Source: Hymenobacter caeli (lineage in GTDB: Bacteria; Bacteroidota; Bacteroidia; Cytophagales; Hymenobacteraceae). From it: a stretch of DNA of 64,000 nucleotides. The notes under the pieces are model-generated. The model had not been told where the DNA came from. It saw nothing but the letters and a program-made list of their open reading frames with translations, and ran no database searches. Made by a program: the position numbers and the translations under genes. The stretch lies in contig NZ_JABSNP010000004.1 in assembly GCF_013294115.1 (NCBI RefSeq), positions 124,001 to 188,000 on the forward strand, written 5' to 3'. Shown piece by piece: positions 1 to 64,000 of the stretch (position 1 is the stretch's first letter; every line of letters starts with the position of its first letter).

Positions 1-252
1 TTGCTCATGCCAAAAGAAGCGCTGGTTTGGCGGGCATTTGGGGCCGGCGCGGGCGCGGCGCATATACGGCCAGGCTCGGGGAAACGCCCGAATCGGGGGC
101 GCGGGCCCCGCCGCCGGCAAGGTGTAGAATTTTGGCTTATATGAAATATCAATGAATAACCGGCACTTTTTCCGCGACAGGCTTCGTTATGCGTACTTCA
201 AAACCCGCCTTTTATTGGTGCGGGTTCATCCTTTCACCAAACCCCAGCTATT

Positions 253-540
253 TTGAAAAAGCAACTCATCCTCCTTGCCCTGTTCATCGCCGCCGGTAGC
301 TACTCGGCCAGTGCGCAAACCACCACGACCACGACCCAGCAGACCACCGCGCCCGCCACTCCCCCCGCCCCGGCCATGACGCCGGCCCCGGCCATGACCC
401 CGGACGCGACTCCCGCCGCTACCACTACCACCACCGAATCGACCACCACCGCCACGGACCCCTCCAAAACCATGACCGTGCCCGTCGGTGCCAAGGTGAA
501 AGGCAACCGCAAGAAGATAAAAGTGAAGCCGCAGAACTAG
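253..540 (+). CDS. Small secreted Thr/Pro/Ala-rich protein
   Basis: This 95-residue protein opens with a clear Sec signal peptide (about residues 1-21, cleaved after SASA), and the start codon is TTG. The mature part is low-complexity: runs of Thr, then AP-MTP repeats, then a basic tail rich in Lys and Arg. I recognise no family. Similar short proteins with a signal peptide and a Thr/Pro linker are common in Hymenobacter and lie in the periplasm or on the surface. The basic end could bind polyanions, but that is a guess. It stands alone on the plus strand and is followed at once by a strong terminator. Confidence 0.6.
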   Translation: MKKQLILLALFIAAGSYSASAQTTTTTTQQTTAPATPPAPAMTPAPAMTPDATPAATTTTTESTTTATDPSKTMTVPVGAKVKGNRKKIKVKPQN

Positions 541-554
541 CTTCTCCGACTGCG

Positions 555-592
555 AAAAAGCCCCGCCGCAAGCACTTGCGGCGGGGCTTTTT
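555..592 (+). terminator. Rho-independent terminator
   Basis: The hairpin has arms AAAAAGCCCCGCCGCAAG and CTTGCGGCGGGGCTTTTT with a two-base loop (CA). It begins 14 bases after the stop of the small secreted protein. The A-run on the left and T-run on the right mean it could also stop transcription coming from the minus-strand transporter gene. Confidence 0.85.
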
Positions 593-680
593 GATGGGGT
601 GAGAGGCTATGCGAACGGATATAAAAGGGGCCATCATGCCGAGCGCAGCCGAGGCCTGACGGCCTGTGCGGAATGGGCGC

Positions 681-1877
681 TTAATGCAGCAGGGCCCCGA
701 GCTGCGCCACCAGCACGGGCACGCTCAGGGCCCCCATGATGGCCACCACCGCCCAGCCGGCGGCCAGCATCCAGCGGGGGTGGCGGTAGGGGCCCATGAG
801 GCGGGGGCGGGTGGCGGCCACCAGCACGATGCCCAGCGCGATGGGCAAAATCAGCCCGTTCACGGCCCCGGCCAGCACCAGCAGCTGCGCGGGCTTGCCG
901 ACGAGCACGAAAATACCCGTTGAGAGCACGATAAAAACCGAGATGCAGGCCCGCTCGTGGCGGGCGAAAACGGGGTGGAACGTCTTGAAAAACGACACCG
1001 ACGTGTAGGCCGCGCCCACCACCGACGAGATGGCCGCGCTCCACAGAATGACGCCGAAAATGCGGAAACCTACTTCGCCCGCCGCCGAGCGGAACACGCC
1101 CGCCGCGGGGTTGTCAGCGTCGAGCACGGCCCCGCGGCTGAGCACGCCCACGATGGCCAGGAACAGCACGAACCGCATGACCGTGGAAATAACAATGCCG
1201 CTGACGGCGCTGCGCGTCACCGCATCCTGTTGAGCCGGCCCCTTAATGCCCGCATCAAGCAGCCGGTGGGCCCCCGAAAACGTGATGTAGCCGCCCACCG
1301 TGCCGCCCACGATGGTGACGATGGCCGCCGCGCTGACGTGGGCCGGCAGCAGCGTGTGGTGCAGCGCCAGCAGCAGGGGCGGGTGCGCGCTGAAGGCAAT
1401 GCCGAGCGTGAGCAGAATTTTGACCGTGCCGAGGATTTTGGTGAAGCCGTCGAGCATTTTGCCGATTTCCTGCACCCAAAACAGGGTCAGGGCCACCGCG
1501 CAGCTCGCCAGGGCCCCGTGCGCGTAGCTCATGCCCGTGAGCACGTTCAGGCCCAGCCCGCAGCCGGCAATGTTGGCAATGTTGAAGGCGAAGCCGCCCA
1601 GGATAACCAGGGCCGCCAGCCCGTAGCCCAGCCCCGGCAGCAGTCGGTTGGCCAGGTCCTGGGCCCGCAACTCGCTCACGGTAAGGATTCGCCAGGTATT
1701 GAGCTGGGCCCCCACGTCGAGCACCACCGACACCAGAATCACGAACCCGAAGCTGGTGAGCAGCTGCTGGGTGAACACCGTCGTCTGCGTCAGAAACCCC
1801 GGCCCGATGGACGAGTTGGCCATCAGAAACGCCGCCCCCAGGCTGGCCCCGCCGAACCACCGCTTGCCCGCCCCCAT
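681..1877 (-). CDS. NRAMP-family transporter of the 5-oxoprolinase operon (YcsG-like)
   Basis: A membrane protein of 398 residues with about ten or eleven hydrophobic segments and an NRAMP-like first helix containing GPGFLTQ. It is the last gene of the pxpB-pxpC-pxpA operon. Its ATG shares one base with the pxpA stop (TGATG), which argues for this start and for translational coupling. Bacillus subtilis has the same pairing (ycsF, ycsG, kipI, kipA). The metal-binding DPGN motif of true Nramp metal carriers is not visible: the first helix reads SIGPGF instead. The substrate is therefore unlikely to be Mn2+ or Fe2+. Import of 5-oxoproline or a related compound is a context inference. Confidence 0.8.
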   Translation of the reverse strand: MGAGKRWFGGASLGAAFLMANSSIGPGFLTQTTVFTQQLLTSFGFVILVSVVLDVGAQLNTWRILTVSELRAQDLANRLLPGLGYGLAALVILGGFAFNIANIAGCGLGLNVLTGMSYAHGALASCAVALTLFWVQEIGKMLDGFTKILGTVKILLTLGIAFSAHPPLLLALHHTLLPAHVSAAAIVTIVGGTVGGYITFSGAHRLLDAGIKGPAQQDAVTRSAVSGIVISTVMRFVLFLAIVGVLSRGAVLDADNPAAGVFRSAAGEVGFRIFGVILWSAAISSVVGAAYTSVSFFKTFHPVFARHERACISVFIVLSTGIFVLVGKPAQLLVLAGAVNGLILPIALGIVLVAATRPRLMGPYRHPRWMLAAGWAVVAIMGALSVPVLVAQLGALLH

Positions 1878-2650
1878 CAGCGCGCGCCGCTGAAATCGGC
1901 CCCCAGGCGCACCCCCGCCTCGCGCAGGGCCCCGTGCAGCCGCTGGGCAAATTCCACGGCGTGGGCCCCGTCGCCGTGCAGGCACACCGTATCGGCCCGG
2001 ATGGCCACGTCGGGGCCCTGCTGGCTGCGCACCTGGCCCGTGCGCACCATCCGCAGCACCTGGGCCACGGCCGCGTCGGCGTCGGTTACCAGGGCGTCGG
2101 GCTGGCGGCGCGGGGTGAGGGTACCGTTGGCCTGGTAGGTGCGGTCGGCGAATACTTCGTGGGCGGTTTTCAGGCCCAGCCGCTCGCCGGCCCGGGTTAA
2201 TTCGCTGCCCGCCAGGCCGTAGAGCACCAGCTCGGGCTGCACCCGGTGCACGGCTTCGGCAATGGCCTGGGCGAGGGCGGCGTTGGTGGCGGCCATGTTG
2301 TAGAGGGCCCCGTGGGGCTTGAGGTGGTGCAGCCGCCCGCCCTCGGCCCGGGCCACGGCCCCCAGGGCCCCCAGCTGGTAGACCACCATGTCAAAGGCCT
2401 CTTCGGGCGAAATATCCATATTACGCCGCCCAAACCCCACCAAATCGGGCAGCCCCGGGTGCACCCCCAGGGCCACGTGGTGGCTGAGCGCGGCGCGCAC
2501 GGTTTGCCGCATCACGCCCGGGTCGCCGGCGTGGAAGCCGCAGGCAATGTTGGCCGACGTGACGAAGGGCAGCACGGCCGCGTCCTGGCCCAGGGTCCAG
2601 GCCCCGAAGCTCTCGCCCATGTCGCAGTTCAGGTCAACGGAGTACGTCAT
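1877..2650 (-). CDS. pxpA: 5-oxoprolinase subunit A (LamB/YcsF family)
   Basis: This 257-residue protein carries the family signature at its N-terminus ([14 protein letters not shown]), followed by [12 protein letters not shown] and the GVHPGLPD segment, and is of normal family length. With PxpB and PxpC it forms the ATP-dependent prokaryotic 5-oxoprolinase, which opens 5-oxoproline (pyroglutamate) to glutamate in the cytoplasm. It lies downstream of pxpC across a 66-base gap that contains a palindrome, and overlaps the transporter start by one base. No deviation from the family is apparent. Confidence 0.93.
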
Positions 2651-2679
2651 TGAAACAAAGTGAAAAGAACGCCAACTAA

Positions 2680-2718
2680 AAAACGGTCATGCGGAGCGCA
2701 GCGGAGCATGACCGTTTT
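2680..2718. repeat. Palindromic element between pxpC and pxpA
   Basis: The 13-base arms AAAACGGTCATGC and GCATGACCGTTTT flank GGAGCGCAGCGGA. The right arm overlaps the pxpC stop codon. The core (GTCATGC, then GAGCGCAGCGGA) recurs in the palindrome at 47430-47556, so this is a member of a dispersed repeat family. In the operon mRNA it would form a stem-loop between pxpC and pxpA and could protect or attenuate the message. Confidence 0.7.
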
Positions 2719-3721
2719 ACTTGCTTCCACCCAATGCTTTGAAAGCAATGGCCCCCGGCAACGCCCTGATGGCGCGCTCCTGCGCAAGGTACAGCGCCTG
2801 GGCCTCGGCCAGTGAAACTTCCTGAAAGCGCAGCGCCTGGCCCGGCCGTGCCTGCGCCAGGGCCCCAAAATCGGCGGTGATGACCTGCGCCAGGCGTGGG
2901 TAGCCGCCGGTGGTTTGGCGGTCGGCGAGCAGCACGATGGCCTGGCCGTCGGCCGGCACCTGCACGGTGCCGAAGGTGACGGCACTCGACAGCAACTCGG
3001 TTGCCGTCAGCCGGGCCAGGTCCGGGCCTTGCAGCCGGTAGCCCATGCGGTCGGCCGCCGCCGTCACCACAAACGGCTGCTGCCAGAAGGCCTGCTGGCT
3101 GCCGGCCGAAAACTGCTCGTATTCCGGCCCGCGCACGGCGCGGACGACGGGGTGCGGCCGGGGCACGGGGCAGAGCCGGGGCCCCACCGTCCAGCGGGCC
3201 TGGGCCCACCGGCTGCCCGCCAGCGCCTGGCCCAGGCGCTGGCCCACCGCGCTGGGGGCCCCCACGGGCAGCTCGTCGCCGGCCCGCAGCGCCCGGCCGT
3301 GCAGCCCGCCCAGGCCGGCGCGCAGGTAGGTGGCGCGGCTGCCCAGCACCGGGGCCACGGCCAGGCCGCCCGCCACCGCCAGGTAGGCCCGGCCGCCCGC
3401 CACGGGGGCCCCAAAGGCCAGCTCCGCGCCGGCCGGGGCCCACACGGGCCGGTTCATTTCCACCGGCTGGCCGTCGAGGGTGGGCGAGAGGCGCGCGCCC
3501 GTGAGCGCAAACAGGTGGCCGGCGGCGAAGCGCAGGCGGGGGCCCTGGAGAGTAATTTCCAGGCCCGCCGCGCCGTCGGCGTTGCCCACCAGCAGGTTGG
3601 CCACGCGCAGGGCCGGGGCATCCATTGCGCCGCCCACCACCATGCCGATGTGCTGGTAGCCGGGCCGGCCCAGGTCTTGCACGGTGGTGAGCAGGCCGGG
3701 GCGCAAAATACTAAGGCTCAT
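2717..3721 (-). CDS. pxpC: 5-oxoprolinase subunit C (KipA/biotin-dependent carboxyltransferase-like)
   Basis: A protein of 334 residues starting [19 protein letters not shown], the usual opening of the KipA/AHS2 family. The conserved [17 protein letters not shown], the GPEYEQF segment and the DRMGYRLQG segment follow in order. It is the third subunit of the ATP-dependent 5-oxoprolinase. The chosen ATG overlaps the end of pxpB by 11 bases, which is typical of this gene pair; in-frame sequence upstream of it is only the shadow of pxpB. Confidence 0.92.
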
Positions 3722-4448
3722 GCTGCTGGGTGCGGGCGTACTCCGCCGCGCTGACGGGCACGAAGCGCAAGGTTTGGCCCGCGTGCAGCCGGCTGGGGCC
3801 GGCCCAGGCGGGGTTGAACAACTGGAGCGGCGTGCGGCCGATGAGCTGCCAGCCGCCGGGCGTGGGCAAGGAGTAGATGCCGGTTTGGGCCCCCGCGATG
3901 CCCACCGCGCCGGCCGGCACCAGCGGGCGCGGCCGGGCCTTGCGGGGCGTGGCCAGGCCCGCGTCCAGCCCGCCCAAGTAGGGGAAGCCGGGCGCGAAGC
4001 CAACCATGTACACCAGGTAGTCGGGGGCGGTGTGCCGGGCAATTACCTCGGCGGCCGAGAGGCCGGTGTGGCGGGCCACGAAGGCCAAATCCGGTCCAAA
4101 TTCTCCACCATAACAGACCGGGATTTCCACCGAATCGGCGGCGGTGGCGGCGGCTGGGGGCCCTGCGGCGGGTAGCATTTCGCGCAGCGTCTGCGCCACT
4201 GTTTCGTACGGTTGGTGCCGGCCGCCGGCGCTCACCAGCCACGGGTCGTAGTACACGGTGAGGGTGGTGAAGGCGGGCACGCATTCGCGCAGGCCCACGA
4301 ACGGGTGCGCCGCCAGGTAGGCGTCGAACGCCTGAACGGCGCGGTGCGTGGCCGGGCTGATGCCCGCGCCGAACTGCACCACCATGGCCGCGTCGCCCAG
4401 CGGAAACAACTGCACGGGCAGCGCGGGCGGCGGACAGGCTTGGTTCAT
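3711..4448 (-). CDS. pxpB: 5-oxoprolinase subunit B (KipI/allophanate hydrolase subunit 1-like)
   Basis: This 245-residue protein has the KipI/AHS1 order: an N-terminal [13 protein letters not shown] strand, the [17 protein letters not shown] segment, the [17 protein letters not shown] signature, then GSIP-like and [10 protein letters not shown] motifs (here [14 protein letters not shown] and [10 protein letters not shown]). It is the first gene of the operon. I chose the ATG at 4448 because homology begins just after it. KipI of Bacillus also inhibits the sporulation kinase KinA, but with pxpA and pxpC present the enzymatic role is the one to expect. Confidence 0.92.
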
Positions 4449-4546
4449 GCGGGGGGCTGGGCGACCACCTGGCCGGCCCGTAAACATAGCGGGAGTGGAG
4501 CCGTGGTGCCCCGCCCCCGGTTGCGGCTGCTGCCGAAAGGGCAATT

Positions 4547-4981
4547 TTAGGGTTTGGTCAGCGTGCCGTCGGCGTTGAAAAGCACGTCCTGGGCCCGGCC
4601 GTTTTTGGTTACTTCGGCCTCGTACACGGTGGCCCCATCGGCCCGCACGATGGCGGCCGCTTCGTTGATTTTGTGGGTGCGGTAGCTGCGGGCCAGGGCG
4701 GCGCGCACGGCGGCCGGCAGCTGGGCGGGTGCTACGCCGGTTTCGGTTTCCAGCAGTTTCCCGGCGGGGGTGATGACGGCCGACATCGTTCGGCCGTTCA
4801 TTTTAAAGCCGGCCTCGTAGTTGCCGCCTTCCTGCTCCCAGGTGGTGGCCCGCACGGTCGGAAACCTGGCTTTGAACGTGGCGCGGGCCGCGGCGGGTAC
4901 CCGGGCGGAGGGCAGCCTTTGGGCGCGGGCCGGGCCAGCGGCCGCCAGCGCCATGGCGGCGGCAATCAACAGAGGCTTCAT
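4547..4981 (-). CDS. PepSY-like secreted protein
   Basis: A 144-residue protein with a signal peptide cleaved near ARA|Q. The body has two weak repeats of a strand-rich unit: a helix with [14 protein letters not shown] followed by a W-x-Q-E-G-x-Y-E-A-x-F strand, then [10 protein letters not shown] followed by a second EAEVTKNG strand. This is the layout of the Bacteroidota PepSY-like/DUF2874 (beta-lactamase-inhibitor-like) family, which is periplasmic and of unclear function. It is transcribed in the same direction as the oxoprolinase operon but ends 98 bases before pxpB and is probably independent of it. Confidence 0.7.
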
Positions 4982-5293
4982 GGGCAGTTAGGGGCAAATA
5001 AATGAAAATACTCCCGAAGCTATTGCCTGATGTTGTGGATTCTCTGTGGTTTAGGTAAACATCGCACCTCCTGGTGGGTCATTCAGCGGGCCGGCCGGAT
5101 AACGTCCTGAAGCCGCCCCAATCAGGCGGGTTTTAACCCCATTAAGTTATTGACTACCCTCGAATAAGTTATTGACTACCCTCGAAATAATCAACCGGTA
5201 CGGGGCCACTGCCCGCCGAAAAATTGCACGCAGCCCGGACGCGGGGATTGTGTCTTTATAGCCAGATAGCCATCACCTTTCATTTCCCAAACA
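4982..5293. other. Divergent intergenic region with a 22-bp tandem repeat
   Basis: A 312-base gap lies between two divergent secreted-protein genes, so it should hold both promoters. The only structure I see is a perfect tandem duplication of a 22-base AT-rich unit, TAAGTTATTGACTACCCTCG plus AA, at 5143-5164 and 5165-5186. Two identical abutting 22-mers correspond to two helical turns each and could be a paired regulator site; a simple slippage duplication is equally possible. Confidence 0.6.
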
Positions 5294-5539
5294 ATGAAAA
5301 TTGCCCTAACCCTACTGGTTGGCCTGGCCTTGGTGAGCCTGCGGCTCCCCGCCCGTGCCCAAACGGCCCCGGCCGCCGGGCCCCGCCCCAAAGTGACCGG
5401 CGCGGCCGCCCGCGAGCCTGGCGCGTACCAGGGCCCGCACGTGGTGAAAGATACCAAGGCATTGGGCCAGAAGTTCATCCAGCACAGCCGCCCCACCGAC
5501 GGCCCCGTATCGGCCAAGGTTCTGCCCCGTCCAAAATAG
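5294..5539 (+). CDS. Small secreted protein of unknown function
   Basis: An 81-residue protein with a Sec signal peptide (cleavage near ARA|Q, residue 23) and a short charged mature part of about 58 residues, without cysteines or obvious repeats. I recognise no family. The start codon follows an AT-rich upstream stretch. It converges on the GH3 gene, whose stop lies 16 bases away, so no spacer remains for a separate terminator. Confidence 0.5.
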   Translation: MKIALTLLVGLALVSLRLPARAQTAPAAGPRPKVTGAAAREPGAYQGPHVVKDTKALGQKFIQHSRPTDGPVSAKVLPRPK

Positions 5540-5554
5540 GGCCCCGCCGGGCCT

Positions 5555-7879
5555 CTATTGCGTGAGCATGAACGAGGCCATCTGCACGTCGCGCGAGTTG
5601 CTGCCCACCATCACCTGGAACTCGCCGGGCTCGGCCACGAACTTCAGGTCGTTGTTGTAGAACTTCAAATCCTCCACCGTGAGGTGGAAGGTGAGCGTGC
5701 GGCTTTCGCCCTTTTTTAGCAGCACTTTCTGGAAGTTTTTCAGCTCCTGCACCGGGCGGGTGCTGGTGCCTACCACGTCGCGCAGGTACAGCTGCACCAC
5801 TTCTTCGCCGTCGGCGGGGCCGGTGTTTTGCACGGTGGCCGTCACGTCGAGGGCCCCGGCCATGCCGATGCTGGCGGCGCTGAGCGTGGGTCTGGATACG
5901 CTGAACGTGGTGTAGCTCAGGCCGTAGCCGAAGGGGTAAAGCGGGTCGTTGGGGATGTCGAGGTAGCGCGACTTGTACTTGTCGAGCTTGACGCCGGCGT
6001 AGGGGCGGCCGGTGCTTTTGTGGTTGTAGTAAATCGGAATCTGGCCCACCGCCCGCGGGAAGGTGGCCGTGAGCTTGCCGGACGGATTGTAGGCCCCGAA
6101 CAGCACGTCGGCCACGGCGTGGCCGCCCTGCGTGCCCGAAAACCAGGTTTCGAGGATGGCGTCGGCGTTTTGGTCTTCCCAGGGCAGCGTCAGGGGGCGG
6201 CCGTTCATGAGCACCACCACCAGGGGCTTGCCGGTGGCTTTCAGGGCCTTGAGCAGGTCGAGCTGGCGGCCGGGCAGGCCTATGTCGGCGCGGCTGGCGG
6301 CCTCGCCGGTCATGCCCTGGCTTTCGCCCACCACGGCCACCACCACGTCGGCGCTCTGGGCGGCGGCCACGGCTTCGGCAATCAGGGATTCGGGGGCCCT
6401 GGTATCAATGTTCAGCTCGCCGCCGTGGGCGTTCAGGCGGTCAATCATCTGCGGGTCGTCGGCCACGTTGGCGCCCTGGGCCATTACGATTTTCACGCCC
6501 GGGGCGGCGGCCCGCAGGCCCTGCTCCACCGACACGGCCTGCTTCCAGTCGCCGGCCCCGCTCCAGCTCCCGATCATGTCGCGCTGGCGGTTGGCCAGGG
6601 GCCCCACCAGGGCAATGGTGCCGGTCTTTTTGAGGGGCAGCGTCTGCTTGTCGTTTTTGAGCAGCACGAAGCTGCGGCGGGCCACGTCGCGCGCGTCGGC
6701 CAGGTAGGCGGGCTTCATCAGCGTGGCCTTGGCGCGCTTCTCGCTCACGCCGTGGTAGGGGTCGGTGAAGAGGCCGAGGCGGTACTTGGCTTCCAGCACG
6801 CGGCGGCAGGCCAGGTCGATGTCGGCCTGGGCCACGGTGCCGTCGGCCAGGTTCTTCGCCAGGTTGTTGAGGAAAATCTCGCCCACCATGTCCTGGTCGA
6901 TGCCCGCCTTCAGCGCCAGCTCCGATACCTTTTTGTCGTCGCCCAGGCCGTGGGCCTCCAACTCGTTAATAGCAGTGTAGTCGGTGGCCACGAAGCCCCG
7001 GAAGCCCCACTGCGTGCGTAGCAAGTCGGTCATCAGGAACTTGTTGGCCGTGGCCGGGATGCCGTTCACGTCGTTGAACGACGACATCACCGAGCCCACG
7101 CCGGCCTCCACGGCCGCCTTGTAGGGCGGCAGGTACTCGTTGTACATGCGCTGGAGGCTCATGTCGGTCGTGTTGTAGTCGCGCCCGGCCTCGGCGGCCC
7201 CGTACAGGGCGAAGTGCTTGAGGCAGGCCATCACGCGGTTGGGCCGGGTCAGGTCGTTGTCGGGGCCCTGGTAGCCGCGCACCATGGCCCGGGCAATCTG
7301 CGACCCCAGGTAGGGGTCTTCGCCGCTGCCCTCCATGATGCGGCCCCAGCGCGGGTCGCGGGCAATGTCCACCATCGGCGAGTACACCCAGTTCACGCCG
7401 TCGGCGCTGGCCTCGTCGGCGGCAATGCGGGCGGTTTTCTCCATGGCCGGCAGGTCCCACGACGCGGCCAGGCCCAGCGGTACCGGGAAAATGGTGCGGT
7501 GCCCGTGAATCACGTCGTAGCCCAGCAGCAGCGGGATGTGCAGCCGCGACTCCTTGACGGCCAGGGCCTGGAGCTTGCGGGCCGCCACCGGGGTGTAGGT
7601 GTTCAGCACGGCCCCCACGCGGCCCTTGCGGATGTTGGCGTCCACGTCCTTGCTCACCACGGGCCCCGTCACGTCGAAGCCCACGGACACGAGGTTGAGC
7701 TGGCCAATCTTCTCCTCGGGCGTCATCTTGCCCAACAGGTTATCGATGAAGGCCGTCATTTTAGCGTCGGGCGCGGGCAGCGCGGTTTGGGGCGCGGCGG
7801 CTTGCTGGGCCGCCGCCGGCAGGGCCCCCAGCGCGAGCAGCAGTAGGGCGGCGCGCAGGGTACGGGTGGGGTGGGTCAT
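5555..7879 (-). CDS. GH3 beta-glucosidase (BglX-like), periplasmic
   Basis: A protein of 774 residues with a signal peptide (MTHPTRT to PAAAQQ). It has the GH3 N-terminal barrel (GYDVIHGHRTIFPVPLG, then SPMVDIARDPRWGRIMEG), the nucleophile segment FVATDYTAI with Asp at about residue 300, the GH3 C-terminal sandwich (VVAVVGESQGMTGEAASRADI) and a fibronectin-III-like tail (YPFGYGLSYTTF). It should remove glucose from the ends of beta-linked gluco-oligosaccharides. Being last in a SusC-SusD-GH144-GH3 row, it most likely acts on beta-1,2-linked oligosaccharides in the periplasm. The same enzyme pairing is known from Bacteroides thetaiotaomicron (BT_3567). The start at 7879 is chosen because the signal peptide begins there; the open frame upstream is palindrome sequence. 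Confidence 0.9.
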   Translation of the reverse strand: MTHPTRTLRAALLLLALGALPAAAQQAAAPQTALPAPDAKMTAFIDNLLGKMTPEEKIGQLNLVSVGFDVTGPVVSKDVDANIRKGRVGAVLNTYTPVAARKLQALAVKESRLHIPLLLGYDVIHGHRTIFPVPLGLAASWDLPAMEKTARIAADEASADGVNWVYSPMVDIARDPRWGRIMEGSGEDPYLGSQIARAMVRGYQGPDNDLTRPNRVMACLKHFALYGAAEAGRDYNTTDMSLQRMYNEYLPPYKAAVEAGVGSVMSSFNDVNGIPATANKFLMTDLLRTQWGFRGFVATDYTAINELEAHGLGDDKKVSELALKAGIDQDMVGEIFLNNLAKNLADGTVAQADIDLACRRVLEAKYRLGLFTDPYHGVSEKRAKATLMKPAYLADARDVARRSFVLLKNDKQTLPLKKTGTIALVGPLANRQRDMIGSWSGAGDWKQAVSVEQGLRAAAPGVKIVMAQGANVADDPQMIDRLNAHGGELNIDTRAPESLIAEAVAAAQSADVVVAVVGESQGMTGEAASRADIGLPGRQLDLLKALKATGKPLVVVLMNGRPLTLPWEDQNADAILETWFSGTQGGHAVADVLFGAYNPSGKLTATFPRAVGQIPIYYNHKSTGRPYAGVKLDKYKSRYLDIPNDPLYPFGYGLSYTTFSVSRPTLSAASIGMAGALDVTATVQNTGPADGEEVVQLYLRDVVGTSTRPVQELKNFQKVLLKKGESRTLTFHLTVEDLKFYNNDLKFVAEPGEFQVMVGSNSRDVQMASFMLTQ

Positions 7880-7920
7880 GAGAAGGAAAAGGGAAAAGAA
7901 TTGGTAGAAGGGCGGGGTGG

Positions 7921-8050
7921 GGCGGGGTGGTCCGGCGACTTTTTCAGTCGTCGGGCCACTCTTATCCGTGAACGGTTGACGATTGAACAGCGGTTTCGGG
8001 GCGTTGTAAGAGTGGTCCGACGACTGAAAAAGTCGCCGGACCACCCCGCC
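7921..8050. repeat. Long palindrome, family A (44-bp arms), between GH144 and GH3
   Basis: The left arm at 7921-7964 and the right arm at 8007-8050 match at 43 of 44 positions; the one difference is a G:T that would still pair in RNA. The loop is 42 bases. Each arm holds a smaller hairpin (CGACT-TTTTC-AGTCG). The outer GGTGGTCCGGCGA and inner TCGTCGGGCCACTCT blocks recur exactly in the palindrome at 44167-44285. The element fills most of the 222-base gap between the two glycosidase genes. Confidence 0.9.
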
Positions 8051-8101
8051 GCCCCACCGCCCCACCGCGCCCCGCGCCACCCCGTGCCGGCGCGAAATTG
8101 C

Positions 8102-9460
8102 CTATGGCTTCTTGACATCCGGGCTCTCAAACCCCAGTTTGGTCAGGCCGCGCTGCACCTCCGGGGCGCTCATGAAGAGCTTCCAAAGCAAGCCGCTGCG
8201 GTGGTTCTCCATCATGGCCACGATGGGCCCCTCGTCGATGGCCAGGTACGAGGTGGCGTACCAGTTGTGCGCCTCGCTGTAGCCGTCCACGAAGCCGTAG
8301 GGCCCCCAGATTTTATCCCCCAAATCGTCGTAGAAATGGCGCAGGGCCCGCATCGACTCGGCCGGCGCGTAGGGCATGGCCGAGAGGGCCGCGGTGGGCG
8401 AAATCACGCCCAAATCCTCGGTGGGCGAGTGGGCGGCGTAGCCCTGGTAACTGTCTGAAGCCGTGAGGCCCCAGGCGTTGGGGCCGTAGCCGGGGTAGTG
8501 CCTGGGGTTGGCCACGCAGTAGGCGTAGTTGATGCGCGTGTGGTTTTGGTTCTGCGCCCAGTAGTCGGCGTGCGCGTCCTTCAGGCCGTGGGGGTTGAGG
8601 CCTAAAAACGAGTAGTGCGAGAAGAACAGGGGGCCCCCCAGCTCGGGGCCCAGGGGCAGCGGCTGGCCGTAGTAGGTTTTGCCGTTCAGGTAGTCGGGGC
8701 CCGTGGCCCAGCCCTGGTCGTACACGGCCTTGTCGATGGCGTAGCGGGGCGAGCCGGCGGCCAGCACGTAGGTCACCAGGGCCTCGTTCCAGCCGTGCAG
8801 CTGGTGGTTCATGCTCCAGCCGTTGTTGGGGCTCCAGTGCCAGTACAGCACGTTCTGGCCTTGGGTGAACCAGCTCCACTCCACCCCCTCCCACATCCAG
8901 CCCACCTTGTTGCGCACGTTGCTTTCGTCGGGCGTGTCCTGGGTAAAGTACTGGCGGGCGCAGAGCAGGCCCTCGTACATAAAGGAGGTTTCCACGAGGT
9001 CGGCCCCGTCGTCTTTGGGGCTGAAGCGGATGGTGTGGCCCGTGGCCCCGTCGTACCAGTGCGGAAACGCGCCGTGGTACTGGTCGGCCTTCCACAGGAA
9101 ATTCACAATTTTGCTCACCCGCGCCGCCGCCTGGGCCCGGGTAATCCAGCCCCGCTCGGCGGCCACGATGATGGCCAGGATGCCGAAGCCCGTGCCGCCG
9201 GTCGTCACCACCTCCGCCCCGTAGTCATACGACTTGTTGCTGCGCTCCCGCGCCATGCCGCTCACCGGGTGCCCAAAGTCCCAGAAGTACCGGAACGTCT
9301 GCCGCTGCACCTGGTCGAGCAGCTGCTCGTCGCTGAGGTGGCGGGGCCGCTGGCGCGGGTCGAAGGCGGCCGGCGCGGCGGGTTTTTTGGCGGGTTTCGG
9401 CGTGGGCTGGGCGGCTAGGAGGCCGGGCAGCAGCAGCAGAAGCAGGAGTAGTATGCGCAT
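8102..9460 (-). CDS. GH144 endo-beta-1,2-glucanase (glycoamylase-like)
   Basis: A 452-residue protein with a strongly hydrophobic signal peptide of about 17 residues (Leu-rich, ending LLAAQ) and a Pro/Ala/Lys linker. The catalytic region begins at LLDQVQRQTFRYFWDFGHP and includes VTTGGTGFGILAI, FSPKDDGADLVETSFMYEGLL, the WHWSPNNGWSMNHQLHGWNEA block and AIDEGPIVAMMENHRSG. This order matches the glycoamylase/GH144 family, whose founding member from Chitinophaga pinensis cuts beta-1,2-glucan. I see no lipobox, so it should be periplasmic or released. It lies downstream of susD, separated by a 69-bp inverted repeat. Confidence 0.85.
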   Translation of the reverse strand: MRILLLLLLLLPGLLAAQPTPKPAKKPAAPAAFDPRQRPRHLSDEQLLDQVQRQTFRYFWDFGHPVSGMARERSNKSYDYGAEVVTTGGTGFGILAIIVAAERGWITRAQAAARVSKIVNFLWKADQYHGAFPHWYDGATGHTIRFSPKDDGADLVETSFMYEGLLCARQYFTQDTPDESNVRNKVGWMWEGVEWSWFTQGQNVLYWHWSPNNGWSMNHQLHGWNEALVTYVLAAGSPRYAIDKAVYDQGWATGPDYLNGKTYYGQPLPLGPELGGPLFFSHYSFLGLNPHGLKDAHADYWAQNQNHTRINYAYCVANPRHYPGYGPNAWGLTASDSYQGYAAHSPTEDLGVISPTAALSAMPYAPAESMRALRHFYDDLGDKIWGPYGFVDGYSEAHNWYATSYLAIDEGPIVAMMENHRSGLLWKLFMSAPEVQRGLTKLGFESPDVKKP

Positions 9461-9498
9461 TTGGTAGCAGGCCGTTTTTTTAGGACGTGTATTTGTCG

Positions 9499-9674
9499 TT
9501 CAGCGGTGCGCCTCACGGGACCCCTCTGGGGCCGGCCCCCTCTCCGTTGGAGAGGGGGTGCGTTCAATTTGCTTGTTCAAATTACTGGTTTACCCTATTC
9601 AATCGTTGAACGCACCCCCTCTCCAACGGAGAGGGGGCCGGCCCCAGAGGGGTCCCGTGAGGCGCACCGCTGAA
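9499..9674. repeat. Perfect 69-bp inverted repeat between susD and GH144
   Basis: The left arm at 9499-9567 and the right arm at 9606-9674 are perfect reverse complements over 69 bases, separated by a 38-base AT-richer loop. Each arm contains nested palindromes (CCCCCTCTCC/GGAGAGGGGG and GGGGCCGGCCCC). It fills almost the whole gap between the two genes, so the operon transcript would carry a very stable hairpin just after susD. Confidence 0.95.
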
Positions 9675-9690
9675 TGGTCTAAAAGTGAAA

Positions 9691-11232
9691 TCAATACCCC
9701 GGGTTCTGGGTCAGCACGCCGCCGCTCAGGTCAATCTGGGGCTGCGGGATGGGGAAAATCTCGTGCTTGCCCTTCACGAAGGTTTTGCCCTGGGCCGCGA
9801 AAATGGGCACGATGCGCCCGGGCGTTACGCTTTCCTGGCGCACGAGGTCGAAGAAGCGGTCGTGCTCCATGGCCAGCTCCACGCGGCGCTCCTGCCAGAT
9901 GTTGGCCAGCGTGGCGGCCTTGGGGCCCAGGCCGGCGCGGGTGCGCACGGCGGTGAGGTCGGCGGCGGCGGCCCCGGCGTTGCCGATTTGCAGGGCGGCT
10001 TCGGCGTGGATGAGCAGCACCTCGGCGTAGCGCATGATGCGGACGTTCTTGGGCAGGTAGTCGGTGTTGCCGCAGTTGGGCTCCTTGGTGCGGCTGTGGT
10101 AGGCCTTGTAGCTGTAGCGCGACCCTTCCACCGAGTCCTGGCTCGGGATGCGGAAGCCGTCCCAGAGCACCGTGCCCTGGTTGGTGATGGTGATGATGGT
10201 GCCGGCCTTGCGCACGTCGCCGGCCTCGTAGGCGTTGGCCAGGGCCAGGCTGGGCGTGTTGAAGCCGTAGCCCAGGTCCGACCAGCCGTACTTGCCGCCG
10301 GCCCGGGGCCCCTGGCAGATGGTGTAAATCGGCACGGCCGAGTTGTTGCAGGCCGCGTTCACCCCGGTCTGCACCTCGAACACCGACTCCGAGTTGTTGT
10401 TGCCCACCGTGCGCCAGATGTCGGCGTAGGTGGGGTACAGGGCGTAGCCGCCGTTGGCGATGACGTCGGCGGTCAGGTCGAAGGCCTTCTGGTAGTTTTT
10501 CTGGTAGAGGTACACCTTGGCCAGCATGGCCTCGGCCGACTGCTTGTTGGCGCGGCCCACGTCGGCGGTGGCCTTGGCCGGCAGGTTGTCCACGGCAAAT
10601 TGCAGGTCGCCGATGAGGAAGGCGTAGATGTCGGCCACCGAGGCCCGGGTCTGGAGCGCCGGGTTGTTGGCGTCGCCGGCCGTGGGCACGCCGTTGAGCA
10701 GCGGCACGGGCCCGAACAGGCGCACCAGGTTGAAGTAGAAGTAGGCGCGCAGGAAGCGCACCTCGCCGATTTGCCGGTTCTTGACGACGTCGGCGGCCGG
10801 GCTCAGCGGAATCTTGTCCAGGGCCTGGTTGGCGCGGGCCACGGCCTGGAAAAAGCCGTTCCAGGAATTGTTGACGTTGCCGTTGGACGAGGTGGCCGTG
10901 AAGTTGTCGATGTTCAGCGCGTCGGTGTAGTCCGACGGCGTGCTGCCCTTGTCGGCGTCGTCGGAGGCAATGTCGGTGAGGATGATGTACTGGAAGCCGC
11001 TCACGTCGGGCCCGAAGCCGCCGAGGTACAGGGCGTTGTACACGCCGTCCACCAGCTTCTGGGCGGCGGCGGGGTCGGCCTTGATGGCGTCTTCGCTGAG
11101 CTGGCCCTGCGGGGCCACGTCGAGGAACTGCTTGCAGCCGCTGGCCACGGCCAACGACACGGCCAGGGCGGCCACGCCGGCCCGGCGGCCCAGGGATAGG
11201 GAGGAGGATTTCATAGGGGAGGATTGATTCAT
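9691..11232 (-). CDS. SusD/RagB-family nutrient-binding outer-membrane lipoprotein
   Basis: A 513-residue protein with a lipoprotein signal (hydrophobic stretch ending VASGC, about residue 33), followed by KQFLDVAPQGQLSEDAI, the usual SusD opening. Internal landmarks are the FLRAYFYFNLVRLFGPVPLL block and a C-terminal WQERRVELAMEHDRFFDLVR, both typical. It forms the substrate lid on the SusC partner at the cell surface. A second in-frame ATG at 11214 would give a shorter signal peptide and is also plausible. It sits between susC and the GH144 gene. Confidence 0.93.
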   Translation of the reverse strand: MNQSSPMKSSSLSLGRRAGVAALAVSLAVASGCKQFLDVAPQGQLSEDAIKADPAAAQKLVDGVYNALYLGGFGPDVSGFQYIILTDIASDDADKGSTPSDYTDALNIDNFTATSSNGNVNNSWNGFFQAVARANQALDKIPLSPAADVVKNRQIGEVRFLRAYFYFNLVRLFGPVPLLNGVPTAGDANNPALQTRASVADIYAFLIGDLQFAVDNLPAKATADVGRANKQSAEAMLAKVYLYQKNYQKAFDLTADVIANGGYALYPTYADIWRTVGNNNSESVFEVQTGVNAACNNSAVPIYTICQGPRAGGKYGWSDLGYGFNTPSLALANAYEAGDVRKAGTIITITNQGTVLWDGFRIPSQDSVEGSRYSYKAYHSRTKEPNCGNTDYLPKNVRIMRYAEVLLIHAEAALQIGNAGAAAADLTAVRTRAGLGPKAATLANIWQERRVELAMEHDRFFDLVRQESVTPGRIVPIFAAQGKTFVKGKHEIFPIPQPQIDLSGGVLTQNPGY

Positions 11233-11320
11233 TGTTGATTGTTAAATTGTTGGTGGCTGATTGTTAAATGGTTGATTGGTAACCGCTAGGTTATTAGAAT
11301 CAACAATTTAATAATCAACA
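11233..11320. repeat. AT-rich inverted repeat in the susC-susD gap
   Basis: TGTTGATTGTTAAATTGTTG at 11233-11252 pairs with 11301-11320 with one mismatch. Further copies of the same TTGTTAAAT-type words lie between and after the arms. The stem would start directly before the susD start codon in the mRNA, between the two genes of the pair. Confidence 0.75.
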
Positions 11321-11334
11321 ATTTAACAACCAAT

Positions 11335-14300
11335 CTATTTGAAGTTAGCGGTCAGGCCCACCGTGAGGGTGCGGGGGGTGGGGTAGCTGCTGGTGTCGCC
11401 CACCAGCTCGATGCCCGAGTTGAGGGGCCCGCCGGGCAGCTCGGGCGTGAAGCCCGTGTACTTGGTGGCCGTGAAGATGTTCTGGCCCGACAAAAACAGC
11501 CGCAGCGTGGCAATGTGGGCCTTGTCGAGGCCGGCGGCCGGGAAGGTGTAGCCCACGATGACGTTGGTCAGGCGCAGGTACGAGCCCGATTCCAGGAAGT
11601 ACGTCGAGTTGGGCAGGCTGCTGGCCAGGGTGCTGGGGTTGGTGTTCGAGGGGTGGGCGGCCGTGTAGCGGTCGTTGGCGAAGCTGGCCTCCACGTTGTC
11701 GGTGCCGGCGTAGCGGGCCTGCTTCTTGGCGTTGTACACCTTGTTGTTGAGGTTGCCCGAAAACACGAACGAGAGGTCGAAGTTGCGCACGTTGACGCCG
11801 CCGTTGACGCCGAAGTACACCGGCGGCTGGTACGAGCCGAAGTAGCTGCGGTCGTTGAGGTCAATCACGCCGTCGCCGTTGGTGTCGGCGTACTTCAGGT
11901 CGCCCACCTGGGGGCCCCCGTTGGGCCCGGTGCCGAAGGTCGATTTGGGCGACTTCGCAATCTCGTCGGCCGTCTGGTACACCCCGATGGCGTCGAGCAG
12001 GAAGAACGCCCCGGCCGGCTGGCCGTTGTCGGACTTCGTCACCAGGTTGGCCCCCGCGAACAGGGCCTGCCCGCCGTTGAGGTTGGCGATGCGGTTTTGG
12101 TTGAAAGTGGCGTTCACCCCAAAATTGTAGCTGAAGCCCTCGCCCACCTTGGCCCGCCAGTTCAGGGCTGCTTCCACGCCCTTGTTGGTGATGTCGGCGG
12201 CGTTGGTGATGAGCTGGTTGTCGGGGTCGCCGAGGATGCCGGGGATGGTAATCGGAATCAGGGCGTTGCTGGTGCGCTTGCTGTAGTAGGTCAGTTCGCC
12301 GGTGAGGCGGTTGTCGAGGAAGCCGAACTCCACGGCCGCGTCGTACTCGCTGGTGGTTTCCCAGTGCACGCTGCCGTCCTTCAACTGGCTGATGACGGCC
12401 CCCAGCGTGGGCTGGCCGTTGATGACGTAGGGCACGTTGATGTCGGCCGTGGTCACGTAGGAGTTGGTCGGAATCTGGTCGTTGCCGAGGCGGCCGTAGC
12501 TGCCGCGCAGCTTCAGAAAGCTCAGGGCCTTCACGTCTTTCAGGAAGTCTTCGTCCGAGAGCACCCAGCCCACGCCCAGCGACGGAAACACGCCCTCGCG
12601 GCGGTCGGACGCGAACTTCGACGAGGCGTCGTAGCGCAGGTTGGCCGTGAGCAGGTACTTGCCCGCGTAGGCGTAGTTCACGCGGCCCAGCACCGAGAAG
12701 CGGCGGTCTTTCGAGGGCAGCATCCCCGGGTCGGGGGCGTTGGGGTCGTAGGGGTTCACCACCGACGTGTTGGGGTCGCCGGTGTTCAGGTACCACTGGT
12801 TGGGGTCGGCGGGCACGCCGCGGCGGAAGCCGTAGAGCGGCGTGGTCTGGCCTTCCTCGGTGGTGGTGCCGGCCAGCACCGTCAGGTCGTGCTTCTCGCC
12901 AAAGGTCTTGTGAAACGTGGCCGTGTTCTCCCACAAATAGCGGTAGGAGTTGTTCTGCATCACGCCCAGGCTGCTGGTGGGGCTTTGCTGGTTGCCGCCG
13001 GCGACGATGAACGTGGCGGCGTCGTTGTTGAACTGGTAGTTGTAAGTCGTGCGGTTGTTGAAGTTCAAATCCAGGTTAATGGCCGAGCGCAGGGTGAGCC
13101 ACTCCACGGGCCGCACGTCGAGGCCGATGTTGCCCTGCAAGCGGTTTTCGAGCGAGCGGTTGTTGTTTTTGTCGATGTCGAGCAGGGGGTTGCCCACGTT
13201 GCCGTAGGCGGCGGTGTTGCCGTACAGCTCGCCCTGCCGGGCCGGGATGATGGGGGCCGCCCGGTAGGCGTTGAGGTAGGCCGCGCCCAGGTTCACGTCG
13301 CGCGTGTCGGCGTGGCTGTACGAGGCCTGCGAGCTGATGGTGACTTTATCCGAGAGCGAGAACGAGGTATTGGAGCGCACCGTCAGGCGCTGGAATTTGT
13401 TCTGCGTCACGATGCCGTCGTCCTGCAACAGGTTGCCCGAGAAGTAGTAGCGCACGTTGTCCGTGGCCCCCGACACGGCCAGGTTGTGGTTCTGGAAGGT
13501 GCCGCGCTTCAGGATTTCCTTGTACCAGTTGGTGCTGCCCGTGAAGCCCGGGTAGCTCGGAAAGGTGGTGCCCGGCGACGTGTCGGTGATGTAGCTCTTG
13601 TACTGGTCGGCGTTGGCCATCTCCACGATGTGGGCCGCTTCCTTGAAGCCGTAGGTGCCGCTGTAGCTGAGCACCGGCTTGCCCAGGGCCCCCTTCTTGG
13701 TGGTCACGATGATGACGCCGTTGGCCCCGCGCACCCCGTAGATGGCGGCGGCCGAGGCGTCCTTCAGCACGTCAATCGAGGCGATGTCGGCGTTGCTCAG
13801 GTTGCGGATGTCGGTGGTCTGCACGCCGTCCACCACGTAGAGCGGGTTGGCGCCGGCCAGCAGCGTGCCCGTGCCGCGGATGCGCACCGTGGGCTGCGAG
13901 TTGGGCGAGCCGTCGCTGATGATCTGCACGCCGGCAATTTTGCCTTGCAGGGCCTGGGTGGGCGTTTGCACCGGCTGGTTCACGATTTCGGAACCCTCCA
14001 CCCGGGCCACGGCCCCGGTCAGGTCGCGGCGGCGCTGGGTGCCGTAGCCCACCACCACCACTTCGCTCAGCGACCTGGCGTCCGGGGCCAGCGCCACGCT
14101 GAGGGTCGTCTGGCTGCCCACCACCACTTCCTGCGGCGCGTAGCCCACGAAGCTGAACACGAGCGTGGCCCCATCGGGCACGGCCAGGCTGAAGTTGCCG
14201 TCGGGGTCGGTGGCGGTGCCGGTGGTGCCGCCCTTCACCACCACGTTCACGCCGGGCAGGCCCTGGCCTTTCTCGTCCACCACGCGGCCCGTCACGGTAC

Positions 14301-14673
14301 CGGCCGCTTCGGGCTTCAGCACGATGCCGTCGTCGGTGAGGGTGTAGCCGATGCGCAGGGGCCCGAGCAGGGCCGTCAGCACCTGGCCCAGGGGTTGCCC
14401 GGTGGCTTTCAGGCTCACATGGCGGTCGGCCCGGATGAGCTGGCGGCTGTACTGAAAGTGCGCGTCCGTCTGCTTCTTAATGTCGGCCAGCACCCGGTAC
14501 ACCGCCGCGTCCCGGGCGTTGAGGGTCACGGCCTGGGTCAGCGAGGGCTGGGCAGCCGTGGGGCCGGCCGCCGCGATGCTGATGGTGCTCAACAGCGTGA
14601 GGCACAGGGGCTGGAGCAAGGCGGCCCGCTTGAGGCAGGGCCGGCTCGGTGAGGGAAGTAGCCTTGGTAGCAT
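11335..14673 (-). CDS. SusC/RagA TonB-dependent transporter with STN signalling domain
   Basis: An 1112-residue protein: signal peptide (about 1-40); STN domain (AVYRVLADIKKQTDAHFQYS onward, about 55-120); CarboxypepD_reg-like domain (TVTGRVVDEKGQGLPGVNVV); the SusC hallmark SEVVVVGYGTQRRRDLTGAV; plug domain (QALQGKIAGVQIISDG, PLYVVDGVQ, IDVLKDASAAAIYGVRGANGVI); and a long TonB-dependent barrel ending in LTANFK. It imports oligosaccharides with SusD. The STN domain together with the adjacent FecR and ECF sigma genes indicates that ligand binding also signals across the membrane to switch on the locus. Confidence 0.95.
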   Translation of the reverse strand: MLPRLLPSPSRPCLKRAALLQPLCLTLLSTISIAAAGPTAAQPSLTQAVTLNARDAAVYRVLADIKKQTDAHFQYSRQLIRADRHVSLKATGQPLGQVLTALLGPLRIGYTLTDDGIVLKPEAAGTVTGRVVDEKGQGLPGVNVVVKGGTTGTATDPDGNFSLAVPDGATLVFSFVGYAPQEVVVGSQTTLSVALAPDARSLSEVVVVGYGTQRRRDLTGAVARVEGSEIVNQPVQTPTQALQGKIAGVQIISDGSPNSQPTVRIRGTGTLLAGANPLYVVDGVQTTDIRNLSNADIASIDVLKDASAAAIYGVRGANGVIIVTTKKGALGKPVLSYSGTYGFKEAAHIVEMANADQYKSYITDTSPGTTFPSYPGFTGSTNWYKEILKRGTFQNHNLAVSGATDNVRYYFSGNLLQDDGIVTQNKFQRLTVRSNTSFSLSDKVTISSQASYSHADTRDVNLGAAYLNAYRAAPIIPARQGELYGNTAAYGNVGNPLLDIDKNNNRSLENRLQGNIGLDVRPVEWLTLRSAINLDLNFNNRTTYNYQFNNDAATFIVAGGNQQSPTSSLGVMQNNSYRYLWENTATFHKTFGEKHDLTVLAGTTTEEGQTTPLYGFRRGVPADPNQWYLNTGDPNTSVVNPYDPNAPDPGMLPSKDRRFSVLGRVNYAYAGKYLLTANLRYDASSKFASDRREGVFPSLGVGWVLSDEDFLKDVKALSFLKLRGSYGRLGNDQIPTNSYVTTADINVPYVINGQPTLGAVISQLKDGSVHWETTSEYDAAVEFGFLDNRLTGELTYYSKRTSNALIPITIPGILGDPDNQLITNAADITNKGVEAALNWRAKVGEGFSYNFGVNATFNQNRIANLNGGQALFAGANLVTKSDNGQPAGAFFLLDAIGVYQTADEIAKSPKSTFGTGPNGGPQVGDLKYADTNGDGVIDLNDRSYFGSYQPPVYFGVNGGVNVRNFDLSFVFSGNLNNKVYNAKKQARYAGTDNVEASFANDRYTAAHPSNTNPSTLASSLPNSTYFLESGSYLRLTNVIVGYTFPAAGLDKAHIATLRLFLSGQNIFTATKYTGFTPELPGGPLNSGIELVGDTSSYPTPRTLTVGLTANFK

Positions 14674-14816
14674 AGGGTGGGAAGAAAAAAGTGAATCAAT
14701 GGGCGGAGCTGCCGCCGCGCAGAACGAGAATGCTCGGTGTTATTCATCCCGGGTGTCCAGGCCCGCAGCCGGGATTATGCAAACGATTGCAATGAATATG
14801 CGTGATTTAATCAGAA

Positions 14817-15863
14817 TTAAATTGCCTGACAGCCGGTCGAATGAAAAGTAATTTGCGCGTCGGCCTGCGAGTAGGTGGCCCCCGTGGCCTGGCACAGCAC
14901 GTCGAGCTTCGCGAAGAGCGAGGCCTGCCGGCGCAGGTTGAGGTTGACGGTGCAGCCCGCCACGGCCGCCGGGCTGTAGCGGATGTCCACGCCGTAGGCC
15001 GTTTTCAGGGCTTCGAGCACCTCGGCCACCGGCCGGTTGTCGAAGGCAAACGGCTGGGGGGCCAGCAGCACCGGCTGGGCCACCAGCTCGCGGTGCAGCT
15101 GCTGGCGCGCCGGGGCGTACACGGCCTGCTGGTTGGGCAGCAGCAGGATGGGCCCCGGTACGGCGGCCGCGGTGGCCCCCCCTGCCGCGGGCCGCAGGGG
15201 GCTCACGCGCACTTGGCCCGTGCGCACTTGCACCACGGTTTCGGCCTGTGCCGGGTAGGCCCGCACCGTGAAGCTGGTCCCCAGCACGCGCGTCACCACG
15301 TCGGCGGTGTACACCTGGAAGGGACGGGCCGCGTCGTGCGCCACCTGAAAGAACGCCTCGCCCACGAGGTACACCGTGCGCCGCCCGCCGGCAAACCCCG
15401 GGCGGTAGCGCAGCTGGCTGGCCGGCCGCAACGTGGCGCGGCTGCCGTCGGGCAGCCGCACGGCCAGGGCCCCGGCGGTGGCGTTTTGCCGCACCAGCCA
15501 CGGCCGGGCAGCGGCCGGCGCGGCCGCCCGCGGCGCTTTGGGCCCGGCGGCCGGGGCCCCCAGCCACCGGCTGCCCACGCCAAGGCCCGCGGCCACGGCG
15601 GCCGCGGCCAGCCACTGCCAGGCTGCAGGCGGCCAGCTACTTAGCCGGCGGGCGGGCCGCAGCTGCTGCCACAGGGCCCGCCGGAGCGCCTCGCGCCCGT
15701 CCGCCGACAGGGCCGGGGCCGGCCCGTCGGGCTGGGCGGCGTACCAGGCTTCCACGGCCCGCATCTCGGCGGGGGTGCAGGTGCCTTCGCGGTAGCGGTG
15801 CAACAGGGCCTGGAGTTCGGTGGGGGGCATGGGAAGGGAAACGGCCGGCGAGGCCGGGTTCAT
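14817..15863 (-). CDS. FecR-family anti-sigma factor
   Basis: A 348-residue protein. The N-terminal cytoplasmic part is LHRYREGTCTPAEMRAVEAWY. A single membrane helix follows at about 85-105 (WQWLAAAAVAAGLGVGS). The periplasmic FecR domain contains LPDGSRATLRPASQLRY, YLVGEAFFQVAHDAARPFQVYTADV and VLGTSFTVRAYP. The C-terminal DUF4974/STN-like region contains PFAFDNRPVAEVLEALKTAYGVDI. It should hold the neighbouring sigma factor inactive until the SusC STN domain signals. It lies 143 bases upstream of susC and 70 bases downstream of the sigma gene. Confidence 0.93.
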   Translation of the reverse strand: MNPASPAVSLPMPPTELQALLHRYREGTCTPAEMRAVEAWYAAQPDGPAPALSADGREALRRALWQQLRPARRLSSWPPAAWQWLAAAAVAAGLGVGSRWLGAPAAGPKAPRAAAPAAARPWLVRQNATAGALAVRLPDGSRATLRPASQLRYRPGFAGGRRTVYLVGEAFFQVAHDAARPFQVYTADVVTRVLGTSFTVRAYPAQAETVVQVRTGQVRVSPLRPAAGGATAAAVPGPILLLPNQQAVYAPARQQLHRELVAQPVLLAPQPFAFDNRPVAEVLEALKTAYGVDIRYSPAAVAGCTVNLNLRRQASLFAKLDVLCQATGATYSQADAQITFHSTGCQAI

Positions 15864-15933
15864 TTTGTAAGTCGGAGAACAACCCCGTTACCCTGGCCGG
15901 CCCGTAAAAAATAAAACTCCCGGCCCCGGGGCT

Positions 15934-16542
15934 CTACCACAGCCAGACAAGGGCCAGCAGCACGAAGTCGCGCAGGCTCACGCGCAGCAGCTTGAGGGCC
16001 CGGGTGAGGTGGTACTCCACGGTTTTGGGCGAGAGCCGGAGGCGGCTGGCGATTTCCGGCACCGAGCGGTGCTCGAAGCGGCTGAGCCGGAACACGGCCT
16101 GGGTGTGGGCGGGCAGCTGGCGCAGGCCGGCCAGCAGCGCGGCCGACAAGTCGCTGGCCGCCAAGGCATCTTCGGTGCCGTGGTCGGCGGCGGCCTGGCG
16201 GGGGCGCTGCTGGTCGAGGTAGCCGGCGTGGGCCAGGCGGGCCCGCAGCGCATCAATGATGCGGTAGCGGGCCGCGCCCAGCAGGTAGGCCTTGAGGTAG
16301 TCGATGGCCAGCTGGGCGCGCCGCTGCCAGAGGGCGGCCAGCACGTCGTGCACCACTTCTTCGGCCAGCTCGGGGGCCCCCAGCTTGCGGTAGGCCACGA
16401 CGTAAAGCTCGTACCAGTAGCGCTCGTAGATTTCCGCAAAGGCCGCCTCGCTGCCCGCGCCCAGGGCCCGCACCAGGGCCGCGTCGTCGTGCCCGGCCAG
16501 GGGCCGGGGCACGCGGGGCGCAGACGAGGCAAACAGGGGCAT
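15934..16542 (-). CDS. ECF RNA polymerase sigma factor (Bacteroidota expansion type)
   Basis: A protein of about 202 residues. Region 2 reads FAEIYERYWYELYVVAYRKLG-APELAEEVVHDVLAALW and region 4 reads LRQLPAHTQAVFRLSRFEHRSVPEIASRLRLSPKTVEYHLTRALKLL, the typical pattern of the Bacteroides expansion family. A longer start at 16602 is open, but the extra 20 residues look non-conserved. It should direct polymerase to the glucan locus when released by FecR. A perfect 9+9 palindrome lies 86 bases upstream. Confidence 0.9.
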   Translation of the reverse strand: MPLFASSAPRVPRPLAGHDDAALVRALGAGSEAAFAEIYERYWYELYVVAYRKLGAPELAEEVVHDVLAALWQRRAQLAIDYLKAYLLGAARYRIIDALRARLAHAGYLDQQRPRQAAADHGTEDALAASDLSAALLAGLRQLPAHTQAVFRLSRFEHRSVPEIASRLRLSPKTVEYHLTRALKLLRVSLRDFVLLALVWLW

Positions 16543-16627
16543 ACCGAATCGGAAAAGCAGGGCCGGGCCACAGCGTGGGGCCCGGCGTACCTGCCTAATC
16601 ATGCGCGGCCCTCTACAATGTTAATCA

Positions 16628-16654
16628 ATTATTCTAAATTATTGGTAGAATAAT
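16628..16654. promoter_or_regulatory. AT-rich palindrome upstream of the ECF sigma gene
   Basis: ATTATTCTA and TAGAATAAT are perfect 9-base inverted arms around a 9-base spacer (16628-16654). They stand in an AT-rich island within very GC-rich surroundings, in the region expected to hold the sigma gene promoter. The layout fits a dimeric repressor or activator site; no regulator is known. Confidence 0.45.
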
Positions 16655-16747
16655 GACGGGCCAATAATGCAGACGGTGCCCCCGGCCAGGGAGCGCCGTT
16701 GCGGCACCAAACGGCCGCCGTCCGGAAAGCCCGCCGGTGGAAAGCCG

Positions 16748-17317
16748 TTACTTTTTTACGAGGTCGATTTTATCGACGCCCCGGCTCGTGCCCCGCCAGG
16801 TCATGGCCGGCGGCCCCTGCGCTACTTCTAGGGTGAAATTATCGCCGATCAGCCCCAGGTATTGCAAGAAGGCCTCTTCCTCTTCGGTAGGATGCGAGCC
16901 GACGGGGAAGTTGTACTCGAATAAAAACAGCGCTGGGGGGCCCTGGTCGTGGACAAGGCGCTCGGGGCTGGCCGTTAGTTCAAATTGAACGGGGTAGGTT
17001 TTGCTCTTGTAGTGCAACAAGCCGGTGAAATCGGCATAGCGCGGGTCGGCCGGCGAGTGCCGGGCCACGGCCGCCGGCCGAATGTCGATGGTGGCAAAGT
17101 CTTCGTACACGCTATCCTTCCGGAAGTAACTGACGGGCTGTGCCTTAAAGGCCAGGCGCCGCATCGCCCACGTGCCCGCCACCGAGGGGCTCACCGCCTG
17201 TACAATGTCCGCACTTTTCTGGTCGTAATCCACCTTGGGGGCCACTTCGGGGGCCTTGGCGCACTGGGCCAGCAGCAAGCCGGCCGGTAGCAGCAGTAGA
17301 GCGGAATAGTTTTTCAT
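16748..17317 (-). CDS. Lipoprotein of unknown function
   Basis: A 189-residue protein with a lipoprotein signal (hydrophobic LLLLPAGLLLAQC, Cys at about 19) and a short linker APEVAPKV. The mature domain mixes charged and beta-strand-prone segments (AGTWAMRRLAFKAQ, YPVQFELTAS, ALFLFEYNFPVGS). It looks like a small lipocalin- or DUF-type lipoprotein, but I do not recognise the family. It follows tRNA-Arg on the same strand after an AT-rich 80-base gap, which probably holds its promoter. Confidence 0.6.
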   Translation of the reverse strand: MKNYSALLLLPAGLLLAQCAKAPEVAPKVDYDQKSADIVQAVSPSVAGTWAMRRLAFKAQPVSYFRKDSVYEDFATIDIRPAAVARHSPADPRYADFTGLLHYKSKTYPVQFELTASPERLVHDQGPPALFLFEYNFPVGSHPTEEEEAFLQYLGLIGDNFTLEVAQGPPAMTWRGTSRGVDKIDLVKK

Positions 17318-17400
17318 AGCAATCAGTAAGGTAAAAGTAAAAAAAACTGTATTTTTAACGAGTAAAATACTGCTGATTAAAAATTTACAAAATTAATTGG

Positions 17401-17472
17401 TGGCCCCGGCGAGAATCGAACTCACATCTAAAGTTTAGGAAACCCTTGTTCTATCCGTTGAACTACGGGGCC
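17401..17472 (-). tRNA. tRNA-Arg (anticodon CCT)
   Basis: Read on the minus strand, the acceptor GGCCCCG pairs with CGGGGCC. The D-arm is GTTC/GAAC, the anticodon arm AGGGT-TTCCTAA-ACTTT with anticodon CCT, and the T-arm GTGAG-TTCGATT-CTCGC. The discriminator is A and CCA is encoded directly after it (17400-17398). The anticodon stem contains G-T wobble pairs. It decodes AGG. Confidence 0.95.
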
Positions 17473-17483
17473 GTAGCGGCCGG

Positions 17484-17491
17484 CAAAAGTA
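17484..17491 (-). promoter_or_regulatory. -7 promoter box for tRNA-Arg
   Basis: On the minus strand this reads TACTTTTG, a perfect match to the Bacteroidota -7 consensus TAnnTTTG, ending 12 bases before the first base of the tRNA. I do not see a good -33 TTTG partner, so the assignment rests on the box and its position. Confidence 0.55.
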
Positions 17492-17510
17492 CGGCCCACC
17501 CGGCGGTTTC

Positions 17511-18824
17511 TTACGACTTATACACCAGCACAATGCCGAAGGAGAGCACCGTGAGGATGAGGCCCACCATGAAGATGGAGTAGCTTTTGCGCAGCAGGCC
17601 GTACTTGCGGGCCAGCACCTCGCCGAGGTAGTACACGTCGGTGACCATGTTGGTGTAGAGGGCGTCTTTCTCGCGCATCAGCTCGCGCATGCCGGCCTGG
17701 AAGTTGTCGAGGCTGAGCTTGGTGAAGTTGCCGAAGAACAGGAGGTTGACGCGGCGGTTGCTGGCAATTTCGGGACTTTTCTTGAGCCACTTGAAGCTCG
17801 TCACGTCGGGCTGGGCCGAGAGGATGGCCGTTACCACCGAGCCCAGCGAGGTGAGCAGCAGGATGCCCATCGGCACGGCCAGCATGGGGTTGCGGGTGAA
17901 GGAGGGCCCCAGGGCCGAGCTTTTGGCCCCCAGGTAGGTGATGATGACCGAGAGCAGCACGGCGTTGAGCGAAATCATCATGCTCGCCTTTTTGTCGGCC
18001 ATGTCGCTCAGCTTCATGTGGTTGCCGTACATGGTCCGAAACATGGTTTCGATGCCGCGCTTGGGCTCGGCGAAGGTTTCGGTTTTGGCCTCGGCGCGCT
18101 TTTTGGTCTTTTTCTCAATCTTTTTAAGCTCCTTCCGCTGCTCCTTTTTGTTGGCTTTGAAGTCTTTGCCGTAGCGCTCTTTGCCGGCCTCGGAGCGAAA
18201 CTTGTGGCCCCGCATGAATTCGAGCTGCAGCTCGGCCCAGTCCTCGCTGGCGTAGGTTTTGCCCAGGGCCACCTCCCACTCGGTGCGCAGCAGCTCGGCG
18301 CTGGCGCGGAAGTCGTCGCGGGCCAGGTTGCTCAGGTCGGCGTCCACGAGCAGCTTTTGCAGCTCGGTGTCGGCCGGCTCGTCGCGGTGGGTGGCCCGGA
18401 TGAGGTCCTGCACCAGCTGGCGGCGGGCGGCGGGCACGTTTTGGGTGGCCAGCCAGGCGTCGGCCCGCTCCATGGAGCGGTACTCGTGGCCGTCGTACAC
18501 GTCGAGGTAGCCGGTGTCGTGGAACCAGGCGGCCACCAGCAGGGCCTCGGTGTCGGGGGCGTCGAGGGCGGCGGCGGCGGCCAGGGCCCGGGCCTCCTTG
18601 GCCACGGCGGCGGTGTGGCGCAGCGTGTGGTAGGTGAGGGTGGCGGGCAGCTGGGTTTCGAGCAGGGGCGTGACGTAGGCCTGCGCGGCCTTGGCCAGGG
18701 CCGAAGGCTCGGGCTTGGGGGCCTTAGCGGCTTTGGGGGCTTTGGCGGGCAAGGCCGGGTCGGGGCCGGCCGCCGGGGCCGGCGCGGCGGCCGGGGGCGA
18801 AGCCGGAAGGGGGGAAATATCCAT
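17511..18824 (-). CDS. HD-domain protein fused to a Pycsar-effector-like membrane domain (DUF5706)
   Basis: A 437-residue protein. Residues 1-45 form an Ala/Pro/Lys linker. Residues about 50-170 are an HD phosphohydrolase-like domain with candidate metal ligands in LTYHTLRHT (H70), AWFHDTGY (H102, D103) and LVDADLSNL (D161/D163). A very basic coiled stretch covers about 215-255. Then comes a DUF5706-like module: KLSDMADKKASMMISLNAVLLSVII (first membrane helix), a second helix at about 315-335, and a final helix at 413-433. DUF5706-type modules are the membrane-disrupting effectors (PycTM) of Pycsar defence, which respond to cyclic nucleotides. Here the HD domain, a fold that often hydrolyses nucleotides, is on the same chain, and no cyclase gene lies nearby. 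A housekeeping role is also possible. The start at 18824 omits an unconserved upstream frame. Confidence 0.78.
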   Translation of the reverse strand: MDISPLPASPPAAAPAPAAGPDPALPAKAPKAAKAPKPEPSALAKAAQAYVTPLLETQLPATLTYHTLRHTAAVAKEARALAAAAALDAPDTEALLVAAWFHDTGYLDVYDGHEYRSMERADAWLATQNVPAARRQLVQDLIRATHRDEPADTELQKLLVDADLSNLARDDFRASAELLRTEWEVALGKTYASEDWAELQLEFMRGHKFRSEAGKERYGKDFKANKKEQRKELKKIEKKTKKRAEAKTETFAEPKRGIETMFRTMYGNHMKLSDMADKKASMMISLNAVLLSVIITYLGAKSSALGPSFTRNPMLAVPMGILLLTSLGSVVTAILSAQPDVTSFKWLKKSPEIASNRRVNLLFFGNFTKLSLDNFQAGMRELMREKDALYTNMVTDVYYLGEVLARKYGLLRKSYSIFMVGLILTVLSFGIVLVYKS

Positions 18825-18920
18825 GCGGGGGCGGGACGAAAGGGCCGCGCAACTGCTTTCAACGCAAACGCGGGCGGGCAAGTTAAACCCGCCGGCCCGG
18901 CCAACGTGCCCCGGCCCGGT

Positions 18921-18928
18921 TAGTTTTG
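18921..18928 (+). promoter_or_regulatory. -7 promoter box for the large metallophosphoesterase gene
   Basis: TAGTTTTG matches the Bacteroidota -7 consensus TAnnTTTG. It lies 54 bases before the start codon of the plus-strand gene and just upstream of the divergent HD gene. No convincing -33 element is visible. Confidence 0.4.
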
Positions 18929-18982
18929 CGGAACCCCGGTCCGGGGCGGCCTTTAAATAGTTATTTTGCCATATATTCTTCG

Positions 18983-21900
18983 ATGAAGACATTTTTCCGC
19001 TTCATTATTCTGCTCGGCCTGCTCGCCGCCCGCCCGGCCCCGGTGCGGGCCCAGCTGGAAGAGATTGGCGAGGCCGGCGAGTCGCCCGACAACCCGCTGC
19101 ACCCCAAGCCCAACTACCGCCGCGCCGGCCGCGCCTGGAAAAACACCCCGCTGCCCGACTCCAGCCACCTTACCTACTCCGTGTTCCTGATTGGCGACGT
19201 GGGCAACCCCGTGCTGCCGGCCAACGGCGGCGAGCCTTCGCTCAACTTCCTGCACCGGCAGATTCTGCGGGCCGGGGCCCGGAGCACCACCGTGTTTCTC
19301 GGCGACAACATTTACAACCAGGGCATGCCGCCGGTGGGGGCCGTGGACCGCAAAACGGCCGAGGGCCGCATCACCGCCCAGCTTGATATTTTGAAGGGCT
19401 ACCGGGGCGAGAAGTACATGACGCCCGGCAACCACGACTGGATCCAGGGCACCCGCAACGGCCTGGCCCAGGTGAACCGCGAGCAGGAGTTCACGGAAAA
19501 CTACCTTAAGCAGGACTCGACCAAGTTTGCCTACACCGGCGACTTCTGGCTGCCGCGCGACGGCTGCCCGGGGCCCTACGAGGTGCGGGTGCAGGACAAC
19601 CTGGTGCTGATTTTCCTGAACTCGCAGTGGTTCCTGACGCCGCCCGAGTTCCGGGCCGCCAACGGCTTCTGCGGCATCGCCACCGACGCCGACATCTACG
19701 CCGAGGTGGACGACATCATCGCCCGCAACCAGGACAAGCACATCATGGTGATTGCCCACCACCCGCTGTACTCCGACGGCGTGCACGGCGGCTACTTCAC
19801 CTTTGCCGACCACTTGTTTCCGCTCAGCATCGTGTTCAAGTACGCCTTCGTGCCGCTGCCCGTCATCGGCTCGATTTACCCGCTGGCCCGCAAGTACGGC
19901 GGCATCAGCCAGGACCTGGCCTACCCGGCCTACCAGGCGTACAAAAAGGCCCTGACCACGATTTTTGACAAATACCCCAACGTGGTGTACTCCAACGGGC
20001 ACGAGCACAACCTTCAGTACTTCAAGGAGGGCAACACGAGCTACATCACCAGCGGCTCGGGCTGCAAAACCCAGCACGTGAAGCCCGGCCGCGCCGGCGG
20101 GGCCCTGTTTTCGGACAAGGAAAAGGGCTTCGCCCGGGTGAACTACTACGACAACGGCCAAGTGTGGGCCGAGTTCATCGTGCCCGACGGCAAGGGCGAA
20201 ACCGCCCACCAGGTGTACCGCACCCTGATGTACACCCGCGCCGACCGGGGCGTGGTGGCCGCGGCCGCCGGCAAGTCGGGCAAGAAGAAAAAGAAGAAGA
20301 AAAAGGACGACGACGACCAGTCCGAAGCGCCCGTGGCCGGCCTGCCCGCCCAGCGGCCCGACTTCGGCCGCGACAGCCTGCGCACGCTGGCCGTGAACCC
20401 GGCCTACAACCGCCACGGCAAGTTCCACGACTGGCTGCTGGGCCGGCACTACCGCGCAGAGTGGGCCACGCCGGTGGCCTTCCGGGTGCTGGACATCGCC
20501 ACCGAAAAAGGGGGCCTGACGCCCTACAAAACCGGCGGCGGCAAGCAAACCGCCTCCCTGAAATTGCGCAACGAGGCCGGCCACGGCTTCACGCTGCGCA
20601 CGATTGACAAAGACCCCGCCGCGGTGCTGCCCGAGGCCCTGCGCACCGGCCTGGCCAAGGCCGTGCTGCAAGACCAGGTGTCGGCCCAGCACCCCTACGC
20701 CTCGTTTGCGCTGCCGCCGCTGGGCACGGCGGCCGGCATCCTGCACACCAACCCGGTGCCGCGCTACATCCCCGCCGACCCGCTGCTGGGCCAGTACTAC
20801 CGGCAGTTTGCCAACACGCCGGTGGCCCTGGAAGAGGACGTGAAGGACAGCCAGAGCAACGTAGCCAGCCTCGACTTCGCCACGAAGCTGGTGGACACCG
20901 ACAAGATGCTGGAAAAGCTGCTCGACGACAACGACAACCGCGTGGACGGGGTGGCCTTTGCCCGCTCGCGCCTGTTTGATATGTGGATTGGCGACTGGGA
21001 CCGCCACGAGGACCAGTGGCGCTGGAGCGAGCAGAAGGGCGCGGACGGGGCCCGCACCTACGTGGCCGTGCCCAAGGACCGCGACATCGCCTTTTTTAAG
21101 GGCGACGGGGTGCTGCCCTACCTCAGCAGCCGCAAGTTCGCGGTGCGCAACTTCCAAAACTTCGGCTACGACTACGCCGACTACAAGGGCCTGAACCAGA
21201 CGGCCCTGAGCAACGACCGTACTTTTCTGGGGGGCGTGAGCCGGGCGCAGTGGGTGGAGCAGGCCGAGTACCTGAAGGCCCATTTGACGGATGAGGTCAT
21301 CGAGAAAGCCTTCAAAGACCGGTGGCCGGCCCAGATTTACGCCCTGCACGGGGCCGAAATCGTGGCCAAGCTCAAGAGCCGCCGGGCCCTGCTGCCCGAC
21401 GTGGCCGGCAAGTACGCCGACCTGCTGGCCGACATCGTGGAAGTGCGCGGCACGAAGAAGAACGAGAAGTTCACGGTGGACCGCCGGCCCGACGGCACCA
21501 CCCGCGTGACGGTGGAGAAAATCAGCAAGAAGGGCAAGCTGAGCACGATTTACGACCGCACGCTCGACGTGAGAATCACCGACGAGCTGCGCCTCTACGG
21601 CATCGCCGGGCAGGACGTATTTGAGGTGCGCGGCGACGTGCAGAACGCCATTAAGCTGCGCATCATCGGCGGCACGGGGCGCGACTCCATCATCGACCGC
21701 TCGCACGTGGCCGGCATCCGCCACCGCACCCAGGTGTACGACGCCGACACCGGCAACGTGGTGCTGACCGGCTCCGAGGCCCGCCTGCGCCTGGAGCCGG
21801 GCGTGGACGTGAGCCGCTACGACCACCCCAAGCGCTTCGACCTCAAGGACTACCGCCTGAACTACACCGGCCCGGCCGTGTTCTTCGGCTACAACATCGA

Positions 21901-22966
21901 CGACGGCCTGCTGCTGGGCGGCGGCGTCACGCACCGGCGCTACGGCTTCCGGCGCGACCCCTTCGGCTCGGAGCAAACCCTGACGGCCAACTTCGCCCCG
22001 GCCCGCGAGGCCTACAACCTGCGCTACACCGGCCAGTTCACCCGCGTGTTCGGGCACGTCGACCTGCACGTGGCGGCCCAGTTCTACGGCCCCCAGCTGC
22101 TCTACAATTTCTTCGGCCTGGGCAACGACACGCGCAACCTCGCGGTGCGCCCCCCCGACCAGCCCCGGGCCACCAACTACACCGTCAACAACTCGTACCG
22201 GGTGCGCTTCAACCGCTTCTCCGTGGCCCCCACCTTCGAGCGGCACATCCTGAACTTCATCAAGGTGGGCGTGGGGCCCCAGTACGAGCAGTTCCGGGTC
22301 GAAACCGACCCCATTGGCAAGGTGATTCAGGACAGCATCGGGCCCGGCAACGAAAACCGCCGCTTCGGCGTGCGCTCCTCTGACTTCAAATCCAACGAGT
22401 ACCTCGGGGGCCTGTTCTACTTCAACATCGACGCCGTGGACGCCGACAAGGACACGCGCATCGGCCTGCGCTGGCACAACGAGGCCCAGTACAACTTCCA
22501 GCTCAACAGCGAGAAGCTGACCTACGGCCGTCTCAGCTCGGAAATCAGCGCCTACCTCACGCCCAGCTTCCCCTTCCGCATCACCTACGCCGGGCGCGTG
22601 GGCGTGCAGCACAACCTGGGCGACTACCGCTTCTACCAGGCCAACACGCTGGGCGGCACCACCAACCTGCGCGGCTACCGCCGCACCCGCTACGCCGGCC
22701 GCACGTCCCTCTATGGCAACTTCGAGGCCCGCCTGCAGCTCTTTAGCTTCAACGCTTACCTATTTCCCGGCACGCTCGGCGTCCTGGGCCTGGCCGACGC
22801 GGGCCGCGTGTACTCCGACGCGGACGTGCGCCGGGGCCTCGACGCCTTCCACACCGGCTTCGGCGGCGGCGTGTACGTGGGCATTCTCAAGCAGGCTATC
22901 ATCAACGTGACCTACTCGGTGGGGGAGGAGAAGCTGGTGTTCGTGGGGTTTAATTTTTTGTTTTAG
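18983..22966 (+). CDS. Giant metallophosphoesterase / kinase-like / outer-membrane barrel protein
   Basis: A 1327-residue protein with a signal peptide (MKTFFRFIILL to VRAQ). Residues about 55-400 form a calcineurin-like phosphoesterase with all motif blocks: GDVGN, GDNIYNQG, GNHDW, AHHPLY and NGHEHN. A Lys8-Asp4 linker lies at about 433-446. Residues about 470-870 form an uncharacterised domain with LFDMWIGDWDRHEDQW (DRH at 673-675) and, about 25 residues later, VPKDRDIAFF (D699, D701). This spacing recalls the DRHxxN and metal-binding Asp of HipA/Fam20-type kinases. The rest is an Omp85/BamA-like 16-strand-type barrel ending GFNFLF. It should sit in the outer membrane with its enzymatic part in the periplasm or outside. 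The start is placed at the signal peptide. Confidence 0.8.
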   Translation: MKTFFRFIILLGLLAARPAPVRAQLEEIGEAGESPDNPLHPKPNYRRAGRAWKNTPLPDSSHLTYSVFLIGDVGNPVLPANGGEPSLNFLHRQILRAGARSTTVFLGDNIYNQGMPPVGAVDRKTAEGRITAQLDILKGYRGEKYMTPGNHDWIQGTRNGLAQVNREQEFTENYLKQDSTKFAYTGDFWLPRDGCPGPYEVRVQDNLVLIFLNSQWFLTPPEFRAANGFCGIATDADIYAEVDDIIARNQDKHIMVIAHHPLYSDGVHGGYFTFADHLFPLSIVFKYAFVPLPVIGSIYPLARKYGGISQDLAYPAYQAYKKALTTIFDKYPNVVYSNGHEHNLQYFKEGNTSYITSGSGCKTQHVKPGRAGGALFSDKEKGFARVNYYDNGQVWAEFIVPDGKGETAHQVYRTLMYTRADRGVVAAAAGKSGKKKKKKKKDDDDQSEAPVAGLPAQRPDFGRDSLRTLAVNPAYNRHGKFHDWLLGRHYRAEWATPVAFRVLDIATEKGGLTPYKTGGGKQTASLKLRNEAGHGFTLRTIDKDPAAVLPEALRTGLAKAVLQDQVSAQHPYASFALPPLGTAAGILHTNPVPRYIPADPLLGQYYRQFANTPVALEEDVKDSQSNVASLDFATKLVDTDKMLEKLLDDNDNRVDGVAFARSRLFDMWIGDWDRHEDQWRWSEQKGADGARTYVAVPKDRDIAFFKGDGVLPYLSSRKFAVRNFQNFGYDYADYKGLNQTALSNDRTFLGGVSRAQWVEQAEYLKAHLTDEVIEKAFKDRWPAQIYALHGAEIVAKLKSRRALLPDVAGKYADLLADIVEVRGTKKNEKFTVDRRPDGTTRVTVEKISKKGKLSTIYDRTLDVRITDELRLYGIAGQDVFEVRGDVQNAIKLRIIGGTGRDSIIDRSHVAGIRHRTQVYDADTGNVVLTGSEARLRLEPGVDVSRYDHPKRFDLKDYRLNYTGPAVFFGYNIDDGLLLGGGVTHRRYGFRRDPFGSEQTLTANFAPAREAYNLRYTGQFTRVFGHVDLHVAAQFYGPQLLYNFFGLGNDTRNLAVRPPDQPRATNYTVNNSYRVRFNRFSVAPTFERHILNFIKVGVGPQYEQFRVETDPIGKVIQDSIGPGNENRRFGVRSSDFKSNEYLGGLFYFNIDAVDADKDTRIGLRWHNEAQYNFQLNSEKLTYGRLSSEISAYLTPSFPFRITYAGRVGVQHNLGDYRFYQANTLGGTTNLRGYRRTRYAGRTSLYGNFEARLQLFSFNAYLFPGTLGVLGLADAGRVYSDADVRRGLDAFHTGFGGGVYVGILKQAIINVTYSVGEEKLVFVGFNFLF

Positions 22967-22989
22967 GGCCCCCAGCAGTTTCAGCAAGA

Positions 22990-23024
22990 AGCCCCGGCTG
23001 CCAGTGTGGCGGCCGGGGCTTTTT
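22990..23024 (+). terminator. Rho-independent terminator
   Basis: AGCCCCGGCTGCC pairs with GGCGGCCGGGGCT, followed by TTTTT. It is 24 bases downstream of the large barrel gene and ends its transcription. Confidence 0.85.
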
Positions 23025-23043
23025 GCGGGCACTGCCGGGTCCC

Positions 23044-23979
23044 TCAAGCCTGAAAGATATTGCTGTTATGGTATTCCAAATAAAGTGCCGATGGTTTGTT
23101 ATTGACTGCCCTTGGTAATATCAGCAGGTCTTTTCCGTGGTACTGGTAATACTCTTTGCCATTATCAAATTCTTCGCGAATACGCTTGCTGACTTCAACC
23201 TTGAAATCAGGTGTTATTGTGAGGTAGCCTTCGTCAAATAGCTTGTGCATATCGGAGCGTAGCAATAGCCCATTAGTGGTCAGGTTTGGCCCCGCTGAAG
23301 CATAGGGCCTGATGTGCGCTGCTTCCAATACGGGCAATGTTTTCTCACCAGTTATGGCGCACCGCTTCGCATAGGCATCGGTCACCGAAAGCCGGAAAGC
23401 ACCCTGACCAATGCGCACTTTGCGTAAAACCGATTCCCCGTACTGCGGAGTGTCTTCGGCAACCACGAAGGCGTTGCTGCTGGTAGTCGGAACATTGGTA
23501 AGATAATTTGCTACCGTTGCTTCCAGTCGCTGCCATAAAGCGGCACCAACACTGTCCTGCGTGTTGTACGTTTTGCCCTGCACAATGCTATTGCTCCAGT
23601 TAGTGGGAGCTGGTATCCAGTCCTCCTCTCTAAAAAATACTGGATTAGTAAGCGCGATGCAGCCAATTAAAGGGTTGCGGTCTGCATCGCCTCGGTACTG
23701 CTGAATAGCAGTCCGAAACTGCTCCAGGGTATCAAACCCGTTACGGCTCTGAAAAGTATTCCAGGCCAACGAGAGGGGCAGTTGGCTTTGGGCCGCAAAA
23801 AAGCCCATTCCGCCAATTGTATTGTGAGGGCTTTTTAGCTTGAATAAGAAGGGGCCACCTGGTTCTAAAACCCGAAAAGCTGTTTGCCCACCGGGCCGCC
23901 AGAAGTTTACATCTTCTGGCGTGCGGCCACTCAAATAATTATACCATCGCCAATCGGTAGCGCCGAGATAATATTTCAT
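23044..23979 (-). CDS. HNH endonuclease
   Basis: A 311-residue protein. The C-terminal third carries an HNH_2-like domain: KRCAITGEKTLPVLEAAHIRPY, then NGLLLRSDMHKLFDEGYLTI, with His, Asn and His in the usual places. The N-terminal two thirds (YYLGATDWRWYNYL and GPFLFKLKSP) are typical of stand-alone bacterial HNH proteins linked with DNA restriction. Its GC content is clearly below that of the neighbours and its codon use is less biased, which suggests acquisition. It lies between the large barrel gene and a decayed DUF1016 nuclease. The start at 23979 is chosen because a conserved-looking MKYYLG opening begins there. Confidence 0.85.
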   Translation of the reverse strand: MKYYLGATDWRWYNYLSGRTPEDVNFWRPGGQTAFRVLEPGGPFLFKLKSPHNTIGGMGFFAAQSQLPLSLAWNTFQSRNGFDTLEQFRTAIQQYRGDADRNPLIGCIALTNPVFFREEDWIPAPTNWSNSIVQGKTYNTQDSVGAALWQRLEATVANYLTNVPTTSSNAFVVAEDTPQYGESVLRKVRIGQGAFRLSVTDAYAKRCAITGEKTLPVLEAAHIRPYASAGPNLTTNGLLLRSDMHKLFDEGYLTITPDFKVEVSKRIREEFDNGKEYYQYHGKDLLILPRAVNNKPSALYLEYHNSNIFQA

Positions 23980-23996
23980 AGCCTGCAAGTTAGTCT

Positions 23997-24040
23997 CGCT
24001 ACCCCCGCCGCGCCCGCCGCTCAAACAGCGGCTGGTTCAC
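23997..24040. repeat. 44-bp direct repeat, copy 1
   Basis: This stretch matches 25143-25186 at 41 of 44 positions in the same orientation (shared core GCTCAAACAGCGGCTGGTTC). The two copies bracket the decayed DUF1016 gene. On the minus strand both could be read as the tail of a coding region, VNQPLFE followed by a stop. Confidence 0.85.
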
Positions 24041-24048
24041 GGCACCAT

Positions 24049-25080
24049 TTACCCCCGCAGCGCGGCCGTCACGGCATCGAGGCGGAGCACCAGCTCCTCG
24101 TTGCTGGGGAAGAAGGGGCGGAGCTCGGCGGGCAGCGTGTCGGTGAGGGAGTAGGTGGCCACGCCGATGGGCTTTTGCACGTCGCGCAGGGCAAACTCGA
24201 CCACGGTGCGCTGCTTGCTCTGGCAAATAATGATGCCGATGCTGGGCTGCTCGTGCGGCTTGCGCACCGTCTCGTTCAGCAGCGAGAGGTAGAAGTTCAC
24301 CTTGCCCGCGTACTCGGGCCGGAACTCAGTTACTTTCAACTCCACGGCTACGAGGCATTGCAGCTCGCGGTGAAAAAGCAGCAGGTCGATAAAATACTCC
24401 TGCCCTTCCAGCTCCAGCCGGTACTGGTTGCCGATAAAGGTGAAGTCGCCGCCCATCTCAATCAAAAAGCGGCGCACGTTGCCGAGCAGGGCCTGTTCCA
24501 GCTCGTGCTCGGAGTGCTCGGGCGCCAGGGCCAGGAAGCCGAAGGTGTACTCGTCGCGCAGGGCCAGGGTAGCGGCGGGCAGCTGCGCTGGTGGCAGGGT
24601 AGCAGCAAAATTCTGTTGGGCCAGCACCGTGTTGTCGTAAGCGCGGGCGCGGATTTGCTGCTCCAATACGGCTTTGGTCCAGCTGTTATTTCTGGTCTGC
24701 GTCAGGTAATAAAGCCGCTCTGCGGAAGTCTTGCACTTCTCGAAAATCAGCACATTATGAGTCCAGCTAATTTCTCGCACCAATGGTGCGAGAAATTCAT
24801 CAGCCCGGTATTCCAGAAAAAACGAGCGCATTCGCCACAAGTTGGAAGCGGAAAATCCACTTACGCCCACAAACTCCATCTGCAGGTCGCGGGCCAGGGT
24901 TTCGACCACGCTTTTGCCCCAGCCGTGCTGCTGCTGGCGCTCGGCAATAAGGCGGCCCAGGTCCTAGTAAAGCTGGATTTGCTGCTGGTTCACCTGCTGC
25001 AAGGCGCGGTACTGCGCCTCGCGCACGCGCTGCTTCACGGCCAGTAGCAGGGTGGAATAGTCGGCAGGCGTGGGCTGCAT
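24049..25080 (-). pseudogene. DUF1016 (YhcG-like) PDDEXK nuclease interrupted by an amber codon
   Basis: Read from the ATG at 25080, the first 38 codons give MQPTPADYSTLLL to QQQIQLY. A TAG follows at 24964-24966, then the frame continues without shift as DLGRLIAERQQQHGWGKSVVETLA and runs to 24049. The DUF1016 family normally has Trp at this point (LYWxIG), so a single G-to-A change turned TGG into TAG. The remainder is intact: the N-terminal DUF1016_N region and a PDDEXK nuclease domain (FIDLLLFHRELQCLVAVELKVTEFRPEYAGKVNFYL). A shortened product from GTG at 24909 (286 residues) would keep the nuclease domain. A sequencing error cannot be excluded. Confidence 0.88.
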
Positions 25081-25142
25081 AAGGGGGGGGGCGAACGGGG
25101 GTGGAACAGCAACTTACAACCGCTAACAGCACCCGGCAAATC

Positions 25143-25186
25143 CGCTACCCCAGCCGCGCCAGCAGCTCAAACAGCGGCTGGTTCAC
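25143..25186. repeat. 44-bp direct repeat, copy 2
   Basis: Partner of 23997-24040 (three mismatches). It lies 62 bases upstream of the DUF1016 start codon. Together the copies form a direct-repeat frame around a unit of roughly 1.1 kb, compatible with cassette insertion or excision by homologous recombination. Confidence 0.85.
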
Positions 25187-25229
25187 GTAGTAGTTGCTTT
25201 TGGCCGGCTTGTGCTTGTGCAACGGGCCC

Positions 25230-25347
25230 CCGGCTTCGGCGGCGGCGTGTACGTGGACGTGCTCAAGCAAGCCGTGGTGAACGTGACCTACTCGGTGGGC
25301 GAGGAAAAGCTGGTGTTCGTCGGGTTCGATTTCCTGTTTTGGGGCCC
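25230..25347 (+). pseudogene. C-terminal remnant of a second large barrel protein
   Basis: The translation FGGGVYVDVLKQAVVNVTYSVGEEKLVFVGFDFLF closely matches the last 35 residues of the large metallophosphoesterase-barrel protein (22860-22966), but nothing upstream remains. The stop codon of the intact gene (TAG) is TGG here, so the frame runs on. The DNA identity extends a few bases past the stop. The gap from 25081 to 25538 otherwise holds only the direct repeat and AT-rich DNA with a repeated ATACGATTTTAAT word near 25420. Confidence 0.85.
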
Positions 25348-25538
25348 GCTACTGCCCGGCGGGGCACGGGCCCCGGGGCATTGCAAGCGCCCTGGCCATG
25401 GGGTGAAAAGGCGTAAAATACGATTTTAATACGATTTTAATGCATGTAAATCAGTGTATTGGCGTTAGTATCCAGCTTATTCAATCCGAATGGAGGTGCC
25501 CATCGTAAGAAAATGAATTCACCAAATATTCATTTTGC

Positions 25539-27056
25539 ATGAGATATTCTTCGCTCAAAAGCGTCGGTTCGCTTTCCCTGCTGCTGGGCCTGACCGGCCT
25601 GTTCACTGCCTGCCAAGACGATTCGGATACGGTTACCATCAACAAAATAGACCTGACTTTCCAGGCCCTCTCCGACAACAACCAGCTGCTCCAGTTCAAC
25701 GCCAACAACGTGGCCACGGCCCCGGCGGCCGTTACCATTACCGGGTTGCAAAGCAACGAGCGCATCCTGAGCGTGGACTACCGGCCGGCCACGGGCCAGC
25801 TCTACGGCCTGGGCAGCACCAGCCGCCTGTACGTCATCAACCCCGCCACCGGCGTGGCCCGCGCGATAGGGGCGGGGGCCTTCACGCCGGCCATCAGCGG
25901 CACGTCGGCCACCATCGACTTCAACCCCACCGTGGACCGCCTGCGCCTGGTGAGCAACACGGGCCAAAACCTGCGCCTGAACCCGGAAACCGGCGCCGTG
26001 GCTGCTACGGATGGCAGCATCAACGGCGCGGCGGGCGCCACCGTGGCGGCCGCCGCCTACACCAACCCGGTGGCGGGGGCCAGCACCACGGTGCTCTACG
26101 ACATCGACCCGGCCACCGACAAGCTGTACCGCCAGGACCCCCCCAACGACGGCACGCTGGTGGCCATCGGCGACCTGGGCGTGAACGTGACCGGCGCGGC
26201 CGGCTTCGACATTGCCGCCGTGGACAACAACGCCTTCGCCGCCCTGACCGTGGACAACCGCGCCGGGCTGTACAAAATTGACCTGGCCACGGGCCGCGCC
26301 ACGCGCTACGACAACTTCCCGGCCGGCACGAACATCATCGGGGTGGCCATTCCGACGCAGGCCGTGGCCTACGGCGTGGATGCCGACAACAACTTCGTGG
26401 CCTTCAACCCGACGGCCCCCCAAACCCAGGTGGCCAAGCCCCTGACGGGCTTGCAGACCGGGGAGCGCATCGTGGGCCTCGACATGCGGCCCCTCAACGG
26501 GCAGCTCTACGGCCTGGGCAGTACCAACCGCCTCTACACCATTAACTCGTCTTCCGGGGCCGCCGCGGTGGTGGGCACGGGTACGCCCCTGGCGCTGACC
26601 GGCACCAACTTCGGCTTCGACTTCAACCCCACGGTGGACCGGATCCGCATCGTCAGCGACGCCGGCGTTAACCTGCGCGTTAACCCCGCCGATGGGGTGG
26701 CCATTGTGGACGGCAACCTGAACCCCGGCACGCCCAGCGTGACGGCCGCCGCTTACACCAACAATTTCGCGGGCGCCACCACCACCGTGCTGTTCGCCAT
26801 TGATTCCAACACGGATGCCCTCTACCGGCAAGACCCGCCGAACGCCGGCACGCTGGTATCGGTGGGGGCCCTGGGCGTGAACACCACCGGCGTCAACGGC
26901 TTTGACATCGGGGGCACCAGCGGCACCGGCTTCGCCGTGCTGACCGTGGGCACCACCGCCAGCGTCTACACCATCAACCTGACCACGGGCGCCGCCGCCA
27001 AAGGGGCCGATTTGCCCCGGCCGTTGCAGGCCATGGCCGTGGGCCTCGGGTTCTAG
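25539..27056 (+). CDS. DUF4394 lipoprotein with two tandem domains
   Basis: A 505-residue protein with a lipoprotein signal (LLLGLTGLFTAC, Cys about 25). The body contains two copies of a DUF4394 unit of about 220 residues. The blocks LQSNERILSVDYRPATGQLYGLGSTSRLYVIN and LQTGERIVGLDMRPLNGQLYGLGSTNRLYTIN correspond, as do the two FNPTVDRLR/FNPTVDRIR segments and the two DKLYRQDPPNDGTL/DALYRQDPPNAGTL segments. The repeats suggest a beta-propeller-like fold. DUF4394 proteins are exported and uncharacterised. It is a single-gene unit with its own terminator. Confidence 0.9.
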   Translation: MRYSSLKSVGSLSLLLGLTGLFTACQDDSDTVTINKIDLTFQALSDNNQLLQFNANNVATAPAAVTITGLQSNERILSVDYRPATGQLYGLGSTSRLYVINPATGVARAIGAGAFTPAISGTSATIDFNPTVDRLRLVSNTGQNLRLNPETGAVAATDGSINGAAGATVAAAAYTNPVAGASTTVLYDIDPATDKLYRQDPPNDGTLVAIGDLGVNVTGAAGFDIAAVDNNAFAALTVDNRAGLYKIDLATGRATRYDNFPAGTNIIGVAIPTQAVAYGVDADNNFVAFNPTAPQTQVAKPLTGLQTGERIVGLDMRPLNGQLYGLGSTNRLYTINSSSGAAAVVGTGTPLALTGTNFGFDFNPTVDRIRIVSDAGVNLRVNPADGVAIVDGNLNPGTPSVTAAAYTNNFAGATTTVLFAIDSNTDALYRQDPPNAGTLVSVGALGVNTTGVNGFDIGGTSGTGFAVLTVGTTASVYTINLTTGAAAKGADLPRPLQAMAVGLGF

Positions 27057-27113
27057 CCCGGCGCCCTACGGGCCCCCCGCGGCCCGTGTGCCGGGCGGGC
27101 CACCGCCACCAAA

Positions 27114-27146
27114 GGCCCCGTACCAGCCATGGTGCGGGGCTTTTTT
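27114..27146 (+). terminator. Rho-independent terminator
   Basis: GGCCCCGTACCA and TGGTGCGGGGC form a stem around GCCA, followed by TTTTTT. It is 57 bases after the DUF4394 stop. Confidence 0.8.
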
Positions 27147-27303
27147 GCGCCGTTGTGCTGCGTAATGACGCGGCCGCGGCAAGGCCCGGGCGAGCCGGGC
27201 GGGCCCTGGGGCCGGGGCGGGCTGACGGGGAAATTGCGCCGGGCCCCAAGCGGCTTTTGCTGCGCCTGCGCTGTAAGCTGCTGCTCCGCCACTGGCCTGC
27301 GGC

Positions 27304-28452
27304 TCAGGCGGTTTTTGGGGTCAAAAACTTTCCTTTCAGCCACCGCCGCACCGGCTCGTCGTACAGCTTGAGGCAGGCGTAGGCCAGGGCAATGGCGGCG
27401 GCAAACGTGAGCAGGGCCACGGGCAGCGCCAGCGCCAGCGGCGGCTTGTGCCGGCTCACCCAAGCGGTGTACGTGTAGATGAGGGGGTAGTGCGTGATGT
27501 AGATGGGGTAGGACAGGGCCCCCAGGAACGTGCAGAGCCGCCCCGCCGCCGCCCCGGCTACCTGCCCGCTGGCCCCCAGCCACACCACCAGCGGAAACAG
27601 TAGGATGATGCTCAGCGAATCGTAGAGGCCGTTTTGCCACAGGTGCGCGGCCCCGCCCACCCGCGGGCAGGCCAGTACCGCCACCAGCAGCAGGCTGCAC
27701 CCGAGAAAAGCGTGCGGCACCCGGCCCAACACCGCCACGCGGGACAGCAGCAAGCCGGCAAAAAACGGGTACAGCATCCGGGTGAAGCCGATGCGCAGCT
27801 GCTCGGCGTTCAGCGACCAGCCGCCGATGACGTCGCCGGTGGGGCTGCTGACGGCCAGGTGCACCAGGGCTGCCCCGGCCAGCGCCACCAGCACCGCCAG
27901 GGCCCCCTTGGACAGCCGCCGGGCCCCGAGCGCGTACAGCAGGTTGGCCACGTATTCGAAGAACAACGACCAGCCGGGCCCGTTGAGCGGGTGCATCTCC
28001 TGCCAGCCCCGAATATCCAGCGACAACGGCACCGGCAGCAGGGTGCACCCGATGGCCATCACCAGCAGCATTTTCCACACCGGCACCTGGGCGATGGCGG
28101 GCCACAGGGGCCCTGCCTGGAAGTAGAAGCACGCGGCCCCCACCACCATGCCCAGCACCACCATCGGTTGCAGGCGGATGAGCCGGGCCTTGAAGAAGTC
28201 CTTGAGCGTCAGCCGGCCCTACCGGTCGTCGTAGGCGTAGCCGATGACGAAGCCGGAGAGCAAAAAGAAAAAATCGACGGCCAGGTAGCCGTGGTTGATG
28301 ACCTGGTCGAGGTGGCTGGTGGCGTGCGCCTCGCACAGGTGAAAGGCCACCACCAGCAGCGCCGCCACGCCCCGCAGCCCGTCCAGAATGGCGTAGTGCG
28401 GCTTGGCGCCCAGCGTGCTGGTGGCCGGCCCGGCCGCTACCCGTGGTTTCAT
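27304..28452 (-). pseudogene. Acyltransferase 3 family membrane protein interrupted by an amber codon
   Basis: From ATG at 28452, 77 codons give an acyltransferase_3 start (YAILDGLRGVAALLVVAFHLCE, then GYLAVDFFFLLSGFVIGYAYDDR). A TAG follows at 28219-28221, and the same frame goes on with GRLTLKDFFKARLIRLQP and nine or ten membrane helices up to CLKLYDEPVRRWLKGKF. The full frame of 382 codons is the family's normal length. The family commonly has Trp-type residues after the DDR region, so TGG to TAG by one base is the simplest explanation. Such enzymes O-acetylate surface sugars. Both active-site parts remain, so the gene is recently broken or misread. Confidence 0.88.
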
Positions 28453-28631
28453 GTAATTAAGCTGTTTGCTAGTGGTTTAAGTCGCCTGATCCACCGGCTG
28501 GCCGCGCGAAGCGGGCCGTAAGATACACCAGCGGGTGGCCCGCCCTGCCCCTGCGCACGGCAGCCTCCGCGCGTGGCAAAAGAAGCCGGGCCGCCACTGG
28601 GCCAAAACCGGTTCCCCGGGGCCCTGCCGCG

Positions 28632-28639
28632 TAATTTTG
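28632..28639 (+). promoter_or_regulatory. -7 promoter box for the 28660 gene
   Basis: TAATTTTG matches TAnnTTTG and lies 20 bases before the ATG. A TTCC word about 20 bases further upstream could be a weak -33 element. Confidence 0.4.
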
Positions 28640-28659
28640 GGCCCCCAACCCGCCCGCTC

Positions 28660-29010
28660 ATGGTTCTTGGTTTCAACGAAGCCTTCATCCCCGCCATCGT
28701 GGCGGGCACCAAAATCCACACCATCCGGTCAGGGCAGCGGTGGCGGATGGGAGCGGTGGCGCAGTTCTGCGCCCGGGCCCAGCAGCCGGATTGCTACGAG
28801 TTCTGGGGCCCCTGGCCCATCGTGCGGGTGCAGGAGGTGGAGCTGACGGCCACCGGGCTGCGCATCGACGGCCGCCCGCTGGGCCCGGCCGAGCTGCTGG
28901 TACTGGCCCGGGCCGATGGGTTTGCCACGGCGGCCGCGCTACTGGCCTTTTTCGCGGACCAGATGCCCTTTCACGGCCAGCTCCTGCACTGGACCGATTG
29001 CCGGTACTAA
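28660..29010 (+). CDS. ASCH/PUA-like small protein
   Basis: A 116-residue protein opening MVLGFNEAFIPAIVAGTKIHTIR, which resembles the first strand and helix of ASCH/PUA-like nucleic-acid-binding proteins (P-x-I-x-x-G-x-K-x-x-T-x-R). Strands IVRVQEVEL and LRIDGRPL follow, then a helix ADGFATAAALLAFFADQMPF. The function is unknown; ASCH proteins are thought to bind RNA or modified bases. The ATG at 28660 is preferred because the family opening starts there and a promoter box lies just upstream. Confidence 0.6.
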   Translation: MVLGFNEAFIPAIVAGTKIHTIRSGQRWRMGAVAQFCARAQQPDCYEFWGPWPIVRVQEVELTATGLRIDGRPLGPAELLVLARADGFATAAALLAFFADQMPFHGQLLHWTDCRY

Positions 29011-29249
29011 CCGCGTGCCCCAGCGGGGCCCGGGCTTGCCGAACCCGGGCCGGGCCCCGGCCAGCGCGGCCATTACGGCGGCAGGGTCTGGACATCCGGG
29101 CTACTGGTCGAGGTTTTGGGGGCCTACGCCCGGAGATTTTCCGCTGGGGCCATTTCCGGCCGTGGGTTTGCATAAGGTAGTTTAGGCAGCGGTTGCTGGT
29201 TTTTGGTATCACAACCAGCTGTCTTTTAAACACTTTATCGTAAAACGCC

Positions 29250-29606
29250 ATGAAAAATATCCTGTCTGCCTCGTTTGCCGCCGCTGCTTTGCTTACGGCC
29301 GCCAGCGCCTTCGCTGCCCCTGCTACGAACCAGGAGGGCCCCCGCCGCCCGCCCGTGGCGCAGGGCCCGGCCCACTACGGCGACCACCGTTTTGACGGGG
29401 ACTACGACCGCGGCCCCCGCCCGGACTACCGGCGGGAGCAAGACCGCCGCGCGGCCTACCGCTACGACCGCGCTTCCAACCGCGACGACCGCGGCCCGCG
29501 CTACGGCTACGAGCCCGCGCAGGTAGCCTACCCGCAGCGGGCTTATCCGCAGCCCCAGCCCCAGCCGCGCCGCCCCGTGGCCGTGGCCATCCAAATCCAC
29601 TTGTAA
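29250..29606 (+). CDS. Small secreted Arg/Tyr/Pro-rich protein
   Basis: A 118-residue protein with a signal peptide (MKNILSASF to AFAA). The mature part is dominated by Arg, Asp, Tyr and Pro (YDRGPRPDYRREQDRRAAYR, a PQPQPQP run) and ends in a short hydrophobic strand, VAVAIQIHL. It has no cysteines and I recognise no family. It lies 56 bases ahead of another small secreted, Arg-rich protein on the same strand, so the two probably form a unit. Confidence 0.55.
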   Translation: MKNILSASFAAAALLTAASAFAAPATNQEGPRRPPVAQGPAHYGDHRFDGDYDRGPRPDYRREQDRRAAYRYDRASNRDDRGPRYGYEPAQVAYPQRAYPQPQPQPRRPVAVAIQIHL

Positions 29607-29662
29607 CTACTTCACCGCTTTTCGTTTCCTTTCATCTTTTCAACCCCCTTAACCCCATCCCC

Positions 29663-29887
29663 ATGAAAACTGCCCTGCTTTCGTTCGTTACCGCCCTGGG
29701 CCTGCTGGCCGCCACTGCCACGGCCGCTTCGGCCGCTCCTTTCGACCGTGACCACGACCCGCGCCACATGTCGCGCACGGAACGCATCCGCTACGAGCGC
29801 GAGCAGCGCGACCTGGAGCGCCGCCGCGACCAGGAGCGGGCCCGCTGGGAAGCCCAGCACCGCCACGATGACCACCGCGGCCACTAG
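29663..29887 (+). CDS. Small secreted charged helical protein
   Basis: A 74-residue protein with a signal peptide (MKTALLSF to ASAA) and a mature part that is a single highly charged helix (SRTERIRYEREQRDLERRR) ending in a His/Asp-rich tail (RHDDHRGH). The tail could bind divalent metals, which is only an inference. It follows a similarly built small protein and is followed by a strong hairpin. Confidence 0.55.
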   Translation: MKTALLSFVTALGLLAATATAASAAPFDRDHDPRHMSRTERIRYEREQRDLERRRDQERARWEAQHRHDDHRGH

Positions 29888-29904
29888 CCGCCGGGGCCCC
29901 GCCG

Positions 29905-29966
29905 CCCCGGCTACGCCAACGGCCCCGCCTTTCGCCCGAAGGGCGGGGCCGTTGGCGTAGCCGGGG
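29905..29966. repeat. Strong GC-rich hairpin
   Basis: Perfect 25-base arms at 29905-29929 and 29942-29966 (ends CCCCGG and CCGGGG) surround a 12-base loop that itself contains a small TTCG-type hairpin. No T-run follows, so it is not a classical terminator, although it sits 18 bases after the charged helical protein. The rest of the gap up to 30159 shows only a possible minus-strand tail of a lost reading frame near 30017-30080. Confidence 0.75.
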
Positions 29967-30159
29967 CCCGGCGAGTGGTTATGCCTTCACGCGTTAAGCC
30001 CTGCGCCATTTTAAGTTGGCGCCGAGGCTTCCCTCAGCCGCGCCAGCCGCTCTAGCAGCTGCTGCGCAAACTTAATCCTGGAGGGAGAAGCGAAACGGGG
30101 GGGGTAAGCAAGTGCTGGCTTCAAAACGCATGGCCGCGCAGCTGAGCTTACCACGCCAC

Positions 30160-31095
30160 TCAGAACTCCCGGGCCCGGTCCTCAATTTTCCGGTACGGGG
30201 TTTTGAAGAAGGCATCCACGGTCTTGTTGAATTCCTCGGCGTACGCCACCAGCGTGCTGTGCCCGGAGTTGGGCAGAATCCATAGGTACGCTTGGCGGAG
30301 GCTGGCAAAGATTTCCAGCGTGTGGGCCGGGCGAATCACGTCGTGGTCGCCGCCGATGACGAGCGTAGGAACGGCAATCTGGTGGAGCGCGGCCCGGGAG
30401 ATGTGGGGCTGCTCCACCAGCAGCCGGAAGTACTTGTGCACCAGCGAGTCCAGCGGGGTTTTCGGCTGCGGCTGCTTGAACAGCGCGTTGAACTTCGTGT
30501 ACGTGCGCGTCACGCGCCGGAGCACGTCGGGCTCGACGGCCGTGGTGTCGGGGCGCAGGTTGGCCCCCGTCACGGCCAGCATTTTCACTTTTTCGGGGTG
30601 CCGGATGGCCAGCAGCAGCCCGTTGATGCCCCCGTCGCTCCAGCCCAGCACCCGGGCCGAATCGACGTGCAACGCCGTTAGCAGGGCCGCGTAGTCGTCG
30701 GCCATCATCTCGTATGAAAGCGAATCAATCCGGTTCACCGATTTGCCGTGCCCCCGGCTGTCGGCTACGATGACCCGGTAGGTTTTGGCGAAGTACGGAA
30801 TTTGCTTTGCAAACGCGCTGATGCTGCTCCCGTTGCCGTGGATGAGCAGCAGCGGCGGCCCCGCCCCGTACACCTCGCAGTACATGCCAAACCCCCGGAG
30901 GCGGTAAAACTTGCCCGCTTTGGCGTCCCGGCCGTAAGTGGTCGTCTTTTGCAAACGCTCGTAGGCGGCTTCTTTGGCGGCGGGGCTCTGCGCAAAGGCC
31001 CGCCCGCAACCGAGCAGCAGGCCCAGGAAGAATACGGCTCTCAGAGTAGGCGCGGGGCGGCACAAAAACTTGAAGCAAAGCAAATAAGCAGGCAT
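30160..31095 (-). CDS. Alpha/beta hydrolase, exported
   Basis: A 311-residue protein with an N-terminal hydrophobic signal (AVFFLGLLLGCGRAFAQ). It shows the alpha/beta-hydrolase landmarks: HGNGSS oxyanion loop, DSRGHGKS, the nucleophile elbow LGWSDGGING (Ser), GGDHDVIRP (acid) and NSGHSTLV (His). The substrate is unknown. The signal has a C at FLGLLLGC, so lipid anchoring is possible. A perfect 16-base palindrome 44 bases upstream of the start suggests regulation. Confidence 0.85.
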   Translation of the reverse strand: MPAYLLCFKFLCRPAPTLRAVFFLGLLLGCGRAFAQSPAAKEAAYERLQKTTTYGRDAKAGKFYRLRGFGMYCEVYGAGPPLLLIHGNGSSISAFAKQIPYFAKTYRVIVADSRGHGKSVNRIDSLSYEMMADDYAALLTALHVDSARVLGWSDGGINGLLLAIRHPEKVKMLAVTGANLRPDTTAVEPDVLRRVTRTYTKFNALFKQPQPKTPLDSLVHKYFRLLVEQPHISRAALHQIAVPTLVIGGDHDVIRPAHTLEIFASLRQAYLWILPNSGHSTLVAYAEEFNKTVDAFFKTPYRKIEDRAREF

Positions 31096-31138
31096 GGAAG
31101 ACGGGCTGAATGAGCGTTGGGGAACTGGCGCACATAAG

Positions 31139-31154
31139 TACGAAATATTTCGTA
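31139..31154. promoter_or_regulatory. Perfect 16-bp palindrome upstream of the hydrolase gene
   Basis: TACGAAATATTTCGTA reads the same on both strands. It lies 44 bases upstream of the hydrolase start and 21 bases from the ppk1 stop. AT-rich in a GC-rich genome and of typical operator length, it fits a dimeric helix-turn-helix repressor site; no regulator gene is adjacent. Confidence 0.5.
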
Positions 31155-31174
31155 TATTAATGCCGGGGGCACCG

Positions 31175-33247
31175 CTACGGCCGCCGCTTGCGCTTCTTCA
31201 GCCACTGGTAGGTGGCTTCCTGGGCCCGCACGCGGGGCGCGTCGGCGGGCTCGGGGCCGATGAAGCAATTGTCGAAGTCGCGGGCCTTCACGTTGTCTGC
31301 GCGCTGGAAATCGAGCAGCTGGCGCACCTCGGCCCGCAGGGTTTCGTCGAAGAGCGGGAAGGCCACCTCCACCCGGCGGTCAAGGTTGCGCGTCATCCAG
31401 TCGGCCGACGAGACGAACACTTTTTCCGCGCCGCCGTTGCCGAACACGTACACCCGGCTGTGCTCCAGGTTGCGGTCCACGAGGCCGCGCTGGGCAATGT
31501 TTTCACTCAGCTCGGGCTGGCCCGGCACCAGGCAGCCAATGCCGCGCACAATCAACTCGACACGCACGCCGGCTTTGCTGGCGGCGTAAAGCTTAGTAAT
31601 GAGGCCAGGGTCTTGCAGGGCGTTGATTTTGAGGATGATGGACGCTGGCTGGCCCTTGTGGGCCAACTTGATTTCGTGGTCCACCAGCTCGGTCAGGCGG
31701 TCGCGCAGCGCGAAGGGGGCCAGCAGCAGGTGCTCGAGCACGGGCGGGGTTTGGCGGTCGTGGCAGTAGGCGAACACGGCGGCCACCTCGCGCGTCAGCC
31801 GCTCGTCGGCCGTGAACAGGCCGTGGTCGGTGTAGAGCGCGGCGGTGTCCTCGTTGAAGTTGCCGGTGCTGAGGTAGGCGTAGCGGCGGGTGGTTTCGGC
31901 CGCCTCGCGCCGGGTAATGAGCAGCAGCTTGGCGTGCACCTTCTGCTCGGGCGGCGTGAAGATGACGTGGGCCCCGGCGCGTTGCAGCTTCTCGGCCCAG
32001 TGGATGTTGGCTTCCTCGTCGAAGCGGGCCTTCAGCTCCACCACCACCGTCACCTGCTTGCCGTTTTTCACGGCTTTCAGCAGGGCCTTGGCCACGGCGC
32101 TTTTGGCGGCCACCCGGTAGAGGGTGATGGCCACGGCCGACACCTGCGGGTCGGCGGCGGCCTCGCGCAGCAGGCGCGTCACGTAGTCGAAGGGCTGGTA
32201 GGGCAGGTGCAGCAGGTGGTCGCGCCGGCCGATGGCGGCCAGCAGGGAGCCCGTGCGCGGCAGCGTGGGGTGGGGCAGGGGCGGCCGGGCGGGGTAGCAC
32301 AAGTCGGCCGGCCCGAAGCCGGGAAAGCCGAAAAAGTCGCGGAAGTTGTGGTAGCGGCTGCCCGCCACCAGCTCGTCGTCGGTGATGCCGGTTTTGGCTT
32401 TGAGGGCCCGCAGCACCTCGCGGGGCAGTTCGGGGTCGTAGAGCAGGCGGGCCGGGTAGCCGGTGGCGCGCTTGGCCAGGCTGCTGCGGATTTTGGCCAG
32501 CAAATCGTCGCTCACCTCGTCTTCCAGGTCCAGCTCGGCGTCGCGGCTCAGCTTCACGGCGTGCACCGCCACCCCGGCGTAGGCCGGAAACAGGCCGGGG
32601 GCCCCCGCCCGGATAACGTCGTCCAGGAACATCACGTAGCGCTCGTCGCCCACCGCCGGCAGCTGCACGAAGCGGCCGCCGTGGCGCTTGGTGGGCAGCT
32701 CCAGCACCAGCACCCGCTCGGCTTCGGGGCCCTTGCCCTTGCCCTTGCCCGGCGCGGCGCGGGGCTTCGTCAGAAAAAAGGTGAGGTACACCGCCTGGTC
32801 CTTCAAAAACAGGTGGTGCAGGGTGTCGTCGAGCCCCACCGGCGAGAGCAGGTCGCGCACCGATTCCGCAAAATATTCCAGCACCCAGGCCCGCTGCGCG
32901 GCGCTCAGCGCGGCCTCGCCCAGCAGGTGGATACGGGCCGCCGCGAGGGCCGGCAGCAGCTGCTCGCGGTAGGTGGCCCCGAAGGCCTCCTGCTGGCGCT
33001 GCACCTCGGCCAGCACCGCCTTGAGCTGCCGCCGGGGGCTCTCCTCGAGCTGGGCGCGGGTTTTTTTCTTGAGCTTGACCAGCCGCCGCAGCGTGGCCAC
33101 CCGCACCTTGAAAAACTCGTCGAGGTTGCTGCTGAAAATGGCCAGGAACTTGAGGCGCTCCAGCAGCGGCACCGCGTCGGACTGGGCCTCTTGCAGCACG
33201 CGGGCGTTGAAGCGCAGCCAGCTCAGGTCGCGGGAAAGGGTTTTCAT
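31175..33247 (-). CDS. ppk1: Polyphosphate kinase 1
   Basis: A 690-residue protein of normal family length. The N-terminal domain opens with LSRDLSWLRFNARVLQEA and RLKFLAIFSSNLDEFFKVRV; the middle has YQPFDYVTRLLREAAADPQV and LYRVAAKSAVAKAL. The C-terminal catalytic lobes carry KVHAKLLLITRRE, where the phosphorylated His lies in the HAK motif, then YLSTGNFNEDTAALYTDHGLF and SADWMTRNLDRRVEVAFPL. It makes polyphosphate from ATP. It lies 79 bases downstream of the hydrolase palindrome region and in the same orientation, but its own promoter region is the 33248-33400 gap. Confidence 0.95.
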   Translation of the reverse strand: MKTLSRDLSWLRFNARVLQEAQSDAVPLLERLKFLAIFSSNLDEFFKVRVATLRRLVKLKKKTRAQLEESPRRQLKAVLAEVQRQQEAFGATYREQLLPALAAARIHLLGEAALSAAQRAWVLEYFAESVRDLLSPVGLDDTLHHLFLKDQAVYLTFFLTKPRAAPGKGKGKGPEAERVLVLELPTKRHGGRFVQLPAVGDERYVMFLDDVIRAGAPGLFPAYAGVAVHAVKLSRDAELDLEDEVSDDLLAKIRSSLAKRATGYPARLLYDPELPREVLRALKAKTGITDDELVAGSRYHNFRDFFGFPGFGPADLCYPARPPLPHPTLPRTGSLLAAIGRRDHLLHLPYQPFDYVTRLLREAAADPQVSAVAITLYRVAAKSAVAKALLKAVKNGKQVTVVVELKARFDEEANIHWAEKLQRAGAHVIFTPPEQKVHAKLLLITRREAAETTRRYAYLSTGNFNEDTAALYTDHGLFTADERLTREVAAVFAYCHDRQTPPVLEHLLLAPFALRDRLTELVDHEIKLAHKGQPASIILKINALQDPGLITKLYAASKAGVRVELIVRGIGCLVPGQPELSENIAQRGLVDRNLEHSRVYVFGNGGAEKVFVSSADWMTRNLDRRVEVAFPLFDETLRAEVRQLLDFQRADNVKARDFDNCFIGPEPADAPRVRAQEATYQWLKKRKRRP

Positions 33248-33401
33248 CCCGCAAATATCAGCCAGCGCCCGCCCCGCCAGCAGTCCCGCCGGGGCCCGCC
33301 CGCCCCGCGATGCGTTACCCTTTTGTTACCCCCGGCCGGCGGGGGGCGCCAAGGCCCGCCAGCGCGTTGTGGGGCCGGGCGTTGGCCGCCAAATGGGCCG
33401 C

Positions 33402-33575
33402 CTAGCCCAGGGCGCACGCCGGCCCCGCGAAAGTGCAGGCCAGCACGCCGAGCAAAAACAGCCACCACGACCAGTGCGGGCCAGCGGCGGGCTCGGGGGC
33501 GGCCGTGGGGCGGGCGTAAAAGCGGGCCGCCGTCAGCGCGGCCGGCCCCGAAGGGAAAGGAACGAAGGTTTCCAT
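33402..33575 (-). CDS. Possible small membrane protein
   Basis: A 57-codon frame with METFVPFPSG at the start and one hydrophobic helix at about 38-55 (WSWWLFLLGVLACTFAGPACA). It lies in the 640-base gap between ppk1 and the response regulator. No family is recognised. The high GC keeps other frames open here, so the evidence is the membrane helix and the AT-richer leader alone. Confidence 0.35.
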   Translation of the reverse strand: METFVPFPSGPAALTAARFYARPTAAPEPAAGPHWSWWLFLLGVLACTFAGPACALG

Positions 33576-33636
33576 AGCAAAGAAGGGAGGGGTGGAGACG
33601 GGCAAAAAACCCTGGGGCCGGGCCGGGCGGCCCGGC

Positions 33637-33699
33637 CTACTTGGGCCGAAACACGACCAGCACCTGGCCGCTGGCCAGGGGAATAGTATAGTAGCACAT
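33637..33699 (-). CDS. Possible 20-residue peptide ORF
   Basis: ATG at 33699 opens MCYYTIPLASGQVLVVFRPK and stops at 33637. It precedes the small membrane protein frame on the same strand, and an AT-rich leader (33700-33830) lies upstream. It could be a leader peptide or a small protein, or chance. Confidence 0.25.
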   Translation of the reverse strand: MCYYTIPLASGQVLVVFRPK

Positions 33700-33825
33700 A
33701 GCTGAAAAAAGGAAGGGAGGCACCCGCCGCAAAGGCCAGCGGGCGGGCAAGGCTGGTAAAATTTCATCTTGGTTATCAACTGCTTGACCACCTTAACGAA
33801 GGTAGGGCCCCGATTAAATGCTGTC

Positions 33826-33845
33826 AATCACATATTCATGTGATT
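33826..33845. promoter_or_regulatory. Palindrome AATCACAT-N4-ATGTGATT (copy 1)
   Basis: Perfect 8-base arms surround ATTC. The CACAT-N4-ATGTG core recurs at 34598-34615 on the other side of the response regulator gene. This copy lies 43 bases past the regulator's stop and upstream of the small ORFs at 33402-33699. Confidence 0.55.
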
Positions 33846-33888
33846 CGATGCTGCCTGGCCGGCCGGGCGGCCTGCCGGGCGGGGCCCC

Positions 33889-34542
33889 TCAGGCCAGGCC
33901 CTCGCGCAGGGCCTTGCTCACGGCTTCCGTGCTGGAGCGCACGTGCAGCTTCTCGTAGATTTTTTTGATGTGCGAGCGCACCGTGTCGAGGCTGATGAAG
34001 CACCGGGCGGCAATCATCTTGTAGCTGTAGCCTTCCACCAGCAGGCCCAGGATTTCCAGCTCGCGGGCGCTGAGGGGGGGGGCTTCGGAGGCCGCGGCCG
34101 GGGAGCGGGCGGCTCCCGGCCGCGGAAACAGGCGCAGCACCTGCCGGGCCACCACGGGCGTCATGGGGGCCCCGCCGGCCCGCACTTCGGCAATGGCCTC
34201 GAGCAGGCGGGCGGGCGGGGTTTTCTTCAGCAGGTAGCCGTCGGCCCCGGCGCAAATGGCGTCGAACACCCGGTCGTTGTCCTCGAACACGGTCAGCATC
34301 ACCACCAGGGTGGCCGGGGCGGCGGCCTTCACCCGCCGCAGGCCCTCGATGCCCGAGCAGTCGGGCATGTCGATGTCCATCAGCACCACGTCGGGCCGCA
34401 GGCGGGCCGCGTCGGCCCCGGCCTGCGCGCACGAGGCAAACTCGCCCACCAGCAGCAGCCCCGGGGCCCCGGCCAGAAACGCGCCCAGGCTGGCCCGCAG
34501 GCCGGCGTTGTCTTCGTACAGAACCAGGCGGGTGGGGTCCAT
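33889..34542 (-). CDS. NarL/LuxR-family response regulator
   Basis: A 217-residue protein. The receiver domain has acidic residues at YEDN, the phosphorylated Asp at 56 (VVLMDIDMPDCSG), Thr in MLTVFEDND and Lys in YLLKKTPPA. The C-terminal LuxR-type helix-turn-helix is LSARELEILGLLVEGYSYKMIAARCFISLDTVRSHIKKIYEKL. It should receive phosphate from the sensor kinase encoded just upstream on the same strand (94-base gap). A palindrome with a CACAT-N4-ATGTG core lies on both sides of the gene. The start at 34542 precedes the receiver domain directly. Confidence 0.93.
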   Translation of the reverse strand: MDPTRLVLYEDNAGLRASLGAFLAGAPGLLLVGEFASCAQAGADAARLRPDVVLMDIDMPDCSGIEGLRRVKAAAPATLVVMLTVFEDNDRVFDAICAGADGYLLKKTPPARLLEAIAEVRAGGAPMTPVVARQVLRLFPRPGAARSPAAASEAPPLSARELEILGLLVEGYSYKMIAARCFISLDTVRSHIKKIYEKLHVRSSTEAVSKALREGLA

Positions 34543-34597
34543 CGGGCGGGGGGCGGCGGGTGCCCGGTGAAGGTAAGGCGGGCCCGCGCCCGGCGCA

Positions 34598-34615
34598 ACC
34601 ACATAAACATGTGGT
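34598..34615. promoter_or_regulatory. Palindrome ACCACAT-N4-ATGTGGT (copy 2)
   Basis: Perfect 7-base arms surround AAAC. It is 56 bases upstream of the response regulator start, inside the gap to the sensor kinase gene, and shares its CACAT-N4-ATGTG core and 4-base spacer with 33826-33845. Autoregulation by the LuxR-type regulator is the likeliest role. Confidence 0.55.
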
Positions 34616-34636
34616 ACTGAGCCGCCCGCCCCGGCG

Positions 34637-37600
34637 CTACAGCGGCAGCCGCAGCCGCACCGCCGTGCCCCGGCCGGGGGCCGAAGTCAGGGTCAGCTCG
34701 CCGCGCAGGGCGGCGGCGCGGGCCCGCATGTTGGCCAGGCCGTGGCCGCCGCCCCGCGCGGGCGCGGCGGGGTCGAAGCCCACGCCGTCGTCGGCCACCA
34801 GCAGCGAGAGCTGGCCGGGGGCGTAGGTGAGCGCCACGCGGGCGTGCTGGCCGCCGGCGTACTTGGCCACGTTGTTGACGGCCTCCTTGAAGACCAGGAA
34901 GAACTCGCGGCGGCGCTCCATGGGCAGGCGCAGGGCCCCCACAGCGGGGTCCACGTCGAAGGCCAGGGCCATGCCGCGGGCCTCCAGCAGCTCGGCGGCG
35001 AAGGCCCGCATCCGGGCCGTGACGTCGGCCATGCCGTCGTGGGCCGGGTTGATGGCCCACACGATGTCGTCCATGGCGTCGAGCATCTGGCGCGAGGCGT
35101 CCTGGATTTGGGTGAGCAGGCCGGCGGCCTGCGCGGGGCGCTGGCCCAGCTGGTGCTGGCGGGCCAGCTCGCTGAGCAGGTTGATGCTGCTCAGCGTCGA
35201 GCCCATGTCGTCGTGCAGGTCGCGGGCAATGCGGTGGCGCACCCGCTCCAGGGCCAGCAGCTGGCCCACGCGCTGGCGGTAGGCCAGCCAGGCCGCGCCC
35301 GCCGCCGCGCCCGCCGCCAGCGCCCGGAACCACCAGGTGCCGTACCAGGGCGGGGCCACCACCAGGCGCAGGGCCGCCCCCGCGCCGGGCGGCGCGCCGG
35401 CCCCCCGCACCCGAAACGTGTACTGGCCGGGGCCGAGGTTGGTGTAGGTGGCCTCGCGCCGGGGGCCGGCCGCAACCCAGTCGGGGTCGAAGCCTTCGAG
35501 TTGGTAAAACAGCCGGTAGCGGCTTGCCCGGCGCAGGTCCAGGGCCGCGAAGTCCAGCGTCAGCACGTAGTCGCGGGGGCCCAGGCGCAGCAGGCGGCGC
35601 TGGCCCACGGCCGTGTCGGGCAGCGTCACGGCCTGGTTCATGCGGCGCAGGCCGGTGAGCAGCACCGGTGGGGCCGGCGGCGGCGGCAAGGCGGCGGCCC
35701 GGAAGCCCACCAGCCCCCCCGGCCCGCCGAAGTAGAAGCGGCCGCCGGGGCCCTGGCCGGCCGCGCCGGCGTTGTACTCGTCCTGGGGCAGGCCGTCGCG
35801 GGCGTCGAAGGCGGTCAGGCGGTCGGTGGCCAGGTCGAGGCGGGCCAGGCCCCGGTTGGTGCTCACCCACAGGGCCAAGGCCGCCGAGTCGGGCACCACG
35901 GCGTACACCACGCCGTTGGGCAGGCCCTGGGCTTCGCCAAACGCGGTGAAGCGCCCGGTGCGGGCGTCGTCGAGGCGGGCCAGGCCGCCGTCTTCCGTGC
36001 CCACCCAGAGGCGGCCGGCGGCGTCGAGGCACAGGGCCCGCACGAAGTTGCCGGGCAGGCTGCGCGCGTCGCGGGCGTTGGCGGTAAAGGCCGTGAAGCG
36101 CCCGGTGGCGGGGTCGTCGAGCCGGCAGAGGCCCCCGCCGCCGGTGCCCACCCACAGGCGGCCGGCGCGGTCGCGCAGCACGCAGCGCACGAAGTTGTTG
36201 GGCAGGCCGCGCGGGTCGCCGGCCCGGTGGCGGTACGTCACGAAGCGGCCATTTTTTTCGTCCGCCAAGCGGCTCAGGCCGCCCTCGGTGCCCACCCACA
36301 GGGCCCCGTCGCGCGGGTCGCGGTAGAGGCAGCGCACAAAATCGTCGGCCAGCGAGGCGGCCTGGGCCGCCGCGTGCCGGAAGTGCCGGAAGCCGGCGGC
36401 CCCGGGCGGGCGGTAGTCGAGCCCCTGGTGCTGGGTGCCGGCCCACAGGCCCCCGGCGGCGTCGGGCAGCACGCACCGCACGTAGTCGTCGGCCAGGCTG
36501 GCGGGGTCCCGGGGGCGGTGGCGCAGGCGCTCGGCCACGGCCCCGGTGCGCGGGTCGAGGCGGAGCAGCCCCTGCTGCTCGGTGCCCACCCACAGGCCGC
36601 CGGGGGCCGCGGCCACCGCCCACACGGGGCCCGTGGCGGCGGGGGCCAGCCGGGCAAACGGCGAGGGGCGGGTGTCGAGCCGGCGCAGGCCCGCGCTGGT
36701 GCCCGCCCACAGCTGGCCGGTGCGGTCGGGCCCCAGCGCCTGCACGTCGCCGGCCAGCCGCAGCGGGCCGGGGCCCGCTGCGGCTGGCCCGGGCGGGGCC
36801 GGCCAGCAGCGCAGGCCGGCCGCCGTGGCCACCCACGCCCCGCCCCGGGCGTCCACCCAAATGCCGCGCACGGCCGGGCCGCCGGGCCGGGGCCTGATGA
36901 CCTCGACGGCCGGCCCGCCGGGCGGCAGGTAGCGCAGGCCCCCGGCTTCGGTGCCGGCCCACAGGCCGCCGCCGGGCGCGGCGGCCAGGGCGCTCAGCGG
37001 GGCCGGGCCCGGGGGGCCGTAGCGGGGCTCGGGGCGCAGGGTGCCGGTGGCGGCGTCGAAGCGGCAAAGCCGGCCCTCGCCGGTGCCGGCCCACAGGGTG
37101 CCCGCGCCGTCGCGGGCCAGGGCCCGCACCGAGTTGCGCCGGCCGGCGCTGGCCGCTGCCCCAGCGGCAACGTATTGGTAGCGGGCCAGCTGCCGGCGGG
37201 CGGGGGCGTAGCGCCACAGCCCGGTTTCGGTGCCAATCCAGACGCCGCCCGCCGGGTCGGGCAGCAGGGCGTTCACGAAGTAGCTGGCCGAAGAATCGGC
37301 GGGCACGCGGGCAAAGCGCTCGGTGCGCGGCTCGTAGTAGCACACGCCGCTGCCGGTGCCCACCCACAGGCCGCCGCGGGCCGCGTCGGGGGCCAGGGCC
37401 CGCACGAAGTTGCCGGCCAGCGCCCCCGGCTGCCGCGCATCGGCCCGAAACGTGCGGAAAGCGCTGCCGTCGTAGCGGCTCAGCCCGTCCTGGGTGCCCA
37501 CCCACAGGAAGCCCTGCCGGTCCTGGGCAATGCACTGCACGGTGTTGTCGGCCAGGCCGTCGGCGGTGGTCAGCAGCCGGCCGGCGGGGCCCTGGGCGCG

Positions 37601-37672
37601 GGCCGGGCCGGCCAGCGCCAGCAGCAGGGCCCCGCCGTACCACGTTGCGATTGAAGCCCGGGCGTGCGTCAT
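34637..37672 (-). CDS. Sensor histidine kinase with Reg_prop beta-propellers
   Basis: A 1011-residue protein with a signal peptide (MTHARAS to ARAQG). About 14 Reg_prop-type repeats follow, each of about 40-45 residues with a GxLWVGT core, enough for two seven-bladed propellers (about 30-640). Next come a Y_Y_Y domain (YRLFYQLEGFDPDWVAAG, then YTFRVRGAG), one membrane helix (WWFRALAAGAAAGAAWLAY), a HisKA_3 domain with the phosphorylated His at about 820 (IARDLHDDMGSTLSSINLL) and an HATPase domain (EAVNNVAKY, DDGVGFDP, GHGLANMRARA). It senses a periplasmic ligand, often a glycan, and signals to the adjacent NarL-type regulator. Confidence 0.94.
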   Translation of the reverse strand: MTHARASIATWYGGALLLALAGPARAQGPAGRLLTTADGLADNTVQCIAQDRQGFLWVGTQDGLSRYDGSAFRTFRADARQPGALAGNFVRALAPDAARGGLWVGTGSGVCYYEPRTERFARVPADSSASYFVNALLPDPAGGVWIGTETGLWRYAPARRQLARYQYVAAGAAASAGRRNSVRALARDGAGTLWAGTGEGRLCRFDAATGTLRPEPRYGPPGPAPLSALAAAPGGGLWAGTEAGGLRYLPPGGPAVEVIRPRPGGPAVRGIWVDARGGAWVATAAGLRCWPAPPGPAAAGPGPLRLAGDVQALGPDRTGQLWAGTSAGLRRLDTRPSPFARLAPAATGPVWAVAAAPGGLWVGTEQQGLLRLDPRTGAVAERLRHRPRDPASLADDYVRCVLPDAAGGLWAGTQHQGLDYRPPGAAGFRHFRHAAAQAASLADDFVRCLYRDPRDGALWVGTEGGLSRLADEKNGRFVTYRHRAGDPRGLPNNFVRCVLRDRAGRLWVGTGGGGLCRLDDPATGRFTAFTANARDARSLPGNFVRALCLDAAGRLWVGTEDGGLARLDDARTGRFTAFGEAQGLPNGVVYAVVPDSAALALWVSTNRGLARLDLATDRLTAFDARDGLPQDEYNAGAAGQGPGGRFYFGGPGGLVGFRAAALPPPPAPPVLLTGLRRMNQAVTLPDTAVGQRRLLRLGPRDYVLTLDFAALDLRRASRYRLFYQLEGFDPDWVAAGPRREATYTNLGPGQYTFRVRGAGAPPGAGAALRLVVAPPWYGTWWFRALAAGAAAGAAWLAYRQRVGQLLALERVRHRIARDLHDDMGSTLSSINLLSELARQHQLGQRPAQAAGLLTQIQDASRQMLDAMDDIVWAINPAHDGMADVTARMRAFAAELLEARGMALAFDVDPAVGALRLPMERRREFFLVFKEAVNNVAKYAGGQHARVALTYAPGQLSLLVADDGVGFDPAAPARGGGHGLANMRARAAALRGELTLTSAPGRGTAVRLRLPL

Positions 37673-37746
37673 CGGCAGGCAGAGTAAACGCTTGGTTTAA
37701 AAGCGAATGTACTACCACCGGGGCCAGCGCCGCCGGGGGGCGGGCC

Positions 37747-38241
37747 CTACCCCGCGTTCTTCGGGTAGTCGTAGAAGTAAAACTCGGCGTTGGCGCGGCT
37801 GGCCGCTTCCCAGGTGTCGGTGCTGAAGCGCAGGCAGACAACGGCGGCCGTGGGCAGCTCGTTGAAAGAAGTGGGGGAGAGGGCGTTGGCCGCGTCGGTG
37901 ATGGTGGGGTTGTGGCCCACGAGCAGCACCGCGTCGGCCGCGGCGGGCAGGGCCTGCACGAGGGCCACCAGGGCATCGGCGTCGGCGCGGTAGATGGCGG
38001 GCTCCACGGTGATTTTCTCGTGCGGAAACTTCAGCTCGCGGGCCACCAGCACGGCCGTGCTCAGGGCCCGCACCGCCGAGGAGCTGACCAGCGCGTCGAG
38101 CACGATGCCGCGCCGGGCCAGGGCCTGGCCCATGCGCGGGGCGTCGTCGCGGCCCCGGTCGTTGAGGGGGCGTTCCTGGTCGGTGAGGTCGTCGAAGCTC
38201 CAGCTGGACTTGGCGTGGCGGAGCAGGTAAAGCGTTTTCAT
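37747..38241 (-). CDS. sixA: SixA-like histidine phosphatase
   Basis: A 164-residue protein of the histidine phosphatase (phosphoglycerate mutase-like) superfamily: LYLLRHAKSSW supplies the catalytic RHA triad, ALVSSSAVRALSTA the second Arg, and LLVGHNPTITD the second His. SixA removes phosphate from phospho-His domains of signalling or phosphotransfer proteins. It lies just upstream of the sensor kinase on the same strand (74-base gap), which makes a link possible but not shown. The start at 38241 places MKTLYLLRHAK at the N-terminus, as in the family. Confidence 0.88.
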   Translation of the reverse strand: MKTLYLLRHAKSSWSFDDLTDQERPLNDRGRDDAPRMGQALARRGIVLDALVSSSAVRALSTAVLVARELKFPHEKITVEPAIYRADADALVALVQALPAAADAVLLVGHNPTITDAANALSPTSFNELPTAAVVCLRFSTDTWEAASRANAEFYFYDYPKNAG

Positions 38242-38365
38242 GGGGGCGAAGCTAGCGCGGCGGCGCGCGGCGTAAGGTTGCCGCAACGTTACTATTTATT
38301 AACGCGGGGCGGGGCCCCGGGCCCGAAACGGCCCTATCTTCCGGGCCTCCCACCCTCGCCCGCTC

Positions 38366-39937
38366 ATGAAACACCTGTTTTTCGCCGCCCTGCTGCTGGG
38401 CGCCGGCCGCGCCGCCGGGCAGCCCTCGCCCCGGCAGCTCTACCCGGGCCTGTTCGAGGCCGTGCAGCTCGGCCACGTGTACGCCGACGGCAAAACCTTC
38501 GTGGACGCGACGCCCTTGCAGCCGCCCGCCGCCATCGAGCAGGCCTACCAGGCCGAGCACACCCGCCCGGGCTTCGACCTGAAGGCCTTCGCCGACGCCC
38601 ACTTCCGGGCCCCCGGGGCGGCGGCCGGCGGCTACCAGAGCGACGTGCCGGCCGGCATCCGCCACCACCTCGACACGCTGTGGACGGTGCTGGCCCGCCG
38701 CGCCGACGACGCGGCGCTGCCCGCGGGCTCGTCGCTGGTGCCGCTGCCGCACCCATACATCGTGCCCGGCGGGCGCTTCCGCGAGGTGTACTACTGGGAC
38801 TCGTACTTCACCATGCTGGGCCTGGTGGAAAGCCACCGCCTGGCCCTGGTGCGGCACATGCTCGACAACTTCGCCTACCTGATCGGGCGCTACGGCTTCG
38901 TGCCCAACGGCAACCGCACCTACTACCTCACCCGCTCGCAGCCGCCGTTTTTTGGGGCGATGGTGGCCCTGCTGGCCCAGACCGAGGGCGACACCGTGCT
39001 GCTGCGCTACCAGGCCCCGCTGCTGCGCGAGTACTGCTACTGGATGGCCGACGCCGCCGCCGTGCCCGCCGGCCAGGCCCGGGGCCCCGTGGTGCGCCTG
39101 CCCGACGGCACCCTGCTCAACCGCTACTGGGACGCCAGCACCGCGCCCCGCGAGGAGTCGTACGCCGAAGACGTGGCCGCCCAACAGCTGAGTGCGCAGC
39201 CGGCCGCGCAGTTCTACCGCAACGTGCGGGCCGCCGCCGCCTCGGGCTGGGACTTCAGCAGCCGCTGGTTCGGGCCGGCCGGCACGCTGGCCTCCATCCA
39301 AACCACCGACTTGGTGCCGGTCGACCTCAACTGCCTGCTCTACCGCACCGAGCAGCTGCTGGCCCGCACCTACGCCCTGCAAGGCAACGCCGCGCGGGCC
39401 CGCGACTTCCAAACCGCCGCCGCCCGCCGCGCCCGGGCCGTGCTGGCCCGCTGCTGGAGCCCGCAGCTGGGCTGGTTCGTGGACTACAACTGGCGCACGC
39501 GCCGCCCGGCCCCGCAGCCCACGCTGGCCGGCGTGTACCCGCTGGCCTTCGGGCTGGCCACCGCGCCCCAGGCCCAGTTGGTGGCGGCCAAGTTGGGCAA
39601 GGATTTTCTCAAGCCCGGGGGGCTGGCCACCACCCTGGCCACCACCCGCCAGCAGTGGGACGCGCCCAACGCCTGGGCCCCCTTGCAGTGGCTGGCCGTG
39701 CAGGGCCTGGCCCGCTACCAGCAGCCCGCGCTGGCCCGCACCGTGGCCCAGCGCTGGACCGCCCTGAACGTGCGTGTGTTCGAGCAAACCGGCAAGCTGC
39801 TGGAGAAGTACAACGTGGTGGACACCCAGCTGAAGGCCGGCGGTGGCGAGTACCCCCTGCAAGACGGCTTCGGCTGGACCAACGGCGTGCTGCTGAACCT
39901 GCTGAACCACTACCCGGCCGCCGCCCCGGGGCAGTAG
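38366..39937 (+). CDS. treA: Periplasmic trehalase (GH37)
   Basis: A 523-residue protein with a signal peptide (MKHLFFAALLLGAGRAAGQ). Both trehalase signatures are present: PGGRFREVYYWDSYF and QWDAPNAWAPLQW, plus the GGGEYPLQDGFGWTNGV segment. It hydrolyses trehalose to two glucose molecules in the periplasm. It is a single-gene unit. A CCTATCTTCCGG word 36 bases upstream may be its -7 region. Confidence 0.94.
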   Translation: MKHLFFAALLLGAGRAAGQPSPRQLYPGLFEAVQLGHVYADGKTFVDATPLQPPAAIEQAYQAEHTRPGFDLKAFADAHFRAPGAAAGGYQSDVPAGIRHHLDTLWTVLARRADDAALPAGSSLVPLPHPYIVPGGRFREVYYWDSYFTMLGLVESHRLALVRHMLDNFAYLIGRYGFVPNGNRTYYLTRSQPPFFGAMVALLAQTEGDTVLLRYQAPLLREYCYWMADAAAVPAGQARGPVVRLPDGTLLNRYWDASTAPREESYAEDVAAQQLSAQPAAQFYRNVRAAAASGWDFSSRWFGPAGTLASIQTTDLVPVDLNCLLYRTEQLLARTYALQGNAARARDFQTAAARRARAVLARCWSPQLGWFVDYNWRTRRPAPQPTLAGVYPLAFGLATAPQAQLVAAKLGKDFLKPGGLATTLATTRQQWDAPNAWAPLQWLAVQGLARYQQPALARTVAQRWTALNVRVFEQTGKLLEKYNVVDTQLKAGGGEYPLQDGFGWTNGVLLNLLNHYPAAAPGQ

Positions 39938-39977
39938 CGGCCGCCGCGCCCCGATGCGGCGCTACGGCGCTACGGCG

Positions 39978-41366
39978 CTACTGCTGGGGCACGGGTTCTG
40001 CGGTTTCTGCGGCTTCCGGGGGGCCGGCGGGAGCGCGGCGGCCGGCGCTGCCGGCGGCGGCCAGCGCCGCCTCAATTTCGGCAAACAGCGGCCGGTCGGC
40101 CACCCGGGGCTGGGCGCAGCGGCGCTGCACCTCGCGCAGGGCCCGCACCACCTGCGAGGTGGCGGGCGCGTTGCAGTGGTTCAGCAGCTCGTCGAGCAGG
40201 CAGGCGAAGGCCCGCGCCTCCAGGCGTTGCAGGGCGGGGGCCCCGGGGCCAGCGGGGTCGAAGAAGCCGGCGGCCCCGAAGTCGCCGAGCAGGGCGGTGC
40301 CGTCGGGGGCGTGGAGGATGTTGTGGGCGTACAAATCGCCGTGCAGGATGCCCTGGGCGTGCAGGTGCGCGGTGGCCGCGGCCACGCCCCGCGCCAGGCG
40401 CAGCACGGCCGCCAGGCCGAAGGCGGTGCCGGGCGCGTACACGTCGCGGGTGCAGGTGGCCAGGCTGGGCGGGCCGGCCAGGTTGCCGTATTCCGGGCCC
40501 ACCAGCGCCAGTACCAGGCCCTGGGCCCCGGCGGGGTGGTGGCCGATTTTGCCGAGCACGGGAATCAGGTTAGCGTGGGTACCGGCGCTGATACAGGCTG
40601 CCAGCTCGCTCTGCGGCAGCCCGTCGCTGGTTACCGCGCCCTTGAACACTTTCACCGCCACTTCCCGGGGGCCGTTCGGGGCCCCCGCCCACCGGGCCCG
40701 GGAGATGACGCCCGACGCGCCCTCGCCGAGCTGCTCTTCCAATTCCAGCGCGGCCCAGTCGATGGTGCCGATGGGGTGGCGGGCTTCGACGGCGGCCTCG
40801 GTGGCGGCGCAAAACGGGTTGCCGGCGTAGGCCAGCCAGGCCAGGCGCGGCAGCTGCGGCAGCCACGCGGGCAGCGCTGTTAGGCGGTTGGCGGCCAGGC
40901 GCAGCAGTTCCAGCCGGGTGCAATTCGCCAGCTCGGCGGGCAGGTGGGCGAGGCGGTTGCCGGCCAGCAGCAGCTTTTGCAGCTTGGCGCAGTTCCCGAT
41001 TTCGGGCGGCAGGGCTTCGAGCTGATTATCCGTGAGGATGAGCCAGCGCAGGGCCGGCGGCAGGGCCCCGGCGGGCAGCGTCCGAATCCGGTTGGCCTTA
41101 AAGCCCACCATGCTCAGCCGCGGGCATTGCCCCAGCACGGCCGGCACTTCGGTGAATTGATTATCGGAGCAGAATAGCACGCGCAGCTTGTGCAGGCGGG
41201 GCAAGTCGGCGGGCAGGGCCGACAGGGCGTTGCCCGACAGGTTGAGGACTTCGAGCGAGTCGGCCAAATCAAAAATTTCGGCGGGAAACTCCGTCAGGCC
41301 TTCGGATAAATCGAGGCGGGTGAGGCCGGCCAGGGCCCCGGCGCGGAGTTGGGCGAGGGTGTGCAT
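39978..41366 (-). CDS. Leucine-rich-repeat protein with serine/threonine-kinase-like domain
   Basis: A 462-residue cytoplasmic protein. Residues about 1-205 hold leucine-rich repeats ([21 protein letters not shown], then [15 protein letters not shown], and so on). A protein-kinase domain follows from [18 protein letters not shown] (glycine loop) with VAVKVF (Lys), [10 protein letters not shown] (catalytic loop; Gly in place of the Arg of HRD) and GDFGAAGF (DFG). The HGD loop resembles some bacterial and lipopolysaccharide-type kinases. It should phosphorylate protein partners bound by the repeats, but the substrate is unknown. Its start lies 184 bases from the divergent GlcG/HbpS gene. Confidence 0.88.
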
Positions 41367-41549
41367 GGGGCAAAGGTGGGGCAAAGCGGGCGGCCGGTTC
41401 GGGCGGAGCCCCGCCCGGGGCCGGCGGTGCTATTGTCGCAAAGCGGGCCGGGTATCGTCGCAAAGCGTGGGCCGGGCCAACCCGGGGGGCCAAAATTTGG
41501 TTACTTGCGCACACGTTTTTTACTCACCCCCCTTCCCCACCACCACACC

Positions 41550-41957
41550 ATGGGTCTCACCCTCAAACAAGCACAAGCCGCCGTGCAGGCCGCGCACGAA
41601 AAAGCCCTCGAAATGGGCGTGAAAATGAACATCGCCGTGGTCGACGCCGGGGCCAACCTCGTCGCCTTGATTCGCATGGACGACGCCTGGCTCGGCTCGC
41701 TCGACATCGCCATCAAGAAGGCCAAAACGGCCCGCTACTTCGACATGCCCACCGGGGCCATCGGCGGCCTTTCGCAGCCCGGCGGCCCGCTCTTCGGCAT
41801 CGAGCACTCCAACGGCGGCCTCATCACCTTCCCCGGCGGCATTCCCCTGAAGGGCGACGGCGGGCTGATGATGGGCGGCATCGGCGTGTCGGGCAGCACC
41901 GTGGAAGACGACCACGCCGTGGCCGAGGCCGGGGCCAACGCCGTGGGCCCCCGCTAG
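41550..41957 (+). CDS. GlcG/HbpS-family heme-binding-like protein
   Basis: A 135-residue protein of the GlcG/HbpS fold: [53 protein letters not shown], then [34 protein letters not shown]. The family includes heme-binding, stress-sensing and glycolate-linked proteins. There is no signal peptide. It is a single gene followed by a strong terminator. The start at 41550 agrees with the family. Confidence 0.88.
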
Positions 41958-41972
41958 GGTAGCTGGTTAATC

Positions 41973-42039
41973 AAACCGGCTGGCAAAACGGCCGTGCGGA
42001 GCAAGTGCCGCACGACCGTTTTGCCAGCCGGTTTTTTTA
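41973..42039 (+). terminator. Terminator built on a long palindrome
   Basis: AAACCGGCTGGCAAAACGG with an inner CCGTGCGG stem pairs to CCGCACG-ACCGTTTTGCCAGCCGGTT, followed by TTTTT. The inner AAAACGG-CGTGCGG/CCGCACG-CCGTTTT part resembles the palindrome between pxpC and pxpA. It ends transcription of the GlcG/HbpS gene and may serve the minus-strand gene at 42085 as well. Confidence 0.85.
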
Positions 42040-42084
42040 CGGGCGAAGATTTGTCCGACAACCCGCTTGCTTTTGCAAGGCGGC

Positions 42085-42273
42085 TTAGAAAGCGGTTTCC
42101 TTGTTTTTGACGCGCTTGTAGAGGTAGAAGGCCCCGGCGGCCAGCAGCGCGCCGCTCAGCAGCTTGTGGCGCGAAGTGAAGCCCTTGGCCACGTCGCTGC
42201 CGGTCTTGTTGCCGCCAAATAGGCTCGAAACCAGGTCGCCCAGCGTGCTGCCCGGTGTGGTGTTATCGCTCAT
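42085..42273 (-). CDS. Small single-helix membrane protein
   Basis: A 62-residue protein with a Gly/Ser/Thr/Asp-rich N-terminal half (LGDLVSSLFGGNKTGSDVA) and one hydrophobic helix at 39-52 (LLSGALLAAGAFYLYKRV). There is no signal peptidase site. No family is recognised; such short proteins near an outer-membrane lipoprotein are common in the phylum. It is divergent to the M28 peptidase gene. Confidence 0.6.
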   Translation of the reverse strand: MSDNTTPGSTLGDLVSSLFGGNKTGSDVAKGFTSRHKLLSGALLAAGAFYLYKRVKNKETAF

Positions 42274-42407
42274 CAGTGAAATCAGGTTAAGGTTAGAAGA
42301 TGGGCTTTCTACGCGGGGGCGCGGCGGGCGTTGCCCGCCGCCGGGCGGTTCGGTTCCTACATTCGCGGCGGGCCCCCGCCGGGACCATTTATCATTTTTC
42401 CCAACTT

Positions 42408-44132
42408 ATGATGCACTTACTGACGATGCGCGCCTGGCTGGCCCCGGCCGTGGCTGGCCTGCTGCTGGCCGGCTGCCAGGGCAAAACCACTACCGCGGAC
42501 ACCGCCGCCGGGGCCCCCGCGGCCGAAGCCGCGCCCACCGACACGGCCAGCGTGCCCACGCCCGCCGACGGCATCACGCCCGCGCTGCTGGCCCGGCACA
42601 TCCAGGTGCTGGCCTCGGATGCGTTTCAGGGCCGGCGGCCGTTCACGCCGGGCGAAGACAAGGCCACCGCCTACCTGGCCGCCGAGTTCAAGAAGCTGGG
42701 CCTAAAGCCCGGGGGCCCTGGCGGCAGCTACTTCCAGCCGGTGCCGCTGGTGGAAATTGCCGGCCGACCCGACTCGGTGGCCACGGTGGCCGGCAACGGC
42801 AAAAGCCTGGCCCTCAAGTACCGCACCGACTTCATGTTCCTCACCGAGCACGAGCAGCCCACGGTGGCAATCAAGGATTCGCCGCTGGTGTTCGCCGGCT
42901 ACGGCGTGACGGCCCCCGAGTATAAGTGGGACGACTACGCCGGCCTCGACGTGAAGGGCAAGACCGTGGTGGTGCTCATCAACGACCCCGGCAACGCGGG
43001 CAACGACACCACCATGTTCCAGGGCAAGGCCATGACGTACTACGGCCGCTGGGGCTACAAGTACGAGGAGGCCGCCCGCCACGGGGCCACCGGCCTGCTC
43101 ATCGTCCACGACACCAAGCCCGCCTCCTACCCCTGGACGGTGGTGCAGAGCAGCAACGGCGGGGCCAAGCTGCACCCCACCACGCCCGACCACGGCGCGA
43201 GCAAAGTGGCCCTCGAAGGCTGGATGACGCTGGACGCCGCCAAGCGCATCTTCGCCGCCGCCGGCCAGAACTACGACGCGCTGTACGCCGCCGCCAACCA
43301 GCGCGGCTTCAAGGGCAAGGCGCTGGGCCTGAGCCTGACGACCACGCTGCACAACAAAATCACCTACAAAACCTCGAAGAACGTGGTGGCCGTGCTGCCC
43401 GGCGCCACCCGGCCCAAAGAGTACATTATTTACTCGGCCCACTGGGACCATCTGGGCATCGGCCCGGCCATCAAGGGCGACTCGATTTACAACGGGGCCC
43501 TGGACAACGCCAGCGGCTGCGCCGGCCTGCTGGCCATTGCCACCGCCTTCGAGCAAGCCAAGGAGAAGCCGCAGCGCAGCATCGTGTTCCTGGCCGTGAC
43601 GGGCGAAGAGCAGGGCCTGCTGGGCTCGGACTACTACGCCCAGCACCCGCTGTTTCCGGTGGCTAACACGGTGGCCGACATTAACATGGACGAGCTGCTG
43701 GCCTTCGGGCCCATGCGCGACCTCACCATCACCGGCTACGGCCAGTCGGACCTGGACGACTACGCCCGGGCCGCCGCCAAGGAGCAAAACCGCTACGTCA
43801 TCCCCTACCAGCACCCCGAAACCGGCAGCTTCTACCGCTCCGACCACTTCAGCTTCGCCAAGGTGGGCATCCCGGCCCTCTACGCCAGCGGCTCGTTCGA
43901 CAGCCGCCTGCACGGCAAGGCCTTCGCCGAAAAGGAGCGCGAAGACTTCGAGGCCCACAACTACCACCAGCCCTCCGACCAGTACGACCCCAAGTGGGAC
44001 CTGCGCGGCGCCGCCCAGGACGCCCGCCTGCTGTTCCGCATCGGCCAGAAGCTGGCCGCCGAAACCACCTTCCCGCAGTGGAAAGCCAGCTCCGAATTCC
44101 GGGCCGTGCGCCTGAAAAGCCGGCCGCAATAG
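42408..44132 (+). CDS. M28-family zinc aminopeptidase lipoprotein
   Basis: A 574-residue protein with a lipoprotein signal (MMHLLTMRAWLAPAVAGLLLAGC). A PA domain of about 130 residues (SPLVFAGYGVTAPEYKWDDYAGLDVKGKTVVV) is inserted ahead of the catalytic M28 domain. Zinc-binding positions appear at SAHWDHLG (His), GALDNASG (Asp), GEEQGLLGSDYY (Glu pair), INMDEL (Asp) and YRSDHFSFA (His). It should trim N-terminal residues from peptides in the periplasm or on the surface. The start is one of two adjacent ATGs. Confidence 0.92.
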   Translation: MMHLLTMRAWLAPAVAGLLLAGCQGKTTTADTAAGAPAAEAAPTDTASVPTPADGITPALLARHIQVLASDAFQGRRPFTPGEDKATAYLAAEFKKLGLKPGGPGGSYFQPVPLVEIAGRPDSVATVAGNGKSLALKYRTDFMFLTEHEQPTVAIKDSPLVFAGYGVTAPEYKWDDYAGLDVKGKTVVVLINDPGNAGNDTTMFQGKAMTYYGRWGYKYEEAARHGATGLLIVHDTKPASYPWTVVQSSNGGAKLHPTTPDHGASKVALEGWMTLDAAKRIFAAAGQNYDALYAAANQRGFKGKALGLSLTTTLHNKITYKTSKNVVAVLPGATRPKEYIIYSAHWDHLGIGPAIKGDSIYNGALDNASGCAGLLAIATAFEQAKEKPQRSIVFLAVTGEEQGLLGSDYYAQHPLFPVANTVADINMDELLAFGPMRDLTITGYGQSDLDDYARAAAKEQNRYVIPYQHPETGSFYRSDHFSFAKVGIPALYASGSFDSRLHGKAFAEKEREDFEAHNYHQPSDQYDPKWDLRGAAQDARLLFRIGQKLAAETTFPQWKASSEFRAVRLKSRPQ

Positions 44133-44166
44133 GTAGCTTTTCTGGAAAAGGGAATGATTTAAAGCG

Positions 44167-44285
44167 GGGTGGTCCGGCGAATTGCCCGAAGGGCTTCGTC
44201 GGGCCACTCTGGCGATACCCCGGAGCCGCTGTTTTTTAGTCAGAGTGGCCCGACGAAGCCCTTCGGGCAATTCGCCGGACCACCC
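44167..44285. repeat. Long palindrome, family A (44-bp arms)
   Basis: The arms at 44167-44210 and 44242-44285 are perfect reverse complements over 44 bases with a 31-base loop. The outer GGTGGTCCGGCGA and the inner TCGTCGGGCCACTCT blocks are those of the palindrome at 7921-8050; only the 9-15 bases between them differ (GCCCGAAGGGC hairpin here). Confidence 0.92.
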
Positions 44286-44304
44286 GTTTCAGCCCACCGC
44301 ATGT

Positions 44305-44354
44305 AAAAAAGCTCCCCGCGCGACCGTGCAAATGGTCGGGCGGGGAGCTTTTTA
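44305..44354. terminator. Bidirectional terminator between the M28 and hflX genes
   Basis: AAAAAGCTCCCCGC and GCGGGGAGCTTTTT form a stem around an inner CGACCGTG/AATGGTCGGG hairpin. A-runs and T-runs on both sides serve the convergent M28 (plus) and hflX (minus) genes. Confidence 0.85.
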
Positions 44355-44392
44355 TTCTTATACGCAGTCAGACCACCCACAGGGGCCCCGGG

Positions 44393-45724
44393 CTATTCGG
44401 CCTCGTATTCCCCGTACTCGCCCGCCGCCAGGTGCGGGTAGCGCTGCTGGTGCAGGGCCGCCACGCGCTGCCCCAGCAGCTGGCGCAGCTCGTCGAGGTT
44501 CTCCTTGGTTTGGGCCGAGACGAACACCACCGGGTCGTGCAGCTGGGCCATGTAGGTGGCCTGCAGCTGGGCCAGGGGCGGGCGGGCGGCGGTTTGGCGC
44601 TCGGCTTCGGCAGCCTCGGCGGCGAAGTCGTCGGCCGGGATGTCGTCGGGCCGGTACTGGTCGATTTTGTTGAACACCAGCAGCACGGGCTTCTCGGCGG
44701 CCCCGATTTCGAGCAGCGTATCGTGCACCACCTGGATTTGCTCCTCGAAGTTGGGGTGCGAAATGTCCACCACGTGCAGCAGCAGGTCGGCCTCCCGAAT
44801 CTCATCGAGGGTGCTTTTGAAGCTCTCAATCAGCTTGGTGGGCAGCTTGCGGATGAAGCCCACGGTGTCGGAAAGCAGGAACGGCGTGTTGTTCAGCACC
44901 ACCTTGCGGGTGGTGGCGTCGACGGTGGCGAAGAGCTTGTTTTCGGCGAATACCTCGGCCTTGCCCAGCGCGTTCATCAGCGTGCTTTTGCCCACGTTGG
45001 TGTAGCCCACCAGCGACACGCGGATGAGGCCCTGGCGGTCTTTGCGCCGGGTGGTGGCCTGCTTGTCCAGGGTTTCGAGCTTCTCCTTGAGGAAGGCAAT
45101 CCGGTCGCGCACGATGCGGCGGTCGGTTTCGATTTCCGTCTCGCCGGGGCCCTTCATGCCCACGCCGCCGCGCTGCTTGTCCAAGTGCGTCCAGAGGCCG
45201 GTGAGGCGGGGCAGCAGGTACTGGTACTGGGCCAGCTCGACCTGCGTGCGGGCCGTGGCCGACTTCGCCCGCAGGGCAAAGATGTCCAGAATCAGCAGCG
45301 AGCGGTCCACGATTTTCACCTTCAGCTCGGCCTCCAGGTTGCGCAGCTGCGAGGGCGAGAGGTCGTCGTCGAACACCACCATGCTCGTGCCGTGGTGCTT
45401 CACGTAAGCCTTGATTTCGCCCAGCTTGCCCTCGCCCACGTAGCTGCGGATGTCGGGCTTTTCGAGGCGCTGCACGAACCGCTCGGTGGCGGTGGCCCCG
45501 GCGGTTTCGATCAGGAAGGCCAGCTCGTCCATGTACTCGGTGGTCTGGGCCTCGGTTTGGCGGCGCGGGGGCACGCTTACCAGCACGGCGGTTTCGTGCT
45601 CGGCGGCGGTGGCGTGCACGCGGCTCTTGCCCGTGCCGGCCGAGGTGTGGGCCTGGGTGGTGTCGGTGTTGAAGTTGCGGGTGCTACCGGTATTGCGGCT
45701 GTTCGAGTTCGGTTTGTTGGCCAT
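44393..45724 (-). CDS. hflX: GTPase HflX
   Basis: A 443-residue protein. It has an N-terminal low-complexity extension, the HflX domain (YMDELAFLIETAGATATERF, then YVGEGKLGEIKAYVKHHG), the G1 motif GYTNVGKST, G3 DTVGFI, G4 NKIDQ and a short C-terminal region. HflX binds and splits ribosomes under stress. It is of normal length and single copy. It is terminated by the hairpin at 44305-44354. Confidence 0.95.
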   Translation of the reverse strand: MANKPNSNSRNTGSTRNFNTDTTQAHTSAGTGKSRVHATAAEHETAVLVSVPPRRQTEAQTTEYMDELAFLIETAGATATERFVQRLEKPDIRSYVGEGKLGEIKAYVKHHGTSMVVFDDDLSPSQLRNLEAELKVKIVDRSLLILDIFALRAKSATARTQVELAQYQYLLPRLTGLWTHLDKQRGGVGMKGPGETEIETDRRIVRDRIAFLKEKLETLDKQATTRRKDRQGLIRVSLVGYTNVGKSTLMNALGKAEVFAENKLFATVDATTRKVVLNNTPFLLSDTVGFIRKLPTKLIESFKSTLDEIREADLLLHVVDISHPNFEEQIQVVHDTLLEIGAAEKPVLLVFNKIDQYRPDDIPADDFAAEAAEAERQTAARPPLAQLQATYMAQLHDPVVFVSAQTKENLDELRQLLGQRVAALHQQRYPHLAAGEYGEYEAE

Positions 45725-45847
45725 GTGGGAAAGGCGATGGGCGCGGCCTGTGGGCGGCCCGGTACGGCGGGGTCCCCGGCGGGGCCGCCACTAAAAAAGA
45801 ATCTACGGCCGCCGCCGCGCAATGGCTGAGCCGGGGCCCTGGGGCCC

Positions 45848-46138
45848 TTACTTCAGCGTCTGCGAGTAGGCCACCACCTGCGCAATCTGGGCGGCGGTGA
45901 GCTTGGTTTTGAAGGCTGGCATTTTGCCCAGGCCGTTGGTGACCAGGTAGGTGCGGCCAAAGTCGTTGAGGTTGCTTTTGGTGAGGTCGTGGGCCCCATT
46001 GCGGCCTAGCTTGCCGTTGGCCCCGTGGCAGCGGGTGCAGTTCTGCTGGAACAGGACCTGGCCCGCTAGCGCGGGCGGCGCGGCCCGCGGCGGGGCGGGG
46101 GCCAAAACGAAAACGGACAACAGGGCGCAAAGCATCAT
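45848..46138 (-). CDS. Small c-type cytochrome
   Basis: A 96-residue protein with a signal peptide (MMLCALLSVFVLAPAPP to PALA) and one heme site in NCTRCHGANGKLGRNGAHD. The distal Met is likely in LGKMPAFKTKLTAAQIAQVVAYSQ. It is a periplasmic mono-heme cytochrome c of the small class I type, an electron shuttle. It lies upstream of hflX with a 123-base gap and is probably independent. Confidence 0.92.
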   Translation of the reverse strand: MMLCALLSVFVLAPAPPRAAPPALAGQVLFQQNCTRCHGANGKLGRNGAHDLTKSNLNDFGRTYLVTNGLGKMPAFKTKLTAAQIAQVVAYSQTLK

Positions 46139-46223
46139 ACCGCAACAACAAAGATTAGGCCCGTAAAGGTCGGCGCGGCGGCGCGGTTGTCGCGACCTTT
46201 GCCCCGTCAGTGAATGAGCAAAT

Positions 46224-46279
46224 GAGTGAATGAGTGAATGGGGCCTTCCTGATTCATTCGCTCATTCACCCATTCACTC
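46224..46279. repeat. Inverted repeat upstream of a glycosyltransferase gene
   Basis: GAGTGAATGAGTGAATG at 46224-46240 pairs with 46263-46279 (one mismatch of 17). The arms are made of repeated GAATG units and lie directly before the GT4 start codon, so the 5'-untranslated region would fold into a stem of moderate stability. Confidence 0.75.
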
Positions 46280-46298
46280 CTTCACCCATTGCCCCCGA

Positions 46299-47414
46299 AT
46301 GCGCGTCGCCCTCGTTATTAACACCAGCTGGAACATCTGGAATTTCCGCGCCGGCCTGGTTAGGGCCCTGCAAGCCGCCGGCCACGAGGTGCTGGCCATT
46401 GCCCCGCCCGACGACTACTCCGCGCGTCTCGAAACCGAGCTGGGCTGCCGCTACGTGCCGATTTTGATGGAAAACAAGGGCACCAACCCCGCCAAAGATG
46501 CCCAGCTGACGCGCCGCTTTTACAAGATTTACCGGCGGGAGAAACCCGACGTGGTGCTGCACTACACCATCAAGCCCAACATCTACGGCACGCTGGCGGC
46601 GCGGCTGGCGGGCGTGCCCAGCATCAATAACGTGAGCGGGTTGGGCACGGTGTTTCTGGTGCCCAGCCTGGCCAGCCGGGTGGCCCTGGGCCTGTACCGG
46701 GTGGCGTTCCGGTTTCCGCGCCGGGTGTTTTTCCAGAACGCCGACGACCGCCAGCTCTTCATTGCGCGCGGCCTGGTGCGGGCCGAAATTGCCGGCCTGC
46801 TGCCCGGCTCGGGCGTGGACACGGCCCGGTTCCGGCCGGCTGCGGCGTTCACGCGCAACGAGCCGTTCGTGTTCCTGATGGTGGCGCGGGTGCTCTACGA
46901 GAAAGGCATTCAGGAATACTTTGAGGCCGCCAAGCTGGTGCGCCAGGCCGCGCCTGGCACCCGGGTGCAGCTGCTCGGGGCCCTGGACGAGGCCGGCGGC
47001 GTGGGCGTGGCCCGGGCCGTGTTCGAGGGCTGGCTCGCGGGCGGCGACATAGAGTACCTGGGCCGCGCCGACGACGTGGCCGGCCACCTGCACCGGGCCG
47101 ACTGCGTGGTGCTGCCCAGCTACCGCGAGGGCACGCCCAAAACCTTGCTCGAAGCGGCCGCCTGCGGCAAGCCCCTGGTGACTACCGACGTGCCCGGCTG
47201 CCGCGACACCGTGCGCGACGGCCAGAACGGCTACCTCTGCCAGGTGCGCTCGGGCCCCGACCTGGCCACCAAAATGCTGCAAGTGCTGCGCCTGGGGCCC
47301 CCGGAATTGCAGCAAATGGGCCAGGCCAGCCGCGCGCTGGCCGAAACTACTTTTGACGAAAAGCTGGTGCTGGCCCAGTACCTGGCTGCCGTGCAAGCAA
47401 TCGGCCATGCGTAA
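46299..47414 (+). CDS. Glycosyltransferase family 4
   Basis: A 371-residue protein starting MRVALVINTSWNIWNFRAGLVRAL, followed by VLHYTIKPNIYGTLAARLAGVPSINNVSGLGTVF, a pattern of GT4 enzymes that act in capsule or O-antigen synthesis (PglA-like). The second half has the GT-B nucleotide-sugar site DDVAGHLHRADCVVLPSYREGTPKTLLEAAACGKPLVTTDVPGC. It should transfer a sugar from an NDP-sugar to a lipid-linked glycan at the cytoplasmic face. The sugar donor cannot be told. Other surface-glycan genes (rfbC, carbamoyltransferase) follow. Confidence 0.9.
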   Translation: MRVALVINTSWNIWNFRAGLVRALQAAGHEVLAIAPPDDYSARLETELGCRYVPILMENKGTNPAKDAQLTRRFYKIYRREKPDVVLHYTIKPNIYGTLAARLAGVPSINNVSGLGTVFLVPSLASRVALGLYRVAFRFPRRVFFQNADDRQLFIARGLVRAEIAGLLPGSGVDTARFRPAAAFTRNEPFVFLMVARVLYEKGIQEYFEAAKLVRQAAPGTRVQLLGALDEAGGVGVARAVFEGWLAGGDIEYLGRADDVAGHLHRADCVVLPSYREGTPKTLLEAAACGKPLVTTDVPGCRDTVRDGQNGYLCQVRSGPDLATKMLQVLRLGPPELQQMGQASRALAETTFDEKLVLAQYLAAVQAIGHA

Positions 47415-47429
47415 TAAAATAAATTGACC

Positions 47430-47556
47430 GTCATGCTGAGCGCAGCGGAGCGGAGTCGAAGCATCTCTACCGCTGACTGATTCAATCGATTGGTTTACTG
47501 CCGCAGTAGAGATGCTTCGACTCCGCTCCGCTGCGCGGACGCCAGATGAGCATGAC
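47430..47556. repeat. Palindrome of the GTCATGC-GAGCGCAGCGGA family
   Basis: The left arm at 47430-47470 pairs with the right arm at 47506-47556, which carries ten extra bases as a bulge. The element fills the gap between the GT4 gene and rfbC. The outer GTCATGC and the GAGCGCAGCGGA block match the palindrome at 2680-2718. Confidence 0.85.
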
Positions 47557-47587
47557 GTTCCTTTTTGCTCATTTTAAATTCTTCCCC

Positions 47588-47627
47588 AATTAATTCATGC
47601 AAGTAAAAATTAATTCATGCAAGTAAA
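47588..47627. repeat. 20-bp tandem duplication across the rfbC start
   Basis: The 20-base unit AATTAATTCATGCAAGTAAA occurs twice without a gap (47588-47607 and 47608-47627), so the start codon and first codons of rfbC are duplicated. From the first ATG (47597) a nine-codon frame (MQVKINSCK) runs into the rfbC start and stops at 47626, out of frame with rfbC. Confidence 0.9.
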
Positions 47628-48171
47628 ACAGTATCCCGTAGCCGGCCTTATCGAGTTCATTCCCCGCTTGTTCGGCGACCCGCGCGGGGTTTTTTACGAA
47701 ACCTTTAGCGCCCGGCTGATGCAGGAATCCGGCCTGCCCGCGGGCCTCGATTGGGTGCAGGACAACCAGAGCAAGTCGCAGCCCGGGGTGCTGCGGGGCC
47801 TGCATTTTCAAAAGCCGCCGCACGCCCAGGCCAAGCTGGTGCGCGTGGCCCAGGGCCGGGCCCTGGACGTGGTGGTGGACATCCGCCGCGGCTCGCCCAC
47901 CTACGGCCAGCACGTGGCCGTGGAGCTGAGCGCCGCGCTGGGCAACATTTTCTACGTGCCCGTCGGCTTCGCCCACGGCTTCGTAGCCCTGGAGGAAGAC
48001 ACGCTGTTTCTCTACAAATGCTCGGATTACTACGCCCCGGCGGCCGAGGGCGGCCTGCTCTGGAACGACCCGGCGCTGGGCATCGATTGGAACGTGGAAA
48101 ACCCCACGATTTCGCCCAAAGACGCCATCCTGCCCACGCTGGCCGATTTGGACAGCCCGTTTTCGCTGTAG
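47617..48171 (+). CDS. rfbC: dTDP-4-dehydrorhamnose 3,5-epimerase
   Basis: A 184-residue protein of normal family length. It shows LIEFIPRLFGDPRGVFYETF, the catalytic His segment VLRGLHFQKPPHAQAKLVRV, VDIRRGSPTYGQ and YVPVGFAHGFVALEEDT. It makes dTDP-4-keto-L-rhamnose from dTDP-4-keto-6-deoxyglucose. RfbA, RfbB and RfbD are not in the window, so its partners are elsewhere. The second of two duplicated ATGs (47617) is the one in frame. Confidence 0.94.
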   Translation: MQVKQYPVAGLIEFIPRLFGDPRGVFYETFSARLMQESGLPAGLDWVQDNQSKSQPGVLRGLHFQKPPHAQAKLVRVAQGRALDVVVDIRRGSPTYGQHVAVELSAALGNIFYVPVGFAHGFVALEEDTLFLYKCSDYYAPAAEGGLLWNDPALGIDWNVENPTISPKDAILPTLADLDSPFSL

Positions 48172-48265
48172 CGCGAACTGCGTAGTTCGCGTCGCTGCCC
48201 GGCAATCGTTGCTACAGCCGTCGGCAGGACGAAGCGAGCGACGCGAACTACCAAGTTCGCGCTAC
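48168..48265. repeat. Palindrome, family B, copy 1
   Basis: The arms at 48168-48196 and 48237-48265 match at 27 of 29 positions around a 40-base loop. The left arm overlaps the rfbC stop codon. The sequence is that of the element at 50058-50158 (GTAGCGCGAACT, then AGTTCGCGTCGCT). Both have GGACGAAGCG ahead of the right arm. Confidence 0.9.
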
Positions 48266-48287
48266 CGCCGCGCCAACAGCCGCGCTA

Positions 48288-49994
48288 CTATTTGCGCAGC
48301 AGGAACGGCCCCAGCACCAGCGCGTCCAGGCCCGAGCCGAGGTAGCAATTTAGTGCGTCGGCGGGCGACTCCACCATCGGCATGCCGTTCAGGTTGAAGG
48401 AGGTGTTGAGCAGCACGGGCACGCCGCTGAGCTGCTCGAAGGCCAGTAACAGCTGGTGGAACAGCGGGTTGCCGGCCGCGGCCACGGTTTGCAGGCGGCC
48501 GGTGCCGTCGTCGTGGGTCACGGCGGGCAGGCGGGCCCGGGCGGCGGGCCGCAGGGCAAACACCTTTTCCATAAAAAAGGCCGTTTCGCCGGCGGGCAGG
48601 TCGAAAAACTCGTGCTGGCGCTCGGCGGGCACGGCCGGCGCGAAGGGCCGGAACGCCTCGCGGTACTTGATGCTGGCGTTCACCCGGGCCTTCATGTCGG
48701 GCCGGGTGGGGTCGGCCAAAATGCTGCGGTGGCCCAGGGCCCGCTGCCCCAGCTCCGAAGCCCCCTGAAACCAGCCGATGACGCCGCCGCCGTGCAACAG
48801 CGCCGCGGCGGCGGCGGGCAGGTCGGCGGGCTGCTCGTAGCGCAATTTGCGGCGCAGCAGCTCGGCTTCCAGCTCGGCGGCGGGGTAGTCGCGGCCGAAG
48901 AAGTTGTGGGCCTCTGCGGCGGCGGGCGCGGGGCCCCCCAGCACGTAGCGGTGGCCGTACAGGGCGCTGCCCACGCCGATGCCGGTGTCGTCGGGCGTGC
49001 CGCCGATGAAGATTTCCTGGTAGGGCGTGCGCTGGCGCAGCTTGCCGTTCAGCACCGAGTTCATGAACAGGCCGCCGCCCAGCACCAGGCGCGGCTGCCC
49101 GGTGCGGGCGTGCAGGTTGGCGAGCAGCTCGGCCACCACGTCCTCCACCACGCGCTGCACCGCCGCCACCAGGTCGTAGTCGCGCGGGCCGAGCGGGGCC
49201 CCGGGGGCCCGGGGCGGGCCCAGCAGCGCCACCAGCTTGGGCGAGTAGTAGTGCGGGGTGAAAAAGAGAAAGAACTCAAAATAGCGCAAATCCAGCTCGT
49301 AGTGCAGGTCGTCCACGCTAATCAGGGGCCGGAGCTGGTCGTAGAACGTGCGCCAGTTGCCGCGGGCGGCCAGGGCCATCACCTTCCACTCCTCGCCGTT
49401 GGGCCGGAAGCCCAGAAACTCGGTGAAGGCCCCGTAGAACAGGCCCAGCGAGTGGGGCGTGCGGTTGGCGGCCAACTCCGATAGGCCCTGGGGCCCGGCC
49501 GTGCCCAGCAGCCCGGTGGTTTGCTCGCCGAAGCCGTCGGCCACGAACACGTCGGCTTCGGCGAAGCCCGAAGTGAGAAAGGCGTTGGCGAAGTGGGCCC
49601 GGTGGTGGTCCACGTAGTGCAGGCGCGTGCGGGTGCCGGCGGGCCCCTCCAGCAGCTGCTCGACGCGACGCGCGCCGCCTTGCAGGGCCGCCAGCTCGTT
49701 GAGGGCGAGCTGGGCCAGCTTGCCGCGGTCGTGCAGGGCCTCGGCCAGGCCCTGCCGGGGCTGGAGCAGGTAAGGGGCCGGGTTCCAGCCCACAAACACG
49801 TCCGTAACGTCCGCCACCCCGATGCCCGCCGCCGCGCAGCAGTACCGAATGGCCTGGCGCGGAAACGCCTTGTCCTGCTTGACGCGGCTCAGACGCTCCT
49901 CGGCAATGGCGAACTGCACCTGCCCGTCGGGGCCCAGCAGGCAGGCCGACGAGTGAAACCCGCTGCAATTGATACCGAGGATGCGCTGCGCCAT
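48288..49994 (-). CDS. Carbamoyltransferase (NodU/CmcH family)
   Basis: A 568-residue protein. The N-terminal ASKHA-type half has ILGINCSGFHSSACLLGPDG, AIAEERLSRVKQDKAFP and YVDHHRAHFANAFLTSGF, whose His pair is characteristic. The C-terminal YrdC-like half has ASELGQRALGHRSILADPT and NTSFNLNGMPMVESPADAL. It transfers a carbamoyl group from carbamoyl phosphate to a sugar or antibiotic hydroxyl. Next to RfbC and a GT4, surface-polysaccharide decoration is the likely role. The gene is bracketed by two copies of a family-B palindrome. Confidence 0.92.
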   Translation of the reverse strand: MAQRILGINCSGFHSSACLLGPDGQVQFAIAEERLSRVKQDKAFPRQAIRYCCAAAGIGVADVTDVFVGWNPAPYLLQPRQGLAEALHDRGKLAQLALNELAALQGGARRVEQLLEGPAGTRTRLHYVDHHRAHFANAFLTSGFAEADVFVADGFGEQTTGLLGTAGPQGLSELAANRTPHSLGLFYGAFTEFLGFRPNGEEWKVMALAARGNWRTFYDQLRPLISVDDLHYELDLRYFEFFLFFTPHYYSPKLVALLGPPRAPGAPLGPRDYDLVAAVQRVVEDVVAELLANLHARTGQPRLVLGGGLFMNSVLNGKLRQRTPYQEIFIGGTPDDTGIGVGSALYGHRYVLGGPAPAAAEAHNFFGRDYPAAELEAELLRRKLRYEQPADLPAAAAALLHGGGVIGWFQGASELGQRALGHRSILADPTRPDMKARVNASIKYREAFRPFAPAVPAERQHEFFDLPAGETAFFMEKVFALRPAARARLPAVTHDDGTGRLQTVAAAGNPLFHQLLLAFEQLSGVPVLLNTSFNLNGMPMVESPADALNCYLGSGLDALVLGPFLLRK

Positions 49995-50057
49995 ACGGGC
50001 CGAAAGGTAGGCACGGCCCGGGGTAGCGCGGTTTTAGGGCCGTGGGCCGCCCGGGGG

Positions 50058-50158
50058 CAGTAGCGCGAACTTTGTAGTTCGCGTCGCTGAACGGTTAACA
50101 CGCGCTGGCCATCGCAAGGACGAAGCGAGCGACGCGAACTACAAAGTTCGCGCTACTG
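50058..50158. repeat. Palindrome, family B, copy 2
   Basis: The arms at 50058-50088 and 50128-50158 are perfect reverse complements over 31 bases with a 39-base loop. Each arm holds a smaller hairpin, GCGAACT/AGTTCGC. It lies 64 bases before the carbamoyltransferase start. Confidence 0.93.
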
Positions 50159-50301
50159 ATTCGCGGCCGTGCACTGACCTGGAAACCGCTCTAAAGCTGC
50201 GGGCCATCAGGAGCTGGGAGCCGGTGCCCGCCGCAAAGCCCGGCCACGCGGCTACTGCCAGCTTCATCAGGCCCGCCGCCCGCGCTCCGCCGGATTTTTC
50301 C

Positions 50302-51447
50302 TTAGGGCCGCACCGGCCGCTTGCTGCCGCTCACCGCCGGTAGGGCCAGGGGCCGTACTTCCGTCAGGAGCGTGACGAGCAGCTTGCCCGGCTCTTCCAA
50401 AGAGATTAGGTGGGCGGAGTTTTCAAACCAGATGCCCTTTTTGAGCGGGGCTTTTACGCGCTGGAGCCAGGCGGCGGTGGGGGCCGAGGGCGTGGTGAAG
50501 TCGTGGCGGCCCATCAGCATGAAAACGGGAATGGGAAAGGAGGTGACCGAAGTAAAATCAACGGTCAGAAACTCGGGCAGCACCCGGGCCAGGGTGAACA
50601 GGCTGCCCTGGTCGATGGCGGCCACCTCGGCCGGCGTGTAGGCCGGGGAGAGCTGCGGCGCGTCGAAAAAGTACCCAAACGTGTTGCGGTAAGCGGCCAG
50701 GCCGCCGTAGTACTGCGGCCATTTGCGGGCGATGATGATGCGCTCCCGGGTGATGGGCTGGCGGCCCGGGTAAGGGGCAATGGAGCGCAGCTCGCGCAGG
50801 GCGGCTTCGTTGCGGTGCTCGGTGGCTTGCTGGAGGGCGTACTCAACGCTTAGGCGCTCGTTTTCCCGCACGTTGATGACCTGGCCTGCCCCTACGTAGG
50901 CATAAAACAAGTCGGGCCGTTTGAGGGCCGCCCGCATCCCCACGATGGTGCCCCAGCTGTGCCCCAGCAGGATGACTTTGGGCTGGCCGTACTTGCGCCG
51001 CACGAGTTCGGCTACTTCAATGGCGTCCTGCACGTACTGCTCGATGCGCAGGGTGCGGCCCAGGCCGGCGGTGTCGTTGGCCGCGTAGGTTTTGCCCGCG
51101 CCGCGCTGGTCGTAGCTTACCACCGTAAAATACTCCTCCAGCGGCCGCTGAAACGCCCACGCCACCGGGGCCAGCGGCGAGGCCGGCCCCCCGTGCACGA
51201 GCAGCAGGATGGGGTTGCGGCGGTCCTGCCCCCGCACGAACAGCCACTGCCTGACGCCGCCAATCGGCACGGCGTAGGCTTCCTGCACGCCGTTGGGGGC
51301 CACGATGGAATCCAGGTCGGCGACGATGGCCCGGGCTTTGGCGTACCCGTCGGGGCGGCCGCCGGCCTGCCCAAATGCGGGGGCCGGGCCCAGCAGCAAC
51401 GCGGCAGCCAGGCACAGCAGCAGGGCGGGCGCAGCAAGTAGTTTCAT
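50302..51447 (-). CDS. Alpha/beta hydrolase (proline iminopeptidase-like), exported
   Basis: A 381-residue protein with a signal peptide (MKLLAAPALLLCLAAALL to FGQ). It has LLLVHGGPASPL (oxyanion loop), DQRGAGKTY, the nucleophile elbow ILLGHSWGTIVG (Ser), FMLMGRHDFTTP (Asp) and ENSAHLISLEEP (His). This order is typical of the proline iminopeptidase/epoxide-hydrolase-like group. It should be periplasmic. It follows murF on the same strand (153-base gap) with no functional link. Confidence 0.88.
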   Translation of the reverse strand: MKLLAAPALLLCLAAALLLGPAPAFGQAGGRPDGYAKARAIVADLDSIVAPNGVQEAYAVPIGGVRQWLFVRGQDRRNPILLLVHGGPASPLAPVAWAFQRPLEEYFTVVSYDQRGAGKTYAANDTAGLGRTLRIEQYVQDAIEVAELVRRKYGQPKVILLGHSWGTIVGMRAALKRPDLFYAYVGAGQVINVRENERLSVEYALQQATEHRNEAALRELRSIAPYPGRQPITRERIIIARKWPQYYGGLAAYRNTFGYFFDAPQLSPAYTPAEVAAIDQGSLFTLARVLPEFLTVDFTSVTSFPIPVFMLMGRHDFTTPSAPTAAWLQRVKAPLKKGIWFENSAHLISLEEPGKLLVTLLTEVRPLALPAVSGSKRPVRP

Positions 51448-51600
51448 GGCGGGAGGGTGGGGTGCCGGCGCGGGCGTTGGGGCCGCGTGCCGTGGGCTGC
51501 GAAGCTACGCCGGCCCGCCGCGAAGCCCGGCCGCGCCGCCGCCAACTATCCGGTACATCAGCCGCTTGCTTCGGTTGCCCCGGGCCGCACTACCCCGAAG

Positions 51601-52920
51601 CTACAGCAGCTCCACCAGGGTTTCCAGGGCCATGCCGCGGCTGCCTTTGATGAGTACCTGCCGGCCGGCGAGGGGCGCGGCGGCCAGCCAAGCGGCGGCT
51701 TCGGCTTTGGTGGCGAAGTGGCGGGCCCCCGGGCCCGCCACGGCGTGGGCGCGGGCCATTTCGGGGCCCACCAGCACCACCTCGGGCAGGGCCAGGCGGG
51801 CCAGCAGCTCGCCCAGGGCCCGGTGCTCGGCTTCGGCTTCGGGGCCCAGCTCGAACATGTCGCCGAGGATGGCCACCTGGCCCTGCCCGGCCGCCGCGGA
51901 GCGCTGCGCGAAGCTGCGCAGCGCGGCGGCCATGCTGCTGGGGTTGGCGTTGTAGGCGTCCAGAATCAGCTCGTTGCCCCTGGCCGTGCGCAGCCGCTGC
52001 GAGCGGTTGTTCTGGGGGTTGTAGGCGGCCAGGGCGGCGGCCACGTCGCCGGTGGGCACGCCAAAAAACTTGCCCACGGCGGCGGCGGCGGCCAGGTTGG
52101 GGAAGTTGTAGTCGCCGGTGATGTGCACCGCCACGTCGGGCCCGGTGGCGCCCAGGCGCAGGGCCAGGGCGGGGTCGGCGGCCAGCAGGGTGGCGGGGTA
52201 GTCGTCGGCGGGGCCGGGGTAGGTGCGGCGCTGGGCCACCGCGGCGGCGCGGGCCACCACCTGCGCGTCCAGGGTGTTCACGAAGGCCAGGCCGCCGTGC
52301 GCCCCCAGGTAATCGAACAGCTCGCCCTTGCCCAGGGCCACGCCCGCGGCCCCGCCGAAGCCTTCGAGGTGGGCCTTGCCGATGTTGGTGAGCAGGCCGT
52401 GGGTGGGGGCGGCCCACTGGCAGTAGGCCGCGATTTCGCCCCGGTGGTTGGCCCCCATCTCCACCACGGCGAAGTTGTGCTCGGCCAGCCGCAGGCGCAG
52501 CAGGGTGAGGGGCACGCCGATGTGGTTGTTGAGGTTGCCCAGCGTGGCCAGTACCCGGAACTTCTTGGCCAGCACCGCCGTGAGCAGCTCCTTGGTGGTG
52601 GTTTTGCCGTTCGAGCCCGACACGGCCAGCACGGGGCCCGCAAACTGCCGGCGGTGGTGGGCGGCGAGGGCTTGCAGGGCCGCCAGCGCGTCGGGGGCGA
52701 AGAAGTAGCGGGCGTCCGTAGCCGCTAAACCGGCATTGTCCACCACGGCCACCAGCGCCCCTTTTTCCAGGGCCTGGGGCGCAAAATCGGCCCCCCGGAA
52801 GCTGGGCCCGTTCAGGGCAAAAAACAGGGTGCCCGGCTGGGGCTGGCGCGAATCGGTGCTGACCTGGCCGTGGGCGGCCAGGTAGTGGGCGTAGAGGGCG
52901 GGTAGGTCGAATGCGGGCAT
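51601..52920 (-). CDS. murF: UDP-N-acetylmuramoyl-tripeptide--D-alanyl-D-alanine ligase
   Basis: A 439-residue protein with the Mur ligase order: STDSRQPQPGTLFFALNGPSFRGADFA in domain 1, the ATP loop SGSNGKTTTKEL (Lys at 106) in the central domain with EMGANHRGEIAAY and NIGKAHLEGFGG, and DAYNANPSSMAAALRSFA in the C-terminal domain. It adds D-Ala-D-Ala to UDP-MurNAc-tripeptide in cell-wall synthesis. It stands apart from other mur genes in this window. Confidence 0.95.
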   Translation of the reverse strand: MPAFDLPALYAHYLAAHGQVSTDSRQPQPGTLFFALNGPSFRGADFAPQALEKGALVAVVDNAGLAATDARYFFAPDALAALQALAAHHRRQFAGPVLAVSGSNGKTTTKELLTAVLAKKFRVLATLGNLNNHIGVPLTLLRLRLAEHNFAVVEMGANHRGEIAAYCQWAAPTHGLLTNIGKAHLEGFGGAAGVALGKGELFDYLGAHGGLAFVNTLDAQVVARAAAVAQRRTYPGPADDYPATLLAADPALALRLGATGPDVAVHITGDYNFPNLAAAAAVGKFFGVPTGDVAAALAAYNPQNNRSQRLRTARGNELILDAYNANPSSMAAALRSFAQRSAAAGQGQVAILGDMFELGPEAEAEHRALGELLARLALPEVVLVGPEMARAHAVAGPGARHFATKAEAAAWLAAAPLAGRQVLIKGSRGMALETLVELL

Positions 52921-53034
52921 GGGCAGGAAAGGACCGCGGCCAAACCCGGCCGCGGCGCGGGCGCAAATTTAGCCGCGAACTCGGCGCGGGGGCGCTTACT
53001 TGCGCGGGCGGCCCCGCCGCCCCAACATCCAAAT

Positions 53035-53505
53035 ATGCCCCCGCCCATGCTGCACCTGACCCGGGCCACCGCCGACAACGCCGATTTCCGCGCCCTGGTG
53101 CGCCTCCTCGACCAGGATTTGCAGGTGCGCGACGGGCCTGCCCACGCGTTCTACGCCCCGCTCAACCAGGCGGCAATGGCCCAGGTTAAGCACGCGGTGG
53201 TGGCCTACCGCCACGACCAGCCCGTGGGCTGCGGGGCCTTCAAGGAGTTTGCCGGCCAGCAAGTGGAAATCAAGCGCATGTACGTGCGGCCCGCGAGCCG
53301 GGGGCAGGGCGTGGCGCAGGCCGTGCTGGCCGAGCTGGAACGGTGGGCCCGGGAGCTGCCCTGCGCGGGCTGCGTGCTGGAAACGGGACTCAACCAGCCG
53401 GAGGCCATTGGCCTGTACCAAAAATGCGGCTACCAGCGCATCCCCAACTACGGGCAGTACGCCGGCGTGGCCAACAGCGTGTGCCTGCAAAAAGACGCGG
53501 GCTGA
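53035..53505 (+). CDS. GNAT-family N-acetyltransferase
   Basis: A 156-residue protein. The acetyl-CoA-binding segment KRMYVRPASRGQGVAQAVLAELERWA contains the R/Q-x-x-G-x-G/A motif; ETGLNQPEAIGLYQKCGYQRI and the final strand complete the fold. The acceptor is unknown. A second ATG at 53047 is also possible. It is divergent from murF, with both starts in a 114-base gap. Confidence 0.9.
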   Translation: MPPPMLHLTRATADNADFRALVRLLDQDLQVRDGPAHAFYAPLNQAAMAQVKHAVVAYRHDQPVGCGAFKEFAGQQVEIKRMYVRPASRGQGVAQAVLAELERWARELPCAGCVLETGLNQPEAIGLYQKCGYQRIPNYGQYAGVANSVCLQKDAG

Positions 53506-53547
53506 GCGCCCCGCGGGCCGGAGCGAACCGGCCGGCGGGCTCTTTTT
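53504..53547 (+). terminator. Probable terminator after the GNAT gene
   Basis: GAGCGCCCCGCGGGCCGG pairs imperfectly with CCGGCCGGCGGGCTC, followed by TTTTT. The hairpin begins at the end of the GNAT stop codon. Confidence 0.65.
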
Positions 53548-53651
53548 CGGCCCGCTGTGCGTTGCCCCTGCGGCGGGCCGGGGCGGGCCGCCGCGCCACA
53601 ATAAAGATGCCCCGTTGGTTGTTGATTGCTAACCGCTTGTTATTGCCCCGT

Positions 53652-55976
53652 ATGCTGCGCCGCGCCGCCGTTTTCCTGTTTTTGCTGGTGCTGAGCGCCG
53701 GGGCCGCCCGGGCCCAGTCGGCCGCGTTTGGGTTTGAGTACCGGGCCCTGGCCCCGGTGGTGGAGGGCACCGACACGCTGCGCCAGGCCTGGGCCGGGGG
53801 CCTTAGCACCCCGCAGTTCAGCATCATCGACCTCGACGGCGACGGCCAGGACGACCTCTTCGCCTTCGACCGCCAGAGCAGCCGCTGCTACACGTTTCTG
53901 AGCGCCCTACAAAAGGACGGTAGCCGCCGCTGGCAGTACGCGCCCGACTACGAGGCCCTGTTTCCGGCGGACCTGGCGGGGTGGGCCCTGCTGCGCGACT
54001 ACGACTGCGACGGCCGCCCCGACCTGTTCAGCTACGTGAACGGGGGCGACATCCGGGTGTTTCACAACGTGGCCGGGGCCGGCGGGCGGCCCAGCTTCGT
54101 GCTCGCCACCAACCAAATTCTGTTCACCGGGGCCGGCACGGGCACCAGCAACCTCACCATCGGCGGCTACAACATGCCCGCCATTGCCGACGTGAACGGC
54201 GACGGCAAGCTCGACATTCTCAGCTACGACTTCGTGAGCGCCACGCTCGTGGAGCTGTACCTCAACAACAGCCCCGACGCCTGCGGGGCGGCCCTGAACT
54301 TTAAAATCGACACCAACTACTGGGCCCAGCTGCAGGCCTGCGTGGGCTGCGCGGCCTACCAGCTGCCGGGCCTGGCCTGCCGGGGCGGGGCGGCGGCCCG
54401 GCCCGAGCACACCGGCGGCCACAACCTGCTCACGCTCGACCTCAACGGCGACGGCGTGTACGACGTGCTCGACGGCCGCGACAACTGCCCCGAGCTGGTG
54501 GCGCTGCTCAACCAGGGCACCAATCAGCAGGCCGCGCTCACGGCCAGCGCCATCCGCACCGATTTCCCGTCGGCGGCCAACCCCGTGCGCCTGGCGGTGT
54601 TCCCGGCGGGCTACCTGATCGACACGGATTTCGACGGCACCAAGGACCTGGTGGTGGCCTCCAACACGCTCGACAACCGCCAGGATTTCGTGAGCCAGCG
54701 CGACAACGTGCGCCTGTACCGCAACGCGGCCGCCACCGGGGCCCCGGCGTTCAGCTTCCAGCCCCAAGGCTTCCTCACCAACGACATGGTGGACGTAAGC
54801 GAGGCGGCCGCCCCCGCCTTCGGCGACCTCGACGGCGACGGGCTGGCCGATATGCTCATCGGCAGCTACGCCGACCGCGTGAACGGCCAGTACCGCGCCA
54901 GCCTCACCTACTACCGCAACGTGGGCACGGCCACCCAGCCGGTGTTCCGCCTCGTGACGCGCGACTACCTGGGCCTGGCCGCCAAGGGCACCGCGCCGGC
55001 CCTGTTCTACGCCCTCAAGCCGGTGCTGGTGGACCTTAACCGCGACGGGGCCCTGGACTTGGCTTACGCAGCCAATTACCAGAACGTCAATTATATCTAC
55101 TACATCCTGAACACCGCCCGGGCCGGGCAGCCGGCGGCGTTCGACCCGGCCACGGCCAACTACTTCAAGCCCCAGGGCGCGGCCGGCAGCGGGGTGTTGC
55201 CCTCGTTCATCGGCGACATGCCGTGCTTTACGGACGTGGACGGCGACGGCTACGTGGACCTGCTCCTCGGCACCGACAACTACACCGAGCCGGGCATGGC
55301 CCTGCGCTACTTCCGCAACCAGGGCGCGGGCGTGGCCCTGGAAAACGCCTTCGTGGCGGTGAACAACGACTTCGGGCAAATCCGCGACGCGGCCGGGGCC
55401 CGGCCTTACCACCTCAGCCCCGCCGTGGCCGACTTCGACGGCGACGGCCGCCCCGACCTCGTGACGGCCGACAACACCGGGGCCGTCCGGTTCTTCAGCA
55501 ACTACCGCACCCTGGTAACCGGGCCCGCCGCGCCCCGCACCGACCTGTTCTGGAACGCCCTGCTGGGCCAGTACGAAGGCAACCGCCTGGGCCAGGGCCC
55601 CCTGGTGCGCTACGGCCTGGCCGCCGCCGACCTCAACGCCGACGGCGTGCCCGAGCTGTTCGTGGGCACCGAGGCGGGCGGCGTGAGCAGCTACGCCGTG
55701 CGCCGCGGGGCCGCCGTGCCCACGCCCACCCGCCCGGCCGCCGCGGCCCTGGGCCTGGCCCTCTACCCCAACCCCGCCCGCGCCCAGGCCACCGCCGAAA
55801 CCGCCCAGCCCACCCGCGTGTCGCTGCTCGACCTCACCGGCCGCCGCGTGCGCCCCGCCGACGCCCCGGCCCGCCAGCACCTGCTGAACCTAAGTGGATT
55901 GGCCCCGGGCCTGTACCTGGTGCGCGCCGAAGCGGCCGACGGCAGCGCCGCGGTGCAGCGGCTGGCGGTGCAATAA
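53652..55976 (+). CDS. FG-GAP/VCBS repeat protein with a T9SS sorting domain
   Basis: A 774-residue protein with a signal peptide (MLRRAAVFLFLLVLSAG to ARA). At least seven Asp-rich VCBS/FG-GAP-type segments follow (DLDGDGQDDLF, DYDCDGRPDLF, DVNGDGKLDIL, DLNGDGVYDVL, DLDGDGLADML, DVDGDGYVDLL, DFDGDGRPDLV), which bind Ca2+ in a propeller. The last 75 residues are a type A T9SS sorting domain (LALYPNPARA, then VSLLDLTGRRV, then LSGLAPGLYLVRAE). It should be exported through type IX secretion to the surface. A longer start at 53607 is also possible. Its ligand is unknown. Confidence 0.93.
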   Translation: MLRRAAVFLFLLVLSAGAARAQSAAFGFEYRALAPVVEGTDTLRQAWAGGLSTPQFSIIDLDGDGQDDLFAFDRQSSRCYTFLSALQKDGSRRWQYAPDYEALFPADLAGWALLRDYDCDGRPDLFSYVNGGDIRVFHNVAGAGGRPSFVLATNQILFTGAGTGTSNLTIGGYNMPAIADVNGDGKLDILSYDFVSATLVELYLNNSPDACGAALNFKIDTNYWAQLQACVGCAAYQLPGLACRGGAAARPEHTGGHNLLTLDLNGDGVYDVLDGRDNCPELVALLNQGTNQQAALTASAIRTDFPSAANPVRLAVFPAGYLIDTDFDGTKDLVVASNTLDNRQDFVSQRDNVRLYRNAAATGAPAFSFQPQGFLTNDMVDVSEAAAPAFGDLDGDGLADMLIGSYADRVNGQYRASLTYYRNVGTATQPVFRLVTRDYLGLAAKGTAPALFYALKPVLVDLNRDGALDLAYAANYQNVNYIYYILNTARAGQPAAFDPATANYFKPQGAAGSGVLPSFIGDMPCFTDVDGDGYVDLLLGTDNYTEPGMALRYFRNQGAGVALENAFVAVNNDFGQIRDAAGARPYHLSPAVADFDGDGRPDLVTADNTGAVRFFSNYRTLVTGPAAPRTDLFWNALLGQYEGNRLGQGPLVRYGLAAADLNADGVPELFVGTEAGGVSSYAVRRGAAVPTPTRPAAAALGLALYPNPARAQATAETAQPTRVSLLDLTGRRVRPADAPARQHLLNLSGLAPGLYLVRAEAADGSAAVQRLAVQ

Positions 55977-56411
55977 CTGGGAGCGGTGGCACCGGATTGC
56001 TGCACTTGCACCCAGGATTAAATGGGGGTGCAAGTGCAGGTCCATTCTGTTTGAGGTACTTGATTCCAGTTCGTTGTACGTTAAGCGGTTAATGAGTTTT
56101 TGTGAACTGTTCTCCACTTGCTTCAACGGCGGTCCTCATCAGCCGGAAGCGCCGATTGGCCAGGTTGAATTTTCTAGTCGAACGAGGGCAGGGTGTCGTT
56201 ATTAACTTCTGAGTCGTTAGCTCTGCGCACCTGCCCGGCCGCCAAAAAAATAAACTTGGGCAGCCCGTGGGGGTTGGCCTGTCCTAACGCATCTTACTAA
56301 CGTCCACTGCACCTGGGTAGAGGAAGCATCACCTTTGACGGCAGCAATTATGAAGGGTTCTCTACGTTTTTCACCCACTTTCCCCCTTTTGTGATGGCGA
56401 CAATTTCGGAG
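55977..56411. other. Intergenic region with one hairpin
   Basis: A 435-base gap between the FG-GAP gene and the Rieske gene. The only structure I see is the hairpin at 56001-56038 (TGCACTTGCACCC and GGGTGCAAGTGCA), which has no T-run. The region is less GC-rich than the genes and probably carries the promoter of the following redox cluster. I see no convincing ORF in either strand. Confidence 0.6.
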
Positions 56412-56852
56412 ATGAACCGCAAAGATTTTTTGCAGTTGTTTGGCCTGGGCGCGGCCTCGCTGCTGGCTTCGGCCTGCCTGGGTGGCTGCAACGCCGCTAC
56501 CGGGAGCGACAGCGCGGCGGTGCCGGCGGCGCCCGCCAACGTCAACCTTACCGTCGACCTGACGGCCACGACCAGCACGCCGCTCAACGACGCGGCCGTG
56601 GGGTACATCTACGCCGACAGCCGCGCCATCATCGTGGCCAAAACCACGGCGGGCACTTACCTGGCCTTCCAGGCGCCGTGCCCGCACCAGGGCACCAGCG
56701 TGTACTTCAGCCCGTCGCAGAGCCGCTTCATTTGCCCCAACCACAACGCCATTTTCAATCTGAGCGGGGCCGTGGTCAGCGGCCCCGTTTCGAGCGGGCT
56801 GCGGCAATACACCGTGGCGCAGAGCGGCAACATTCTCACCATCAGCAGCTAG
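56412..56852 (+). CDS. Rieske [2Fe-2S] protein, exported
   Basis: A 146-residue protein starting MNRKDFLQLFGLGAASLLASAC, a lipoprotein-like or Tat-like signal with a Cys at about 22-26. The two Rieske motifs are CPHQGTSV (Cys90, His92) and CPNHNAIF (Cys108, His111), spaced as in the family. The extra cysteine pair of the cytochrome bc1 type (CTHLGC) is absent, so a low-potential, ferredoxin-like center is likely. It opens a row of six same-strand genes for periplasmic redox chemistry. Confidence 0.88.
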   Translation: MNRKDFLQLFGLGAASLLASACLGGCNAATGSDSAAVPAAPANVNLTVDLTATTSTPLNDAAVGYIYADSRAIIVAKTTAGTYLAFQAPCPHQGTSVYFSPSQSRFICPNHNAIFNLSGAVVSGPVSSGLRQYTVAQSGNILTISS

Positions 56853-56895
56853 GACATTCTGTGCCTGGTTCCTGTTTTTCTTTAGCTTTCTCCTT

Positions 56896-57354
56896 ATGCG
56901 TATCCTCCTTTTTTCGCTCGGCGCACTACTGGCGGCCGGCAGCTCGTCGGCGCAAACGGCCCCCGCCCCGGCCTGGACCTCGGACCTTTCGGCGGCACTA
57001 GCCCAGGCCCAGGCCAGCCAGGAGCCGGTGCTGGCCGTGTTTTCGGGTTCCGACTGGTGCAAGCCCTGCATGATGCTCAAGCAGGAGGTGTTCGACCAGC
57101 CCGAGTTTGCGCAGTACGCCCGGGGCAAGTTCGTGCTGGCGCGCTTCGATTTCCCGCGCAACAAGAAAAATCGCCTCGACCCGGCCCAGACCAAGCGCAA
57201 CGAGGAAGCCGCCGCTCGGCTCAACAAAGAAGGGGTGTTCCCGGCCGTGGTGCTGCTCTCGCCAGAAGGCAAAGTGCTGGCCCGCACCGGCTACCGCCCC
57301 GGCGGGGCCACCGCCTACGACGCTTACCTGAGCCAGCTCCTCGCCAAAAACTAA
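56896..57354 (+). CDS. Periplasmic thioredoxin-like protein
   Basis: A 152-residue protein with a signal peptide (MRILLFSLGALLAAGSSSAQ). The thioredoxin fold carries the active pair in SDWCKPCMMLK (Cys55, Cys58) and GVFPAVVLLSPEG with the cis-Pro. It should be reduced by the DsbD encoded four genes downstream and pass electrons to a periplasmic partner. It lies 43 bases after the Rieske gene and four bases before apbE, so it is part of the operon. Confidence 0.92.
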   Translation: MRILLFSLGALLAAGSSSAQTAPAPAWTSDLSAALAQAQASQEPVLAVFSGSDWCKPCMMLKQEVFDQPEFAQYARGKFVLARFDFPRNKKNRLDPAQTKRNEEAAARLNKEGVFPAVVLLSPEGKVLARTGYRPGGATAYDAYLSQLLAKN

Positions 57355-57358
57355 GCGC

Positions 57359-58456
57359 ATGGCCTTACAAACGAACTACCTGGCTACCTGGCAGCGGCAG
57401 GTGCGGGCCGCCCTGCTGGTGGGGCTGTGCGCCGGCGGCAGCCTGGCGGCGGCGGCGCAGGCCCCCACCGTGGCCGCCGCCCGCGTGCCCCGCGCCTACA
57501 CCCGCGCGGCGCACCTGATGGGCTCGCACTTCACGTTCACGGCCGTGTCGGCCGACGACTCGCTGGCCTGGCGGGCGCTGCGCGCGGGCCTGCGCGAAAC
57601 CGGGCGCATCGACCGCCTTTTCTCCTACTGGGACTCGACCTCGCAAGTGGTCAAAATCAACCGCTCGGCCGGCGTCCGGCCCGTGGCGGTGGACCCGGAA
57701 GTGTACGATTTAATCGAGCGCACACTGAAGATTTCGGCGCTCAGCGGCGGGGCCTTCGACGTCACCTTTGCCAGCGGCGACAAGATTTACCAGTTCGACC
57801 GGCAAGAACATCCTGGCCTGCCCGACTCGGCCACGGTGCGCCGCTCGGTGCAGCGCATCGGCTGGCAAAAGGTGCGGCTCGACCCGGCCGCGCACTCGGT
57901 TTTCCTGCCCGAGAAGGGGATGCGCATCAACCTGGCCGGCGTGCTGCAAGGCTACGGAGTGCGCCGGGCCGCGGAAACCATGAAAAAAATGGGCATCGCC
58001 GGGGGCCTCATCAACGGCTCGGGCGACGTGTACTGCTGGGGCAAGCAGGCCGACGGCAGCGGCTGGCGCATCGCCATCGGCGACCCGGCCCGGCCGCACG
58101 CGGTGTCGTCGTGGCTGACGGTCAGCGATTTGGCGGTGGTCACGGCCGGCAACTACGAGCAGTACTTCACGGTGGGCGGCGTGTACTACGGCCACATCAT
58201 CAACCCCCACACCGGCTACCCGGCCACGGGCCTGCGCTCGGTCACCATCATCTGCCCCGACGTGGAGCTGGCCGACGCCCTCGACGACGCCGTGTTCGTG
58301 CTGGGCCCCGTGGACGGGCTGGCCCTGATAAACCGCCTCAAGGGCGTAGACGCCACCGTGATTACCGACGCCGGCCAAACGCTGGTCTCCAAAGGAATGC
58401 AGCTTAACTCTTACCACAGCGCGGCCCCCACGGCCGCCGCCAACCCCAAACCATGA
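57359..58456 (+). CDS. ApbE-like FAD:protein FMN transferase
   Basis: A 365-residue protein with a hydrophobic N-terminus. Family segments appear in order: AAHLMGSHFTFTA, RLFSYWDSTSQVVKINRS, SGGAFDVT, INLAGVLQGYGVRRAAE, GGLINGSGDVYCWG, VVTAGNYEQYF, YGHIINPHTGYPATG and ELADALDDAVFVLG. ApbE attaches FMN through a phosphoester bond to Ser or Thr of exported proteins. Two positions differ from most members: the GGIAKGYA-type motif has Gln197 for Lys, and the DALxT metal site has Asp310 for Thr. I see no clear flavinylation motif (DGxSGAT-like) in the neighbours. It overlaps the next gene by four bases. Confidence 0.87.
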   Translation: MALQTNYLATWQRQVRAALLVGLCAGGSLAAAAQAPTVAAARVPRAYTRAAHLMGSHFTFTAVSADDSLAWRALRAGLRETGRIDRLFSYWDSTSQVVKINRSAGVRPVAVDPEVYDLIERTLKISALSGGAFDVTFASGDKIYQFDRQEHPGLPDSATVRRSVQRIGWQKVRLDPAAHSVFLPEKGMRINLAGVLQGYGVRRAAETMKKMGIAGGLINGSGDVYCWGKQADGSGWRIAIGDPARPHAVSSWLTVSDLAVVTAGNYEQYFTVGGVYYGHIINPHTGYPATGLRSVTIICPDVELADALDDAVFVLGPVDGLALINRLKGVDATVITDAGQTLVSKGMQLNSYHSAAPTAAANPKP

Positions 58457-58689
58457 GCCGTAATTCGCGTTTTTTCCGCCCGGCCGCGCTGGGCTTGCTG
58501 CTGGCCGGGGCCCTGGCCTTGCCCGGCTGCGTGTCGGTGGCCGCCTACCAGAAGGCCTACCTCAACGACGAGGACATGCAGCTGGCCACCAAAAAAGTCG
58601 AGACCCCGGAGGTGAACTTCGAGAGCTACCGCGAAGGCGCGGGCGGGGCCAACGGCGGCAAGGTGGGCGGCGGCTGCGGCTGCAACTAG
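58453..58689 (+). CDS. DUF4266 small lipoprotein with a Gly-Cys tail
   Basis: A 78-residue protein with a lipoprotein signal (LLLAGALALPGC, Cys at about 26). The mature part AYQKAYLNDEDMQL is followed by a short linker and ends GGKVGGGCGCN. The tail with two cysteines in Gly is the DUF4266 hallmark. It overlaps apbE by ATGA and precedes the DUF3570 gene, an arrangement typical of the pair. The tail could bind metal or take part in disulfide exchange with the thioredoxin/DsbD pair. The function is unknown. Confidence 0.85.
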   Translation: MSRNSRFFRPAALGLLLAGALALPGCVSVAAYQKAYLNDEDMQLATKKVETPEVNFESYREGAGGANGGKVGGGCGCN

Positions 58690-58728
58690 GGCCCCGGCAA
58701 TCAAATCAAGTGAGATAAATTACTGTCA

Positions 58729-60009
58729 ATGAGACTTTTACTTTTATTCGGCCTGGTGCTGGCGGTGCCGTGCGCGGCCCGGGCGCAGGGCACGCCCACC
58801 CCCAACCGCCTCGACGGCTCGGGCGTGCCGGCCGCGCCCGTGGTGGTCAACGCGGGGCCCGTTTCCGTCGGCGAAACCACCGTGGACGTCCTCAGCAGCT
58901 ACTACCAGCAGAACGGCGACCACGGGGCCGTGGAGGGCGGCATCGGCACCCAGCACCTCACCGACGTGTCCCCCACCATCGTCCTGAACGTGCCGCTCGA
59001 CTCGGTGGCGCGCATCACGGCCAACATCGGCTTCGACTACTACGCCTCGGCCTCGACCGACCGCATCGACCAGGTGCTCTCGTCGCCCTCGGCGCACGAC
59101 GTGCGCGTCCACCTCGACCTGGGCTATTCCCGCACCCTCCAGGACAAGCGCACCATTGTGGGCATTGGCGGTGGGGCTTCCAAAGAATACGACTACCAGT
59201 CGTTTAACTTGGTTGGGTCCTGGGCCCGCGCCTCGCGCGACGGCAACCGCGAGCTGAGCGTGGCCGGGCAGGTGTACCTCGACCAGGTGACCCTCATCCG
59301 GCCCGTGGAGCTGCGCACCGGCGGCGGCAACCAGCAGCACGGCTCGGGCTCCGACAACCGCCAGAGCTACAACCTGAGCGTCGTGTACTCGCAGGTCCTC
59401 AGCAAGCGCCTGCAAGTGGCCGTGAGCACCGAGCTGGTGAGCCAGCGCGGGCTGCTGAGCACGCCCTTCCACCGGGTGTACTTCTACGACAGCAGCCCCG
59501 CGCTGGGCACGCCCGGCCAGCTGGGCACCGCCAAAACCGAGGTGCTGCCCCGCCTGCGCAACAAGTACCCCGTGGGCCTGCGCCTGAACTACTACGCCAC
59601 CGACCTGGTGCAGTTCCGGGGTTTTTACCGGTTCTACAACGACAACTTCGGCATCCAGGCCCACACCTTCGAGCTGGAAACGCCGGTCAAGCTGACGCAG
59701 TTTTTCACGGTGTACCCCTTCTACCGCTACCACACCCAGACGGCGGCCGACTACTTTGCGCCCTACCTCGAGCACTCGGTGGCCGACGAATACTACACCT
59801 CCGACTACGACCTGGCGGCCTTTTCGGCCCAGAAGCTGGGCCTGGGCTTCCGCTACGCGCCGCTCTACGGGCTGGGCCGGTTCAAGGTGCCGTTGGGCCA
59901 CCGGGTGGCCAAGTTCAAGTCCATTGATTTGCGCTACGGCCACTACTGGCAAACCACCGGCCTGACGGCCAACATCGTCGGCGTGGACTTCTCCTTCGTC
60001 ATGCCCTAA
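58729..60009 (+). CDS. DUF3570 outer-membrane beta-barrel protein
   Basis: A 426-residue protein with a signal peptide (MRLLLLFGLVLAVPCAARAQ). Alternating polar/hydrophobic strands run along its length (VDVLSSYYQQNGDHG, ITANIGFDYYASAS, YSLSVVYSQVLSKRL, QFFTVYPFYRYHTQTAADYFAPY) and it ends in FSFVMP. This is the DUF3570 family, thought to be an outer-membrane barrel. It is regularly found next to DUF4266, ApbE and thioredoxin-like genes in Bacteroidota and other Gram-negatives. The role is unknown. It lies 39 bases after the DUF4266 gene and 26 before dsbD. Confidence 0.88.
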   Translation: MRLLLLFGLVLAVPCAARAQGTPTPNRLDGSGVPAAPVVVNAGPVSVGETTVDVLSSYYQQNGDHGAVEGGIGTQHLTDVSPTIVLNVPLDSVARITANIGFDYYASASTDRIDQVLSSPSAHDVRVHLDLGYSRTLQDKRTIVGIGGGASKEYDYQSFNLVGSWARASRDGNRELSVAGQVYLDQVTLIRPVELRTGGGNQQHGSGSDNRQSYNLSVVYSQVLSKRLQVAVSTELVSQRGLLSTPFHRVYFYDSSPALGTPGQLGTAKTEVLPRLRNKYPVGLRLNYYATDLVQFRGFYRFYNDNFGIQAHTFELETPVKLTQFFTVYPFYRYHTQTAADYFAPYLEHSVADEYYTSDYDLAAFSAQKLGLGFRYAPLYGLGRFKVPLGHRVAKFKSIDLRYGHYWQTTGLTANIVGVDFSFVMP

Positions 60010-60035
60010 CCCGGGCCCCGCCCGTCCCCACCATC

Positions 60036-62180
60036 ATGGATTCTTCCCTTCGCCGCTGGCTGTTGCTGGCCGGGTGGCTGTTGCTGGGCCAAACTGCCGG
60101 GGCCCAGGTGCTCGCGCCCACCAAGTTGCGCCCGGCCCTGAGCCGCCCCACCGCCCGGGTGGGCCAGGAGCTGGACCTGCTGGTAAATGCCCGCGTGCAG
60201 CCCAGCTGGCACCTCTACGCCACCAATTTCGACCCCGAGCTGGGCCCCACGGTGTTCGCCTTTTCGTTCGTCAAAAGCCCGGCCTACGCGCTGGTAGGCA
60301 AGCCGGTATCCGTCGGGGCGAAGCAGAAATACGACGACGTATTCAAGGGCACCATTAGCTATTTTGAAACGAGGGGGCAGGTGCGCCAGCGCATTCGGGT
60401 GCTGCGGCCGGGCGCCCTCACCCTCAAGGCCGAGGTCGAGTACCAGACCTGCACCGACGTGGACGGCCGCTGCGTGCCCGGCAGCGAAACGCTGACCTTC
60501 GGGCCCCTGGCGGTGAGCGGCCCGGCCGGGGCCGCCGCGCCCGCCAGCGCGCCGCCGGCTGCTAGCCTGCCGACTACCGCTGGCCCTCTACCACTCCCTA
60601 CCCCTCCGGTGGCGGCCAATGCGCCGGCCCCGCTGGCCCCGCTGCCGGCCGCCCGCGCCCGCGCCGCCGTGCCGCTGGGCACCGGTGATGGCCTGTGGAG
60701 TTTCGGGCTGCTGGCTTTCCTGTCGGGGCTGGCGGCGCTGCTCACGCCCTGCGTGTTCCCGATGGTGCCCATGACGGTGTCGTACTTCACCGGCAGCAGC
60801 GGCACGCGCCGCCAAAGCATCACCAAGGCCCTGGTGTACGGCCTGAGCATCATCCTGATTTACACGCTGATTGGCGTAGTGGTGGCCCGGCTGCTGGGCG
60901 AGGACGGCCCCAATTTCATGGCCACGCACTGGCTGCCCAACCTGGTGTTTTTCGTGGTATTCGTGGTGTTCGGGCTCTCGTTTCTGGGGCTCTTTGAAAT
61001 AACCTTGCCCCACGGCCTCGTGAACCAGATGGACGCGCGGGCCGACAAGGGCGGCTGGCTGGGCGTGTTTTTCATGGCCTTCACGCTGGTGCTGGTGTCG
61101 TTTTCGTGCACCGGGCCCATCGTGGCCACCATCCTGGGCCTGGCCGCGCGGGGCCAAACGCTCACGCCGGTGGTGGGCATGCTGGGCTTCTCGCTGGCGT
61201 TTGCGCTGCCGTTCACGCTGTTTGCCATCTTCCCCTCGTGGCTGAAAGGCCTGCCCCGCTCGGGCGGCTGGCTGAACACGGTGAAGGTGACGCTGGGCTT
61301 CGTGGAGCTGATGCTCGCCCTCAAGTTCCTGAGCATGGCCGACTTGGCCTACCACTGGGGCCTGCTCCCGCGCGACCTCTACATGGTGCTCTGGATTGCC
61401 CTGGCCAGCATGCTGATGCTCTACCTGCTGGGCAAATTCAAGCTCTCGCACGATTCCGACATGGCGCACCTGAGCGTGGGCCGGCTGCTGCTGGCGGTGG
61501 CCGCGCTGGGCTTTGTGGTGTACCTGGTGCCGGGCCTCTTCGGGGCCCCGCTGCCGCTGCTGGCCGGCTACCTGCCGCCCCAGAGCAGCCACGATTTTTC
61601 GCTGGCCACCGCCGCCCCGGCCGCCCCGCTGCCCGTGGCCAACGGCCCGTGCGAAGCCCCGCGCTACGGCGACTTCCTGGAGCTGCCCAACGGCCTGCGC
61701 GGCTACTTCGACCTGGCCCAGGCCCGGCGCTGCGCCCTGGCCCAGCACAAGCCGCTGTTCATCGACTTCACCGGCCACGCCTGCGTGAACTGCCGCCGGA
61801 TGGAGGCCAGCGTGTGGCGCGACCCGCAGGTGCTGGCCCGCCTGCAGCGCGACTACGTGGTGGTGGCCCTCTACGTGGACGACAAGGCCGAACTGCCCCA
61901 CAGCCAGTGGTACACCTCGCCCCGCGACCACCAGCTCAAAACCACCCTGGGCAAGCAAAACGCCGACCTGCAAGTGACCCGCTACGGCGTAAACGCTCAG
62001 CCCTACTACGTGCTGCTCGACCCCGCCGACGCGCTGGCCCGCCCCCTGGTGGCGCCCGTGGCCTACCAGCCCGATGCGGCCGCCTTTGCTCAGTTCCTCG
62101 ACGCGGGCCAGCGCCACTACCGCCGGCCGGCCGTGGCCGTCGGAGTCGCGTTGACCGCCTCGTTCACCCGCTCGCGATAG
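60036..62180 (+). CDS. dsbD: Thiol:disulfide interchange protein DsbD
   Basis: A 714-residue protein in three parts. The N-terminal periplasmic DsbD-alpha domain has its Cys pair in CTDVDGRC (Cys139, Cys146). The membrane part of about eight helices has Cys239 in LLTPCVFPMVP and Cys358 in FSCTGPIV. The C-terminal thioredoxin-like domain carries CVNC (Cys583, Cys586). Electrons pass from cytoplasmic thioredoxin through the three Cys pairs to periplasmic partners. It ends the row of six redox genes, and the thioredoxin-like protein encoded upstream is the obvious client. Confidence 0.95.
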   Translation: MDSSLRRWLLLAGWLLLGQTAGAQVLAPTKLRPALSRPTARVGQELDLLVNARVQPSWHLYATNFDPELGPTVFAFSFVKSPAYALVGKPVSVGAKQKYDDVFKGTISYFETRGQVRQRIRVLRPGALTLKAEVEYQTCTDVDGRCVPGSETLTFGPLAVSGPAGAAAPASAPPAASLPTTAGPLPLPTPPVAANAPAPLAPLPAARARAAVPLGTGDGLWSFGLLAFLSGLAALLTPCVFPMVPMTVSYFTGSSGTRRQSITKALVYGLSIILIYTLIGVVVARLLGEDGPNFMATHWLPNLVFFVVFVVFGLSFLGLFEITLPHGLVNQMDARADKGGWLGVFFMAFTLVLVSFSCTGPIVATILGLAARGQTLTPVVGMLGFSLAFALPFTLFAIFPSWLKGLPRSGGWLNTVKVTLGFVELMLALKFLSMADLAYHWGLLPRDLYMVLWIALASMLMLYLLGKFKLSHDSDMAHLSVGRLLLAVAALGFVVYLVPGLFGAPLPLLAGYLPPQSSHDFSLATAAPAAPLPVANGPCEAPRYGDFLELPNGLRGYFDLAQARRCALAQHKPLFIDFTGHACVNCRRMEASVWRDPQVLARLQRDYVVVALYVDDKAELPHSQWYTSPRDHQLKTTLGKQNADLQVTRYGVNAQPYYVLLDPADALARPLVAPVAYQPDAAAFAQFLDAGQRHYRRPAVAVGVALTASFTRSR

Positions 62181-62415
62181 TCTTTAACTAAATGGAAATG
62201 AGTTTATTAATTTAAAAATAAGGATAATGCGCTGATTTTTACAAGGGCTAGCAGGTGAGCCGAAAGCTGCGCTTTGATTAAGGAGCCAGGGAATAAATTT
62301 TCTAAAAGCGTGGGGGTAGGGTCTGAGTTGCGCCTCCCCCAAGCAGCTGGGTATAGGGCGCGGGGCCGGCCGGGGGTGGTCCTGCGGCAGCGTTTCATTT
62401 TTTAGTTTCTGGAGT

Positions 62416-63663
62416 ATGCGGATTGCCTATTTCTCCGAATGCATGACGCCCGGCCAGGATGGCGTTTCGCGGGTGTTGCAGCGGCTGGTACTATACCACC
62501 GCACCCAGGGCCACGACGTGTGCTGGATTACGGCCCTGCCCGACCCCAGCTTGCCCGAAGCCCAGCTTTGCACCCGCAGCGTGCCGGTGCCGGGCTACGC
62601 GCCCTACCGCATGAGCACGGGCTGGCCGGGCCACCTGCTGGCCCAGCTCGCCGCCTTTGCGCCCGACGTGCTGCACATCCACGCGCCGTTCTGGCTGGGC
62701 TGGGCGGCCAGCCGGCTGGCCCAGCGCCTGGGTATTCCGTGCGTGGCCACCTTTCACACCGATTTTGCCAGCTACGTGGGCTACCACGGCAGCGGCGTGC
62801 TGGCCCCCCTGCTGCGCTGGCACAACCGCCTGGTGTACAACGCCTGCACGCTCACGCTGGTGCCCTCGCGCACGATGCAGGCCGCGCTCACCGCCGAGGG
62901 CATCCGGCGCACGCGGGTGCTGCCCCACGGCGTCGATACGGGGGCATTCAGCCCCGCTTTTCGCTCGGCCGCGTGGCGGCGGGCCATCGGCGCGGGCGGT
63001 GCCGGCCCGGCCGCGTGCATCTTGCTGTACGTGGGGCGGCTGGTCTGGGAAAAAAACCTGGCCCTGCTGGCGCAGGCCTTGCCCGAGGTACTGGCTGGCC
63101 AGCCCACGGCAGCCTTCGTGTTTGTGGGCGACGGCCCCGCCCGCGGGGCCTTGCAGCGGCAGCTGCCGCAGGCGCATTTTCTGGGCTACCAGGCCGGCGA
63201 GGCCCTGGCCACGGCCTACGCCTCGAGCGACGCGCTGGTGTTTCCCTCCGCCACCGAAACCTTCGGCAACGTGACGCTGGAGGCCATGGCCTCGGGCCTG
63301 GCCTGCCTGGTGGCCGACGCCGGGGGCTCGGCCGACCTGGTCGAGCACGGGGTCACGGGCCTCAAGTTCGCGCCCCACTGCGCGGCCGACCTAGCCCGCA
63401 ATCTGCACGAATTGGTTCAAAACGAACCCCAGCGCAAGCGCATGGCCCGGCACGGGCTGGCCTTCGCCCAGCGCCAGACCTGGCCCGCCATCCTGGACCA
63501 GCAGCAGCGCGTGTACGAGGAGCTGGTGGCCCACCGGGCGGGGCGGGGCCCCCGCCTCCCCCCAATGCCGCCGCCGGCCCCCGTCGAGGAAATCACCCGC
63601 GAGCTGGTGGGCTGGTCACTGCCCCCGGCCGGCGTGTTGGGGACGGGGAAGCTAACAACCTGA
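62416..63663 (+). CDS. Glycosyltransferase family 4 (mannosyltransferase-like)
   Basis: A 415-residue protein starting MRIAYFSECMTPGQDGVSRVL. The N-terminal lobe includes DVLHIHAPFWLGWAASRLAQRLGIPCVATFHTDF. The C-terminal lobe has LLYVGRLVWEKNLALLAQALP, FVGDGPARGALQ and FPSATETFGNVTLEAMASGLACLVADAGGSADLVEHG, with the E-x7-E-type donor site of GT4. The pattern is that of mannosyltransferases acting on glycolipids. It follows the redox cluster after a 235-base gap of no visible structure and looks unrelated to it. Confidence 0.9.
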   Translation: MRIAYFSECMTPGQDGVSRVLQRLVLYHRTQGHDVCWITALPDPSLPEAQLCTRSVPVPGYAPYRMSTGWPGHLLAQLAAFAPDVLHIHAPFWLGWAASRLAQRLGIPCVATFHTDFASYVGYHGSGVLAPLLRWHNRLVYNACTLTLVPSRTMQAALTAEGIRRTRVLPHGVDTGAFSPAFRSAAWRRAIGAGGAGPAACILLYVGRLVWEKNLALLAQALPEVLAGQPTAAFVFVGDGPARGALQRQLPQAHFLGYQAGEALATAYASSDALVFPSATETFGNVTLEAMASGLACLVADAGGSADLVEHGVTGLKFAPHCAADLARNLHELVQNEPQRKRMARHGLAFAQRQTWPAILDQQQRVYEELVAHRAGRGPRLPPMPPPAPVEEITRELVGWSLPPAGVLGTGKLTT

Positions 63664-63715
63664 CAGCGCCATAGTTGCCGTGCTTACAGCTGGTTAGTAG
63701 TTGTTGACCATCTTT

Positions 63716-64000
63716 TTAAAAGCGTACGCCCGCCTGCACGCCCGGCCACAGGCGCCTGACCGATTGGTCGTCCGTCGAATTCAGCCAGAGCCATTGGTCC
63801 TGGCCAAACGACCAGCGGCGGGCCCCTCGCTGGGCGGCCGTGGCCAGGTTGAGGGTGGGGCCGAGCAGCAGCGAAACCTTGCCGTCGCGCTTGAGCTGCC
63901 AGGCCAGCAGGGGCCGCAGCTGCACGAGGCGCGCGTGCCGGATGTCGTCGTCGTCGTCGTCGCTCGGCAGCGCCCACGCCACCAGGTCAACGCTGGGCGT
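63716..64000 (-). CDS. Partial: C-terminal end of an outer-membrane beta-barrel protein
   Basis: The last 94 residues of a protein that begins beyond the right edge. The end (LWPGVQAGVRF) has a terminal Phe, as in outer-membrane barrel proteins, and the preceding strands (HARLVQLRPLLAWQLKRDG, VSLLLGPTLNL) alternate as expected. An Asp6 run lies near the edge. No family can be named. Confidence 0.6.
   Translation of the reverse strand, partial: TPSVDLVAWALPSDDDDDDIRHARLVQLRPLLAWQLKRDGKVSLLLGPTLNLATAAQRGARRWSFGQDQWLWLNSTDDQSVRRLWPGVQAGVRF

Follow-up and report, generated by a model that had tools for sequence, protein, structure and literature searches.

A predicted atypical kinase domain between a calcineurin-like phosphoesterase and an Omp85-type barrel in Bacteroidota

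The stretch of Hymenobacter caeli DNA analyzed here (the window, 64,000 nucleotides) encodes a three-part protein whose middle domain is predicted to be an atypical kinase of the HipA/CotH/PI4KII/Fam20 group. The gene occupies positions 18983-22966 of the plus strand as a complete, single open reading frame of 1327 amino acids with zero internal stops, and the chain comprises, in order, a signal peptide, a calcineurin-like phosphoesterase, a middle domain of ∼320 residues, an all-beta linker, and a 16-stranded Omp85-type barrel without POTRA domains. The favored reading, with a probability of about 0.6, is an outer-membrane-tethered periplasmic kinase/phosphatase that acts on an envelope substrate and is linked to an inner-membrane HD-PycTM partner. 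No earlier description of this kinase domain was found in the open-licence literature, and its presence in 111 of 296 genomes of the phylum, its three architectures, a split three-gene form, and the HD-PycTM linkage are new here.

The frame opens with an export signal recognized by inspection of the translation (residues 1-24, ending PVRAQ; 18983-19054, plus strand), and, of 80 homologous loci, 78 could be scored by a simple hydrophobicity/lipobox rule, which assigned either a signal peptide or a lipobox to 76. These 80 loci, which also supplied the phosphoesterase motif counts, are the best of at least 587 relatives from a genome contig scan, all from Bacteroidota judging by the names in their titles; WDRHx[DG]QW served as their seed motif, and they were therefore kept out of the kinase motif conservation. 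The initial annotation had placed a complete calcineurin-like phosphoesterase at the N-terminal side, and Pfam model PF00149 bears this out, matching residues 67-276 (19181-19810, plus strand; motifs GDxG, GDN, and GNHD) with 31.2 bits against a cut-off of 21.5. The metal ligands are retained in 47-51 of 56 sequences, the window protein included (D72 in 51, D108 in 47, N150 in 47, and H151 in 50), the 56 being drawn from the 80 loci picked by kinase motif; some three-part proteins have lost them. When the whole protein was searched against the PDB with phmmer, this first domain alone was matched, weakly, by purple-acid-phosphatase-type structures and GAP50.

Residues 454-885 are without a Pfam or NCBIfam match, save for an evident chance NCBIfam hit reaching in from 858-921 (E 0.15). 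The AF2 model of the middle domain is confident (pLDDT 90, pTM 0.91), and residues ∼499-816 (20477-21430, plus strand) adopt in it a two-lobe kinase fold of the HipA/CotH/PI4KII type, the layout that the initial annotation had named as its structural test. All 50 structural matches listed by VIA-align are kinases, with Z-scores of 10.6-15.1, provided that certain titles, 'MDT protein' among them, are read, as we do, as HipA. PI4KII-beta leads (Z 15.1, 253 residues aligned at 4.3 Å), followed by CotH (Z 14.9, 256 residues at 4.1 Å), CtkA (13.7), and VPS34 (11.6), and the two proteins proposed beforehand for comparison, HipA (11.4) and Fam20 (10.6), share the fold as well. Less favorable to the kinase fold, Foldseek by itself returned low TM-scores (∼0.2) and modest E-values, the best being 1.6e-4 (Rio2), with four matches at E up to 0.001.

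By sequence, CtkA was the sole PDB chain retrieved by the domain profile at E up to 10 (E 0.12). The profile-profile score with HipA, 29.0-30.6, exceeds both the 23.7 reached at most by 100 column-shuffled controls and the 16.7 of the reversed profile, though the hhalign probability is low (7%). In that alignment D673 falls on a residue which we take to be the catalytic Asp of HipA, so that the order of catalytic loop and then metal Asp agrees with HipA as proposed. The CotH profile scored 16.5 in hhalign against a shuffled maximum of 25.7, that is, within its controls, and membership in CotH by sequence was rejected on that basis; the Pfam model for CotH (PF08757) matched neither the window protein nor the domain alone. 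HipA_C (PF07804) and Fam20C were likewise without a match in the window protein at E up to 5, and the isolated domain retrieved 0 families at E up to 1.

A search of the 296 genomes in which the motif played no part yielded 138 domain sequences, which fall by open-frame length into 81 three-part, 42 kinase-plus-barrel, and 15 stand-alone proteins; three short sequences (L216, L219, and L220) were left out of the domain tree. Two genomes of one family carry the three parts as three consecutive same-strand genes, a separate phosphoesterase gene adjoins 2 of the 15 stand-alone hits, and stand-alone kinase domains also occur as exported proteins by a simple signal rule. Four of the five plasmid records with a match are annotated 'hypothetical protein' and the fifth has no annotation. 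Viral or phage origin was rejected after two scans of viral contigs found no relative, as was membership of the three-part protein in a defense system, PADLOC giving no match to it at E up to 0.001.

The candidate active-site elements are arranged along the domain, all on the plus strand, as a putative glycine-rich loop (GGLTPYKTGGGKQ, residues 510-522; 20510-20548), a near-invariant lysine, K543 (132 of 135; 20609-20611), which with R539 may form the ATP site, a catalytic-loop motif in register with HipA (DWDRHEDQW, residues 671-679; 20993-21019), and a putative metal-Asp motif (DRD, residues 699-701; 21077-21085). The residue numbers originally given, D673-R-H-E-D-Q-W679 and D699-R-D701, are correct, and both motifs proved to be conserved, the second test that the initial annotation had set: D671 is kept in 135, D673 in 127, R674 in 133, and H675 in 123 of the 138 sequences, and D699 in 128 and D701 in 126 of 137. 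A chance motif is rejected by this conservation, by the fold, and by the recurrence of the domain in 111 of the 296 genomes. Which Asp is catalytic is a less certain assignment, because D673 is replaced by Gly or Ser in some same-genus paralogs (L117, L119, L148, and L150) while D671 persists almost throughout.

C-terminal to this domain, the model secondary structure shows an all-beta linker (residues ∼817-935; 21431-21787, plus strand) where POTRA domains would sit; POTRA domains, typical of Omp85 proteins and absent in some subfamilies, gave no Pfam match. The barrel follows (residues ∼961-1327; 21863-22963, plus strand), with a conserved LRGY motif and 16 strands as counted from the secondary structure of the predicted model. 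The proposed C-terminal Omp85-type barrel is weak by sequence (PF01103, E 0.0038; NCBIfam NF047779, E 2.5e-22; both below cut-offs) and clear by predicted fold, which matches the TamA barrel at Z 26.7 and is of the BamA/TamA type expected of the superfamily. The initial annotation had tentatively placed both enzymes at the cell surface, which is not supported: according to PMC11116518, Omp85 proteins carry their soluble N-terminal part on the periplasmic side, and PlpD, an enzyme-Omp85 fusion, holds its enzyme in the periplasm. Surface exposure is thus disfavored, and the Omp85 layout and the analogy with PlpD point to soluble domains that face the periplasm. That source also states that the periplasm is without ATP, which is a problem for the kinase reading.

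The lack of periplasmic ATP favors a pseudokinase, in which the kinase fold would be a binding or regulatory module that senses a nucleotide or other ligand or positions the phosphoesterase, then the sole enzyme. Active-site decay affects the kinase or the phosphoesterase in some homologs, and, consistent with a pseudokinase, 17 of the 138 domains lack part of the K543/D673/D701 core, 12 of them among the 42 kinase-plus-barrel forms and three of them short partial matches. The core is nevertheless complete in 79 of the 81 three-part proteins (against 30 of the 42 kinase-plus-barrel and 12 of the 15 stand-alone forms), and the 42 kinase-plus-barrel and 15 stand-alone hits have no fused phosphoesterase. 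Loss of phosphoesterase ligands in some three-part proteins also counts against a pseudokinase, but kinase motif retention in those loci is no evidence because the loci were chosen by that motif. On balance, a pseudokinase is unlikely.

The proposed link from the favored kinase/phosphatase to the inner membrane comes from gene context. Divergent from the three-part gene lies a gene for an HD plus PycTM inner-membrane protein (17511-18992, minus strand; true start probably inside the open reading frame), which matches PF18967 (1.5e-29) and PF01966 (4.9e-5) and is called PycTM by PADLOC, its PycTM domain scoring 103 bits against a Pfam cut-off of 27.2. At least 62 of the 81 three-part genes have an HD/PycTM match within 8 kb, compared with ∼0.4 expected by chance if genomes are taken as 4 Mb; the count uses 124 HD/PycTM matches, the strongest and one weaker, with at least ∼26 weaker matches left out, and among the matches used the other 19 genes lack one at this distance on their contig. 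The 62 loci span 13 family-level groups; at 42 of these loci the match extends over the HD as well as the PycTM domain. In a second set, an HD-PycTM homolog was present in 43 of 55 three-part loci and in none of 25 others. A neighborhood cluster likewise joined 20 of 21 inspected loci (L310 did not join), but this figure is not independent because all 20 neighborhoods had been chosen for an HD/PycTM match within 8 kb; the SdiA-regulated query sequence was also drawn from a neighborhood preselected in this way. The idea that the window holds a class III cyclase that would form a Pycsar pair was rejected, as the sole PF00211 match of the genome lies on another contig (C12; the window is on C4) and that search placed no cyclase gene next to the PycTM gene; a cyclase-containing cluster occurs in 4 of the 21 inspected loci, 20 of them preselected for HD/PycTM. 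On a Hymenobacter plasmid, a gene of three-part length adjoins one for an undecaprenyl-diphosphate phosphatase.

Part of this context bears on a second alternative, an active domain with some other kinase-fold chemistry, for example AMPylation or transfer in which polyphosphate, a lipid pyrophosphate, or another non-ATP compound serves as donor. Export to an ATP-poor periplasm suits it, as do the plasmid gene beside an undecaprenyl-diphosphate phosphatase and the PPK1-like and SixA-like phosphatase genes found in 5 and 6, respectively, of the 21 inspected loci, 20 of which were preselected for HD/PycTM. However, the polyphosphate-kinase domain PF02503 is common anyway, being found in 267 of the 296 genomes, and other chemistry of this kind seems improbable. 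A main role in Omp85-type assembly or translocation, with the phosphoesterase and kinase as accessory regulators of barrel assembly, is more improbable still: the barrel is of BamA/TamA type and Heinz et al. (PMC4104836) see a part in protein assembly as the most conservative assumption where an Omp85 subfamily is of unknown role, but the protein has no POTRA domain and an all-beta linker in its place, the kinase domain is also found in stand-alone exported proteins, and PlpD is an Omp85 barrel bearing an enzyme active in its own right.

If the favored kinase/phosphatase reading is correct, the exported protein would be anchored in the outer membrane by its C-terminal barrel, with the phosphoesterase and the atypical kinase hanging on the periplasmic side. 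The kinase domain would transfer phosphate onto an envelope lipid, glycan, or protein, with D673 as the putative catalytic Asp and D701 probably binding metal together with Q678, and the phosphoesterase would strip phosphate from that substrate or a related one. The module may be coupled to the inner-membrane HD-PycTM protein, and the gene pairing with a signaling-type protein of that membrane hints at a phosphate switch across the cell envelope. A fuller version, a trans-envelope phospho-switch in which opposing kinase and phosphatase on one outer-membrane chain use a donor other than cytosolic ATP (e.g., polyphosphate or lipid pyrophosphate) and are coupled to the co-traveling HD-PycTM nucleotide-signaling protein across Bacteroidota, is speculative and rather doubtful.

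Well-understood bacterial kinases that act outside the cytoplasm are rare, and we know of none that is part of an outer-membrane barrel. A family that neither Pfam nor NCBIfam covers, present in more than a third of the sampled genomes of the phylum, is now predicted to be a barrel-borne kinase, paired on one predicted chain with a phosphatase, and its conserved linkage offers a concrete genomic partner for PycTM proteins outside Pycsar systems.

Several known systems share parts of this design. Type II phosphatidylinositol 4-kinases, which are eukaryotic lipid kinases, provide the top structural match, tied within 1 Z unit with CotH, although the window protein has no PI3/PI4-kinase Pfam match. 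Fam20 secretory-pathway kinases carry a DRH-type motif and have in common with it the predicted fold and placement in a secretory compartment, but the window protein has no Fam20C Pfam match. HipA and CtkA share the fold and an in-register D-x-H loop, after which HipA has Asn and the window family Gln (127 of 138); unlike them, the window protein is exported, fused to a barrel, and without a Pfam HipA_C match. CotH shares the fold, with a profile not above controls and no Pfam match, and no CotH match was found in the genome of the window. Pycsar PycTM effectors have the PycTM domain of the neighbor, which is instead fused to an HD domain. PlpD/FplA also has an enzyme domain, in the periplasm, fused N-terminally to an Omp85 barrel, but with a patatin-like lipase and POTRA in place of phosphoesterase, kinase, and all-beta linker. 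The 'Metallo' subfamily of the Omp85/TpsB superfamily is presented in Heinz et al. 2014 (PMC4104836) as a non-POTRA group with PF00149, there called a metalloprotease, ahead of an Omp85 barrel; 'kinase' has 0 occurrences in that main text, which describes no kinase-type domain between the two parts. Compared by description, the window protein likewise joins PF00149 to an Omp85 barrel in the absence of POTRA domains, and it thus answers to the account of that subfamily while carrying a predicted kinase in between.

The gene at 18983-22966 (+) is an intact open reading frame encoding 1327 amino acids, in a genome of 4.98 Mb and 45 contigs. The complete calcineurin-like phosphoesterase that the initial annotation placed at the N-terminal side is borne out by a Pfam match above cut-off at residues 67-276. 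In 56 three-part sequences, drawn from motif-seeded genome-contig loci and including that of the window, its ligands are mostly kept (D72 in 51, D108 in 47, N150 in 47, and H151 in 50), and cysteines 195 and 230 are each present in 55. The middle domain has at most 76% identity to Hymenobacter sequences, its nearest named relatives among the best 80 of at least 587 relatives in the genome-contig search.

Pfam gives no match to residues 454-885 of the window protein, and in an alignment of 80 sequences (A2) none of the families listed (25 of 38) matches more than three members, the best E being 0.0088. An AF2-type model of residues 460-960 with 79 genome-contig homologs as input (pLDDT 90, pTM 0.91) was compared by structural alignment to 999 PDB chains pre-ranked by Foldseek. 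All 50 matches listed are kinase-fold enzymes, including a few with titles that do not name them as such. The best include both lipid and protein kinases, namely PI4KII-beta (Z 15.1, 253 aligned, 4.3 Å), CotH (Z 14.9, 256 aligned, 4.1 Å), and CtkA (Z 13.7, 236 aligned, 4.7 Å), with VPS34 at Z 11.6, HipA at 11.4, and Fam20 at 10.6; by the tool's own yardstick, a typical best Z is 7 to 8 without a clear match, or 14 if the model is mostly helical. The part matched is ∼40-357 of the model, or residues 499-816. Foldseek itself ranked Rio2 first (E 1.6e-4) and JAK2 pseudokinase domains next, with low TM-scores.

CtkA was the sole PDB chain found by the middle-domain profile at E up to 10 (E 0.12), with an alignment spanning the DRH motif. 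Against a HipA profile built from 25 same-phylum homolog loci, the profile-profile score was 29.0-30.6. One hundred column-shuffled controls stayed at or below 23.7 and the reversed control scored 16.7, although the hhalign probability was just 7%. The CotH score of 16.5 fell inside the range of its controls. The HipA alignment sets D673 over the catalytic Asp of HipA and Q678 over the subsequent metal-binding Asn. The middle domain is predicted from its model to be a kinase fold, as first proposed by likeness to HipA and Fam20, and the proposed order of catalytic loop (DWDRHEDQW, 671-679) and metal Asp (DRD, 699-701) agrees with that of HipA.

Both motifs are conserved among homologs, as the kinase proposal implied. 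The domain is present in 111 of 296 Bacteroidota genomes, which yielded 138 sequences selected without use of DRH or DRD: D671 is kept in 135/138, D673 in 127/138, R674 in 133/138, H675 in 123/138, D699 in 128/137, and D701 in 126/137. Upstream, the candidate ATP-site lysine K543 (132/135) and E617 (130/135) are also kept, as is a stretch rich in glycine (510-520). The K543/D673/D701 core is whole in 79/81 three-part, 30/42 kinase-plus-barrel, and 12/15 stand-alone forms. Pseudokinase branches appear to exist, because D673 is replaced by Gly or Ser in some relatives that retain D671, and DRD is wholly replaced (R at 699, Y at 701) in one branch of kinase-plus-barrel proteins with D671 and D673 kept (loci L207, L209, L211, and L215), which are candidate pseudokinases by sequence.

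Pfam Omp85-type matches to the C-terminus are weak, and an NCBIfam Omp85_fam match at 1050-1327 is below cut-off. A second model, of residues 817-1327 (pLDDT 88, pTM 0.80), has an all-beta linker followed by 16 long strands, counted by hand from DSSP elements, with no POTRA seen. It most closely matches the TamA barrel (Z 26.7, 292 aligned, 3.0 Å), with other TamA and BamA structures next, in support of the barrel initially proposed. As described in PMC11116518, the N-terminal parts of Omp85 proteins sit in the periplasm, as does the enzyme domain of the patatin-Omp85 fusion PlpD, a compartment those authors describe as without ATP. Because of this topology, both enzyme domains would by analogy lie in the periplasm rather than on the cell surface, where the initial annotation had put phosphatase and kinase.

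The domain occurs in three settings, classed by open-frame length: with phosphoesterase and barrel (81 matches), with barrel alone (42), and stand-alone (15). A stand-alone paralog in the window's own genome has 521 aa, a lipobox-like N-terminus, and 39% identity (E 6.3e-72). Stand-alone proteins cluster in same-genus genomes, with three in L221 (genome G072) and two in L222 (G166); a putative topoisomerase IB gene lies near those of L002 and L221. In a midpoint-rooted tree of 135 domains, with short sequences L216, L219, and L220 left out, 33/40 kinase-plus-barrel forms fall on one side and 79/81 three-part forms on the other, and the architecture labels require 11 changes versus 46.9 on average for shuffled labels. 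Two genomes from a single family (L230, 1838-5793 (-); L231, 4129-8097 (+)) carry the kinase, phosphoesterase, and barrel as three successive same-strand genes, with gaps of 6 and 14 bases in L230, where both the phosphoesterase and the Omp85 part are confirmed by Pfam. This independent arrangement as adjacent genes favours the idea that the three parts work together as a unit. By inspection, both split-gene sets adjoin genes resembling ABC-2 type transporters.

Divergent from the three-part gene is an HD and PycTM protein at 17511-18992 (-) (PF18967, E 1.5e-29; PF01966, E 4.9e-5), just past which lies a tRNA gene at 17401-17472 (-) (Rfam RF00005). Among the 80 genome-contig loci, HD-PycTM homologs flank 43/55 three-part loci versus 0/25 others, and seven other window neighbours have no homologs in these flanks. 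In the 296 genomes, where 124 HD/PycTM matches were taken in (the strongest plus one weaker), a match lies within 8 kb of at least 62/81 three-part and at least 17/42 kinase-plus-barrel genes, and of 0/15 stand-alone genes among the matches listed; chance expectations, assuming 4 Mb genomes, are ∼0.4, 0.16, and 0.07. Both domains are covered by 42/62 of the matches near three-part genes and by 13/17 of those near kinase-plus-barrel genes, and the 62 linked three-part genes span 13 family-level groups. In some lineages (e.g., locus L299), two neighbouring genes encode HD and PycTM separately. The locus is not classed as a Pycsar system because the genome's one class III cyclase-domain match sits on a contig other than the window's. 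With HD/PycTM matches in 131/296 genomes, many PycTM proteins may function outside Pycsar defence.

Among 21 loci inspected, all but one picked for a nearby HD/PycTM match, other neighbours recur, with names Pfam-checked in one member each: an SdiA-regulated/phytase-like propeller protein (13/21), a SixA-like histidine phosphatase (6/21), an 800-aa protein without Pfam match (6/21), polyphosphate-kinase-like PPK1 genes (5/21: L301, L302, L305, L314, and L317, checked in L301), and a cluster with class III cyclase (4/21). Phylum-wide, 28/44 propeller matches have a kinase-domain gene within 8 kb, on the same strand in 27 cases, the query itself having come from such a neighbourhood. On a Hymenobacter radiodurans plasmid (L325, 1915-6562), an undecaprenyl-diphosphate phosphatase gene lies ∼100 bp ahead of a three-part-length gene annotated as 'hypothetical protein'.

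The last ∼113 bp of the three-part gene recur 2.3 kb downstream in a direct repeat of 118 bp and 85.6% identity (22854-22971 and 25230-25347). Between the copies lie genes for an HNH endonuclease (23044-24024 (-)) and a YhcG-type nuclease (24049-24909 (-); PADLOC PDC-S02), an arrangement suggestive of a nuclease cassette that entered at the gene's 3′ end and duplicated its target. Directly behind the gene, 69 bp at 22971-23039 match their own reverse complement at 78%, a long imperfect hairpin that is perhaps a terminator or perhaps part of this insertion.

With fold, residues, and linkage computed, the best-supported reading is a periplasmic kinase anchored in the outer membrane, joined to a phosphoesterase and acting on an envelope substrate. 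We infer an activity, and with it a donor, by which the kinase domain would phosphorylate this substrate from the periplasmic side; the phosphoesterase would share the substrate, and the protein may be coupled to HD-PycTM.

No description of the middle domain was found in open-licence literature, and its plasmid-borne relatives are 'hypothetical protein' in four of five records, the fifth being unannotated. A known related architecture is the 'Metallo' Omp85 subfamily of Heinz et al. (2014), which shares with the window protein a PF00149 domain before the barrel, there termed a metalloprotease; the main text of that paper (PMC4104836) nowhere uses the word 'kinase'. PMC9758233 places HipA_C, CotH, Fam20C, and PI3_PI4_kinase among the families of the Pfam PKinase clan. 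We regard the middle domain as a new envelope family within the fold group of HipA, CotH, PI4KII, and Fam20, set in an architecture that is likewise new.
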